Origin: Anadara kagoshimensis
Lineage: Eukaryota; Mollusca; Bivalvia; Arcoida; Arcidae
DNA: 64,000 nt
Reading direction: 5' to 3'
Assembly (NCBI GenBank): GCA_021292105.1
Contig: CM037861.1
Coordinates: 52,540,920 to 52,604,919 of the forward strand
Under the pieces are notes generated by a model. That model ran no database searches and had not been told where the DNA came from. It saw nothing but the letters and a program-made list of their open reading frames with translations. Position 1 is the first letter of the stretch. Every line of letters begins with the position of its first letter. Both the position numbers and the translations under genes were made by a program. Below are positions 1-64,000 of this stretch, piece by piece.

Positions 1-300
1 GTCTAGGCCTATCAAGGCCCTAAAAAGTATTAATGTCCTCATCACGGTATTGTTGATAAGTATGATGTCTCTGTATTCAAAATTACCATGGATATATTTG
101 ATGTCCGAAAGTTAATGGTTACTTTCGTTCTCAATTTTGATTGCACACGTATAGGGTGTAGTTAGGTAAACAGGAAACGCTTACCTTTAAGAGCACCCGA
201 CCTCACTTCCTCGATGGAAGTTCACGTGCTATCTTAATTTACTACTTTTTAAAATTCTAAACTTTCCTTTTAAATTTGAACATGAATAGGTATGTTTGTT
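1..300 (+). repeat. Family A element, copy cut by window start
   Basis: Family A is a ~500-base noncoding dispersed repeat. Recognisable blocks are GTTGATAAGTTTGATGTCTC, a GGATATATTTGACG block, CACACGYGGCGGGTGTAGCT, AACAGGAGGTGCTTACC, GAGCACCCGGCCTCACTTCC, GGAAGTTCACGTG and a TTTTTACTTTGCTT end. This copy spans most of the element and is diverged. Confidence 0.8.
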
Positions 301-984
301 TTGATTTAAAAATTACTCCCCTTTTAAAAGTGTTAAAAAGTACATTGCATAAAAATAATTAATACATTTAAATTTGATATTACATCTGTGGTTTCCACAC
401 TCCAGTTTATCACTTAAATGATTAATATGGATGAAAGTGCTGCATTAATGTTTTCCAGAAAAAGAGATATCTGCAGAAAATTCTCAAAAGAAATCGAAAA
501 AAATAATTAATCGATTTGTAACATTAAATTTGATATTGTATCAACAATTTTAATACTAATAATCTGTTAAAACATTGAAATGATTGATATGAATAAATTT
601 GTGGGCGGAGCTATGTGAATGCAATTTCAAACTGTCATAGAAACCATAAAACATGATGACACGTGGATCAATATTCATCTAACTATTGTTTAAAAGACCT
701 AAATCATAAAATAGGTTTGTGGTTTGGGAATAGGTCTGTTTGTGTAAAGGTAATTTGCTGTGAAGGACGAAAATCTCACAAAAATGAATGATCAGACTGG
801 ATGAAACCATTTTGTAGAAAGGTGTCTTATCTTTCCTGATCACGCGGTTGTCCATCTTCGTTTTACTAAGGATTCCCGTTACTAAAAGCTAAACTAGTTT
901 ATTTTTATCAGGAAAAACGCAATAGTTTTTACATTGTTTCTTTCCCCAGTTTAAATAGTTGTTTGGAATAAAATTGTAGCTTAG
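301..984. other. No gene or recognisable element seen
   Basis: AT-rich DNA after the first family A copy; no long frame, splice-bounded exon or repeat match noticed. Confidence 0.5.
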
Positions 985-1240
985 AAACAATCCCTAGGGA
1001 ACAGCCGATGGAACAAGCTAAGTAAAACAAACTATGGAAAACTCATTGAAACCAGCTGAGTACATGCCACTAGGAAACAGTCAATAAAAACAGCCGAGAA
1101 ACATTCAATAGGAAACAGTCTAAGAAATCAGCTGAGAAACATCTATAGTAACAGTCAAGTAAATCATTTCGGGTACAGCAGCAATGAAACTAGCTGAAAA
1201 TCTGTCATTAGGGAACAGTCAATAAAACCAAGAATGAGAA
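985..1240 (+). repeat. Degenerate ~55-60-bp tandem repeat
   Basis: GGAAACAGTCAATAAAAACA and AGCTGAGAAACAT-like words recur about five times with indels. Confidence 0.65.
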
Positions 1241-1469
1241 CAACAAAATCAAACAGATTTTTAAAAAATAAACACATATTTGATTTCAATGTTACATAGT
1301 TTTACATTAGATCAGAAGATAAATAATCTGTGATCTATAATTTATAGTTATATAATTTAATTTATAGTTTTTCGTATTTCATTATACCATCCTGCTCTGC
1401 TGTACATACAAAACATCAGAACAGACTTGAATGTGACTAGATACTTAATCTCAATAATAAAGATATAGC

Positions 1470-1612
1470 ATTACAATCACAAGGAGGATGCAACTAGAAA
1501 TGATTAGACGAGTAATCATATGTGGGGTCATAAAATACTAAGTCTTCTAGCTGGTACGTTTGTTTGTGTATCTGCGCTGTACACATGTATCAAAAATCCT
1601 TGACAAATTTAG
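1470..1612 (+). repeat. Dispersed repeat F, copy 1
   Basis: ACTAGAAATGATTAGACGAG, TGGGGTCATAAAATACTA and TTTGTTTGTGTATCTG are shared with 2796-2942. Confidence 0.75.
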
Positions 1613-2249
1613 TAATTACGTGATCTTTCACTCATTAGAAAAGTGTGGTCCGGTGGTCCGGAATGGTTAGCACCTCCTCGAGAAAAGCAAGCAACGAGTG
1701 AAACATGAAAATCGAGATAAACGTATACAGAAACCACTGACTACTATAATCTCAACTCTGGATAGACACGAGATAGTACTAATGGTTTTATTGGCGTCGT
1801 TAAAGTTCTTAGAGTGTGGACTCATACGAAAACTAATGTCAAAATAGTATCCAGTGCCAATCAAGTTTATTCGGAGGAACTTTTCCATGATCAATACTCG
1901 TGTCTGAGTAAAAACCTTTTACTACATAGGTATGGGTTCTCTATGGCATGTACAACGTTGAAAAAATTATGTTTTACAAAATACTTGATCAGTTCTTTTT
2001 TTAATTATCCCTATATAGTTTTCGCTTTTTATCACGGTAGTTCCTGTTTTGATCGCTACACGTAAAACATCTGAATAGTCAAGGGAACATCACCAAGGTT
2101 ACTTGTAACCAATACATTTTGTGCCAAAAGACAACAAGTACCAACGAAAACAATTAAAGAAGATTAACGAATTTCTTCTTAATCTAATAAAATTAACATT
2201 TAAACCATTTTGTATTTTTAAATTAATTTTATTAACTATTTCAAAGTTG

Positions 2250-2458
2250 AAATTTCTCAAACACTAAGGTATACTCCCTCATGCAAAGTATTTCTTAGCT
2301 TAATTTGGTAAAATATATTTTGGTCCTTTGGGTAGCTTTTCAACATCTTCAAAATAATTTTGGTTTCATAATTTTGGTCCAAGCACTACTGATGAGGATT
2401 GTATCCCGAAACGGCCGTCTAGTGCTGTAAAATTGAAACTGGTATAATATGTAATTAT
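2250..2458 (+). repeat. Family B element, copy 1, with hammerhead motif
   Basis: A ~210-base dispersed repeat running from an ACTAAGGTATACTCCCTCATGC-like segment, through TTTTGGTCCTTTGGGTA and TTTGGTCCAAGCACTACTG, to a CTGGTATAATATGTAAT end. It contains the ribozyme motif described at 2382-2426. Confidence 0.85.
2382..2426 (+). ncRNA. Type I hammerhead ribozyme motif (family B copy 1)
   Basis: Stem I is AGCACTA with TAGTGCT (7 bp, perfect). The catalytic blocks CTGATGA and GAAA are intact. Stem III is the short palindrome ACGGCCGT, and the cleavage triplet is GTC with predicted cleavage after 2419. Stem II (GGATTGTATCCC) has lost a base relative to the consensus GGAATTGTATTCC and pairs poorly, so activity may be reduced. 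Confidence 0.7.
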
Positions 2459-2795
2459 AAAGCATTACTAGAAAATACCTATCTCGCCTACAAATATTTT
2501 TTATCAATCAAGAAAATGCACATACTTCTAATATTTTGCATACATGGAGGACAACTGTAAACTTCGATGTTTATGTGTGTTTAAATGTAAAAATTAATAC
2601 ATAGTCAGTTTTGAAAAAGAAATTAAAAAATAATTATAAATAAAACTTGATTTTACTAAATAGTTTTTCCTAAGCACGAGTTGATATAAAACGCATGGGA
2701 ACGAGTTGTCTTGGATAGTGTATGAGTTGTCCAGCAACCTAAATACTTTAGGTTATGGCTTTATAATGAATCTCTTTATGTATATATGAATAAGA

Positions 2796-2942
2796 TAACA
2801 GCCACAAGGACGTTCAACTGGAAATAATTAGATGAGTAAGCATATGCGGGGTCATAAAATACTACGATGTATTGCTTCTAGCTGGAGCTTTTGTTTGTGT
2901 ATCTGGGCTGTACATATGTGTCAGAAATCTTTGATATTTTGA
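2796..2942 (+). repeat. Dispersed repeat F, copy 2
   Basis: Collinear with 1470-1612 over about 140 bases, with a small insertion (GATGTATTGC) before CTTCTAGCTGG. Confidence 0.75.
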
Positions 2943-3457
2943 TATTGTCAAATCCCAGGGTAATTCAATCTACATGCCCTGGTTTATCAATACTTGTCGG
3001 TGATAATGGACATGTAGAGATCTTTCTATAGTAAAGCCATTATCATCTTCAAAATCTATACACACAAAGAAAATGAGCGAATCATTGGAGACATAAGAAG
3101 ACACTTGACTAATACAATAGCGAACCATGAATGGATCTCATTAGTAATATAACGACCTATTTAGTATAACATGTTAAACATTATTTCCAGTGTGCAGATA
3201 GACGCAAATAAAGTTGATGCGGCTTCAAACAATAACTCACTCACTTACTTCACTTCACTGAACATGAAGCAACGTGAAATAAGAGGATGAAATATAGTTT
3301 GATGATGTTAACAAAGAACAAAGAAATATTTAGATCAATACACATTAGTGTAATAAATAAGACAAAGTAACCACGGTTGGGTTTTTTATCATTGCACTGA
3401 ATAACAGCATCGCGAAACCGTGTCCTTTGACCTCTGTTATTTGTTCTTAACTCTTTA

Positions 3458-3945
3458 ACACATGCGGATATATTCTGATCTACACTATGGAAAGTGGAAC
3501 ACATGCGGGTATATTCTGATCTGCAACACCGAGAGTGGAACACATGCGAGTAAATTCCGATCTACATTATGGAGAGTGGAACACATGCGTTTAAATTCTG
3601 ATCTACACTATAGAGAGTGGAACGCATGCGGGTATATTCTGATCCACACTATGGACAGTTGAACACATGCGTTTATATACTGATCTAAACTATGGAGAGT
3701 GGAACGCGTGTTGATATTCTGATCTACACCATGGAAAGTTGAACACAAATATTCTGATCTCCACTATGTAAAGTGAAATATAAGCGGGTATATTCTGATC
3801 TACACTAGGGAGAGTGGAACACATGCGGGTATATTTTGATCTATACTGCGGAGAGTGGAACACGTGCTAGTATAATTGGGTCTACAGCATGGAGAGTGGA
3901 ACATATTCTGATCTACACTATTGAGAGTGGAACGCATACGGGTAT
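3458..3945 (+). repeat. ~42-bp minisatellite (about 12 units)
   Basis: The unit is built from ACACATGCGGGTATATTCTG and ATCTACACTATGGAGAGTGG with AA; later copies are degenerate with small deletions. Short open frames here (for example 3462-3662) are repeat artefacts. Confidence 0.9.
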
Positions 3946-3960
3946 ACAATACGGAAGTAG

Positions 3961-5710
3961 TAAAACACGGAGTAATACAATTCTGATGTCCCCTGGTATA
4001 TAGTTATGGAATGACTGGGTTAAATGGGATTTTACGTCCCAGTGCTAGTGAAAACGCCATGTCACCATCAATATAATGTATTTGACTTTCCAGAGTACAC
4101 AAAATATACTTGAACAAGTTGACAATATATTGATCGACTACACAAGCTTCAATGTAAAACTTTGGTACCAAGGGATATACAACTTCATTACTGTGTTTAA
4201 TGGAAAACATATCTTTGAAGATTCATAAAGCATTTTCCGTCTTAATATTTCTGATGACTATAATGACAAAATAGATTTCATGTGTGCCTCTGAATTCTGA
4301 TAAAAAGCACATGATTAATTACATAATATGTAAGCATAATTGATTTTTCAAACAAAATTGCCTTTAACTTTACAAAAATAAGTCGATCCCTATTTAGCTG
4401 GGAAATGAAATTAAAAAACCAAACAATAAATTAACTACTTAATAAAAATAGAGTAATTAGTCACATATAGTTTTGGTTTCCAATATTACCTAGGTAAATT
4501 TGAACAGTTTCCCCCTGATCCAACGGTTAGACTGACACTGGATTTGGTATGCGATACATTGCCTCATGTATGTGTACATTTGTGTCAAGTTTGATAGACA
4601 TGGGTAATATGGAGTGATATTTGGACGGCCAGAATCCAGGCTGATTCCTATGTACTCCCAAACTTTGTTTGCGGGGGTGAAGCAACTGGGAACCTCATAT
4701 CAACTTATATCAATTAAACTTAAACTTGGTTGTCTTTTTAAAATGTAGGATTGTTTTAACATGTCGTTATTTTTAGAATCACCAAGCTGCAAATGCTGTG
4801 GATAGATCTATGGTTCGATTTCCGCTTTGTCTTAAACAAAGAAGCGACAATGCGAACACGAGCAACTTTGCTTATGATTCTCTGTATTCAAGACGAAGGT
4901 GTTGGTAATTGGAAACTGACCGTTACTTGACAGAGTAGAACAAGAACTTTTAATAATTTATTTTCAAAATGTAAGATTTTTATAGCTAAATGGCATGCAA
5001 ATTGGCGATAGTCAAAACATTCAAGGACACAAAACTGAAAGAATCAAGGCCAACGCATTCATTTAACAAACTCCATGAGAATAAACCACCAACAAAGCTT
5101 TCTAGCACTAAACTTGGTTATAAAGGATTCTGAATAATAGATATGACACTCACGACCGTTTAGAATCATATTAGATGTAGACACATCTGTCTGGGAACAT
5201 CAGTAGTCTCAGGTTCTCAAGTACAAGATGATACTCTTCATTTATATAACCTTTACCTTTCTGTCTATTATGTAATACGTGTGTTATGCTTACAATAAAA
5301 GCACCGTAAAACACCAAATAATGCCGATAAAATCAATCCCATTTTATGGATTTTTTTGAAAATGTAAATATAATGAATAAATAAGATAAATTTTGAGAAT
5401 GTATTTTCCATTCTTTAAGTAGATTATTTAAACACAAACATATATATTAGTCCATGAACAAACCATTAAACTATTTTACGTTTTACTTGTGCATTGACAA
5501 TGTGGAAGTCTGATGACCTCCCCAATCATACTGACATCTCAACCTTTTAAGTCATTATCTTGGTTCTATTCATCCAACATTTTCAAAAACTTCATATTTT
5601 AAATGCAGAGGCTATTTGGGGCTGTTTGTTCTGCTGTTGGATGTTTCCCCGATGATATCACAAACTCAATGGGCAATAAATGTACATATTGTCAGAAATA
5701 TACTTTTGTC
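3961..5710. other. No gene seen
   Basis: 1.75 kb of AT-rich sequence between the 42-bp minisatellite and family B copy 2. The only frames are short (such as 68 codons at 4004-4210) and lack domain-like content. Confidence 0.5.
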
Positions 5711-5943
5711 CAAATTTGCTGCTAGTTAAAATATGAAATTCCAAAAAACCTAAAGTATACTCCCTCAAGCAACGTATTTCTTGAGCTAAATTTGGTAAAA
5801 TTTATTTTGGTTCTTTGGGTATCTTTTCAACTTTTTGAAAAAAAATTGGTTTCACAATTTAGTCCAAGCACTTCTGAAGAGGAATTGTATTCCGATACGG
5901 TCGCCTATTGCTATAAAATTTAAACCGATATATTACGTAATTT
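5711..5943 (+). repeat. Family B element, copy 2, decayed hammerhead
   Basis: This copy starts with the fuller 5' part (TTTGCTGCTAGTTAAAATATG). In the ribozyme region at about 5867-5912 the blocks read CTGAAGA and GATA, and both stem I and stem III are mutated. I predict it is inactive. Confidence 0.8.
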
Positions 5944-7029
5944 TAATGCCTTTTCTATTTTAATCAGTCAGAAGACGGGTTTGTATTATTGATACTAATG
6001 TTATATAAATATTGTCAGCATATAATTAATCATCTGAAATTTTGAAAAATGGTGAAATCTGAAATACGGAAAAATGATTGAAAAAATCAATATTATCTAC
6101 CCCATCGGAAATTATTTTATCATGATTTGTGGCAAAACTGTAAAACCCAAAAACACAACATAAATAAAAATGTTTTTATAAGTGTGTTGGTAATATTGTG
6201 GATATACAACTTAAAAGCTGGTACAAAATTATGCCTAGTAAGTAATAAATCTTGTGAGTCCATCTTTACCGACGTACATGTGTACATAACCGTCAATAAA
6301 AATCACCACAGACACAAATTATTCCCTTAATCAATCTGATGTACAACATTTCTGTCTACTTTCGCTTATATTTTCCATTTATTCTAAACTCTATTGTGAT
6401 GTGATTTTTAATCTTCAAACGTCTGGTCGACTTTATTCAACCTCTGGTTCTAATGAATGGAGTGCCAAAACAGTTGTCCGTGTTATTAAAACATATAACT
6501 AAACAATTATTTAACAGGAACCAACCTTCATTTATTTTGGCCTCAGTCACCCTTATTTTAGCTAATGATCTCTAAGACTATGATGATCAGCAGAGTAATT
6601 GTACAATGCGTTTGGTCGTATTTGTCCGTCAAAATTCGTGCTAGCATACACACCGATATTGCTTCAGTTTTATTATAGTATTGCGTGTCAATTTAAATGT
6701 TATCCCAATGTTTTAATCAAAAATCAATACTACCAAGTTCCAGTTTTATAATTATTTACATATAGAGCTTTAATGCATCTAGGGTATTGGATTCAGAGAA
6801 TATTATTAAAGCCTTTGGGAGTTATTACTGATAAGAAATCCCGTATCAAGAGAAGGCAAAACACTTTAGTATCCAACATATTCGTGACCAAAGTAATCCT
6901 GTTACCAGGGAATACAGACAAATCACTGATTTTTGTTAGTCGCTTCACAATAAACTTTAGATATTTGCTGTTGAAAAAATGAACTACGCAATAGCCAAAG
7001 CAACGAACGTAATAAGGACTAAGATATAT
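5944..7029. other. No gene seen
   Basis: AT-rich sequence. Open frames of 67-69 codons (6127 and 6773) look like chance frames. Confidence 0.5.
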
Positions 7030-7180
7030 GGCGGGTGTAGCTAGATAAACAGGAGGTGCTTACCCTTCCAGACCACCCGGGCTCACTTTTCTGGCGGAAG
7101 CTTGGGTTTTTAACTTATTTGTCAGATTCAAAATTTTTACTTTGTTTCTGGATCTTGCTTCAGACATGGATAAGTAAGTT
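7030..7180 (+). repeat. Family A element, 3' half
   Basis: Carries GGCGGGTGTAGCTAG, AACAGGAGGTGCTTACCC, a diverged CACCCGGGCTCACTTTTCTG and the TTTTTACTTTG end. Confidence 0.8.
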
Positions 7181-7496
7181 TTATTGTTTTATTTTGATAT
7201 ATTGAGACTACTATTAATAAAGTTCGCAAATTTGAACTGGCAAAATATGTAATATATAATGAGAAAATGGTACCTAGTGGTGTGGTTAAAGTAATTTTGT
7301 AGAGACACAACTACAATCCGTAAACTTGTTTTATTCATTTGCAAATCCTTATGATAAGTATCAATGTATCAATCAACTACAAAACACACCGGTAAATGTC
7401 CAAATCACAATCGCAAAAGCAAAATTATAACTGTAAAAATAAGCAAACTTATTTAAAACCAGCGAATTTAGGCAAGGTGTTCCGAAAGTGTAACCA

Positions 7497-7765
7497 TGAC
7501 CTATGGGATGTCAAATATACCTAGGATTTTTTTTTTTTTTATATAGACATCATTCTTATCAACAATATTATGATGACGGTGATAAAACTGTTCGAGGGCC
7601 TTTTGCAAAGCTAAGCTTCCGATATACTATTAATAGCTATAAACCACACTTCCGTTTAGCGTTGCTTACTTGTAGGACATTGGTTTTTGTTTGAGGACAA
7701 GCCGGTTTATCAGCTGTGACACAAGTACAGTTATATTGATCGAAAAGTCGGACAATGTCTATCCC
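7497..7765 (-). repeat. Family A element, 5' half (inverted)
   Basis: Contains the reverse complements of the GTTGATAAG, TTTTATCACCGTCATCA and AAAGGCCCTCGAA blocks found upstream of the core in full copies. It is interrupted by a T14 run at 7526-7540. Confidence 0.65.
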
Positions 7766-7789
7766 ATAAAACACGTCTGAAGGAACAGA

Positions 7790-8109
7790 CAAAGGTTTCA
7801 TTACTAACGTCAAGGCTATATAACACCGAGGCTACAGACATAATCACATGTAAATACAAAATGTAACTGATGGCAATATGCAAAATTTCAAAATGTGAAC
7901 GCCAAGGTGTATAAAAGAACAGGTGGCATTACTAACGTCAAGACTATATAACACCGGAGCTATCGAAAGTTACAGAGATATACACATGTAAATAACTGAT
8001 GGTAATATGCAAAATATTTCAATAATATGAACCCCAAGGTGTATAAAAGAACAAGTACTGTTACTAATGTCAAGGTCATATAATACCGAGGCTACCGAAA
8101 GTTACAGAC
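7790..8109 (+). repeat. ~130-bp tandem duplication (2.5 copies)
   Basis: TTACTAACGTCAAGGCTATA begins units at about 7800, 7930 and 8060. The units contain ACCGAGGCTACCGAAAGTTA and CCAAGGTGTATAAAAGAACA. It abuts family B copy 3. Confidence 0.85.
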
Positions 8110-8328
8110 AATTTGCTGCTAGTTAAAATATTAAATTCCTTAAAAACTAAGTTATACTCCCTCATGCATATTATTTCCTTGGCCAAGTTTGATAAAATAT
8201 GTTTTGGTCCTTTGGGTATGTTTTCAAATCTGGAAATAATTTTTGGTTTTCACAATTTTGGTCCAAGCACTACAGACGAGGAATTGTATTCACAAACGGT
8301 TCTCTAGTACTGGTATAACATGTAATAT
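8110..8328 (+). repeat. Family B element, copy 3, decayed hammerhead
   Basis: A collinear copy of the same repeat. The ribozyme region (about 8261-8311) reads CAGACGA and ACAAAC in place of CTGATGA and CGAAAC, so the core is destroyed. Confidence 0.8.
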
Positions 8329-8399
8329 ATAACACCAAGACATCCTTGGCATTAACTTAATTTGCACACATATTCAAGTACCAGTTCACTGGTAGCAAA

Positions 8400-8540
8400 A
8401 GACGGGTGTGAAAATGAAAAACAAATATGCCAATACATGTCTAAATTACAATCCGAAAGTAAAAATTTTTACAACTGACAAATTTAAGTTAAACACCTGA
8501 ACTTCCACCAGTGACGTGAGGCCGGGTTCTCCGGAATACT
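8400..8540 (-). repeat. Family A element, 3' part (inverted)
   Basis: GAACTTCCACCAGTGACGTG and AGGCCGGGTTCTCCGGAA are the inverted core. It stops where the next family A copy begins at about 8545, so two copies lie in tandem. Confidence 0.75.
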
Positions 8541-8544
8541 AAAA

Positions 8545-9060
8545 AGGATTAATAAAAACAAAGATACCAATCCGTCTCCAAATCACAATCCAAAGCAAAA
8601 TAAAAATCTTGAAACTGGCCAACTTGTTTTTAACACTTGAATTTTTCAACCATAGAAGTGAAGCCGGGTGCTCCGGAAGGATAAGCATCTCCTGTTTAGC
8701 TACACTCGCCATGTGCGTTATCAAAATTTAGAATAAATAAAACATGCAACTATAGGACATCATATATATCTAGGGTAAATTTTGATATAGAGCTATTGAC
8801 ACTATTGTGATGACGGTCATAAAACTTTTGATGGCTTAGAAAAGCCTTACTTTGCAGTATGATTGCGTCAAAAAATTATTTGTAAGCAACTTGCTTAGTT
8901 GTGACAACTTCCCGTAGTGGGAATGAACTCTACCAAAGCGTATGGATTGTGAAACAAGTATATCATAAGCAGGGGAATCAGATATATTGCAGCAGAGAAA
9001 AGGAGAGTAGACAATAGAAAAATTTAAGTCATCACGTTTGTCTTACAGCTTCAAATGTAG
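8545..9060 (-). repeat. Family A element, near full length (inverted)
   Basis: This copy shows that the core and the upstream TGATGACGGTCATAAAAC block belong to one ~510-base unit. It contains the inverted core (GCCGGGTGCTCCGGAAGG, CTCCTGTTTAGCTAC), then the upstream part through TCATCACGTTTGTC. No protein is encoded. Confidence 0.75.
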
Positions 9061-9283
9061 TTTCAAATTAAAAACGCCAATGTTAAATGATATTTTTGAA
9101 TGTGTTACATTTACCGTAACACATTTTCGTATACTCGTTGTCATAAAAAAGTTGGCAGGGTTTCAATGCTTTAGGCCCATATGTAAATTATGACATCACT
9201 ATTGTTATAGACAACCAGTAAAATATTTCCTAAGTTCAATTGCTATTTTACTGGTAACCATTCACTTATGCCCATACGTCAAA

Positions 9284-9498
9284 TACAGTACAGACCTGTC
9301 GAAAGTTAAACACTGAAATAACAAAAAGAGTCCAAGCTCTAATGCCGAGAGATTGATAGCTAGTAACCAAAAAGCTGCCGAGAGATATATAGCAACAGCC
9401 TAAAAGCTATCGAGTTATCGTTAACGAGAGGCCATGATGAGCTGTCGATTCGATACTAGTTGGCTTAGTTTTTTAACTTTCGATATGTCTGTACTGTA
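9284..9498. mobile_element. MITE family C, copy 1
   Basis: The ends TACAGTACAGACCTGTCGAA and TTCGATATGTCTGTACTGTA are inverted, enclosing about 215 noncoding bases. Bordering TA dinucleotides suggest a TA-targeting (Tc1/mariner-type) origin. Confidence 0.8.
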
Positions 9499-10039
9499 TG
9501 CTGTATTTAGATCTTTGACCAACTGATCTATTGTAACTGCGTTTACGTTAAGATGACATACAACAGAGTTAAGTCATTCTTTATTCTGTTTCTGACCTTA
9601 TTTCTCTGTTCACAATGTCATTCTAACCGTCAATAAGCTTGTTTTTATTTCTTTTTATGCGGTCACTATAAATTGATTAACAATGGACAGACCTCATTCC
9701 GGCTGCAGTCGTAATGTCTGTGTTTATACGATGACTTTATATCAATACTAACCATACGGTCACTGTATCATGACAGTTTATGTATATATGTTTTTATTTA
9801 TTGCTTATGTATTGGTGTTAAACAAAGCATTCTCAGAATACGAACAGAATATCAAATATTTGGAGCAATGATGATTAACGTTAAGTAAACATAATAGAAG
9901 AAAGAGAGTAGAGTAGAGTAATGGTGTTTTACCAAACAATGAGCCAATAACGCCTACATGTATATGTCATCAACAAAATATGCAGAAAACGTATCTTTTG
10001 ATTTTATTATAATTGTTATTGGCAAAAATATAAGTTAAA

Positions 10040-10312
10040 TATATGACATCACAGTATTGTTGATAAGTTTGATGTCTCTGTGTCCAGGATTGCCCTGGAT
10101 AAATTTGACGTGTCATAGTTCCATGTTCCTTTTACACAATTTTGATTACACACGTGGCGTGTGTAGCTAGCTAAACAGGAGGTGCTTATCCTTCCGCAGC
10201 ACCTGGCCTTACTTCCCTAGTGGAAGTTCACGTGATTTACCAGTCATTTTCAAAGTTTTTACTTTGCTTCTGGATTGTGATTTGGACATGAATTAGTATG
10301 TGTGATTTTGAT
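10040..10312 (+). repeat. Family A element
   Basis: Near-consensus copy from ATGACATCACAGTATTGTTG through the core (GCGTGTGTAGCTAGC, GGAGGTGCTTATCC, ACTTCCCTAGTGGAAGT) to TTTTTACTTTGCTTCTGG. Confidence 0.85.
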
Positions 10313-10544
10313 TAAACATTAGATTTTACACATCAGAGAAATGATATACTAAAATAAGGCTAGTTAAGTTAAATAAAATCCAAACGATACACAGAGGGAA
10401 TAGTAATCACGAACCACCCACCTCCGTCATGGTCCCGTCCTTGTGTCTCTCTGGGTTACCAGTCAGTGTAAAAGAAAGAGCCTACCAGGACTGAAGGTTA
10501 TATAGGTACCTTTAACCATAATGCCATTTACTTGTCATAATCAA

Positions 10545-10690
10545 AAACAAACATACTAATCCATATCCTAATCACAATCCAGAAGCATAGTAAAAACTTT
10601 GGAACTGACAGGTTAGACACGTGAACTTCCACCAGGGAAGTGAGGCCGGGTTCTCCGGGGGGTAGGCACCTCCTGTTTAGCTAGATAGAT
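10545..10690 (-). repeat. Family A element, 3' half (inverted)
   Basis: Inverted core with ACTTCCACCAGGGAAGT, GGCCGGGTTCTCCGG and CACCTCCTGTTTAGCTAG. Confidence 0.85.
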
Positions 10691-10828
10691 GATAAGTTTA
10701 CTTGACGTAAATGATAAGGTTTTTAAACAAAATTATCATAAGAAAAAGACGCAAGATGTCATCTTAGATAAATTGATGAAAGGTAACAGCATTATATTAA
10801 GTCATTGTTTCTATGTATCTAAAATTGT

Positions 10829-11061
10829 TATTACATATTATACCAGTGTTAATTTTATAGCACTAGACGGTTGTTTCGTAATACAATTTCTTATCAGTTT
10901 GCTTGGACCAAAATTGTGAAACCACACTTTTTTCAAAGGGTTAAAAAAGTGTCCAAAAGACCAAAATTTATTTAACCAAATTTAGTTAGTGAAATAGTTT
11001 GCATGAATGAGTGTATCTTAGTTTTTGATGATCATCATATTTCAACTAGCAGCAAATGTAG
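10829..11061 (-). repeat. Family B element, copy 4, hammerhead with core mutation
   Basis: An inverted copy with the ribozyme region at 10859-10903. The GAAA block and the GTC cleavage site are present. CTGATAA replaces CTGATGA, changing the essential G8, and stems I to III are partly disrupted. Confidence 0.8.
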
Positions 11062-11519
11062 ACAATAGTATTTTTATATAGTTGTAACTGAGAATAGAGA
11101 TAGAGCATATACCATCATATCTTAAGCTAGTTCAGCCACTTTTTCCAGCATTTATTTCCCCTCCAAAATTAAAAGGAAAAGCCAAGCCAAATTAATTATA
11201 GTACACATTTATATAACTTTTGAAGTTGAACAGACAAATTTGTAAATTAATGAAATTCAATTTCTAATCTTACAAATTAGGGATGTGGTGTCCTGCTTGT
11301 AAGTATGGTGAACCGAGGGACCCAACCCTGGCATCATCCACCCCAATTGATGAAATGGGAGGAAAAGTAACAACACCGAATGGTTTAGCAGAATTTTAAA
11401 GTATTTAAAAATATCAAATGTCATTTTGTGATAATGGATTCCTTTAGATAACAGTCTAGAAGTTTTCTGAAATGTAAAGTTGAACTTGTTTTTGCAAGTC
11501 ATTTTTATGCTCCTCTCAG

Positions 11520-12570
11520 TGTCAAAAATATACAGCTTGTTACACAAAGAAACGTCACCCCATTTATTTCCATTAAGCAACGTCTTCCCTAATACAATAA
11601 TTATACGGACAAAATGCAAATGCATTTCATTTACTTAAAATAAGTGGCATTGTTTGGTATCAACAAATGCTAATTTACAGCTAGTATTTGTAGAAGCACT
11701 TATTGCTTGAATAACAGTTCTAACACGATGAGGTAGTAATCGGTACAAATTTTGACATTTCTTGATTTCTTGATCTGATACTAGTTCTTTTAAACAGATG
11801 CCAAAGCACTGTTGACGATTTCAGACCATCTCCCACTACTTTCTTTTATAAGGAAGTCCAACAAATTTTCAATTAGACTCGTATCAAGAGAATTCCGCAC
11901 CAGTCAATGATAAAAATGTGCATTGCTTCAAGAAACTGCTAAGTCGATTCCGATGCATGAGCAGGAGCAATGTTTGCTGAAAGATAGATTGTTTTTCTAG
12001 GGAAACTAAACATACATGCAAAATATGTAAAACGTTTTTTCTAAATTCATTTGGTAGCGTGAACAATTGAAAGTGTCAGTAACCCTCTTTATTTCACCTA
12101 TCAAATATATGACATACTTCCCCAAACATGAACTGTAGGAAGATTTTTCACTTTGAATTGCGTACAAGAACTTTGGAGGTATTCGTAATTTTGACGTCTA
12201 ACCCTTAATCATTTTTGTTGTTTTAATAGGGTTAGTGTAAGAAAGTAGCTGAAGGTCTTAAATCGTCAACAGAGATCTGACACACTATTTAAAAACACTA
12301 GTGTCAGATCAAGAAATCAGAACGTCAAAATTTGTATCAAACACTACATCATCGAGTTAAATCTGTTCAAGCAAGACGTGCTTCTACAAAATACTAGATG
12401 TAAATTAGATTCTGTTGATTTCAAACAATGTAATTGATAGTATTTAAATCAAATCAAAAATGAAATGTTATTGTATTTTAGTCCATAATATGATTTTATT
12501 GAGGTGACGTTTCGTTATGGAAATTATGGGGTGGCATTTCTTTGTGGAATGAACTGTATACTAAAAAGGA
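11520..12570. repeat. Imperfect long inverted repeat (two ~340-bp arms, ~360-bp spacer)
   Basis: The left arm, about 11520-11860, reversed, matches the right arm, about 12215-12570. Matching blocks in order are AAATCGTCAACAG, CTAGTRTCAGATCAAGAAAT, GTCAAAATTTGTA, GTGCTTCTACAAA, CTAGMTGTAAATTAG and TGGGGTGRCRTTTCTTTGTG. Weak coding traces occur in both arms but stops interrupt them. It is probably two inverted copies of one decayed element. Confidence 0.75.
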
Positions 12571-12782
12571 GGATGACTTCCTGACTACGAATTGATCTAG
12601 TAAAACCAAGTTTTACAATAATATCTCTTTAAGAGTTTCAAAGAGGTGGCTGTCAAGGACAACAAGGTTAAATTTTGATAATCCGTAAAAATTAAAAATG
12701 AACACTGAACAAATAAACCAAACATATGTAAATTTTAACAGCACAAATGCTAATTGTTAGGAGCCCGATGGTAACAATAATT

Positions 12783-12836
12783 AACAATAATTTAATAATA
12801 ATAATAATATAATAATAATAATATAATAATATTTTT
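12783..12836. repeat. (AAT)n microsatellite
   Basis: A run of AATAATAAT-type repeats with single-base slips, then T7. Confidence 0.9.
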
Positions 12837-12844
12837 TTAACTTT

Positions 12845-12955
12845 TTTACCACTTCCCCTGTGGTAGTTCACATGTTTAAGCTAATTTGCAAGTTTCAAAG
12901 TTTTTACTTTGCTTTTGGATTGTGGTTCGGACAGAGATTTGTATGTTTGTTTTTG
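12845..12955 (+). repeat. Family A element, 3' end fragment
   Basis: CACTTCCCCTGTGGTAGTTC followed by AGTTTCAAAGTTTTTACTTT and a TGGATTGTGGTTCGGACA end. It directly follows an (AAT)n run. Confidence 0.8.
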
Positions 12956-13551
12956 GTGATGTGTGCAGCAATGTCGCTTTACAGCTTGATTGGCTGGCAT
13001 TCTCTTTCTTTCTCTCTCTCTTGTTTTGTAAATCATATAAATGTAGAGGTTGTTTGTTCATTTGTTTGATATTGAAAGGCTCATAACTAATTTTCAATGT
13101 GTAAATTTATGGCCTACCGTTAGGGAAATAATAGTGTGGTTGAAGGCCCACTATGGACCGGTTTCACTCCATTTGCATATTTCGTGTCCTTGTAAATTAG
13201 AGAATTCTATAGTAATAAAAACGGTGTTCGTTTTTTTTCCTGTCTTGGTTGTTTCTTTGGCTCGTATTGTTCCGTATTCTTTGTGTTCTTTGGTTTTTTT
13301 CCAACTACGTATTTTCAGTAACGAATCTATGTTCTATTTCAAAATTCCAAAGAAGTTAATAATATTTTTGCTACAGTTTTAATATCAAAAACCATAAACA
13401 CGAAAATTGTTCACAGAATATTTTATTTCGGAACAGCTTCACTGTTAACCTGGATGGCACGTAATACACATAACTGCAGCTACTGCAACTAAATAAATCT
13501 AATAGAGTCGATGAATCTTTATTTCACACAATAAAATAACAGTTGCACGTA
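12956..13551. other. No gene seen; T-rich open frames are composition artefacts
   Basis: Overlapping frames of 66-110 codons on both strands reflect T/C-rich versus A/G-rich strands. Their translations are Phe/Leu/Cys-rich and have no recognisable motif. Confidence 0.5.
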
Positions 13552-13731
13552 CAACAATTCCTCATCAGTAGTGCTTGGACCAAAATTGTGAAACAAATTT
13601 TTTCAAGATGTTGAAAAGATACCTTAAGGACTAAAATAAATTTTAGCAAATGAAATACTTTGCATGAGGGATTATACTTTAGTTTTTTGAGGAATTTAAG
13701 ATTTTAACCAGCAGCAAATTTAGACAATTGT
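13552..13731 (-). repeat. Family B element, copy 5, broken inside the hammerhead
   Basis: On the minus strand this copy is collinear through AAGCACTACTGATGAGGAATTG and then ends. Only the 5' half of the ribozyme (CTGATGA and part of stem II) remains. Confidence 0.75.
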
Positions 13732-14249
13732 ATATTAAAAAATAACTAATCCAGGCGTCAATTTCGATGTATTGATAATACAAAATGCATCATACTTTTA
13801 CCGTGATATTGAGGCTTCCTTCGATGTATTGTACACATAACATAAAACATTTTTGTTCATTTTATAAGTTGACTCATTGTATATCTGATTTTAATTGCTA
13901 TAAAATGTTATAGTACCATGTAACTCTTTTATCCTGATGCCTAGCCTGCTTGTACATATCTGCAATATACGGGCACTATAATATCAAATCTCTTGTTACA
14001 AATTTTGTGTTATGCGGGTAGTAAGATAGTTCATTGTTGTAGAATATTTTGAAGCGTAATATTTAAGCATCGCAAAGATACACTAAAATACGTGACATGT
14101 AAAATGTGTAAAGTATTTAATGTCATTGTAAGAGATTTCAAATAAAAATGCGTAACTAGCACCAATAAAGTACACGGAAATGAAATTAGTCCATAGTTTA
14201 TTGTGATAACAAATATTTTGTTAGAGCCAGCAACTGTATGAATTGAAAT

Positions 14250-14435
14250 CTTAAATTTAATTACTTAAATCATCAAGGCCATCAACATATTATTCTTAAA
14301 AGACATTATATAAACAGGAGGTGCTTACCCTTCCGGAGCACCCGGCCTCACCTCCCTGGTGGGAGTTCACGTATTTAACCTAATTTGTCAGTTTCAAAGT
14401 TGAATTGTGATTAGGACATGGATAAGTATGTTTTA
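14250..14435 (+). repeat. Family A element with internal deletion
   Basis: Upstream ATCATCAAGGCCATC is joined directly to TAAACAGGAGGTGCTTACCC and the near-consensus core. The block in between is missing. Confidence 0.75.
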
Positions 14436-15061
14436 TATGAACTAAAACGAATGCGATTTCTACTGTAAAACGATTACAGTTATTCTCCATTGTTTAGATA
14501 AAATATCCATAACATACGTATAACAACATTGAATTAAAGTTCAGCTAAAGTTATATACTGGTATCCGATTTTGGAATATTGGTGTTATTTGATACGGAGT
14601 TGTAGTTCAGATAAGATTATATATGGTCTGTATTGGATACTGAAGAATTTTATGTAAACCAGAACTAATTTTACCAAAGATAAAAAATTAGATAATTTTT
14701 CCACCAGGAAAGTTATTAAGACTTTAAGTATCCATTTAAAAGAGGCACAGCTTGACTGTCTTTACTTGTATTGGGATCCTTAGCTATACCCATACATGGA
14801 AATATCGCAGGTTCCTCTAAATGTAATACCAAATCATTATCAACAATTCAACACAACTTTTAACAGTCATCGAGGATGGTTGAAGTCTAATTGAGATAAA
14901 GTCTTTTCTACATCTGGTTATCAAATGTGGATTCTAAATATTACTAAATCATTATATGTAACTCTTGCACAAATTTTCACAGTGTTGTAAAAGATGGTCG
15001 TAAGTTTTATTCAGATAAAGTTTATTCTACATCTGACATCAATCAAATGTGGATTCTTAAA

Positions 15062-15295
15062 AATTCTTGATAAGTTTGATATCTCTGTGTCCATGATTGC
15101 TTTGGATATATTTGACGTTCTTTCACTCAATTTTGATTACACACGCGGCGGGTGTAGCTAGCTTACAGGGGTGTTAACCCTTCCGGATCACCCGGCCTCA
15201 CTTCCCTTGTGGAAGTTCACGTGTTTAACCTAACTTGTTAGTTTTTACTTTGCTTCTTGATTGTGATTTGGACACGGATTAGTATGTTTGTTATT
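15062..15295 (+). repeat. Family A element
   Basis: Contains TTGATAAGTTTGATATCTCT, ACACGCGGCGGGTGTAGCTA, CACCCGGCCTCACTTCCC and the TTTTTACTTTGCTTCTTG end. Confidence 0.85.
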
Positions 15296-15469
15296 TTCTA
15301 AATACCTTGGTTCTAATCTTGTGTAAAACTTTAAATCAACCAATACGTTTTATTTTTCTTCATTTAATACCGCTATTTCTTATTTAAAATTCAAAAAAGG
15401 TCTACTTATTAACGTGTCATTCTTTCACAAAAACGGCAAGGCAAGATATTAATATCTGGTACTAATGTC

Positions 15470-15708
15470 ACATTTTTTACTTAACTAAGAGTTTCCTTCG
15501 CTTAAATTACGTAAAGTTTGGCAATTTCTGTTGGAACGACAAAACTAAATGCAAATGTTATAAGCATTAAGTGGCATTCAAAATTACATCTTCAATTCTG
15601 GAAGATCTAAGCAACTCCAAAAATTATTATTAAGATTTCAAATTTGTATGATTTAAGTTAATGAAAATCTTAGTTAAGGAATGATTGTGAAACTGGAACC
15701 AGGTGCTC
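15470..15708. mobile_element. MITE family E, copy 1 (decayed left end)
   Basis: The right end, AATCTTAGTTAAGGAATGAT and TGTGAAACTGGAACCAGG, is clear. The left end keeps TTAACTAAGAGTTTCCTTCG only. Confidence 0.7.
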
Positions 15709-16059
15709 AAGAACTATTCTAGTTATTGTTTCAAAGCTTATATGGAGTGGAAACATATTAATTATGTTTGTAAAATAATTTTCCAACAAACGATCGGTAT
15801 AGCAATGGGCACATTCTGTGCACCATTTCTTGCTGATTTGTTTCTTTATTTTAATGAAGCATAATTTATGCAAAAATGTGTTATATTTTGGATAGAAGAT
15901 TGTCGCCAAATCATTAAACTTCACATACCGATGTATAATTGACATTCTATCTCTTAATAATCGTAATTTGTGAGAATATGTGAATGTCATTCCTCATTTC
16001 AGTTGAGGAGGTAATAAAGATTCGTAAAGTTCACATTTGGACTTATACCTATATGGCAA

Positions 16060-16475
16060 CCACGAAAAGCTTCATTTGACGTTAAATGACAAACTTTACT
16101 ATTTCAATTTTTTCTATCGTCAACTTTCCTTTTCTATGCAGTAGTTTACCTTCTCATCCTGCTTGTGGTGTATAAATTTTACAGTTCATACGCTATACAA
16201 TGAGTCAACCAGCACACATATGAAGTCCTGACTCTGTGATATTGCAAGTCAGGGCCCTCAAACGTTTTATGGATATTATCACAATAGTGCTGATAAGCTT
16301 GATGTCCCTGTAATAAATTGTTTTGGATATATGCGACGCCTCACAATTCTCAACTATGACAGGGGGTATATGCTTCTGGAGACCTTGCTTCCTGTTTAAT
16401 GTGTTAAACTAAATTGGCAAGGTTTCTTTTTTACATTCTTTTAGAATTGTGATTGGACCATAGATCTATAAGTTT
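16060..16475 (+). repeat. Family A element, diverged long copy
   Basis: Aligns to the inverse of the 8545-9060 copy from its far end (TTTTTTCTATCGTCAACTTT) through CCTCAAACGTTTTATGGAT and ATCACAATAGTGCTGATAAG to a decayed core. Confidence 0.65.
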
Positions 16476-17146
16476 ATGGTCTGTACCCTACTGTGGTTTA
16501 GTACTATTACCAGATATAGAGTTCAGCTTCTTTTATGTATAGACACCTTAGTAGGTTTATCTGAATAGAACCGAAACTTGCAACTTCTAAGAGACCGTAT
16601 GCCTGAATGCGCTTTGAAATCCCATATGTCATATACTTATCTTTATATTTTTATGACATGCATATGAAGATATTAGCAAATGTCTACCTTTTATGCTTAC
16701 GGTAGGAATACCAAGTCTCTGATTACCACTGTTTAAGGTATTTGCTTATATTTATGTCCAAGTGTAAAACATTGGTGAAATACTCTCTTCAATTGACGAA
16801 ATAAATTTCTAAATGAAGAACATGTACTTGGCAACAATCAATGCGCAATCAAGGTCTTTACATAAGTTAATGACAAAAACACATATTGGGGTCAGTGATT
16901 ATAAAACTCCCGATTAGGATGGACACTGGGGTTAATGACCAGAGATTTGGTCATAGTATTGGTGCGGAGTCTCAACCATCACTATTGCAAGTATTTTTCT
17001 AGGTTAAAATCGGATTCGATTGGGATTAATATTTTGATACATATGAACAATTGAATTTTCTGTCATATATCATTACAACTCAATGCCCACTACAAAGAAT
17101 GGAATACACAATATATATATATATTATATATATTATATATATATAT

Positions 17147-17187
<41 letters not shown>

Positions 17188-18069
17188 ACTTCTAAATGAT
17201 TTTATCATCTTAAAATTTATGATATAATATGTATTGATATTTAGACAAAAATCATTTGTTTTCATCAAAACTGGAAAATTGTATCGACAAATATTTTTCA
17301 AGAAAGATTATATTGACAAATATTTTTCCTTCCATAAATGTTCTAGTCATTTTTCATATAATTGGGTATACGAAGTTTAACACGGATGCCAGTATACATC
17401 GTGTCAATTGCGTGTGTTTGTGACAGTAAATCTAATTATTCAGAAGGATTATACATGACATTTTATTCTGAATGATTTCAATGTCTTCTAAATTACCAAT
17501 CAGAAGCTAACCTCAGATTTAAGTTTTCTTTGTCTGAAGAATTTTAATTCCATTGGCAAGCTTTTATAAGATTTGGGATCAATACTAGGTATGATTCCCC
17601 GTTATAATAAGTACAGCCTTATCTGGCTTCAATATAATATTGGTGGTTTGCCGGCATCATGGCTACTGTTGTAATAGCACAGACTAAAGCATTCGCCATT
17701 GATAATAATTGTTTTTGATGAACCTTAATTATACAACTTCACTAATAGCGAGCGCTCCATAAAAGGGTCACATTAAAAGCGAAGCCATATACATAGACAT
17801 ACTGATTATTTATATATATAAATATATACTTATTGTTTTTTGAAGTAGGTAGTACCGCATGAAAGTAGAAAGAGGTTTACATAATATATTAGAGATAGAG
17901 GCGATGCGTGTATGTGTGTATCATAGAGCAAGCGGGTGGGTGGGTCGGTTGCATTTGCGCGAGCACACGTGAATGTTAATAAATTACCATTTTGACGTTA
18001 TTGTCTAAATTTTTATTGCTTTAACCCCTTTAACCCCCTCCCTTGGTTGGTAATTAAAATGTTACTTAC
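16476..18069. other. Presumed start of intron 1 of the 18-kb TARP gene; no exon seen
   Basis: If the gene continues to lower coordinates, this is intron. It holds the (TA)n tract and a GT/GGGT-rich patch at about 17905-17950. I found no segment encoding a TARP TM2 or YGWSF block. Confidence 0.4.
17110..17184. repeat. (TA)n microsatellite
   Basis: About 75 bases of TA with two short interruptions (TATTATAT). Confidence 0.95.
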
Positions 18070-18259
18070 CGTCTACTATACATTTTCGCCATAATCCAGA
18101 CCAATAATATTTATGTGTAACATTGTTTCCGATATCTTGACGGTCTTTTGTAAAAAGCCAATAATCGGTCGCAACTGCGATTGAAAGTAATCCAAACGCT
18201 GCACAAGCACATGCACTGGTCATTATCATTAATACCCGCTTCCTGTTACAACAGTCCAT
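18070..18259 (-). CDS. TARP / voltage-dependent calcium channel gamma-like protein, first coding exon (partial gene)
   Basis: This exon encodes 63 residues plus one base and ends at a consensus donor (G|GTAAGT, GT at 18069-18068). It begins MDCCNRKR, followed by a first transmembrane segment (about residues 9-30) ending in TDYW. An extracellular stretch with an N-glycosylation site (NVT) and the claudin-superfamily GLWRKC motif follows. This order, and the intron just after the WxxC region, match CACNG5/7-type TARPs, which are four-pass membrane auxiliary subunits of AMPA receptors or calcium channels. An in-frame ATG at 18322 would add 21 residues; I prefer 18259 because family N-termini start close to the first membrane segment. 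The remaining exons (TM2-TM4 and tail) should lie at lower coordinates on the minus strand. I did not find them in 1-18061, so they may be beyond the window or missed. Confidence 0.82.
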
Positions 18260-18322
18260 CTTATAAAACAATACGGCCCCAGAATGGCCTCTGGACACGA
18301 CGCCAAGAAGAAACTCAAGCAT

Positions 18323-19677
18323 GCACTTTGTAGTAAAAACTTCTTGTTATCCCAGACCTTTGGTTGTATCATGAGCGGTAATGAAAAATCAGACATGTAT
18401 GAGGAGATTAGAGGGTGATGCTCTCTTCCTTCCATTCGCCGCCGGAAATCGTCTGCTTTGAGACAATTAGCCTAAAGTTTAAATCGGTTACGGTTACAGT
18501 ATATTCTGTAGCCTAATGAAGTTCAAAACTGCCATAAAAATCCTTCGTTTCGTTTCCTTATTGAATTTCTTTTCTTTCAAAATCTGTATTATTGCTTTAA
18601 CCTTTTAGATCATCCCAGTAGAATCCTGTTACTGGAAAGATATGTGCTTTGACATATAGAAGTGTAAACTATGGACCATAACCACTAAATGGTCATTTTC
18701 ATCGTATGCTTGCTTTACCAATGAAACGTGTAAATGGCTCCTTATTGGAAAGAGAAGCGTCAGCGGAATCCATCAGTAGCATTATCTAAATAACGCGTCC
18801 ATTTTGAATGACAAAAATCGATACATACTACGCTGAAGTATGGTCATCATGAACCGAGCTTCAAGGAAGAAACTAACCAAATAGCTTTGTAGCAGTAGTT
18901 ACAGCATATTACTCTACTGTATAAGTTCCTTCAGATGAAATTAAGGTCAGTCGTTTTTATGCTACATTTGAATTAAATCAGATGCGCATGCTTATACAAT
19001 GGTGTGTGTTTAATGTATATGTATCGTATTCATTTCAATCCTGAAAATCCGAGAAAATCCATTACTGTGTAAACAAACTGCCCATAGGGATTTGGAATCG
19101 TTTCGTTCAGTTCTAATTAAATTTTACACAGAGACGTACTTGGGCGTAACAAAGCGATCGATGTCATTGTACTGACGGTTTCTGATAATTGTACAGTTAA
19201 TTACGGCTAATTGTTTTTTCCTCTTAATACTAGAATCAAGAATAATTATTTTCTCGTAATGAAATCAAAACTCAATTAAATTTTAAACAAGTTCCGAATT
19301 TTTTGTACTTAAAACCCTACATTTACTTACTACGTACCTGGGGCAATCGTAAGTATTTTTCTTTTTTCCAGAAAACATTGATATTATTGTTTTCAACATT
19401 GTTCCGCAAACAAGAAAATAAACTTTTATCCAAAATTCGGAAATAAAATTATGTGGACCTCGGAAGTTTGTTCCTAAAACAAAGCTATCCATGGCTTTTA
19501 ACGTTTTTTCCTAAAACAAGGATCTTGATTTTTAACCTACTACGAAAAAGTTTAAAATTCGGACAGAAAAAATGTTTGCAGCCCTTTGCTCAAGATTTTT
19601 TTCTTGGCATATATTTCTTTTATGCAATAGCAATTTAGCTTAGCAATTTCAATTTGAAGATAAGAATGTACACGAAT
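18323..19677. other. Upstream region of the minus-strand TARP exon; no feature assigned
   Basis: It should contain the 5' UTR and promoter of the minus-strand gene if no upstream noncoding exon exists. I cannot identify a convincing core promoter. Confidence 0.35.
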
Positions 19678-19800
19678 TTCACGCGTAACGGGTGTATAAC
19701 CTTCTCTTTCTCGCTTCCCTGATTAAAGCTCACGTGTCAGTTTACAAAGTTTTTACTTTGCATTTAGAATTGTGATTTAGACCGGCGTATGATTTTATGT
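19678..19800 (+). repeat. Family A element, decayed core
   Basis: CGGGTGTATAACCTTCTCTT, a TCGCTTCCCTGATTAAAGCT CACGTG segment and the AGTTTTTACTTTGCATTTAG end remain. Confidence 0.65.
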
Positions 19801-20439
19801 TAATAGTTGAAATAAAGGTGCTTTAATTTGGCAGCACTAAAATCATATCGTTCTGAACTAAGTTATCGGTATCACATATTTAAACCTGAAATAGGGCATA
19901 TCATTTTCAAACAACCATTAACAACATTTGGAAATGACATGAAGCAAAAACCAGGATTGGTTTTGTAGCGTAAAAACACTATAATGTTTTGTTCTCAGAA
20001 GGTGTTAAAAGGAGATTCAGCGTTTTATTTGTTCCATATCAGAAACAGCAGATCTGTCAGCAATCACTTTTTGTGCAAAATATCAGATTTTAAATAATAT
20101 AAATTATTAGCCAGTTTTATTTTCATCTTAACGGTGTGAATACGTTGATAATGGAAAAATGTAAAATGCGTTTGCCATTTAACAGAAATGAAAGCCGACA
20201 AAATGCACAGAAACATTTCTACTAATGGAAATAATACTTTTAGGGCATCGTAAGGAAGACGTATTGAAAACGCAATGAAAATGCAATGTAATTTCAACCG
20301 TATGATAGCATGTCTTATAGAACGCATACATATTTAATCTAATTATATTTTAAAAATGCACATGATCTTCAAGAATATTGTATCAAGCAATAAAAATGTT
20401 TAAATAAAAAGCTATCAAATGAGACAAAGTATCGTTTTA

Positions 20440-20565
20440 TCATATCAACACTGCACATGTTTCAAGTAGGTAAAACAATGAAGACAATTCAGAGCAAGAA
20501 TTTGGTCCATTCCGAGCTTCCACCAGGGAAATGAGGTCTGGTGCTCAAAATGGATATGCTTTTTT
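20440..20565 (-). repeat. Family A element, partial (inverted)
   Basis: AGCTTCCACCAGGGAAATGA and GGTCTGGTGCTC are an inverted, diverged core; the flanks fade quickly. Confidence 0.55.
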
Positions 20566-21758
20566 TTATATACCACTCTTCTCTTTGTCACAGTTCACCA
20601 AATTACCCATTACCTAAAATACATCCCTGTGATTGCATGTCAGTATTAACAATCCACTGGTGCAGTGGTTAAAGTTAATCAACGAACCATGCGTATCCAA
20701 ATACAGGAAGGTCACTTTGTTTGCTCCAAGCCTTTAATGACTACAGTCTTCTGAGTTCACACATAATCTTGTCATTATCTACCTACCACTGGAACTACCA
20801 GTTCCAAAGTTTCAGCTTTATGAATACAAGGGGTCCTTGAAAAAAACTAAAACCACATTAACAAAATGCACGCCCCAGTGTAAATATCTAGGTCGACATG
20901 CTGTTGGTATACACAGAGAATTGTTTGCAAACAGAGAAATTTGCATTGGTGAATTAAAAAAATCTGTGTGAATGGCTTATTAATGAGGGTTACTCAAAAT
21001 GATTCTTTGTATTTCCTACTTATTCTGAATTTAACCATTCTTATTCATTATAGTTACTGTTGCTAAAATAAAGAGGACCACATGTGAAGATAGTAAAAGG
21101 GCTGACCAATGAAATTTATTTATTTGTCCAGATCGGTACATTTTAGTGTGCAAGGTTGTCATTTTAGGTACTTTTTTATCGTTAAATGTTTGATTTTGGT
21201 ACAATTTCCGTACAAAAATTCCGAATTTTAGTTGTTTTAATTCAATATGGGAAATATAGTTCTAATTTGACCTTTTTATTTTATCAGTCTGTTTATCCAT
21301 TTTATCTGGCACAATTCTCCACAAGGAGAGATGGACATAAGTAAGTAAGTTATCCATTTTAAGGTACAAATCCGTCATAAACGGATAATCCGTTGAATTT
21401 GTCAGTTGAATTTCAACTTCCAAATATACGTCATTTATATGTAGAAGAAATTTAAAAAAAAAAGTGATGCACAATACCAACCTATAGGTCATTACAGCTA
21501 GTTTAATGGATCTATTCACTAGTACGTTGATGGTAATATTCTAAAAAATCTTCTGTTGATATGGTTACTTTTACAAAGAAGTTAGATCCACTTAGGTGAA
21601 AATAATTCCAACTGTTAAGCAATAGTTCCTGTGCACGAAAAATGATTGATTCTATTTTGTTTGCAGGAGAATACAAATTATTTTTATATTTTCGCGCACA
21701 ATGCTGCTGACCTTGCAAAGCCGTCTAGGAGCGTCTAGCTGTTATATGAAATGTACTT
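20566..21758. other. No gene seen
   Basis: AT-rich DNA with chance frames only (for example 85 codons at 21262-21519). Confidence 0.5.
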
Positions 21759-22102
21759 TAGTTCATAGGCGTAGGAGCAGGGGGGCCGCCCCCTACCCCC
21801 CATGTCAGAGAAGGGGGGGGAGGCCCCCCCGCAATATTTTTTGTGAAATTTTGTATTATAGTTTATGTTTATAGTGTAAGTGTTAAAAAAAAGAAAGAAA
21901 AAAAAACCAAGAGCTTTAGCAGGAAATGTCCGTCTGGTAACCGATCAATTATCAATTTCATCATTATACTTGTAAAAGGGCGTCTTGAAATTCACCCTTA
22001 GAAACGGCTCACAGCATTTGCAATGGCAGGGGCGGATCTAGGATTTTTTAAAAGGGGAGGGGGGGTTGAGAATTATATCAATGCAAGGCGCGAGCTTCCA
22101 GA

Positions 22103-22119
22103 GACGAGGGTACTCTCTC

Positions 22120-22152
<33 letters not shown>

Positions 22153-22160
22153 CTCTCTCC
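22103..22160. repeat. (CT)n microsatellite
   Basis: About 58 bases of almost pure CT with one TTCT interruption, between the two inner TIR ends. Confidence 0.9.
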
Positions 22161-22366
22161 CAGAGGTGGATTCAGTGGAAGGCGTAGGGGGGGGGGGGGG
22201 CGTACGCCCCCCATTTATGTAGCTAATATTGCACCAGAATGCAGGATTTTTGCGCCATTTTTTCAAAATTTTCCGGGGGGAGATACCCCCGAAACCCCCT
22301 AGAAGGTTCAAGCCTTCGGTTCTCACACTGTACGCCCCCATTCCGAAAATTCTGGATCCGCCTCTG
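22161..22366. mobile_element. Inner TIR element (CAGAGGYGGAT... ends), nested
   Basis: It starts CAGAGGTGGATTCAG and ends CTGGATCCGCCTCTG, giving inverted ends with two mismatches. A further left end of the same family (CAGGGGCGGATCTAGGATTT) occurs at 22027 without its own right end. G and C homopolymers and repeat content explain the overlapping open frames here. Confidence 0.65.
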
Positions 22367-23349
22367 TCTGTCTGTCTCTTTTTTTCATTGGACTTAATTA
22401 TGTCATGCAGTTATCTGTACAATGTTGTCTTATATATTTCACTGCTTTTCAGTCTCTCAATCAGAACGCTGCAAAATTTTCCGGGGTACCCCAATATCCA
22501 TCTCCAATGAGAGGGTTGATTATGGAACTTGTGTCAGACGGTTACTTTATATAATCTTGCCTTAATATCACAGTATTTTAATAACCTATCAAAACGCTGC
22601 AAATTACATTGAAAATGCGTCTAGACAGGACTTAGTTTTGAAAATTTTCCCGGACCCCCACCTATGCGAGGGCTTTAGCACCGCTCTCATACTCTCCCCG
22701 CCTCGTGCCTGCGGCACGACATAGACATAGCTTCGGTTTGCCCCCCCCCCCCTCAATATTAAAAACCCTCCTACGCCTATGTAGTTTTCATAGTGACCGA
22801 CTAGTTAAAAGTTCCAATCAAAGCGCGCAGCTAGAAGGCTACTTGATTTACATTATTAGCTATGGTTCGGGTCCATAAAGCATTTGTTTCCACTAGTATA
22901 GGTATATGAATTTGAAAGCTGTAATGAATAAAACATTATTTTCGGGATTGGGACACCTCGGTCATTTATCCAAGATGACTGTCGTTAAAAATTAAACATT
23001 TTACCAGATTCATAGTTTATATGCATTTGAAAGTTCAACAGCGATTTAAGTCATGATTATTTTCGCAACATTTTTAAGTACAAGGTCATTGACTCCCACT
23101 ACCAACTACAACTTTCCCCATAAAACTTAACATTTTGAAAGTTGTAAAATTTAAAGATTTAAATGAAGGTTTTATGCACATTACTGAAAATCTGTTTCTT
23201 GTTTTATATTCCCCTATTACTGAAACGCTTTTACATTTTTGTCGATGTTTTACAGTTATTACCCCTGGTGTAAAATATTTTATCGCCACTAAGTTCATAA
23301 ATTTAAGTGAAAGTTCAATGCACATGAGTAGAGTGTATTGTTGCAAATA

Positions 23350-23526
23350 TACAGCCAACCCTGTCTATAAAGGTCACCCAAGGGAACCAATAAAAGTGGC
23401 ATTTATGGGCAGATGGTGCATTTATATACAATTTCAAATAAAATGAATAAAGAACAATTGGGATACAATTCTACTGGTCCTTATAAGCAGGTGACCCTTA
23501 TGGCCTTTAAGGCAGTATGGACTGTA
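23350..23526. mobile_element. MITE family D, copy 1
   Basis: Starts TACAGCCAACCCTGTCTATA and ends with an inverted CCTTTAAGGCAGTATGGACTGTA-like end, with TA at both borders. About 177 noncoding bases. Confidence 0.75.
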
Positions 23527-23592
23527 CTTCTTCCTATTGCTGGAACAATTTTACTGCTATTACATAACTTATTATCTATTATACTATTGGCT

Positions 23593-23823
23593 AAATTTGC
23601 TAGTTAAAATCTTAAATTTCTCCAAAAGTAAGGTATACTCCCTCATGCAAAGTACTTCCTTTGTTAAATTTAGTAAAATATATTTCAGTCCTTTGGGCAT
23701 CTTTTCAACATCTTCAAAAACAAATTGGTTTCACGATTTTGGTCCAAGCAATACTGTTGAGGAATTGTATTCCGAAATGGCCGTCTAGTGCTGTAAAATT
23801 AAAACTGGTATGATATGTAATTT
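23593..23823 (+). repeat. Family B element, copy 6, hammerhead with one core change
   Basis: The ribozyme region is at 23747-23792. It has the perfect consensus stem II (GGAATTGTATTCC), GAAA and GTC, but CTGTTGA replaces CTGATGA (A6 changed), and the stem I 5' strand reads AGCAATA. Confidence 0.8.
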
Positions 23824-23919
23824 ATACATTTTATCAATTTATCTGAATAGTACCTTATCATTTGAATTGCACATGTATCCATTATCATTTTAAACGTAAA
23901 TGCACTCACCACGCCACTC

Positions 23920-24905
23920 CTCGCAATATTTTGATAAGTATCCAAAGTTTTTGATATATATATCAAACGTCGTATTGGTTCATGTTATTTTGTTCTCAAT
24001 TTCAATTTCAGACGTGGCGGTTGTAGCTACTAGACAGGAGCACTGTCTCTTCCTGGGCACCTGGACTCACCTCCCTGGTTGAAGTCCACGTATTTCACGT
24101 CCTATTGGTTCAGTTACTTTATTGCCAATTTCGATTTCAGACGAGGCGGTTGTAGCTACTAGACAGGAGCACTGTCTCTTCCTGGGCACCTGGACTCACC
24201 TCCCTGGTTGAAGTCCACGTATTTCACGTCCTATTGGTTCATGTTATTTTATTCCCAATTTCGATTTCAGACGTTGCTGATGTAGCTATTAGACAGGAGC
24301 ACTGTCCCTTCCTGGGCACCTGGACTCACCTCCCTGGTTGAAGTCCACGTATTTCACGTCCTATTGGTTCATGTTATTTTATTCTCAATTTCTATTTCAG
24401 ACGTTGCAGATGTAGCTATTAGACAGGAGCACTGTCCCTTCCTGGGCACCTGGACGCACCTCCCTGGTTGAAGTCCACGTATTTCACGTCCTTTTGGCTC
24501 ATGTTATTTTATTCTCAATTTCGATTTCAGACGTTGCAGATGTAGCTATTAGACAGGAGCACTGTCCCTTCCTGGGCACCTGGACTCACCTCCCTGGTTG
24601 AAGTCCACGTATTTCACGTCCTTTTGGTTCATGTTATTTTATTCCCAATTTCGATTTCAGACGTGGCGGATGTAGCTACTAGACAGGAGCACTGTCCCTT
24701 CCTGGGCACCTAGACTTACCTCCCTGGTTGAAGTGTCCTATTGGTTCAGTTACTTTATTCCCAATTTCGATTTCAGACGTGGCGGGTGTAGCTACTAGAC
24801 AGGAGTACTGTCCCTTTCTGGGCACCTGGACTCACCTCCCTGGTTGATGTCCACGTGGTTCACTTGGTTTGCCAGTTTTTTAAATTTTTTTCGTTTTGCT
24901 TTTTT
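23920..24905 (+). repeat. 130-bp tandem array of a family A segment (7 copies)
   Basis: The GACGTGGCGG-type block starts at 24011, 24140, 24270, 24400, 24530, 24660 and 24776. That gives periods of 129-130 and a last step of 116 caused by a deletion. Each unit contains a TTTCGATTTCAGACG block, the sequence GTAGCTACTAGACAGGAGCA, a CTTCCTGGGCACCTGGA block and CTCACCTCCCTGGTTGAAGT. The array is bounded by ordinary family A sequence on both sides (23920-24010 and 24860-24905), so it is an expansion inside one element. Confidence 0.92.
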
Positions 24906-25697
24906 TAGGGATTGTAACTCGAATATTAGTCTGGTGGAAAAAAATTGAAATTTCACAATAGGGGGACATGAGTGTTCAAAGCTGGCAACATAGCTGTCTT
25001 GTATCATCATAGGTTAGGGGTCAAGAATCAACCTGTTGCCAAGCTGATCGACCCTTTGTTTAGTAGATAAAAGGTCAAAGGTCAGATAGTGTTTTTTCCC
25101 AAAAATTAATCTTTATAAGTTTATAGCTGTCCAAATATATACTTTCTGAGATTTAAATAAATCAAATAAATCTGTTCTCATGCCATCATAGCATTTCATG
25201 TATTGTAACATTGACTAGGAAGCTTATTGAGACTGTTTAGGCTAAAATTTAAATATTTTAATGTTATTTTTCAAAATTCTGACAAAAGCTTCAAGATAGA
25301 ATTAAATAAAAGTATACATTCAACATCAAAGCATGAATCAAAATGCTAAAATATAATTCTTTTGTAAATACATGACTGTGATTAAAACAAATATATTGTT
25401 TAAACCCAGCTGATAATTTGAAATTTAATAAAAGTTTAAAATCAAAGTACTGCAAGTACTGTAATCGGCAAGGCATAGTCACGAGAATCTCTGGAATATA
25501 TCAGTCACATCGAACGATTTCTTTTCATTTATCAATATCACTATCTGTGGCATTATCATTCAAAGGGTTCAACCAATCAACGGTTCAACGGTCCCATTGC
25601 AAGTGCATACAGCTGTAGTGCAACATGATTTATATTTACATTTCAGCAATGCATGACACGATTTTGGTAAAGGTTATTTCCTCATTAAAAAAAACTC
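24906..25697. other. No gene seen
   Basis: Between the 130-bp array and SINE copy 1. AAAGGTCAAAGGTCA occurs near 25070, a single direct half-site-like pair not worth calling. Confidence 0.45.
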
Positions 25698-26020
25698 TAC
25701 TGTAGCTCGATAGGTATAGCGCTCACTCCCCGTATGTGGCGAGTCCTGGGTTCGAACCCTAGTTGGGTCTGACCAAGACTTGAAATAAAGTAGTGACTGT
25801 TCTTTTGCCAAACACTCGGTATTTAGAAACGAAAGTCACGAGATCCTTTGAGAGAGATCTTAAAAACCGATGCCCCGTGCGAGGCGGGTGTAACATGTTA
25901 AGGAATTTTTCCTGCAAATTTCCCTAAGTTCACCGCAAAGGTCAAAATTTCTGCTACTTCACCTATAACTGGTGACGTCTTGATATGACTGAAATACGTA
26001 AAAGCCCGTAAAACTCCATG
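25698..26020 (+). mobile_element. tRNA-derived SINE, copy 1
   Basis: It has a Pol III A box-like TAGCTCGATAGGTATAGCG and a B box GGTTCGAACCC about 32 bases later. The SINE body follows: AGACTTGAAATAAAGTAGTG, a GACTGTTCTTTTGCCAAACA block and a diverged CACCTATAACTGGTGACGTC tail. The 3' tail is degraded. Confidence 0.85.
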
Positions 26021-26254
26021 CAATCAATAAATTTATAATTTTCTCATTAAAACTGTTTTTAAGTCACATTTAGACTCGCACTAACTTAAGTCCAAAAAGT
26101 TTAGTTTTGTTCATGATCCCTTGACCTGTAACTGTCTTAGAAAAGTTAAAGTTCAAAGTAAGATTTGGAAAAAAATAATAATAAGTTTAATTTGTGAAAA
26201 AAACCTCAGATTTAAGTATAAAAACTAGTATTGTTCGTGGTCCTGTTGCCAGAT

Positions 26255-26521
26255 GACAAGACAAAATTAGTAACGAAAAGTTTATGGTGGATCACAAAAC
26301 AAGGTCGTTTTGAAACACAAACACAAAAGCGACATTGGGGATGGATAGGTCACACCATCAAGACACCTGCAAACAACATCACAAAACTTTGAAATGGAAC
26401 ACACAAGAATAAAAGACACCTTGAGACAAGTTTCTGGAATTGAAACAGAGGGAGTAAAATTGCGCAGAACAGAGCCAGTTTGAGGAACTTTGTCGATGGA
26501 CTAATCTCCACTGGGAGTTAA
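26255..26521 (+). pseudogene. Degenerate LINE reverse-transcriptase C-terminus
   Basis: The plus-strand frame reads KRHWGWIGHTIKTPANNIT, then a stop, then RHLETSFWN, then after a frame change NRASLRNFVDGLISTGS and TAA at 26519-26521. RxWxWIGHxxRxP...NIT and RxxVDGLxSTG are hallmark blocks at the end of LINE reverse transcriptases. Several stops and a frameshift make it clearly non-functional. Confidence 0.75.
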
Positions 26522-26689
26522 AGGCATACAGTACGCAAGTTAGTGAGGCTAGCGCCATCCGTGTCCTATAGATGACGGGAGATCCGGAACAAATACCAGG
26601 TATAACTAAATGCAGCCTAACAGCGGTTTAATGGTGTGCACGTTGAATATGTAGGTCGGTTGCATATGATGTTGGAAGCAAATTTTCAA

Positions 26690-27660
26690 TTGTACTTTTC
26701 AATTGTACTCTGAGAGGAAAAGTTCACATGGTAGATAAGAAATCCTCGCTAGGTACATTCAATGAAGGCATCTGCACTCACAAGTTCAGAAAAGTTCCCT
26801 CTTGTAAGAGTGGGAAAAAGACCTGTGTTTTCCCTGGAAACACGGAATCCTGTATTTAGAATGTCCATAAAGTTAATTGACAGTCTTACAGTCTGTAATT
26901 GCATGGAATATTGGGAGCTTATTCCTCTCCAGAGGTGATAATTTTATGCTGTGAACAGGGACGAACTTTAGATGACCCGGTCTGGAATCATACTTCCTCA
27001 TTTAAAAGCAACAGACAGAAGAATAAGGTCATCAGTATCACGACAGACAACAACTATTCTTTTATAGCCTTACATGTAAGCATCAACACCATGGGGAACA
27101 ATTCTAATATCAGCTTCCTTGTGTAAAGCTTTAAAAACGGATACACTCCTTCCTCTGTATGAATTAAACCCCCTGATACCCTCAGCTAAGCTAAGAAGTG
27201 TCTTGGATTACTACGAGATCCTATTTGTTTTCTTGGTAACTGATAAAATCTTACCAATTTGATGGCAGAGGGACATTTTAATTATCAATAATTCTTCTAA
27301 CAGAATGGGGACCTTATCCTCTTTTATCTCTATATGGTTTCACCTTTTATGGATTAGTTGTTATATCTATCATAATAACATCATTTTTAATACATTTTTC
27401 TTTCGCGTGGATAAAAACAGTTTGTGTGTTTCCTAACTCGCCGAATGTATTGATGCCTTTCCGTTTTCCCAGTGCTACAACTAAAGTTTGACCATTAATT
27501 ATTTTGGTAGTAATGTCTCCATGCAAACTTCTTCCTCAGGGATATTTTGAAGATCCGACTCGTCGGCTGCAGATAACAAGGGTACCGGTCCTGGTGTATC
27601 AGGTATAGGCGACACTGGGAATAGTTCGTGTTTCAACAGTTCACTAATATTTCCACCAGA
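26690..27660 (-). pseudogene. Decayed transposon-type gene with XPG/FEN-like signature
   Basis: On the minus strand, coding traces appear in order with frame changes and stops between them. First is 27643-27499: ELLKHELFPVSPIPD..PGPVPLL..ESDLQNIPEEE, then stop. Next, in another frame, is 27511-27347: IINGQTLVVALGKRKG then NTFGELGNT then stop. At about 27121-27000 come KEADIRIVPHGVDAYM, a stop, and GYKRIVVVCRDTDDLILL. Finally, at about 26960-26870, come SIKLSPLERNKLP and IFHAITDCKTVN. The E-A-D ... D-T-D spacing resembles the XPG-I/PIN nuclease core. As I recall, an uncharacterised repeat protein family in invertebrates has the same block order (EEADTR, CRDTDVLVL, HAITGCDT). I infer a dead mobile-element gene, not a host gene. 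Confidence 0.7.
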
Positions 27661-28308
27661 AAAAAAAGAACACACTTGATAGTATTATACAGATGCAGTC
27701 ATTACAGCTAATCAAATCTTTCAATACCACCAGTACTTTGATTTTTTTTTTTAAAAAAAGTGGATACTTATATAAATACGGGCAATATGATTCAGTAAAA
27801 TTATTTTAACAGAAGTCTAATGTTTTGTTAAACAATTTCAAATGCACAAATGTGTTTTTACTGGTATTTATTTGCCACAATTAATCATATTTGTAAAGGT
27901 CAAATTTGTGCAAGCGTCTAATCTCATTTTTTAAGGAAAACTTTGAAAATAAGTGACTGAATTAGTTGGATAGGACTTTCTATTAATTTGAAGATTCCAC
28001 TTACATATTTAGAAGACAAAATGTATAAAGAAAAATTTCTGTAAGCCACCTTGAGCTTGTGTATAGGTCAATATGGGCATTTTCACTTGAACTTTGCACC
28101 CATTGACCTTTAGCTGCCCCCACAATGGCCCCTGGGTGAAATCTTGCTTGGCAACAAGCCGATTCTACCAAAGTAAAGTTCAAAGAAGGTTATTACATAA
28201 CTTGCCACTTTTGAACACGTTGTCCTCCCTACATCGAAAAATAAGCGTCTTTTTCAAAATCCTCTACCAGACTATATATTGAGTGAATGTTTAGTATTTC
28301 CTAATAAT

Positions 28309-28533
28309 GACATATTATACCAGTTGTTTTTTACAACACTGGACGGCCGTTTCGGAATACAATTCCTCATCAGTAGTGCTTGAAACTAAAAGTTCTTCAA
28401 GGTGTTGAAATAATATCCAAAGAACCAAAATATATATTAACAGATTTAGCTAAGGAAATACTTTGCATGAGGAAGTATACCTTAGTTATTGATGATTTTC
28501 ATATTTTAATGTTCAGGAAATTTAGAAAATGGT
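28309..28533 (-). repeat. Family B element, copy 7, with intact hammerhead core
   Basis: An inverted copy running from the CTGGTATAATATG end to a degraded 5' part. It contains the best ribozyme motif in the window (28335-28380). Confidence 0.85.
28335..28380 (-). ncRNA. Type I hammerhead ribozyme motif, intact core (family B copy 7)
   Basis: Read on the minus strand: AGCACTA, CTGATGA, stem II GGAAT-TGT-ATTCC (5 bp, 3-base loop), GAAA, short stem III CGGCCG, GTC, then CAGTGTT. Stem I pairs at six of seven positions (one wobble, one C/A mismatch next to the cleavage site). All invariant core bases are present. Cleavage is predicted between 28342 and 28341. The tiny palindromic stem III is typical of hammerheads in Penelope-like elements and retrozymes, which are thought to act as dimers. 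Confidence 0.8.
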
Positions 28534-29221
28534 ATATTTATTAAAAAAGATAATGGTCCCTTGCATAAGTCTCTTTTAACCATGACTTATTTCAGAAACC
28601 AACAGGTATAGCTACTCAGCTGGTCAACATCTTCACCCGAGATGTCGCCTATAGATAACTTTTAGGATCATATTAGTGAAAAACTACTTATATATTGATG
28701 CACCAAAAACGACTGAAGACTTATGGAAATCAGTGCGATTCAAATGGTACAATATGGACAGGAAATATTTAGTCTGTGTGAAAGCATGCTTGTAACAATC
28801 AAGGAACTGCAGCGGAAGAAAGGTGGACAGTCTAAATACTAGTCCTACTAATTTGAAAGTTAACATTTATTTGATAAAACTTTAAAATAATATACCATTG
28901 GTTTGTCTAGATATGGTGTTTAAAATTCTGTAGATTCCATTACCATGTAAAGCAAAGCAAACAACGCGTACAAGCGTCTTGGGCACCTTACTATACCAAT
29001 TCCTTTCATGTAAATTGTCCACAAACATTTTAGACATAAAATACATGCATAGGTTTAAAAATTTGAACAAAAAATTCTGCAAGATTAAAACAAGTTTTTG
29101 AAAGCTTCGTTTGGGTTGGCAAATTGTCCCTTATCAATAACAAAAGTTTACCAACTAAAAAAAATAGACGAAACTGTTTTACAAAAACCGTTGCACTTAA
29201 AAAATTTGAAAGATGAAGCAT

Positions 29222-29300
29222 TTCATAGCGATAAACAAATACTGTGATGACGACCATAAAACGTTTTATTTTAAAAATACTGGCTTTATCTGACGTTGTA
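29222..29300 (-). repeat. Family A fragment (inverted 5' part)
   Basis: CTGTGATGACGACCATAAAA matches the upstream block of the full copies; only about 80 bases are recognisable. Confidence 0.5.
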
Positions 29301-29954
29301 TAGTTGAGGTCCACTTATAATACGTACTATAACCACACTGCTGGACATTTACACCCGTGTCCGTCCAAAGTCGGGGAATTTATAACCTTAAGACGTGTTT
29401 TTCTTCCTTGTGTGTTATTATCTCTAATTTGTATTGTGTTGTGCTCTTGGTCGTGTCGGCTGTTGCCAAGTAAATCTGTAGGTTTTTTTCAGTCACAACA
29501 TTTGGTATGATGCGTCAAGTTTGACATGGTCATTTGACCTTTAATTTGAATAACATTAGGCTTACAAATTGTGTGATTTAGGTAAAACAGCATGTTTCAT
29601 TACCATAAACACCCGTTACCCAGTATTGCTATCGTCTATCCTTATATATAAACTTTATATAACCCCTAAATTACACAGCGGATATGTCTGGTTGCATATT
29701 CAAATTAAAGGTCAAATGACAAGGTCAAACTCGCGGCACTATATGTAGTGTCGCTGTTTGCATGCGTTGGCTATCGTAAAGTACCTTTATCTAATTGCTA
29801 ATATTTACTTATGGTGGATCTGTAAAAAAAAGAACATTACCAAAATACAGTTATTAGATACTTATAATCAATTAAGATAGGCCGCCATATTACACATCTG
29901 CTACATTTGAAAAAAGTAGTATCTGGCCATGCATATTGATATGTTATTTGCTAA

Positions 29955-30140
29955 TACAATCCAACCTGCCTAAAAGGCCACCTCTGTATAAGGACCACCT
30001 GCTTATAAACGCCAGTAGAATTTTACCCCAATTGTTCTTTATTCATTTTATTTGAACCTGTATGTAAAGGTCGCCTGTCCATAAAGGCCACTTAAATTGC
30101 TGGTTTCCTTGGATGGTCTTTATAGACAGGTTTGACTGTA
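29955..30140. mobile_element. MITE family D, copy 2
   Basis: TACAATCCAACCTGCCTAAA at the left and TTTATAGACAGGTTTGACTG with TA at the right. It abuts copy 3 and shares one TA with it. Confidence 0.85.
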
Positions 30141-30324
30141 CAATCCAACCTGCCTAAAAGGCCACCTCTATATAAGGACCACCTACTTATAAAAGCCAGT
30201 AGAAATGTATTCTATTTTTTCTTTATTCTTTTTATTTGAACCTGTATGTAAAGATCGCCTGTCGATAATCGCCACTTAAGTTACTGATTCTCTTGTGTGG
30301 TCTTTATAGACAGTTTTGACTGTA
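30139..30324. mobile_element. MITE family D, copy 3 (head-to-tail with copy 2)
   Basis: A second ~186-base copy in the same orientation, beginning at the TA that ends copy 2. The two are similar throughout but not identical. Confidence 0.85.
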
Positions 30325-30434
30325 TATTTATTAATTTATTATTTCTACTACACTGTGTAATGCACCTGTCAATCTACCTATACAAATTAGATCTTTCATT
30401 CAGACACGTACATCACATGTTACTTAAACTACTT

Positions 30435-30632
30435 AATTACATATTATACCAGTTTTAATTTTTACAGCACTAGACGGCCGTGTTCGGACCAAAATTATGA
30501 AACCATAATTATTTTGAAGATGTTGAAAACTTACCCAAAGGACCAAAATATATTTTACCAAATTAAGCTAAGGAAATACTTTGCATGAGGGAGTATACCT
30601 TAGTTTTTGAGAAATTTCAAATTACCTACCCA
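30435..30632 (-). repeat. Family B element, copy 8, hammerhead deleted
   Basis: An inverted copy in which an internal deletion joins TTTTGGTCC directly to GAACACGGCCGTC. The CTGATGA block and stem II are lost, while the GTC and stem I 3' strand remain. Confidence 0.8.
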
Positions 30633-31053
30633 TATATGTGCACATTCACTGCTTTTAAGAGATTTATAAGTAAAGGGGTTAATGCATGCCAAAAAGGAAT
30701 ACTTCAATAATTATCCACCGCTTTTCGAAGAAAGTGAATATTAAATTCAAGTTTCCGTTCATCCGAAATTCTTGTTTGCGCTAATTTACCAAAACTATAA
30801 AGCACTTTTTACGAATCCCGCTGGCGGGAATACTGATTCACTGAATTTGCTTGTTACAAACTTATTTCAGTTTTCCCGAAAATCCTTTAATCTTTACATT
30901 GTAATCCAGGAATTCGAGAAAATTGGACTGTCTACAAATCAGAATTTACTCAGACTATATCAATTAAACAATTGTATACTTCAACAGCAATCCATGCATA
31001 GGATTTGAAATATCGAACTACATGAACTAGCATCAGCAAAGGAAAATATACAT

Positions 31054-31266
31054 TACAGACCTGTCGAAAGTTTAACACTGAGCTAACGAAAAATAGTCCA
31101 AGCTTGACCGCCGAGTGACCGAGATATGGATAAAGTGACCAAAAAGTGCCAAGAGACAGATAGCAGCTGCCAAGATGTAGCTAACGGGGGACCGAGAGGA
31201 GCTGCATATTTTACATTAATTTTTTGGGTTAGGCTAGTATTAAACTTTCGACAGGTTTGTACTGTA
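31054..31266. mobile_element. MITE family C, copy 2
   Basis: TACAGACCTGTCGAAAGTTT at the left and AAACTTTCGACAGGTTTGTA at the right, about 213 bases, clearly related internally to the 9.3-kb copy. Confidence 0.85.
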
Positions 31267-31574
31267 GCGTTGCATTTTTAAGATGAACCATTAAGGATAT
31301 TATCACGTGTATATAAGCTCAAACATCACCTTAATTAGAAAGGTGATAAAGAATTCGATGTGAACAGCAAAATACACTGCTCAAAACATGTGTACTACCA
31401 GATGGAAAAAATGAAGTCTTCAAGGATATCAAACCGTTTGGAACATCATAATCACAAGTCAGTACAAAAATACAAAACAATAGGTGTGGTATTGTTAGCC
31501 AGACTAGAGGCAATTATACTGGAAGATCAAGTACAGAGTCTACATGTGTCTTCTGTGTCAAACGGTATTAATGT

Positions 31575-31855
31575 AACGGGAAGGTCGTAGGTTTGAACCC
31601 CAGCCTGGTCCAACACAAGACTTAAAAGTGAGTAGTGACTGTTCTTTTGTAAAGCATTCGGCATTACGAAATGTAAGTCGCGTTTTTTTCGGGAACTTAA
31701 AATAAACGAGGCCCCGTGTCACGGTAGGCTTGGTACGATAAAGAATCCATCAGCGCAACGCACAGGAAAAAATTTTGCACCTTCGCCTATAGCTTGCGAC
31801 GTCTCAATGTAGGTGAAACATTCTTGACTAGAACGTTAAACACCATTACTCATTC
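31575..31855 (+). mobile_element. tRNA-derived SINE, copy 2, lacking its A box
   Basis: Begins at the B box region (GGTTTGAACCCCAGCCTGG). The body and tail (CACCTTCGCCTATAGC, CTAGAACGTTAAACACCATT) are clear. The 5' end is truncated. Confidence 0.85.
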
Positions 31856-32273
31856 ACTCACTCTCGTAAGTCAGTGTAAACTAGAGAAGAATCAGAACAG
31901 TCGATTATGCTGGAAGAGCCAGCACAGAGATTACAACTTGTATCTCCCTACATAATATCTGTGGGTTAAAAGGGATTAATAATGACGATAAAACATTGAA
32001 ATGTCCAATACTGAGGTCACTGATGTTGTATAGGCGTTGATTCTAATGACAAAATAAATTCAATGATATTGTTCAATAGCTTTCAGGGGATTAAATACTA
32101 CTGAATTTTACAACCAATGATCTCTTAGTTAAAGCACCCAACGGATAATTTAAAAACATTCTTAAATGATTAACGGCATTTAATTGTGTTGCTTTTCCAC
32201 AAAAGTTGATAATTCTTTCTATTTTAATGTCGGAACTTAATCAAAAAGTTGCTTCCTGTCAACACGCAAAAAT

Positions 32274-32315
32274 TAAAAAAAAAAACAAAAAAAACAAAAA
32301 AAAAAAAAAAAAACA
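32274..32315. repeat. A-rich homopolymer tract
   Basis: Runs of A7-A18 with single C interruptions. Confidence 0.9.
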
Positions 32316-32391
32316 AGATAATGGATAGCATAGTAAAATTTTTGATATAAAAGTTCTTTCTAAGTTATGAAGTGATGTTAATTTTTCGGGC

Positions 32392-32650
32392 AGGTCCCAG
32401 TTTCATAATCATTCCTTAACTAAGATTTTCTCTTAACTTAAATCTGGCAAATTTGAAATCTAAATAATTTTGAGAATTGTTAAGATATTTAAACATTTAA
32501 TGTGTTATTTTGAAGGTCACTTCAACCTTATAACATCTGCATTAATTTTTGTCAAATATGTACATTCATTGTTCCAACAGAGATTGTCAAAATTGCAATA
32601 TTTAAGTTAGGGAAAATCTTAGTAAGGGAATAAGTGTGAAACTGGGGCCA
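32392..32650. mobile_element. MITE family E, copy 2
   Basis: Long inverted ends (about 50 bases): AGGTCCCAGTTTCATAATCA and CCTTAACTAAGATTTTC at the left, their inverse at the right ending TGTGAAACTGGGGCCA. Confidence 0.85.
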
Positions 32651-33057
32651 GATGTTAAAAAGTTGTAATTCCTCTATATATAACAAACAATATTACAATG
32701 ATAGTATTAAATCAAATTATAAAACGACCTTTGAAATGCCCCGTTTGGCCTTTATCCCGCAGAGAATCTCAGGATCCCCATCAGCATTTCCAATTTCCAA
32801 ATAAATTTCAATGGATGTGACAATGTTTAGATTTCCCAAGAGGTACTTTATCACGAAGAACTTCACAAAAACAAGTATTACTAGCATTAAGATTTTCTGA
32901 TAGTTTCTATCATAACATTACTTCGTGATAATGGATAGAGACAATATATTACCACATCCGCTGTGAGAGGTATCGATTAAGGTTTATTTCATTTTGATTT
33001 CAACATAGAGCATAACATGAGGAGATTGCTTTCACAAAGTATTGGTGAAATTTAAAA

Positions 33058-33059
<2 letters not shown>

Positions 33060-33098
<39 letters not shown>

Positions 33099-33103
33099 TG
33101 TGA
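33060..33103. repeat. (GT)n microsatellite
   Basis: About 22 GT units with one TATG interruption, immediately upstream of a family A copy. Confidence 0.95.
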
Positions 33104-33134
33104 CATAATTGTAAATATTTGCATGACTGATTTT

Positions 33135-33270
33135 AATGGTTTTGATTACACACGCGGCGGGTATAGCTAGCACAACAGACGGTACTTACCCTTCCGGTGC
33201 ACTCGGCCTCAGTTCGGGTGTTTAATCTAATTTGTCAGTTTTACTTTGCTCCTGGGTTGTGATTAATATC
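33135..33270 (+). repeat. Family A element
   Basis: TTTTGATTACACACGCGGCG, a GTGCACTCGGCCTCAG segment with a small deletion, and the TTTTACTTTGCTCCTGG end. Confidence 0.8.
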
Positions 33271-33654
33271 CACTTCTACGTCATGCCAGTAGGTACCCAC
33301 AGTGTGTGTACAAATTTGGGAGTTTAAAACCAGCGGAATTAACATGGCTTGTTTATGTTCCGTGTCCCTACCCACTCTGGTAATTATAGACCCCTTTTAC
33401 ATGCCAATGCACACGCCAAATTTTGTCAACCGTGGTTATCCCCCCTAAAATCGCAAAATACGTTAAACAAAATTGTTCAACTGATCTTATTCCTATGAGA
33501 TTTAATTTCAACTAAGAAATAGTCACCAATAGCAACTATACACATTGCTGGATTTTCTTGTTGATTGTTGTGTTTATGCATTTCATGCCCCTTAGGTTCT
33601 CGTGCTCACAATAAACCATATCTGCTATGGCCTGAAAGATTGTCAATGATATTA

Positions 33655-33720
33655 TAATGTATTAATTTGCCAGTTTTCAAAGTTTTTTACTTTCCTTTTA
33701 GGATTGTGTTGAATTGGTGT
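33655..33720 (+). repeat. Family A 3' end fragment
   Basis: AATTTGCCAGTTTTCAAAGT, TTTTTTACTTTCC and GGATTGTG only. Confidence 0.5.
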
Positions 33721-34140
33721 GCTTTTGTTCAATATTAATTTACATTGATATGATTGTTAAATGTCATTGATACATGGCTATATGTCTTCCTAAAAGTACT
33801 TAAAACACGCAATCGGATACCATCAGATCAAGTACTCATTCAAAATTGGACTTTTAATTAGTGGTCTTAATATGTGGATTTGTGCTTTCATTGCATTTTC
33901 TCTTTCTAAGTACACTTGTTCAACTCGTCTTATTTTCTTTACCATTTATTTTGAATGAGTTTTAGCCATTCCGGATCCATACTTAGACGTTTTAATTATC
34001 ACCTAAATATTTATATATCACACCTCTTTTTCACGTAGTTTGTTCAATGTAGAAAAAGTAAAACGGTTTCTCTTGAAAAATTGTTTTCGTCAACCTCCTC
34101 CAGATATTTGTTTGGTTAATCAATGCAATAACTGCTTCTT

Positions 34141-34566
34141 TATAGTCCTATCGAAAGCTTAACGAAACTGAGCTAACGAAAAGGATTCGCGCCTTAGCTG
34201 CCGATTGGCCAGGATATAGATAGATTGTGGCCAAAAACTGTCGCCAATGATAGATGGCAGCCATCAAAAAGCTGTCGAGGGGTAGCTAACTGCCGATGCA
34301 ACGCTAACTGTAAACGTATTTATTTTCGCAGGGTACTAATTTTCGTTTATTTCGCGGTAGTTTGTTTTGTGCGAAAATTAATACAGAGCGAAAATTATAT
34401 CATGACCATTGTGTTATAGTGCAAATTTATTAAAACGCGAAAATTTAACTACGCGAATATGTCTAAATTTCCTCTAGCCGCGAAAATAAATACACGCGAA
34501 GTTAAATGTGTTGTCAGGTATACATACGTTAGCTTAGTGTTTAACTTTCGACAGGTCTGTACTGTA
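34141..34566. mobile_element. MITE family C, copy 3, with a second MITE nested inside
   Basis: The left end (CCTATCGAAAGCTTAACG) and right end (ACTTTCGACAGGTCTGTACT) match family C, but the copy is 425 bases long. The extra length comes from a different MITE at about 34313-34495. Confidence 0.8.
34313..34495. mobile_element. MITE family H (CGCGAAAATAAATA ends), nested
   Basis: Left CGTATTTATTTTCGC and right GCGAAAATAAATACACGCG are inverted ends. CGCGAAAATT-type motifs recur inside. Confidence 0.7.
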
Positions 34567-34664
34567 TTTGTTTTTCTGATCTATCAAATATTTTTCAATA
34601 CTTTTTCACTTAAGATGAATGTTTGATGAAAGGAATAACAGAACTTTGCTATCAAAAACAAATA

Positions 34665-34840
34665 CATATACCAGTTCATGTTTAAATAACAATCCTAAAA
34701 AGTATAAAACTTTGAAAACTGGCATTTACTTAAACATGTGAAGTTCCGCCAGGTACTCCGGTTAGTTAAAAACGTGCAGTGCCAATGCATTAAACTCGGG
34801 TGTTCCGGAAGAGTAATCAGCTCCTGTTGTAGCCGCTAAT
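34665..34840 (-). repeat. Family A element (inverted), disturbed core
   Basis: GTGAAGTTCCGCCAGGTACT, then a rearranged stretch, GGGTGTTCCGGAAGAGTAAT and CAGCTCCTGTTGTAGC. Confidence 0.7.
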
Positions 34841-35948
34841 AGCTGCGGCTTTAAGCAATAATTTACTCACCTCCCATCCTGTAATCTCACATAATCACAA
34901 TGCTCAGTATTGGAATTCTATTTTTTAAAAATTGCAAAAATAAACCACGTGTTTTCTTTATATCATTATTGGGAAATTGAATTTCATAAATCTATATCAG
35001 AGCCTCGTAAATCATCATTCTTACGTACAATTTATGGATTATATATATGTTTAATTATAACAATGTTGTCCCGTCTTGTGTTACTCTATATATCAAATCA
35101 TCAAGAAGAACATAATACGAGGATATGTATTAACCATATATATTTACTGATGACATTTGACCAAAGAGCGTTGACTGGCGTGATTTATTACCAAAACGTA
35201 ATTTAAAGGCTGATAACTCACAATTCTTATGATTTGTAATAATAATACTGGAAGTTATGCCTGATCTTGAACCTTTGGTTTAATTTAACATTATTGACAA
35301 AACACACCAACGGGAGATTAGTTGATCAATTGTAAATCGCTGAAACTTACTTCAAATCAAAATCAATGCAATTTAACGCAATTTCAGGTTTTTTCCAATG
35401 AAAATTCAATACAAATTTCATTTAGAAATAATGCCTTAGCGCAGTTGCATTAGATAACTGCTGGGTTGTATTTGCAGTAATTATATTGGTTTTCATGGAT
35501 GATCAGAATCAAGGAGATGTGTTTTATTTTGAACCCTCCCATCGTGCCTCTGTAAATCATGCCTTAGATTTAGCGCGGAGTACGTACAAGAGGTGTTAGT
35601 TTATAATCAGGAGAGTCATCGTCGCGAGTTATACCACTGCAGAAAGCGTGAAAATCGATAAATCAAACTATTTCGTGATTAGATTATGATTCTTGCTCGC
35701 TGATGATTCTGCAAAGACGACAGAAAAAAATAATTTTCAATTATTCTGTTGTTTGAGGCTCTTCAAAGGATTTCATGCGAGATAATAGACAGGGAAGTTT
35801 GAGATTAAAGTCGGTTGATCAATCAATATAACCAAGTCTAAAAATTTAATCTGGATAATACCGATTTTCCTTCAAAGTAAAACTTGAATACAGCTCGCGC
35901 TGCCGTTCTAAGTGACACCGATGCTAAACAATGAAGAAGGGTGAAGCC
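34841..35948. other. No gene seen
   Basis: Sequence leading up to the SINE-tail array. A 98-codon frame at 34910-35206 has no recognisable domain. Confidence 0.5.
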
Positions 35949-38900
35949 ATGGTGTTTAACGTCCCAGTCATTGTGTTTTACGTCCCAGTCATGGTGTTTT
36001 ACGTCCCAGTCATGATGTGTTCCAAACATGGTGTTTTATGTTCAAGTCATGGTGTCTCCCAGGCACGGTGTTTTACGTCCCAGTCATGGCGTTTTACGTC
36101 CCAGTCATGATGTGTTCCAGACATGGTGTTTAACGTCCCAGTCATGATGTGTCCCAGGCACGGTGTTTTACGTCCAAGTCATGGTGTGTCCCAGACACGG
36201 TGTTTTACGTCCCAGTCATGGTGTGTCCCAGGAACGGTGTTTTACGTCCCAGACACGATGTTTTACGTCCCAGTCATGGTGTATCCCAGATACAGTGTTT
36301 AACGTCCCAGTCATGATGTGTCCCAGTCATTGTGTTTTACGTCCCAGTCATGGTGTTTTACGTCCCAGTCATGATGTGTTCCAAACATGGTGTTTTACGT
36401 TCAAGTCATGGTGTCTCCCAGGCACGGTGTTTTACGTCCCAGTCACGGTGTGTCCCAGGCACGGTGTTTTACGTCCCAGTCATGATGTGTCCCAGGAACG
36501 GTGTTTTACGTCCCAGACACGATGTTTTACGTTCCAGTCATGATTATTTACGTTCCGGTCATGGTGTTTTACGTTCCAGTCATGGTGTTTTACGTCCGTT
36601 ATAGTGTTTTACGTCCCAGTCATGGTGTATCCCAAATACGGTGTTTTACGTCTCAGTCATGGTGTATTCCAGACACGGTGTTTTACGTCCCAGTCATGGT
36701 GTTTTACGTCCCAGTTATGGTGTATCCCAGACACGGTGTTTAACGTCCCAGTCATTGTGTGTCCCAGACATAGTGTTTAACGTCCCAGATAAGGTGTTTT
36801 ACGTCCCAGTCATGATGTTTTACGTCCCAGATATGGTGTTTTACGTCTCAGCCATGGTGTACCCAAACACGGATTTTTTACTTCCCAGTCATGGTGTGTC
36901 TCAGACACGGTGTTTTACGTCCCAGTCATGGTGTATCCCAAACACGGTGTTTTACGTCCCAGTCATGGTGTATCCCTGACACGGTGTTTTACGTCCCAGT
37001 CATGGTGTGCCCCAGGCACGGTGTTTTACGTCCCAGTCATGATGTTTTACGTTCCAGTCAAGGTGTTTTACGTTCCAGTCATGGTGTTTTACGTCCCAGT
37101 CATGGTGTATCCCAGACACGGTGTTTTACGTCCCAGTCATGATGATTTACGTTCCAGTCATGATGTTTTACGTTCCAGTCATGGTGTTTTACGTCCCAGT
37201 CATGGTGTATCCCAAATACGGTGTTTTACGTCTCAGTCATGGTGTATTCCAGACACGGTGTTTTACGTCCCAGTCATGGTGTATCGCAGACACGGTGTTT
37301 TACATCCCAGTTATGGTGTATCCCAGACACGGTGTTTAACGTCCCAGTCATTGTGTGTCCAAGACATAGTGTTTTACGTCCCAGTCATGATGTTTTACGT
37401 CCCAGACATGGTGTTTTACGTCTCAGCCATGGTGTACCCAAACACGATTTTTTTACTTCCCAGTCATGGTGTGTCCCAGACATGGTGTTTTACGTCCCAG
37501 TCATGGTGTATCCCAAACACGGTGTTTTACGTCCCAGTCATGGTGTATCCCAGACACGGTGTTTTACGTCCCAGTCATGGTGTGTCCCAAACACGGTGTT
37601 TTACGTCCCAGTCATCACGGTGTTTTACGTCCCAATCATGATGTTTTACGTCCCAGTCATCACGGTGTTTTACGTCCCAATCATGATGTTTTACGTCCCA
37701 GTCATGATGTTTTACGTCCCAGACATGGTGTTTTACGTCTCAGTCATGGTATACCCAAAAACGTTGTTTTTTTACTTCCCAGTCATGGTGTATCCCAGAC
37801 ACGCTTTTTACGTCCCAGACACGGTGTTTTACGTCCCAGTCTTGGTGTATCCCAGACACAGTGTTTTACGTCCCTGCCATTATGTTTTACGTCCCAGCCA
37901 TGGTATTTTTACGTCTAAGTCATGGTGTATCCCAAACACGGTGTTCAACGTCCCAGTCATGGTGTGTCCCAGACACAGTGTTTTACGTCCCTGCCATTAT
38001 GTTTTACGTCCCAGCCATGGTATTTTTACGTCTAAGTCATGGTGTATCCCAAACACGGTGTTCAACGTCCCAGTCATGGTGTGTCCCAGACACAGTGTTT
38101 TACGTCCCTGCCATTATGTTTTACGTCCCAGCCATGGTATTTTTACGTCTAAGTCATGGTGTATCCCAAACACGGTGTTCAACGTCCCAGTCATGGTGTG
38201 TCCCAGACACAGTGTTTTACGTCCCAGTCACGGTGTGTCCCAGACACGGTGTTTTACGTCCCAGTCATGGTGTGTCCCAGACACGGTGTTTTACGTCCCA
38301 GTCATGGTGTATCCCAAACACGGTGTTTTACGTCCCAGTCATGGTGTATCCCTGACACGGTGTTTTACGTCCCAGTCATGGTGTGTCCCAGACACGGTGT
38401 TTTTCGTCCCAGTCATGATGTTTTACGTTCCAGTCAAGGTGTTTTACGTTCCAGTCATGGTGTTTTACGTCCCAGTCATGGTGTATCCCAGACACGGTGT
38501 TTTACGTCCCAGTCATGATGATTTACGTTCCAGTCATGATGTTTTACGTTCCAGTCATGGTGTTTTACGTCCCAGTTATAGTGTTTTACGTCCCAGTCAT
38601 GGTGTATCCCAAATACGGTGTTTTACGTCTCAGTCATGGTGTATTCCAGACACGGTGTTTTACGTCCCAGTCATGGTGTATCGCAGACACGGTGTTTTAC
38701 ATCCCAGTTATGGTGTATCCCAGACACGGTGTTTAACGTCCCAGTCATTGTGTGTCCAAGACATAGTGTTTTACGTCCCAGTCATGATGTTTTACGTCCC
38801 AGACATGGTGTTTTACGTCTCAGCCATGGTGTACCCAAACACGATTTTTTTACTTCCCAGTCATGGTGTGTCCCAGACATGGTGTTTTACGTCCCAGTCA

Positions 38901-40497
38901 TGGTGTATCCCAAACACGGTGTTTTACGTCCCAGTCATGGTGTATCCCAGACACGGTGTTTTACGTCCCAGTCATAGTGTGTCCCAAACACGGTGTTTTA
39001 CGTCCCAGTCATCACGGTGTTTTACGTCCCAATCATGATGTTTTACGTCTCAGTCATGATGTTTTACGTCCCAGACATGGTGTTTTACGTCTCAGTCATG
39101 GTATACCCAAAAACGTTTTTTTTTTACTTCCCAGTCATGGTGTATCCCAGACACGCTTTTTACGTCCCAGACACGGTGTTTTACGTCCCAGTCTTGGTGT
39201 ATCCCAGACACAGTGTTTTACGTCCCTGCCATTATGTTTTACGTCCCAGCCATGGTATTTTTACGTCTAAGTCATGGTGTATCCCAAACACGGTGTTCAA
39301 CGTCCCAGTCATGGTGTGTCCCAGACACAGTGTTTTACGTCCCTGCCATTATGTTTTACGTCCCGGCCATGGTATTTTTACGTCTAAGTCATGGTGTATC
39401 CCAAACACGGTGTTCAACGTCCCAGTCATGGTGTGTCCCAGACACAGTGTTTTACGTCCCTGCCATTATGTTTTACGTCCCAGCCATGGTATTTTTACAT
39501 CTAAGTCATGGTGTATCCCAAACACGGTGTTTAACGTCCCAGTCATTGTGTGTCCAAGACATAGTGTTTTACGTCCCAGTCATGATGTTTTACGTCCCAG
39601 ACATGGTGTTTTACGTCTCACCCATGGTGTACCCAAACACGATTTTTTTACTTCCCAGTCATGGTGTGTCCCAGACATGGTGTTTTACGTCCCAGTCATG
39701 GTGTATCCCAAACACGGTGTTTTACGTCCCAGTCATGGTGTATCCCAGACACGGTTTTGTCCCAGTCATAGTGTGTCCCAAACACGGTGTTTTACGTCCC
39801 AGTCATCACGGTGTTTTACGTCCCAATCATGATGTTTTACGTCTCAGTCATGATGTTTTACGTCCCAGACATGGTGTTTTACGTCTCAGTCATGGTATAC
39901 CCAAAAACGTTTTTTTTTTACTTCCCAGTCATGGTGTATCCCAGACACGCTTTTTACGTCCCAGACACGGTGTTTTACGTCCCAGTCTTGGTGTATCCCA
40001 GACACAGTGTTTTACGTCCCTGCCATTATGTTTTACGTCCCAGCCATGGTATTTTTACGTCTAAGTCATGGTGTATCCCAAACACGGTGTTCAACGTCCC
40101 AGTCATGGTGTGTCCCAGACACAGTGTTTTACGTCCCTGCCATTATGTTTTACGTCCCGGCCATGGTATTTTTACGTCTAAGTCATGGTGTATCCCAAAC
40201 ACGGTGTTCAACGTCCCAGTCATGGTGTGTCCCAGACACAGTGTTTTACGTCCCTGCCATTATGTTTTACGTCCCAGCCATGGTATTTTTACGTCTAAGT
40301 CATGGTGTATCCCAAACACGGTGTTCAACGTCCCAGTCATGGTGTGTCCCAGACACAGTGTTTTACGTCCCAGTCACGGTGTGTCCCAGACACGGTGTTT
40401 TACGTCCCAGTCGTGATGTGTCCCAGACACAGTGTTTTACGTCCCAGCCATGATGTTTTACGTCCCAGTCATGGCATTTTTACGTCTAAGTCAATAT
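35949..40497. repeat. 4.5-kb satellite-like array derived from a SINE 3' tail
   Basis: The array alternates a ~21-base unit (core TTTTACGTCCCAGTCATG) and a ~37-base unit that adds a GTGTATCCCAGACACG segment. The very first unit (35949-35970) is identical to the reverse complement of the 3' tail of the local SINE (TGTTTAACGTCCCAGTCA; compare 47531-47555). Higher-order duplications are visible: blocks repeat about 1.40 kb apart (37221 and 38618) and about 0.79 kb apart (39213 and 40007). The unit lacks stop codons on the plus strand and 37 is not a multiple of 3, so all three plus frames stay open (longest 605 codons). I regard these as repeat artefacts. Confidence 0.93.
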
Positions 40498-41124
40498 TCG
40501 TTTACTGATATGAAAGCGGTCAAAAAGGGATGGTGCAGAAAAGCACACCAAAGTACCCGAAGTTAACCATCCATCTTCAGAAAACAAACTGACAACCTTC
40601 CTCATACTAGGATCTATCCGATTAGAATTTGTGGTGGCAATAGACGCAATGATCGGTTAGTCAGAACGCTCGACCACCGATGTCACTAGTAGAAGCAAGG
40701 TCACATTTATTAAATTAGGTGAAAATTCTTACCGTTCAACTTTCTATTTTCATTACTAGCTTATTTAAACTTCTACAGAATCACATAATTAATATTTTTA
40801 CTGTTGTGAAGTCCTCTATACGAAGTGGGAATATATATTATTTATTGTTTACACCATTTCTTCTGTCACGTGTTGCTTTTTTTATTTTTTTATTTTTTTT
40901 ATGAAATCATGCAAATAGTAGCACATGACACTATATTTTCTCGGAAACTATTTAACAAGGTTGCAAATCAACTACATCGGTCAACTACATGTTGCTTTAT
41001 TTCTTTTTCAACTGAGTTGGGAACATTGTAACATACTAGACAGATGAAACAGGTTAACAATGGTGCTCCATCAACGTTGGAACTTTCAAGAAAAATAATT
41101 CTTATCTTCTGGGCGTGTTAAAAA

Positions 41125-42045
41125 TTCCATACCAATTCTACCTCCTAAATCACAATCCAACAGTAAAGTAAAAACTTTGAAAACTAGCTAATTAAGTTAA
41201 ACACGTTAACTTCAACCAGGGAAGTGAGGCCGGGTGCTCCGGAAAGGTAAGCACCTTCTAATTAGCTAGCTATATCCTCCACGATTATAATAATAATGAG
41301 AATGAAAGGAACATAAAACAATAGGATTTAAAATATATCTAGGGTAATTTTGCATATAAAAGAGTAAAACAGCCATTTACCACCACGTGTAAAGAAGAAC
41401 TGGGTTACAACTCTAGACAATACAAGATCTAGCTGTCTGACAGCACTATAGAAACAATTGAAAAAAGGAGAAAAGCAAAGATCCAACTTGATCAGGCAAA
41501 AACGAGAACACAGAAAGAAAAGCTAATGAGAGAAGATAGTGGGCTGAAAAAGAAGTAAAGAAAAGAACAAAGAGTGACAAAAAGATTAGGGAAAGAGGAA
41601 GAGACGGTGCCCAGTAACAACGTAGCGAAGAGCATTAGACAGCCATCTGAGGTTGGTCCAGATGTCATGGGAAGAGGCCAAACGAGCTGCACGTGAACGG
41701 GACAGATGGAGAGCTATTGTCGAGGCCCTATGCCCCTCCAGGGGTACAGAGGATTAAGTCAAGTAAGTCAAGTCAATTTTGCATATAGATCAGAAATCAG
41801 TAGCCAAAATTGATAGAAATATCATACATAAATTTTTTAGGGTCTTGATAAGCCTAAGCTTGCCACATCCCTGGGTTAACAACTTATTTTGTAAACAATT
41901 TGCTTTGTTGTAATATTATTAAAAATTCACGTAGTTGGAACATGGTCTTCCATATAGTATTAATCGTGAAACAAATACATCATAAACAGGAAAAGCATGT
42001 ACATATTGCTGATACAAAAATTGAAACCATCACGTTTGTGAAATA
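41125..42045 (-). repeat. Family A element, near full length, interrupted by a LINE insertion
   Basis: The inverted core (CTTCAACCAGGGAAGTGAGG, CGGGTGCTCCGGAAAGG) lies at 41200-41275. It is followed by the distal part, which resumes after the 41359-41774 insertion and runs to ACCATCACGTTTGTGAAA. Removing the insertion leaves about 490 bases, matching the 8545-9060 copy. Confidence 0.8.
41359..41774 (+). mobile_element. 5'-truncated non-LTR retrotransposon (LINE) insertion with 13-bp target duplication
   Basis: A 13-base direct repeat AATTTTGCATATA flanks it exactly (41346-41358 and 41775-41787). Its last in-frame stretch encodes WEEAKRAARERDRWRAIVEA, ending LCPSRGTED with TAA at 41755-41757. 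That is the typical C-terminal signature of LINE reverse-transcriptase ORFs. The 3' end is a GTCAA repeat tail. Earlier coding is frameshifted or absent, so it is a dead 3' end that landed inside a family A copy. Confidence 0.85.
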
Positions 42046-43585
42046 AGAAGTTTTTAAACAAATGTGTGTTTATTTTAATTTTTTCTACCCCTACATGTGA
42101 TATCGCGTCTTTCGGCCTAATGCATAATTATGCACATCACATATGCACATGCACACCATTTTTCCGTCTCTGCAATGCAATAAGAAAGACAACTCTCGCC
42201 GCGCAGAGCTTAAATTCAAAACAAAATACTACTGTAGGCAATCACAGGGATTTATTGGGGTCTTTTGGGAAAAGACCCTAAACTAAAAATTGGGAAAAAC
42301 TATCAACTTTTTGCTCATTTTGGGAAAACTTCGACATCATGTCAGAAGTCGGTTTACTCATGACCTTGGAAGCCTTTGATGTAGAAGCTGTATTTTCATC
42401 TTCTTTTGCAGATGTTTTTTTTAAAATAATCTAGAAAACTTGACTTGATTTTGCTGAAGGGGGGGGGGGCTTTCCCAAAATACAATACAATTTTCTAATT
42501 GGGAATTTTCTTAGCTGATTTTGGGAAAAAATCAACTGTTTTTCCATTGGGAATGGGGCCGAATTTCGGCCCTAAATAGGCCCTTGATGAATCCCTGAAT
42601 CAACATTGACCTGTCCGCTTGACCTTTAATTTGAATATTTATTATGAACGAGTATAATTTTATATAGGGAACACACGTTTTTGATCCGTCTATTAAATGA
42701 CAAACAATAAACACGAAGAGTATTTATGTATGAACCGCGAATCCCAATATAACCCATACATTGGATGGATTCTCTTGTATGAAAACCCCTAATGAAAGGT
42801 CAAGGGGACAGGTCAATTTTGTTTTCCTATACTATTGGATCTAGTTCCCACAACGTTAGTTCAATTTTGAAGCGCGTGAAAAGACATTATTCTGGCATTT
42901 GTATGCATACCAACTGACATTTAAGAAAAATAAAAAAGTAATAATGGAGTATAAAAACAAAAGTTACAGAGGTGAGAAAATCTGATACATTGCATGGGGG
43001 AAAAAGACGCACTTTTATGGTTTGACAAACAATGTTTGTAATGAATCATGAAAAGTTGCATATGAATAACATGTTATTGACAAGACTCAAAACCAACAAA
43101 AACTTTTGTTTACGTGTTTTGAAAAAAAAACAAAAAAAACGCAACAACAAAGTAAATGAATTAAATAAAACCAATCTCAAAAATAAGATGTAATTATAAT
43201 TTTTTTACATAATGAGAACCCACAACATCCGACATTACTGATGATCATCTGAAACTTACTCATTTCTTCACGCCTTATCCCAAACAGTAACAAAACAACC
43301 CGGATTGCATCAGTCCATAACAACAATTTATTACACATTCATACATACATTTGAGTTGTTGCAATTGTTTTTATTTTTTATTTTTTTATCAAAATATTAT
43401 GGAACATATGGTTGTTTGAAACTGATAAACTAGTGATAGATTGAGCAAAAATTGCTCCCGAGTTCAACCAGCTATCAAATATGCATACCAGGTAATGGGA
43501 GTTAAACTCGCGTTGGTCGAATGAACTTATTTTATATTACAATTTTCATACAAAAAGTCCGAATTTTTAGTACTTTTAATAAAAA
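42046..43585. other. No gene seen
   Basis: AT-rich DNA with GGGAAAA-type words recurring at 42260-42560 (a local degenerate repeat of TTTTGGGAAAA) and A-rich tracts near 43120. Confidence 0.45.
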
Positions 43586-43746
43586 ACGGAGCCCGTAAGG
43601 TGACATGTGTAAAAATGTTATTTCGTATATTCGAAATAGTTACATCGTATATTCGAAATAGTATTTCTTATATTCGAAATATACGAAATAACTATTTCGA
43701 ATATACGCAATAAGTTTTTTTATACATGTCACCTTACGGGCTCCGT
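43586..43746. mobile_element. Fold-back MITE (ACGGAGCCCGTAAGG ends)
   Basis: 161 bases that are almost one continuous inverted repeat. ACGGAGCCCGTAAGGTGACA at the left is perfectly inverted at the right. The middle consists of inverted copies of CGTATATTCGAAATAG. It can form a long hairpin in either DNA or RNA. Confidence 0.9.
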
Positions 43747-44335
43747 AAAAACGCCAAAATGGAAAAAATCCGTTCATTTTATCCATCTGTTTATTCGGAT
43801 TTTTGTTGTTGTTGTTGTTTTTCCTCTCTTTTTAAAAATCCGTCAAAAAACCCGGACAAATTTGTCGAATTGGTCAGCCTGAATCTGCATGTGTTTAAAA
43901 TCTGCTTATTTTATTCTTCCATTAATTATTCAGTTGTCGTGTGCTTTTTTTTTAATTTTGGCTTGTCAAAATTAAACTTGTCATCATAAATTTTATTTTT
44001 TATTTATGTTGTCTGTTGACCTTTCCGTTAACAGAAATTTTGCTCAGTAAAAGTTGCTTAATTCCGTGACTTTTTTTAGCGTGCCGTGTGTTTCAGTAAG
44101 GATAATTTCAGGGGGTTTACACAAAATTTGGCAGATTTTCACACCTGTCACGCTGGGGACACCTAGGTGTCGGATAATAGCTGTAATGAATTAGTAAAAA
44201 ACAATGTCGTGTAAAACTATAGTGCGTTTCAATTTTGTCAACCATCTATAGATTTTAAATCTTTAAATCAGGTGTTTGTTATAACATTTTGAAATGTTCC
44301 CCCGGATTTAATTTACGCCATCTTGTCCAGGTATT

Positions 44336-44342
44336 TATAAAA
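44336..44342 (+). promoter_or_regulatory. Candidate TATA box of the TARP-like gene
   Basis: TATAAAA lies about 155 bases before the ATG at 44496, which would put transcription start near 44365-44370 and leave a 5' UTR of about 130 bases. It is a composition-prone motif in AT-rich DNA and rests on position alone. Confidence 0.3.
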
Positions 44343-44495
44343 GCAGAAACCGGTTATAATAACACCATTGGTTAAACCGTTCATTCATTAGTTGCACAAT
44401 GTAAATGGCCGCTCCCACAGCAAGTAAAAACTTGTGACAAATTCGTTAATCCCGTCCATTTTGACAAGTATCGGACATTTCGCAAAATAATCAAA

Positions 44496-44694
44496 ATGGG
44501 GAAAGGACAGTTATGTTTGTTATTTTTAGTTTTATTTTTGATTTTAGCGTCTTTAGCGTTAATGTTGACAGGGATAGTAACGGATTATTGGTATAAAGTG
44601 GACGCTAGTGGTAACAGTAATACGACGATAAAAGAACGATATACCTATAATTTTGGAATGTGGAGAAAATGTTATACATATAGTATCCCCCCAG
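44496..44694 (+). CDS. TARP-like gene, exon 1
   Basis: Codes 66 residues plus one base from the ATG at 44496: TM1, the TDYW motif, an NTT site and MWRKC. It ends CCA G|GTAAGT (phase 1). The start is chosen because it is the first ATG in frame and places the hydrophobic segment four residues in, as in related proteins. Confidence 0.88.
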
Positions 44695-47600
44695 GTAAGT
44701 GTTAGTTAGACATGTCAACATGGTTCAGGTAACATGATTACCTGATACGAGACGAAACATCATTACTTATACGTGTAAATAACCTTGTAACTCCAGCTGT
44801 ACATGTGTCCGTAGATCGATCAAATGTTTACTATTTTCTTTGTATACTAAAACAACTTATGTCACCAGGCCCCGGTTTCACAATCATCCCTTAGCTAAGA
44901 TTTCCCTTAACTTAAATTTAGCAAATTTTTGTAATCTCTTTTTGAAACTACTGGTGAATATTTTTGTCAAATCTAAATGCAATTTTTTTAGTCTAGAAGT
45001 GATCTTAAAAATGACACCTTAAATTCCTCCATATCTTGAAAATTAACAAAATTATAAAGATTTGAAAATTTGCAAGATTTAAGTTAAGGAAAATCTTAGC
45101 TAAGGAATGATTGTGAAACCGGGGCCAGATTCAAGAGACGTGTAGTCGCATAGTTATAGACGTCTCTGGTGACACCACAAAAGCAGTGCCCACAAAGAAA
45201 CATAATTACATTGTAGACCATTTTATAGCCAAGTAGATGGTGGTGGCTACAGAGTCAGCTTCATTGCCCTCTTTTTATATGTCGTGTGTCGTGTATTTTT
45301 ATTTAAAGATTACCGATATGAAGAAACTGACCCCTGTGTTGGACACTATGTTTATTATGAAATGCAGTTGAATATGTTTCATAGATCGCATGTATACAAT
45401 ACATGTGTAAATACCTACATACATGTTTAAATAAGGACATATACAGTTATAACACATGATGAATTTACAGATGGTGTAGCTGTAACTACGATTAATATGT
45501 CGGTGGATTATTGTCTGGATAATACAACAAAAATAGCTAATTCGTCATTCATAAATATGACTAATATTCGTATTATTGTCTATATAATTATCATATGAAT
45601 GATCCTTGTATGTATTGACCAACTTATTAAATTTTAAAGACATTGAGTAAAGGGGTGGCCAGTTATTCGGCTGCACCTATGGGTGTGTCATTTTAATCTT
45701 GGCAGTAGGCGTGTCTAGTGTGTTTTAAATTCCATTTATACACCTTTCACTAAAATTTTAATTTTGTCTGAAAAAAACTTAAAATGGAATTTAGCCATTT
45801 TGAACATTTTTGTGGAAAATCAGTTTTTAATTTTTTTGTACATTGAATTTAATAGCCAGGGGCACAAAAGGAAGTAGTGCACAAACCCGACCATTGAAGC
45901 GTATACATGCATATATCTATGTATTAAAATTTCTATCATTGAGAGGGGATAGTTTTTAGGTGTTTTCTAAACTTGATTATAAGTTTAATAATATTATAAT
46001 ACTGTGACACATCACATTAGACATGGTTAAATTGGTGTCCGGTCTACGGAATGCATGGATAAGAGATTAAACGTTAGGGTTAGGGAGGTGTCCGATCTAT
46101 GGAACGTCCGGGTTCGAGAGTTGACCGTACTATTAAACGTCTGGGGGTCGAGAGGTGACAGATCCATGGAAAGTCTGAGATCGAAAATGTCCGATCTACG
46201 GAACGTCTTGAGTCGAGAAGTGACCGATTTATGGAACGTCTGAGTTCGAGAGTTGACGTTTCTATTTTATGTGTGGGATAGAAAGACGACCGATCTATGG
46301 AACGTCTGGGTTCAAGAGATGTCTGATCTATAGAACACTTGGGTTAGAGATGTAACGTCTGGGTAGGAGGTGTCCGATCTATTGAACGACTAGGTTAGAG
46401 AGGTGACAGATCTAATAAACATTCGAGTTCGAGAGGTATCTGATCTATGGCATATCTACGTAAGAGGCGAATGATCTATGGGTAAGACGTCTCGGATTTA
46501 TGGAATGTCTGGGTTAGAGAGGTGGTCGACTTTTAGAACTTCTGGGTTAGAGAGGCACCTGATCTATAGTAAGTCGGGGTTATTCGATCTGTAGAACATC
46601 TGTGTTAGAAGTACCCGGTATATGTAACGTCTGGGTTGATATTTGTGCGATCTATAGGACCTCTGGGTTATAGAGGTTTACGATCTATAGAACGTCTGGA
46701 CAGGAGGTGTCCGATCTATGGAATGTCTGTGTTAGAGAGGTGTCCGATCTGCGGAACTTTTGGGTTAGAGAGGTGTCCGATCTTTGGAACGTCTGGGTTA
46801 GAGGTGTCCGATCTATAAAACGTCTGGATAAGATAGGTGTCCTATCTATAAAACGTCTGGGTTAGAGGTGTCTGATCTATTGAATGTCTGTTTTAGAGAG
46901 TTGACCCCATCTATAGAACGTCTGGGTAAGATAGGTGTTCGGTCTATAGGCCGTCTTGGTTAAGGAATGTCTATGTTAAAGAGGTGTCCGATTTATAAAA
47001 CGTTTGGGTCAGAGGTGTTCGCTATATAAAAAGGCTGGGATAGAGAAGTGTCGGATCCATGGAATGTCTGGGTTCAGAGAGGTGTTCGATCTATAGAACT
47101 TCTGTGTTATAGAAGCGTATGTTTAAGAAAGGTGAACGACATTTTAAGGGTACATATGGTTTAGAAAATTGCCAGATCTGTAGAATGTCTGGGATACAGA
47201 TGTATCATTGTGTCATCGATGTTCCAGACAATTTTAGACTGAAATGACACCCTGTCCAGAAAATTGTGTATTTCCACAATTTTCAGCGCGTTAATTATTT
47301 GTTAAAGCTGTATCGGTATATTGCAGCCATTTGTGGCTATTATTATACATATTTCAAATGCCATTCCATAAATTTATTAACCTACAACAAATCACGTTTT
47401 TCTAATTTGTGGTTAAAAAGCAGTGTACGACTTTAAGACATTGATACATGTTACAGGTTGTAAAAATGTTTTGTTGGAGTTTCACGACGTTAAGCATTGC
47501 AATTACAAGGCTATGTTGAGTTGAGTCGAGTAATGGTGTTTAACGTCCCAGTCAAGAATATTTCACTTAAATCGAGACGTGGTCAGCTCTAGGCGAAGGT

Positions 47601-50343
47601 GCAGAATTTTTCCCTGTGCGATGCGCTTATGGCATTATACAGCAGGAATCATTATCGTGCCAAGCCCACCGTCACACAGGACCTCGTTTATTTTAAGTTC
47701 CTATCCGAAAGAACTGTGACTTTCATTTCGTAATGCCAAAATGCTTGGCGAAAGAACAGTCACTACCCACTTTCAAGTCTTGGATTAGACCCAGCCGGGG
47801 ATTGAACCAGCGACCTCCCACTTAACGGATCGAACACTCTACCAACTGAGCTACAACAGTGGTCTACAAGGCTATGTACTGACCCCTGTCCAAGAACACC
47901 GATCATAGATTGATTTTGTTTTTTCTTCTTCAGAGATTCCTTTAGACAGACGAGCGGGAAAATGTGCATACACGTATCAGGACTTAATACCCAGAACATT
48001 GGCGACTAGATCATCTAGTGATATACGATATCTTCGTAAGTTTTAGTTTTAGTTTAGTATAGAGAGATAACATACCGTCCCAAATTAACACTGTAATCAT
48101 AAAATGTATAACTATAAAAAAAATCTTACAGCATAACAAGTTTATCTACTGAGTAAATACACATTAAGAATTTTGTTATACTTCACTTAAAAACCACACA
48201 CTTTATTTAAATGTAAACGTGACGACAGGTTATATAACAAATACATGTATACATATGTCTGTCTTGAATTCAAACGATAAATTAGAGTCTAAATCGTGTA
48301 CTTACGGATGCCTCTAGCCTCCTTTGTTACAATTCTACTTGGAACTAACCCTAGTGTGAGAAAGTTTGTCAGTTAGCTTGTCGAAGGTAGGTGGTTTATT
48401 CCAGGCACTCCGTTCTCCTCCATCATGTCAGAATGGACCCTCTCCATAAAAGTGAAAGAATCTTGACTGGGGTGTAAAATACAATTACTTCAATCCACTA
48501 TCAAACAATAAAATTAATGGTCTGTGCAATATATATCAAAACTTCTATGAGGAGTTTCAATTCATGTGGTACCTCCTATTGACACTGTAAGTGACAGTTT
48601 TGCTTTATAACATACTGATTTCTTCAGTTTAGATAATCACGCATTGTTCGACATTTTAGTCACCGGAGCCAAAATTTTGTTTGTTGAAATGCATGAAGTC
48701 TAACGCGTATGGATATGCTTCAATATGTTTAACCATGTGGTGGTGACCTTTTTTTATTCCATTCGGCCTCCTGTTTATTTTCTAGCGGTCATTGGTGGTT
48801 TTATGCACAATACAAGCCCCCTCAAAATCAATATTTATAGTTCAAATACATACATACAACATCAAGCCAAAACATATCATCAATGTTCAAATCACAATTA
48901 CAAAAGCAAAGTAATAAATTTGAAAACTAGAAAATAAAGTTAAAACACGCGAACTTCCACTAGAAAAGTGAGACCGGGTGCTCTGGAAGGGTACCACCTC
49001 ATGTCTAGGTAGCGACACCTGCCACGTGTGAAAATTATTATTGTTTGAATACAAAATAAAATGCGGTTTGTTTATCCTTCAATTCAGGGAAAATGTAGTT
49101 TAGGCAAAGGAATTCTAGCCAATGGAAATATGAAATTGTAGTTTTAAAAAATTGAATTGTACATTATATCAATGTTTATTTTGCCACTTTAGATTTGGAG
49201 CGGTCATGGGTAGGTTGTTTAATAGCGGGTGCTGCAGTCCAGATATTTGCAATATTGACACTTATATGTGGTCTTTGGCCAGCTGAATGCAAATCACTTA
49301 AACGGTCCAGTCTCTACCTGACAGCATCGGTACTCTGTCTACTTGCAGGTGAGGTTAAAATATGATGTATTTATGCTGTTATATAATGAAATTACTAAAA
49401 AGTTTTCCAAAGATAATTTTATCCATTTGGGTTGTTGAATAGTTGATATACAAACACATCTGTCTCAAGTTTGTTAGTGTTGGTGCATTTGTAAAGTGCA
49501 CATAGTCTTCTATTCTCTCTGAATTGTTATGTATGAAAACTTGAAATGGATCTGCTATTTAGGGTTAAACCTTTTCTGTATAAATTTTATATTTGGTTGG
49601 GGGTTGGTTTTTATTATAGGATAACTGTTATCTGGTAATCATATCCTATTCACGTGTTATTGGTCAATGGAAATCTGAAAAAATAAAACACTGTAGCTAA
49701 AAGAATGTACCTGGCAGTTGCCAGTACTGGAACACTGAAATAACATTATAAGTTGCCCTTAAAATATCTGAGAAATTGGTACACGTACTTCTTTCAATTT
49801 TGAACCATCACTCGGGATGATATTGACAAAATGATAAAAATAGAGTAGTTGCCCCACAATCAAACAAAGATGTTTAAATATAAAAGTTATTTAATTCAAC
49901 TGGAAAGCTGTATTGAGTTACTATAGGCTGTTTGCTATGATACATTTATGTGGTCAGAGTATTTGCTTATCATAATTTACAAAACATTATTTCTCTAGCT
50001 GTGTGTGGAAACGTTATATTTAGTTAGCTAGAATGTAATTACATGTATATAATTTATATTATTTTTCATGAAATACATGTACATATGCTTAGCATTACTT
50101 ATTTGTATTTTTGTAGCTATGTGTGGAATCACCAGTGGAATTGTCTTCATTGCTATGAGGGACATGGATGGTAAATCTAGGAATATCTACCCAGCTGACA
50201 CCACCCACGAATATGGATGGAGCTTTATGCTATCCTGGATAGGCACAGGACTGTGTGTAATACAGGGATTCTTCTTTTTATGTCTATTGAAAATGGACTA
50301 TAATGACATCAATGAATCGGGAAAATACAACACATTTATGTAG
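44496..50343 (+). CDS. TARP/claudin-superfamily four-pass membrane protein, complete four-exon gene
   Basis: Joining 44496-44694, 47934-48035, 49193-49348 and 50117-50343 gives 684 bases, or 227 residues plus stop. Every intron is phase 1 with GT..AG ends. TM1 (about residues 5-28) ends in TDYW. The first extracellular loop has a potential N-glycosylation site (NTT), the MWRKC motif and a later Cys (GKCAY), as expected for the claudin-fold W-x-x-C/C pair. TM2 and TM3 span exon 3 and the start of exon 4. TM4 follows YGWSF, a motif strongly characteristic of CACNG/TARP proteins. The tail after TM4 is short (about 15 residues), has no PDZ-binding end, and is much shorter than classical TARP tails. 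It is a paralogue of the 18-kb exon. Claudin-like or CACNG1/6-like function is possible; I would not assign an orthologue. Confidence 0.88.
44867..45128. mobile_element. MITE family E, copy 3, in TARP-like intron 1
   Basis: Best-preserved copy: GGCCCCGGTTTCACAATCAT and TAGCTAAGATTTCCCTTAAC at the left, GAATGATTGTGAAACCGGGG with CC at the right. About 260 bases, with inverted ends of about 55 bases. Confidence 0.9.
46040..47205 (+). repeat. Degenerate ~33-bp minisatellite in TARP-like intron 1 (about 33 units)
   Basis: The unit is GTCCGATCTATGGAACGTCT followed by GGGTTAGAGAGGT. Unit length varies from 26 to 40 and divergence is high. Short open frames at 46055 and 46636 come from the repeat. 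Confidence 0.9.
47517..47864 (-). mobile_element. tRNA-derived SINE, copy 3, antisense in TARP-like intron 1
   Basis: A perfect 13-base target duplication TACAAGGCTATGT lies at 47504-47516 and 47865-47877. The minus-strand head has TAGCTCAGTTGGTAGAGTG (A box) and GGTTCAATCCC (B box). The tail is TGACTGGGACGTTAAAC. The exact duplication points to a recent insertion, about 70 bases from the exon 2 acceptor. Confidence 0.93.
47934..48035 (+). CDS. TARP-like gene, exon 2
   Basis: A 102-base exon with 34 codons' worth of sequence, phase 1 in and out. It is preceded by a strong pyrimidine tract and CAG (47931-47933) and followed by GTAAGT. It encodes the rest of the first extracellular loop, including the second loop Cys (GKCAY). 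An antisense SINE ends only about 57-70 bases upstream of the acceptor. Confidence 0.85.
48395..48500 (+). repeat. Dispersed repeat J (pair with 56690-56790)
   Basis: TAAAAGTGAAAGAATCTTGA and ACTTCAATCCACTATC-type words are shared by the two places at about 80% over less than 100 bases. Confidence 0.5.
48855..49025 (-). repeat. Family A element (inverted) in an intron of the TARP-like gene
   Basis: CGAACTTCCACTAGAAAAGT, CCGGGTGCTCTGGAAGGGTA and CTCATGTCTAGGTAGC in the intron between exons 2 and 3. Confidence 0.8.
49193..49348 (+). CDS. TARP-like gene, exon 3
   Basis: A 156-base exon, phase 1 in and out, acceptor TTTAG and donor GCAG|GTGAGG. It encodes TM2 (from WVGCLIAG) and the first part of TM3 (SLYLTASVLCLLA), with a short cytoplasmic connector containing ECKSLKR between them. 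Confidence 0.87.
50117..50343 (+). CDS. TARP-like gene, exon 4 with stop codon
   Basis: The acceptor is TTTGTAG at 50110-50116. The exon completes TM3 (AMCGITSGIVFIAM), then encodes a second extracellular loop, the diagnostic YGWSF and TM4, and a short polar C-terminus ending NTFM before TAG. An ATG at 50068, in frame and upstream of the acceptor, is intronic. It would bypass the splice join, so I reject it as the start. Confidence 0.88.
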
Positions 50344-50950
50344 AGAAAATGTCACTATCCTAGGTTTAGTTCCAACAAATAATTATAAAATGTTTAACTA
50401 CACTACCAAAGCAATATAAGCACTACCAATGATCTGTTATGGAAGTTAGATCTGAGGGATGGGCTACAGTGGCACCCCACTCACCTAACTTACAAATAAG
50501 GTTACATATACCTTTATTATGAATACTTTTTCAACGTTTCTTATTGAAACTATTTTTTTAATATTGTTTTTTATAAGTTGCCTAAAAGTTTTGAGATCTG
50601 AAAAATACATAGGAGCATGTTAATCAACCAGTAGATCTGAAAAAAATGACCGTTTGTAATTATGTATGCAACTCAAAACTGACCAGATCCGAACAATACA
50701 TACCATTATTTATTAGGTTTTAAAAAAATGACCATTATATGAACTAAGGTCAAAACTGACCATATCTGAACAAAACGTACCACCATTCATTAGATCTGAA
50801 AAAATGACCATTATATATACTTAAATCAAAACAGACAATTCGAACAATACATATTGATATGTTTATTGTTGAATTGAAATATACTTAACTTTTTATACCA
50901 CAAAATGACACAATGTTTTTTATTCAGAGATCCTTTTGAAATAAACCGGT
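50344..50950 (+). other. Probable 3' UTR of the TARP-like gene with degenerate ~90-bp repeats and a poly(A) signal
   Basis: After the TAG stop the first AATAAA I see is at 50940-50945, giving a candidate 3' UTR of about 600 bases. From about 50590 to 50850 it holds roughly three degenerate copies of a ~90-base unit built on AGATCTGAAAAAATGACC and a CTGACCATATCTGAACAA-like half. Confidence 0.4.
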
Positions 50951-51744
50951 GTAACATTTTCAGCATTTGCTAGTGTGGTATCTTTTATGTTCATGCATTC
51001 ATAGTCATCTCAGTGCTTTCCTTGATACATTGGGCGAACATAATATCTTGTCCAAAAAGACAAGGTCTAAATGAAGAGCTTGTTTCAGTTGGGTTTGAGA
51101 ACCAAAATATGATCTAGAAGACCTCTAGTTCGAGTTGAATCTCTCAGTACAATAATGTATGCACCTTCCTTGTATGATATTCGTCTTTGATTGACATATG
51201 GTACTTTTGAATGAATAGTACCTAAATTATAAATTTATAATTATGCATTATTATGTATGGTTATTGGAAAGAGTGTATTATTTTAATTTGAGTCATATAA
51301 TTTTGTTATATACATATCTTGTATATATTATATAATATTTACATGTTTTGTGTGGTTCCACACTGTGTATGTTAATATGCTATTGCTACATTGTGTCTCA
51401 ACTGAGCATTATGCCAGAACCATGCTTTAGTCATGCAATACAGCAATAATGTTCAATTCAATGCAAAATGTAATACTGGTTTTCCTTCTAGTCACCAAAG
51501 GTCAAGATCATCAACTTCATAAAGGACATTTGATATTCTTTCAAGGCAATATCCACTCCAGAGATGGGTTGCTCGAAGTTATCTTAACAGTTATGGATAC
51601 TTAACTCCTTTATCATGTGTAGGCATTAAGTATTTGTAGAGGTGTGAGTTACGTAGCCCAGTTTGGTATGTCTTTGGGCATTCAATTTCAATTTTGATCT
51701 AGTTCATTCATTTGTTAAATGTAAATACACGGACAGAAGTGATG

Positions 51745-52165
51745 GGGTTGGCCTCGTGAAGCAGTGGCGTCCCTAGACTTGTACGCGAGTCCATGCTTCG
51801 TTGTCCTCATGAAATAGTAGTATCCCTAGACTTGTACGCGAGACCTTGCTTCGTTGTCCTCATGAAGTAGTGGCATCCCTAGACTTGTACGTAAGACCAT
51901 GCTTCGTTGACCGCATGAAGTAGTGGCGTCCCTAGACGTGTATGCGAGACCATGCTTCGTTGACTCCTTGAAGTAGTGGCGTTCCTAGACCTGTAAACTA
52001 GACCATGCTTCGTTGCTCATGAAGTAGTGGCGCCCCTAGACTTGTACGCGAGACCATGCTTTGTTGACCTCATAAAGAAGTGGCACCCTTAGACTTGTAC
52101 GCCAGACCATGCTTCGTTGAGGCGCCCTTAGACTTGTACGCGAGTCCATGCTTCAAGCCACTCGG
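51745..52165 (+). repeat. ~54-bp minisatellite (about 8 units)
   Basis: The unit contains CATGAAGTAGTGGCGTCCCT, AGACTTGTACGCGAGACCAT and GCTTCGTTG. It lies about 0.8 kb beyond the candidate poly(A) site of the TARP-like gene. Confidence 0.9.
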
Positions 52166-52169
52166 ACTT

Positions 52170-54882
52170 TGTTTAACATTGGCACCGGATTGTCCAGAAT
52201 ACGTAATTTTCAGTACAAAATACTAGTATTATTTGTTTAATTAATGTGTGTTTATCTGTTACACTGATACACTGATATTTGTTTATAGTACTTGAATCAT
52301 AAAGTGTGTCACTGTATATTTATACAGAGTATAAAGTGCGATTGGTCAAGGTTTGCTTTGGCGTCTCATTTCAATATCATATCAAACTATCTCATTCATG
52401 TGTGGTTTATAGTAAATGTCTGATAAAATGTATTGTATGCCAGATTTGTATGTATGTCTGTGATATTAAAACGCTATTATACAAGTATATTATTTCATAT
52501 TCATATCAATAAATCGTCCCAAAATATAAATGGCGTGTATAGTTTATGTTCTTTATTTAGACTGTATGAAGGGGATGATTGGTTGCATATATCATATTGT
52601 TTACATTGGATTTATTTTTGGTTTTTGCAACAGGATAAATTAATGTAACAGGAGACCAACATTAATCTGAATTGCATAAATTGTTTCCGGTCTGTTTTGT
52701 GTTAAATGCAAGTTTACCGAGATCTAAAGATTGCGGTCACACTGGCATTCAATGTAGCCAAATACAATATTAGCGTTTATGAACAGCATTATATTGAGCT
52801 GCCTGTAGCATATTTATTATTCAGATGTCCATAAGTTTTGTGGTACACAAAGTAATAAGGTTGTGTTTCACTTGGACCATGAAATGGGTTAAAAATAAAA
52901 GAGAAAGGGTTCCGAAGAAATGAACAAAGCAAAATGTGTCGGAAAAATATCGACGAAAACATTTACCATCATTTGTATGAAGTCTTCAATATTGCACCAT
53001 TTGCCATTCACCACAAGTCACTTGACGCCCCCAGTACCCAGGTTTTAACGGTGTTATAAACAAAATATAGATTAAAGGTCTTGTTTTCTGAACACCATCG
53101 TAAATACACTGTGTGACCAGTAGACAACCGTTTAAAGGTTTTCCGTTTTCTCAAAACCACTTTATAATAAACTGCTAGCAAGGCAGACACTATGGAAGGA
53201 GAATCGGTACGCAGTTACAGGCTGTATAACTGGCAGTTAGTGGGTCACCGGAACAAGTAAGACTCTGGTTAAGCAAGGCAAACTATTTTAAAACCATGTA
53301 ATTATGATAAATATTTTGCACACTTCTCCATTCGTGGTTAGTAAGAGAAGAATGGAGTTTGTGGCTAAAAACACATTTAGCAACAGCCACGCGAGAGCAC
53401 GGTAAAAGAACGAAACTTCGAATACTAATTATTTTGCTACAATGCTTTTGCACATGGAACTGGATTATTAGTCTGCAAGTGGACCTATACATTGATTTTT
53501 TGGGCTTAAATGTGGCTGCCAGAAGTTCATTATACTTATTTATAAATTTCTGATATGACTTTATTGGTATGTATATAACATTATACAATGTAGTTCATGC
53601 ACTCATGCAGATCATTTTGTTATGGTATTGGAGAATCACTGAATGATTGGTCATAAATCGAAAAAAACAGGCGCCAAGTTGCGATCTAAATAAATGATTA
53701 ATACATTTAGTACAATGCAGTAGACACGGCTACACTCAGTTTCCAGTAATTACTCTAAAATGCAAAACGAATTATGTAATTATGTTTTACTGATAACTCA
53801 CCACGAAGACGAAAATACGACCGACAAAGAACCACCGTACATCGAAAAGTTAGATATATTCGTGTTGATCGCAACATGATCGGAACATTGTTGAACTGTT
53901 TGCAGAAATTATGGGGAGTTGAATGTCCTTTGGCAAGGGAACTTACTATGATTCCAGGAAGCTTATATAATTGTTGGCTTCTAAATTTAATATTTTGCAA
54001 GAAATGTTTTAAATATTGAGTTTTAAATATAAAAGCCTAATCAAATGTAAAAACAATTTTGTATACTTCTTGTTTTGGTCTACATGCCACAAAAAATGCG
54101 TGTAATTGGTTTTGATATATAGCCTCTATTATCTGTGCCTCGTGTACAAATTAAAACGGTCTGAACATGGCATGCATGGTAATTATGATACATTATACAT
54201 TTTCTATGAGTAAAATCCGAACCGCTCACCCCTAAAGACAACCTTGTTTGTTTTTACCCGTGTGATACTAATGAGTATTCAGCTCAACCGGGTGTGATTT
54301 ACACCTGTCTGAGGTTCATTTAGGTATACACAACACATTGGTGGTATACCTACTTATATTATAATATGTCTGCAAATATCATCAATGTGACAGTCGATCT
54401 CATTATATTATTATACTAACGTCAACTTACCTTCGAAGCGTGTAAATTGCGTGATCAACATAACTCACGTGAAACGTGGTTGTCACCCGTGGGTTCTGTC
54501 ATGCTGTTGGTGTATGCCATGAGGTAACAATGGTCTCAGAAAAGATCTCCGAACGGCACCGAACATGACTTCTGTTTGTGGCAATCAATTTAGCTCCATT
54601 TATTACCAGTTTTTAACCCACGAGACGATACGCGTTTATTCAGTAAAAGTTCAGTTTGAGTAGGCTTGCATATCCGTCAAAGGGTTTCACAAAATCAAGT
54701 AATATAATGCCAGGCCAACCTCTTTTGTTGCATGTTGTTGGGTTATCTCCTTTGTTTCTTTATCGAGATTTTTTCTACACCATAATAGTGTCAGTAAAGA
54801 TTCCATGGACATAGTACTAATGGTATTGCTATACATTGTGCTAATAGGTGTCGGCAATACTAGTATACCTCTATTTTGTTGT
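52170..54882. other. Intergenic, no gene seen
   Basis: 2.7 kb between the 54-bp minisatellite and SINE copy 4. Frames up to 101 codons on the minus strand (53283-53588) lack recognisable domains and splice context. Confidence 0.5.
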
Positions 54883-55207
54883 ACCACTGCGGTAGCTCAG
54901 TTGGTAGTGCTCGCCCCGTAAGTGGGAGGTCGTGGGTTCAAACCCCGGCCGGGTCCGACTCGAGACTTAAAAGTGGGTAGTGACTGTTCATTCGCCAAGC
55001 ACTCGGCATTATGAAATGAAAGTCACAGTTCTTTCGGATGGGAACTTAAAATAGATGAGGTCCCCTGTCACAATAATGAACCCTGATGTATAATGCCATC
55101 AGCGCAACGCACAGGCAAAATTTCTGCACCTTCGTCTATAGCTGGCAACGTCTCGATATGTGTTATATTCTTGACTGGGACGTTAAACACCATTACTAAA
55201 CTCAACT
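54883..55207 (+). mobile_element. tRNA-derived SINE, copy 4, near full length
   Basis: A box TAGCTCAGTTGGTAG at 54894-54908, B box GGTTCAAACCC at 54935-54945. The body is AGACTTAAAAGTGGGTAGTG and CATCAGCGCAACGCACAGG, and the tail is TTGACTGGGACGTTAAACAC. Imperfect flanking (A/T)TTTGTTGT suggests a target duplication. Head, body and tail fit the kind of tRNA SINE widespread in molluscs (V-SINE or MetaSINE type); I do not assign the named family. Confidence 0.9.
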
Positions 55208-55734
55208 CTAATTTGTTGTTTACTTGTGTCTATATTGAGTTGATATTGGGAACATAAGACAAACTGTCGGTTCTGCTTCAATATATGGGCTTTAAATCCT
55301 TATCAAGACTAATAATCTAGTACTATATAAGTATATGTATTGTACAATTTCAAAACTTCAAAACTCCACAACTATTTCAGTAATTAACGACATATACTAA
55401 ATAAATACTGAATAAAAATAAACATATTGCTGTATTTTGGATTTAGTTTTGTTTGGCCATCTGAGTAAGGTTGCCCAAAGCTCTACAAGCTTAGCCAGTT
55501 GGTTTGTGGAAATTAAAATTGTGTCGGGTATTTTAAGCAATATCCTTAAATTTATGGTTAAAAGTGAATGCATTAAATCAAGTGGAAAGGAATTAAGTTT
55601 GCATTGTATGTCTGTAAAAAATTTCAATTTTTATGACATTTTGAACTTCTAATAGCATTTGTAACAAGAGTTTTTTAATTTGTAAGAATGTCCCATCCTT
55701 TGAAAAGAAAATTATTTCTTTAACATCATGTATT

Positions 55735-55772
55735 TGTGCCACCAGGAGAGATTGGATTAAGTCAATCAAGTC
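55735..55772 (+). pseudogene. Small LINE 3'-end remnant
   Basis: TTTGTGCCACCAGGAGAGAT followed by TGGATTAAGTCAATCAAGTC resembles the end of the 41.4-kb LINE (LC.xxR..D, stop, GTCAA-type tail). It is short, so the call is tentative. Confidence 0.35.
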
Positions 55773-56207
55773 ATTTGTGCTAAACTGATTTCTATTAATA
55801 GGAATAGAGTGGCTTATATAAACATTTTTTTCTTCTTCAAAATTCAGTTAAACAGTTTAATAACCCAACAAGGGTACATAACAAGTTCATTTGATTGATA
55901 TCAAAAAACAATTCACATGGCTATTAATGACGATTTGACAATTACAGCAGCAATAAAAGAGAGTAATTACTTTTGACTATTGATTACAGCCCTGAAATTA
56001 CTTAAATGTTTGTCCCTAGGTTCTCATTGTCCTAACTGGATATGTGATAGTGATAGCCTAACCTGACCTGACAGAGGACACATGGGGACAAGTTAAGGGA
56101 ATAATTAGTTGTTTGAAAGTTTTTGGATTACATGTACACAATTAATGTAAACATATTTTCTTCTCCAGAGTACTTATTTTTTGCTTATATTGCAATCATT
56201 TGTTTTA

Positions 56208-56325
56208 AGTGAAAATAAATATCGAAATATATTATGCTGATCAAATAAAAAACGCAAAAATTAAACTACATGGATATGTCTATATTTCATATACCTCAAA
56301 AATAAATACACCTGAAATGAAATAT
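56208..56325. mobile_element. Family H remnant
   Basis: AAAACGCAAAAATTAAACTA and TCAAAAATAAATACACCTGA match the right half of the nested element at 34.4 kb, with the CpGs decayed. Confidence 0.55.
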
Positions 56326-57234
56326 GATTACAGTAATTGAATGATTTTTTTAAACTGCATGAACATACACCCATACTAAACTACATGTATGTACCTAGAT
56401 TATTGTATGCTTATTGAAGATGATAACATATTCTAGTTTTCCAGTTTGGAGCCCCACTACAAGAATTGATGTATCGCCCACAATGTTCCGACAAAGGCCC
56501 GACATGCTTAAATCAGATGCAAAAAGAATGAAAACTCTACCTGAATTGTGTTGTTTAATGACGTCACTGACACTAGTACGTCATTAGTTGCATTGACGCT
56601 GCTTTAGTACCATGATGGCGGCCAGTGTCGGAAAATTGCGGGCATGGTCAGCGAAACGTCAATTGTCCTAAGGATGCTGCTAAAGGTATATATCCAAAGA
56701 ACTGACCATCTTGATAAAAGTGAAAGAATCTTGACTTGGGCATTACTTCACTTCAATATCCCAGAACTAACTCAATGCAAGTGAAAGAAGAATAATGATT
56801 GGGGTATGATATTTCTTATTGGTAAAAATCTTGGGTATAGGGGTCCCAAATGAGGAAACCAAAATCAAGATATCAAAATTCAAAGGTCTTGTACTTTTTT
56901 AATTTTGAAGACTTTTATCATTTCCTAATTTACAGGGACTCCATGGGTATATAGTCCCATAATTAGTGCAAAACTAAACACCCTTCATGTAAATAAACTA
57001 CTGCAATATACCAATGCATTATTATCAAGTAGTAGTTTAAGTGAAGGCAATTAAAATGTATTATGTTTACAAATCCCTGCTACAATGGATGATGTGAAAT
57101 ATGTGCCACTAGATGGCTGGGGAATTGTAGTAAAAGCTCATCTAAGCATTTGGCTGTACAATATAAACCAAAAAAAAACATATTCTAATGCGGTTTACTG
57201 CAAAATAAAATAAAATATTCAATAATTTTAAATT

Positions 57235-57244
57235 TTTATTTATT
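57235..57244 (-). terminator. Candidate poly(A) signal of the CCAR1-like gene
   Basis: Two overlapping AATAAA hexamers on the minus strand lie about 75 bases downstream of the stop codon, implying a short 3' UTR. The surrounding DNA is A/T-rich, so the call rests on position. Confidence 0.5.
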
Positions 57245-57315
57245 TTTTCTACAAGTACATTCTAAAATTTCAAGCATTACACTACAACAATTTACAAATT
57301 TCATGACACATTTTC

Positions 57316-57587
57316 TTAACTAGCACCATTTGTTTTTATATCAGTTTCTTTTTTAACTTCCACCTCCTCCTCCTCTCCCTTGTCTCCGAGAGCATCAGTG
57401 ACAGATGCTAACATGGCATTTAAATGTTCTTTTGATTCCATTAAAGCAGATAAGTATTTTTTACTTGTAGATTCAGAGTTATTTGTGACTTTTTCTTGGA
57501 CTAGAAGTTTCTGTTTAAGTTGTTTAATTTCTGCTGTCATCTTCTGACACGCCTCTTCTTTAGTCTCAGACGTTTTCTTCAAGGATT
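57316..57587 (-). CDS. CCAR1: CCAR1-like gene, last exon with stop
   Basis: 272 bases with acceptor CTTCACAG. It encodes the rest of the coiled coil (KMTAEIKQLKQKLLVQEK), a conserved-looking block with LSALMESKEHLNAML, then an acidic tail ending KTNGAS and TAA at 57318-57316. The NGAS ending matches the vertebrate CCAR1 C-terminus closely. Confidence 0.87.
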
Positions 57588-59122
57588 CTGTGAAGTGAAA
57601 TGAAAACTCATATAAAACAACACAGAACTTTAATGATACCAGATGATTAGCAAGCTTCAACTAAAACTTGCTTCTATAATTGTAAATTTATAAGGATAGG
57701 TAACAACATTTCTGAGTTTGGAGTTTTTCTTAAACATATTTTTGTTATTAACTCCAGAACTGCAGAACAAAAACACTCAAATTCATACTTGATCTTAAGT
57801 AAACATGGTTTTCAAAATCATTAACATTGATAACAAACACATAAGATAATTCTAGCATTATGTACAAGAAATGGACAGTCAAAAGAACAATGAGTAGCAG
57901 ATATGAAAAGATAATGCTCCTGTCATATTGCTGCTGGATATAACAAATGCAATCAAGTTCCAACAATTAATGGTAAAGTAAATTTTCACCTGGAAAGGCT
58001 GACACAATCTAGCCTGCAATTGGAAATAGGGGGCTACAGATATTAAAACACTGAAAAGATGAAACAAATGTAAATAGAAACCAGGATTTCATGACAAAAC
58101 TCAAATACTGTGAAATCATTAAATGAAATTTTGTCCCAATTTTTGTTGTTTTAAATATGCATTGACCAACAGACTCGCATGTCAATGAAATAGTGTAAAA
58201 TACAAACCTATTATTATATACAGTAACTACAAACAATAAATTTACCACCTCATATAATGGCATTTTTTCTTAGAACCACGAAAATTGGACACCATGAAAA
58301 TTAATGATTTCACAGTTTGTTTAAATTCTCATATTTTAACAATTTGTACCTTTCTCTTTAGTTAGATTTTGCATTTGTTTTTCCATTTCTTCTCTTGTTT
58401 TTTCTATTTTTTCCATTCTCTGCATCACACTCTCTATATCTAACATAGATCCTTTGTAGTTAACAAAATCAGATGGAGTACCATCATCTCCCTGATCACC
58501 TACAGACTTTTTCTGTGTCGATTTACCTTTAGTAACACCTTTATCAGGTGTGGAGACTCTTTTCTGAGTAAGCTCCAAGTTACCTGAACAAATATAATTT
58601 TAAACATAATTTACAAGTACCAAATATAATTGTGCATACAATTTGTATGTACCATAGATTATATCTAAATAACATAACATATACCGATCAAATATTGTTT
58701 AAAATCTGCAGAATTTTTGTAGCCACATAAGAAAGTGTCCCCTCCCTAATATGATTCCATAGAACAAGTGTCAGCGTTACCAAGTCGGATAACAGGTTTT
58801 GTCAATCAGTTACGTCTCCAGTGCTTTGCTTTCAACATATAATCTACTTTTTAGAATAATCTACAAATTGCAGGGCATACGTAAAATTTTTAAGGCTGCT
58901 TGGCAATGTGCCAAGTAATCAAGGGTTGCACCAAGTAGCTGTAACTTAGCCCATGCGAACTTTTTTTTAAAATATTGTGTTATGTAATTTTTCATTGTAG
59001 CAATGTTACATTCTGACAATTAAATTAGAATCAGGAACAACTTCATACAAATAATCTACTCGGCTCTGGGCCGAGTGCGAATAAAATTCCACTCATTGCT
59101 GGGCTGTTTTATCATGTTATAT

Positions 59123-59156
<34 letters not shown>

Positions 59157-62100
59157 GGCTCCGGAAACTTCCGGTCGTTGTCGGCACAGGACTGTCTGTG
59201 CGTGCATGTTGTGGAATATGTTTGTCAATCAAACCTATGTACCACAGTGTTTATTGCATGTGTATTAGGTGAAATCTAAGACGATGACTTTTACTGCTTT
59301 TCTAATCTACCGCAATATGCTGTTATTATCAATATGCGTTACAGCCCACAATGCTTGATACTGCACGTCCGCCATATTGTTTACTGACAATCGTGAATTT
59401 TCTTATACAGAAGATACACGAATAATAATAGAATTATCGCAAGAGGCTCCAAATAGGAATTCAGGTGTCACGAATCATGATATAACGGGAAGGGCTTGAC
59501 GAGGTTCCAATAAATTTATGTGAAATAAAAGATATTAATGCCTAACTTTTATTAAAATAAATTTGATCGCGTTTCTGTATTTCTTAATAAAGAAACAGTT
59601 ACGAAGCACGTAGTAGGTAATTTTCAACACCCAGCGTGGAACCTCTTTGATAACAAACTCTCATCCTTGACCGACACTCGTTATGGCTTCCGTAATCAGC
59701 ACAGTTACATCGATGCACTTATTATTAAACAAACACACGTTTAAAGAGAGTTGTGACGATTCTTACTGGGAAACAAAAAAATATACACGCAACAACTTCA
59801 GTCCACAGGTATTTACTGATTAATAAACAATCACCTGATTATTAGATCTTAATTACTGTCATATATAGTTGACAGGTAAACACGTGGTAAGGACAATATA
59901 CTTAGTGAAATCAGGTAGAGTATTAAAGACCAATGTAGTTTACTTTTGTCGGACTGAAAACTGATTTGTCTGTGTAATATTCCTGTTGTAAAATGTCCGA
60001 CTGGTGATTTTTTACGTCGGTCAAAATATATTTTTGTCAGACATGTCCGGCAAATATGACCGTTTCCGGACCTCTATACATATATATATAATATATATAT
60101 ATATATATCTGCAGCACAAAATTACCTTGTGCTAGAGTTTCTATATCAAATTCTTTAACATCTTTGACTGGTTCTTCTTTCATATCCCCTTGTCCTGGTA
60201 GAGGTTTGTCCGTTAACTTGCGGTAACTTACAGCATCACGTGATACCACCTTCTGAACCAATTTTCTTACCTACAATGAAACAAAAAGTGTTAGAAGAAC
60301 TAAACAGAGCAGCTCACCATTATATAAAGTAGTACATGTAGATAAAAAACTTTACATTGCCACATTGGACATCAACACTAATAGCTGTGAACTTTACAAC
60401 CGATATATCATACATTTGTACATCGAAATGAAAAATGCAATTTATAATGAATTAGTTGGAATCCCAGACAAGATTGATTTAGACATATGGAAACATCCAC
60501 TTTTAGAATAGTGAAGAAAACCACCAATCTGCCACAAATAAACGGGCAGATTTTTTAATTCTAGAATGTGTTGGAGTCAGATTTGGAAGGTGGCACAAAC
60601 ACTGGAAATTGATCCGTCACATCAGACAACTCAGTCTGTAAACTAAGGAGCAACCCCTTATATTATTAATACCAAAGTTGTTTTCAGTTGCAGACTATGG
60701 TTTGTGCTTACCTGTGCTCTAGACAGCTGTAGACCTATAGACAGTGCTTACCTGTGCTCTAGACAGCTGTAGACCTATAGACAGTGCTTACCTGTGCTCT
60801 AGACAGCTGTAGACCTATAGACAGTGCTTACCTGTGCTCTGGACAGCTGTAGACCTATAGACAGTGCTTACCTGTGCTCTAGACAGCTGTAGACCTATAG
60901 ACAGTGCTTACCTGTGCTCTAGACAGCTGTAGACCTATAGACAGTGCTTACCTGTGCTCTAGACAGCTGTAGACCTATAAACAGTGCTTACCTGTGCTCT
61001 AGACAGCTGTAGACCTATAGACAGTGCTTACCTGTGCTCTGGACAGCTGTAGACCTATAGACAGTGCTTACCTGTGCTCTAGACAGCTGTAGACCTATAG
61101 ACAGTGCTTACCTGTGCTCTAGACAGCTGTAGACCTATAGACAGTGCTTACCTGTGCTCTAGACAGCTGTAGACCTATAGACCGTGCTTACCTGTGCTCT
61201 ACACAGCTGTAGACCTATAGACAGTGCTTACCTGTGCTCTAGACAGCTGTAGACCTATAGACAGTGCTTACCTGTGCTCTAGACAGCTGTAGACCTATAG
61301 ACAGTGCTTACCTGTGCTCTAGACAGCTGTAGACCTATAGATTTTACTAACCTGTGCTCTAGACAGCTGTATACCTATAGACAGTGCTTACCTGTGCTCT
61401 AGACAGCTGTAGACCTATAGACAGTGCTTACCTGTGCTCTGGACAGCTGTAGACCTATAGACAGTGCTTACCTGTGCTCTAGACAGCTGTAGACCTATAG
61501 ACAGTGCTTACCTGTGCTCTGGACAGCTGTAGACCTATAGACAGTGCTTACCTGTGCTCTGGACAGCTGTAGACCTATAGATTTTACTAACCTGTGCTCT
61601 AGACAGCTGTAGACCTATAGACAGTGCTTACCTGTGCTCTAGACAGCTGTAGACCTATAGACAGTGCTTACCTGTGCTCTGGACAGCTGTAGACCTATAG
61701 ACAGTGCTTACCTGTGCTCTGGACAGCTGTAGACCTATAGATTTTACTAACCTGTGCTCTGGACAGCTGTAGACCTATAGATTTTACTCACCTGTGCTCT
61801 AGACAGCTGTAGACCCATAGACAGTGCTTACCTGTGCTCTAGACAGCTGTAGACCTATAGACAGTGCTTACCTGTGCTCTGGACAGCTGTAGACCTATAG
61901 ACCGTGCTTACCTGTGCTCTACACAGCTGTAGACCTATAGATTTTACTAACCTGTGCTCTGGACAGCTGTAGACCTATAGATTTTACTCACCTGTGCTCT
62001 GGACAGCTGTAGACCTATAGATTTTACTAACCTGTGCTCTGGACAGCTGTAGACCTATAGATTTTACTAACCTGTGCTCTAGACAGCTGTAGAACTATAG

Positions 62101-64000
62101 ACAGTGCTTACCTGTGCTCTGGACAGCTGTAGACCTATAGACAGTGCTTACCTGTGCTCTGGACAGCTGTAGACCTATAGATTTTACTCACCTGTGCTCT
62201 AGACAGCTGTAGACCTATAGACAGTGCTTACCTGTGCTCTAGACAGCTGTAGACCTATAGATTTTACTAACCTGTGATCTGGACAGCTGTAGACCTATAG
62301 ACAGTGCTTACCTGTGCTCTAGACAGCTGTAGACCTATAGACAGTGCTTACCTGTGCTCTAGACAGCTGTAGACCTATAGACAGTGCTTACCTGTGCTCT
62401 AGACAGCTGTAGACCTATAGACAGTGCTTACCTGTGCTCTAGACAGCTGTAGACCTATAGACAGTGCTTACCTGTGCTCTAGACAGCTGTAGACCTATAG
62501 ACAGTGCTTACCTGTGCTCTAGACAGCTGTAGACCTATAGATTTTACTAACCTGTGCTCTGGACAGCTGTAGACCTATAGATTTTACTAACCTGTGCTCT
62601 GGACAGCTGTAGACCTATAGATTTTACTCACCTGTGCTCTAGACAGCTGTAGACCTATAGACAGTGCTTACCTGTGCTCTAGACAGCTGTAGACCTATAG
62701 ACAGTGCTTACCTGTGCTCTAGACAGCTGTAGACCTATAGACAGTGCTTACCTGTGCTCTAGACAGCTGTAGACCTATAGACAGTGCTTACCTGTGCTCT
62801 AGACAGCTGTAGACCTATAGACAGTGCTTACCTGTGCTCTAGACAGCTGTAGACCTATAGACAGTGCTTACCTGTGCTCTAGACAGCTGTAGACCTATAG
62901 ACTGTGCTTACCTGTGCTCTAGACAGCTGTAGACCTATAGACAGTGCTTACCTGTGCTCTAGACAGCTGTAGACCTATAGACAGTGCTTACCTGTGCTCT
63001 AGACAGCTGTAGATCTATAGACAGTGCTTACCTGTGCTCTGGACAGCTGTAGACCTATAGATTTTACTAACCTGTGCTCTGGACAGCTGTAGACCTATAG
63101 ATTTTACTCACCTGTGCTCGAGACAGCTGTAGACCTATAGATTTTACTCACCTGTGATCTGGACAGCTGTAGACCTATAGATTTTACTCACCTGTGCTCG
63201 AGACAGCTGTAGACCAATAGTATGTATGATTTCCTCTACATCTTTGTCTAACATATATCCAGTATGATTCTGATCAAAGTATGTAAAAGCCATCAACAAT
63301 GCTGGTTCTATTGTTGTGTATTTCTTCTTTTCTTTTTTCTTGTCTTTATCTTTTTTAGCTAAAATAATTATTATATTGAGTTTACATACATACATGTAGT
63401 CATATGGTTATACTGATCATAATGCTTATCACATATACTTTTATAATTTTTATATAGCATATGATATAAGACCTACATGAATGCCATCCATAACTGTTTT
63501 TTGGTTTTTTTTTTACATTTGGGTGTTTTTACACTTCTCTATATCAGCAAGACAGGCATTTAAATATAAAGTTATTCAGGGTCAAGGTTATCAAACCAAA
63601 TATGAAAGGGTGCCAAATATGAATCTTCAAGCTAATGTAAATAAAACTCATGACAAAAATAGTCAAAGCAATATGCCTCTAAATCATACAATTTACATCT
63701 ACTGTGAAAACTGACACCATAGCTCATACTTGTTCATCTCTTATAAAACAAACCTTAACCTATCACACAACATATAACATTTGATAATCATGCTGAGGGA
63801 ATGACATAAGCTGGTGTGCACTTTTGTATTGGCCAGCTATAGCATACAGTTATTTACTAGAAAAATGACATATCTTATCAATATTTTACCTTTTTCATCA
63901 TCATCTTCAGCTTCTTCTTCCTCTTCTTTTATTTCTTCTTTTTTCTCTCCTTCAGTTTTCTTTTCATCATCCTTTTCTTTCTTAATTTTTGTATCCTTAA
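57316..64000 (-). CDS. CCAR1: CCAR1-like (cell division cycle and apoptosis regulator) gene, 3' part
   Basis: Five minus-strand exons (63890-64000, 63192-63358, 60126-60270, 58350-58583, 57316-57587) join in frame to give the C-terminal ~308 residues. The order is: a Lys/Glu-rich acidic stretch; the EF-hand-like region (ALLMAFTYFDQNHTGY, IGLQLSRAQ); the segment joining across the intron to VRKLVQKVV and YRKLTDKP; a linker; a region beginning MLDIESVMQRM; and a coiled coil ending NGAS. These match the end of CCAR1, including LSRAQV, FYRKLTD and the C-terminal NGAS. CCAR1 is a nuclear co-activator of nuclear-receptor and p53 transcription that also takes part in apoptosis signalling and splicing. 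The N-terminal S1-like, SAP and inactive Nudix regions lie beyond the window's right edge. CCAR2 is the alternative, but the C-terminus favours CCAR1. Confidence 0.9.
58107..58316. mobile_element. MITE in the last CCAR1 intron
   Basis: A 16-base perfect terminal inverted repeat, ACTGTGAAATCATTAA at the left and its reverse complement at 58301-58316, encloses about 210 noncoding bases. The right end lies only about 33 bases from the donor of the neighbouring exon. Confidence 0.75.
58350..58583 (-). CDS. CCAR1: CCAR1-like gene, penultimate exon
   Basis: 234 bases, phase 1 in and out (acceptor TTGTTCAG, donor AAAG|GTACAA). A polar Lys/Ser/Thr-rich linker (LELTQKRV..KGKSTQKK) precedes VNYKGSMLDIESVMQRMEK. 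This corresponds to the YNGAMVDVGSLLQKLEK region of vertebrate CCAR1 and starts the C-terminal coiled coil. Confidence 0.86.
59126..59153. repeat. (TA)n microsatellite, left side of intronic TIR element
   Basis: About 14 TA units ending at the CAGGGCTCCGG end of the element; a matching run follows at about 60078-60110. Confidence 0.9.
59154..60075. mobile_element. TIR-type DNA element (~0.92 kb) inserted into a (TA)n run in a CCAR1 intron
   Basis: The left end CAGGGCTCCGGAAAC and the right end GTTTCCGGACCTCT are inverted copies. Sub-terminal CCGG-rich motifs recur near the right end. (TA)n lies on both sides (59126-59153 and about 60078-60110), as if the element split one microsatellite. There is no coding capacity, so it is a non-autonomous element. 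The superfamily is not assigned. Confidence 0.6.
60126..60270 (-). CDS. CCAR1: CCAR1-like gene, YRKLTD exon
   Basis: 145 bases, phase 0 in and phase 1 out. The acceptor is CATTGTAG and the donor CAAG|GTAAT. It encodes VRKLVQKVVSRDAVSYRKLTD followed by a charged linker, ending at LAQG across the splice. The YRKLTD block is a strong CCAR1 signature. Confidence 0.88.
60703..63220 (-). repeat. 40-bp minisatellite (63 units) made of the CCAR1 exon end plus 5' splice site
   Basis: The array has 63 units of exactly 40 bases with no length changes: repeat phase is unchanged from first to last line. On the minus strand each unit reads GGTCTACAGCTGTC, AGAGCACAG, then a donor, then the spacer that ends CTATA. 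The first 24 bases equal the last eight codons (GLQLSRAQ) of the adjacent exon. Three donor types alternate: GTAAGCACTGT (majority), GTTAGTAAAAT and GTGAGTAAAAT (the last two together 17 units). The AAAAT types cluster at the exon-proximal end but also recur in the interior. Use of any donor beyond the first would add 40 bases per unit, shift frame and meet stops. Confidence 0.95.
63192..63358 (-). CDS. CCAR1: CCAR1-like gene, EF-hand-like exon; its end seeds the minisatellite
   Basis: A 167-base exon with acceptor TTTTAG, phase 1 in and phase 0 out. It encodes AKKDKDKK, then ALLMAFTYFDQNHTGY, then HTIGLQLSRAQ, and ends CAG|GTGAGT. Its last 24 bases and donor recur 63 times downstream in the intron. 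I place the true exon end at the first donor because AQ joins directly to VRKLVQKVV of the next exon, as in other CCAR1 proteins. Confidence 0.88.
63890..64000 (-). CDS. CCAR1: CCAR1-like gene, exon with acidic/Lys-rich stretch (cut by window end)
   Basis: Encodes 36 codons rich in Lys, Glu and Asp, ending AEDDDEK, with donor AAAG|GTAAAA (phase 1). The low-complexity charged run corresponds to the segment between the SAP region and the EF-hand-like region in CCAR1. The exon continues beyond base 64000. Confidence 0.85.

Follow-up and report, generated by a model that had tools for sequence, protein, structure and literature searches.

The window analysed here, a stretch of 64,000 nucleotides of the genome of Anadara kagoshimensis, carries on its minus strand part of a CCAR1 gene, as judged by predicted domains, in which a minisatellite extends from the end of an exon into the intron behind it (Table 1). 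The array in the window is designated array A, and a second one at C5:50.84 Mb array B. For the characterization of the host gene, a query of 994 amino acids was joined by eye from minus-strand open reading frame pieces of the window and of adjoining stretches (L010, L027, and L028). In Pfam, its DBC1, LAIKA, and S1-like domains scored far above cut-off, SAP just below it (23.2 bits vs. 23.9), and EF-hand_7 below it (21.8 vs. 30). By this domain set, with SAP and EF-hand_7 remaining sub-threshold, the gene is CCAR1. In a search of solved structures with the EF-hand piece, calmodulins and centrins were among the best 60 of 264 matches. A homologue search returned 843 proteins, and many of the 120 listed are named CCAR1; all of these 120 contain a GLxLSRAQ-type motif, so the peptide repeated in the array belongs to an exon end of deep conservation, and it was the exon that gave rise to the array rather than the reverse. 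Around the exon junction, the gene is residue-identical to protein P0018 of Tegillarca granosa. The proposal of the initial annotation that a real exon and donor of a CCAR1-like gene are involved is supported. An article on the splicing factor SRSF5 mentions CCAR1 148 times (PMC6018636); a literature search combining CCAR1, bivalve, and splice yielded only a crustacean paper.

Array A was detected by TRF with a period of 40, 62.9 copies, and 0% indels. Cut into 40-mers on the minus strand, it consists, as assembled, of 63 head-to-tail units, all in register, with unit 1 forming the end of the exon and units 2-63 being intronic. Every unit is composed of 27 exonic nucleotides, which encode IGLQLSRAQ in 55 of 63 cases and, in the remaining eight, a peptide with one residue changed, the core CAG/GT (63/63; the slash marks the splice site), and the beginning of the intron. 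The donors are of the types GTAAGC (46), GTTAGT (10), and GTGAGT (7). These results reproduce the initial annotation, which had described a 63-unit array free of indels, the end codons of the neighbouring exon followed by CAG/GT in each unit (the peptide being of the GLQLSRAQ type), 46 GTAAGC donors next to 17 of the other two types, and an acceptor at 60271, directly ahead of the next exon. An unrelated satellite that holds a donor by accident is rejected, as the unit encodes the conserved exon end, and because this coding sequence stands in register with the donor, the array is not a product of chance. Only 18 unit types occur among the 63 units, the top three with 29, 11, and 6 copies, which makes the proposed homogenisation or recent expansion likely.

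Table 1 Features at the CCAR1 exon-intron junction (window positions, except for array B)
Feature	Position	Strand	Remarks
Donor-spanning minisatellite (array A), 63 x 40 bp	60704..63220	-	Unit: IGLQLSRAQ exon end, CAG/GT, intron start
CCAR1 exon, 167 nt	63192..63358	-	Encodes KKDKDKKKEKKKYTTIEPALLMAFTYFDQNHTGYMLDKDVEEIIHTIGLQLSRAQ; last 27 nt are unit 1 of array A
Donor 1, CAG/GTGAGTAAA	63183..63194	-	Sole frame-keeping donor; strongest type by U1 pairing (-13.8 kcal/mol)
Donors 2-63, 40-nt spacing	60704..63154	-	Last donor G at 60711; premature stop when spliced in silico
Following CCAR1 exon (VRKLVQKVVSRDAVSYRKLTDKP...), phase 0	60127..60270	-	Acceptor TTTCATTGTAG/GTAAGA; acceptor at 60271
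Intron-side edge of array A	60685..60703	-	By eye, similar to the first bases of a 64th unit, now decayed (ATAGTCTGCAACTG vs. ATAGGTCTACAGCTG)
Array B, 50 units, same CCAR1 junction	C5:50.8387-50.8407 Mb (L009:4195-6186)	opposite to array A	One unit of 37 nt

When every donor of the two arrays was joined in silico to the next CCAR1 exon, the reading frame was kept by donor 1 only (1/63 in array A, 1/50 in array B). Donors 2-63 of array A lead to a stop codon after 15 extra residues, inside unit 2 (61 donors), or after 24, in the next exon (donor 2), and the other 49 positions of array B, seven of them without GT, to one after 14 or 24 extra residues. Since the stops hit all later donors, the in-frame distances recurring with every third unit fail too, and the earlier statement that use of any donor except the first runs into stops holds in silico for all 62 later donors. 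Pairing with U1 was calculated by RNAduplex with the modified bases of U1 disregarded, and amounted to -13.8 kcal/mol for GTGAGT, -11.0 for GTAAGC, and -9.8 for GTTAGT. In both arrays, donor 1 is of the strongest type, and donors of this type gather toward the exon, with permutation values (0.007 in array A, 2e-5 in array B) that are overstated because neighbouring units share descent and are not independent. A role of selection in preserving GT across array A was rejected as an explanation, retention in all 63 units being expected without selection with a probability of about 0.23 if 14 rare changes, counted by eye, are assumed. Nine of the 63 units of array A folded as RNA no better than shuffled sequences (z +0.85), and the DNA of three units gave a z of -1.05. 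Among 32 protein matches no truncated CCAR1 isoform was found, a weak test with 38 candidates only.

A DNA search of the genome with the array gave 28 matches, which represent array A, array B, and weak matches on C15. The donors of array B are more diverse: GTATTT (14), GTGAGT (9), GTATGT (7), GTAAGC (6), GTTAGT (5), GTAAGT (1), GTATGA (1), and seven units without GT. The GTATTT and GTATGA types (15/50 units) pair with U1 at -7.2 kcal/mol, and these weakest live donors occur from unit 17 onward; six of the GT-less units lie within units 30-49, the seventh being unit 8. With 7/50 units devoid of GT and 15 further ones reduced to GTATTT or GTATGA, the far donors are therefore not kept. The idea that units pass through the exon position and vary only synonymously, which was suggested by the common array A variants TCT/TCC and AGA/CGA, was dropped because the common variants of array B are nonsynonymous. 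In the two flanking exons, the copies differ at 7 of 311 nucleotides, all synonymous.

The window and its flanks are mirrored at the second copy piecewise, at about 74-98% identity and with numerous indels. The mirrored places have a near-constant coordinate sum, which puts the centre at about C5:51.72 Mb, and the arms, at the places sampled, extend over about 50.79-51.30 Mb and 52.14-52.64 Mb, i.e. about 0.5 Mb each; for the stretch at the centre (L017), no mirror match was found among the loci in one comparison. From these alignments, the pair has the look of two uncollapsed haplotypes joined tail to tail, or else of a large inverted duplication. The former is favoured by a near-identical pair on C15, about 1.35 Mb apart with main pieces of 91.5-94.9% identity, which holds the two copies of a 17-bp minisatellite (CTATAGGTCCCAGCTGT; L011:4397-4844 and L012:4202-4410). 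This minisatellite resembles 18 nt of the CCAR1 unit; as a candidate relative sharing its core it was set aside, and the resemblance is treated as chance, which is not proved. Unit number and content differ between the two copies of the CCAR1 locus (63 vs. 50), in line with the length polymorphism suspected earlier, and should arrays A and B be alleles, a single animal would harbour strong polymorphism of the array in length and content. Elsewhere in the window (35948-40493), a 4.5-kb array of mixed 21-, 37-, and 117-bp periods (CATGGTGTTTTACGTCCCAGT) has a mirrored counterpart of about 1.4 kb.

In other bivalves, 179 of 181 fetched proteins have a single LSRAQ-type motif. In T. granosa, protein P0121 (KUTeg_004135), numbered directly after the CCAR1 model KUTeg_004134, contains a CCAR1 exon, six blocks of 21-23 amino acids such as IYNCPEHRYVQSIDLQLSRAQ, and then VRKLVQKV in frame. 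A 21-residue block of P0121 matches translated array B in 17 of 21 residues, so the same kind of unit occurs, at the level of a protein model, at the CCAR1 junction of another ark clam; the search of related species suggested by the initial annotation located this array inside a gene model of T. granosa. P0121 is chimeric: 973 residues at its N-terminus, in which CCAR1 was not recognised, are joined to CCAR1 exons and to the translated array; the fusion is probably an annotation error, and the model may be a prediction only. In the neighbouring T. granosa model P0018, SRAQ runs directly into VRKL. The CCAR1 isoform X3 of Mytilus californianus (P0011) has five in-frame copies of 18 amino acids (EIIHTIGLQLSRAQVWIN-type) at the junction, with GLQLSRAQ present five times; its unit has different breakpoints and therefore is probably of independent origin. 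The proteins found for M. trossulus, M. galloprovincialis, and M. coruscus have one copy at the junction. As out-of-frame arrays are invisible in proteins, absence from the proteins of other species is uninformative. Arcoida and Mytilida both belong to the Pteriomorphia.

How often such arrays arise was estimated from a TRF survey of 183 kb of fetched sequence (period 18-48, at least three copies), which found 13 arrays and extrapolates to about 79,000 genome-wide, with an upward bias from the inclusion of array A. By chance, CAGGTRAG would be expected in about 150 of these. Tandem CAGGTRAG triples gave 2,825 genome matches vs. 760 for the reversed pattern (3.7-fold); no genome-wide excess of tandem donors is claimed, because a scrambled comparison pattern gave 1,490 matches and its reverse 5,633, and 2,825 falls within the range of 760-5,633. 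Among the matches listed, the donor triples, all within the first 20.6 Mb of C1, group into five arrays, which scales to about 270 vs. 150 and is too few to establish an excess. Simple arithmetic, assuming 200,000 introns and random seeding of 79,000 forty-base units, predicts that several hundred donors would be hit before selection, and an array spanning a donor is therefore expected somewhere in the genome. What is special to the CCAR1 array is its size, its register with a conserved exon, and the occurrence of another case at this junction in a mussel. Further tandem arrays of near-consensus donors are located at C1:15781237-15784203, C1:1810682-1812526, and from C1:20588333 onward, the latter with an acceptor-like TTTTCTCTGTAG ending 23 nt past the donor. 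The window itself also contains a seven-copy 130-bp array (23967-24863) that has six donor-like AGGTRAG sites when read on the minus strand and whose first 390 nt have stops in all three minus-strand frames, and a dispersed repeat (2240-2461) that is mostly 94-97% identical on many contigs, sometimes in neighbouring copies.

The best explanation, to which we assign a probability of about 0.72, is a fast-turning minisatellite that was seeded on a real splice donor and is tolerated there, with splicing taking donor 1. A 40-bp segment across the end of the CCAR1 exon and the start of the intron would have been duplicated in tandem and then have expanded, through slippage or unequal exchange, to a minisatellite. 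Donor 1, which lies nearest the exon and belongs to the strongest type, would be joined to the acceptor at 60271 and the remaining array be removed with the intron, so that its length and donor sequences could drift almost freely; the array would thus be tolerated because splicing uses the exon-proximal donor. Transcripts from later donors would terminate early and probably be lost to nonsense-mediated decay, a small cost that may set a weak bound on the array. We infer this donor use, the decay of the other transcripts, the neutrality, and the mode of growth from the arrangement and the donor patterns of the two arrays, in which no sign of selection for extra donors was found. The purely synonymous differences between the copies in the two exons, the absence of RNA structure in the nine units folded, the wealth of minisatellites in this genome, and a count of tandem CAGGTRAG triples within the range of the comparison patterns also speak for this explanation. 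Several points count against a neutral account: 46 of the array A donors pair fairly well with U1 (-11.0 kcal/mol), which makes leakage to later donors plausible; all 63 donors of array A keep CAG/GT, an outcome with a probability of about 0.23 without selection; the donor pattern exceeds its own reversed control 3.7-fold, which, if taken alone, hints at an excess; and the in-frame mussel array at the same junction is a coincidence greater than the account comfortably predicts.

The strongest of the alternatives, though unlikely, is regulated poison splicing, in which donors 2-63 would yield unproductive mRNA and tune the CCAR1 level, the leak being set by array length. Premature stops from the alternative sites, which such a switch needs, are found for 62/62 later donors in array A and 49/49 later positions in array B, many later donors are near-consensus, and this junction carries an array in the T. 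granosa model and one of a different unit in M. californianus. Conservation of the alternative sites, however, is not seen in array B, where 7/50 units lack GT and 15 more are weak, and in both arrays the productive donor is the strongest; the lack of a truncated isoform among the 32 protein matches weighs little, as such RNA would be degraded. The tuning of CCAR1 dosage suggested by the initial annotation is not supported, in view of the donor loss in array B, the folding of nine units, this weak protein test, and the genome-wide counts with no clear excess. Somewhat less probable is a reading according to which donor minisatellites have arisen repeatedly at this CCAR1 exon end in bivalves and serve as an adjustable leak, with a hypermutable copy number setting CCAR1 output, possibly with feedback by CCAR1; near-consensus donors behind the productive one would then send transcripts to decay in a proportion that depends on array length.

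Internal splicing of the units as micro-exons or by re-splicing, which would bring parts of the array into the mRNA through the acceptor-like CTATAG and the donor of each unit, has a slightly smaller chance still. KUTeg_004135 strings six array blocks of 21-23 amino acids between two CCAR1 exons and ends in frame on VRKLVQKV, and isoform X3 of M. californianus reads five units in frame; but the former is joined to a 973-residue part without recognised CCAR1 sequence and is maybe pure prediction, no pyrimidine tract was seen by eye ahead of CTATAG, and the neighbouring P0018 joins SRAQ to VRKL. It is improbable that the array acts as a U1 snRNP platform, be it for exon definition, as a guard against premature transcript ending, or as a U1 buffer: the 63 U1-pairing sites within 2.5 kb (-9.8 to -13.8 kcal/mol) would suit this role, but array B has 15/50 units of the GTATTT or GTATGA type (-7.2 kcal/mol) and seven more without GT, and the nine units folded behave like shuffles. 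The platform and dosage readings of the initial annotation keep a low probability and gained no positive support. Least probable of all is an assembly artefact, i.e. a wrong array length or a spurious second copy such as an uncollapsed haplotype or a collapsed array: the whole window does have an inverted near-copy, with sampled places converging at about C5:51.72 Mb in the pattern of two haplotypes tail to tail, but arrays A and B are unequal in length and content, a similar unit occurs in a species assembled separately, and the centre (L017) lacked a mirror match in one comparison, so that a full palindrome is not established.

Turri, Cuin, and Porter (NAR 23:1854) reportedly described in 1995 a minisatellite in the human gene IFI6 (6-16, G1P3) that provides multiple splice donors. 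Its unit is said to be short (12 bp) and in frame, so that extra units would merely add residues. A tandem repeat at the boundary with a donor in every unit is likewise found in array A (63/63), as in IFI6, whereas a unit length that is a multiple of three, as in IFI6, is not, the 63 units being 40 bp long and out of frame, with later donors unproductive in silico. In M. californianus X3, the 18 amino acids per unit would agree with a multiple of three. According to a paper that cites this work (PMC4526556), two downstream repeat units of IFI6 serve as donors, giving rise to three mRNA species. The human donor minisatellite is the closest and a direct precedent. M. californianus X3 shares with array A the gene, the junction, and an exon end repeated together with residues beginning with V, as GT would give, but its in-frame unit begins at a more upstream point of the exon, is part of the annotated translation, and is known from protein alone; the T. 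granosa array shares the junction and recognisably the same unit and is known from a protein model alone. Internal tandem repeats at exon-intron boundaries, with about four copies on average, are reported to alter splicing in human duplicated genes (PMC2812944), and intron gain through AGGT tandem duplication has been described (PMC4974935). Both systems resemble array A in having tandem repeats with splice sites and a changed exon-intron structure, but they concern new introns or exon variants, whereas in array A the copies of a donor lie within one intron and a new intron is not evident; the units of array A contain ATAG/GT and ACAG/GT. A donor array of this type in a bivalve was not found in the titles and abstract openings of the papers listed by literature searches on donor arrays.

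For annotation, the locus provides a warning, as gene prediction seemingly took the T. granosa array for coding exons and made it part of a chimeric model. Competing splice donors are usually studied in reporters with few sites. The CCAR1 locus offers a natural test of splice-site choice, with dozens of near-identical, evenly spaced donors behind one productive donor, and this test is widened by two copies of differing length and strength and by the in-frame version of the mussel. Junction counts would directly measure the influence of distance and donor strength on the choice and show how big a frame-breaking array a conserved gene tolerates.
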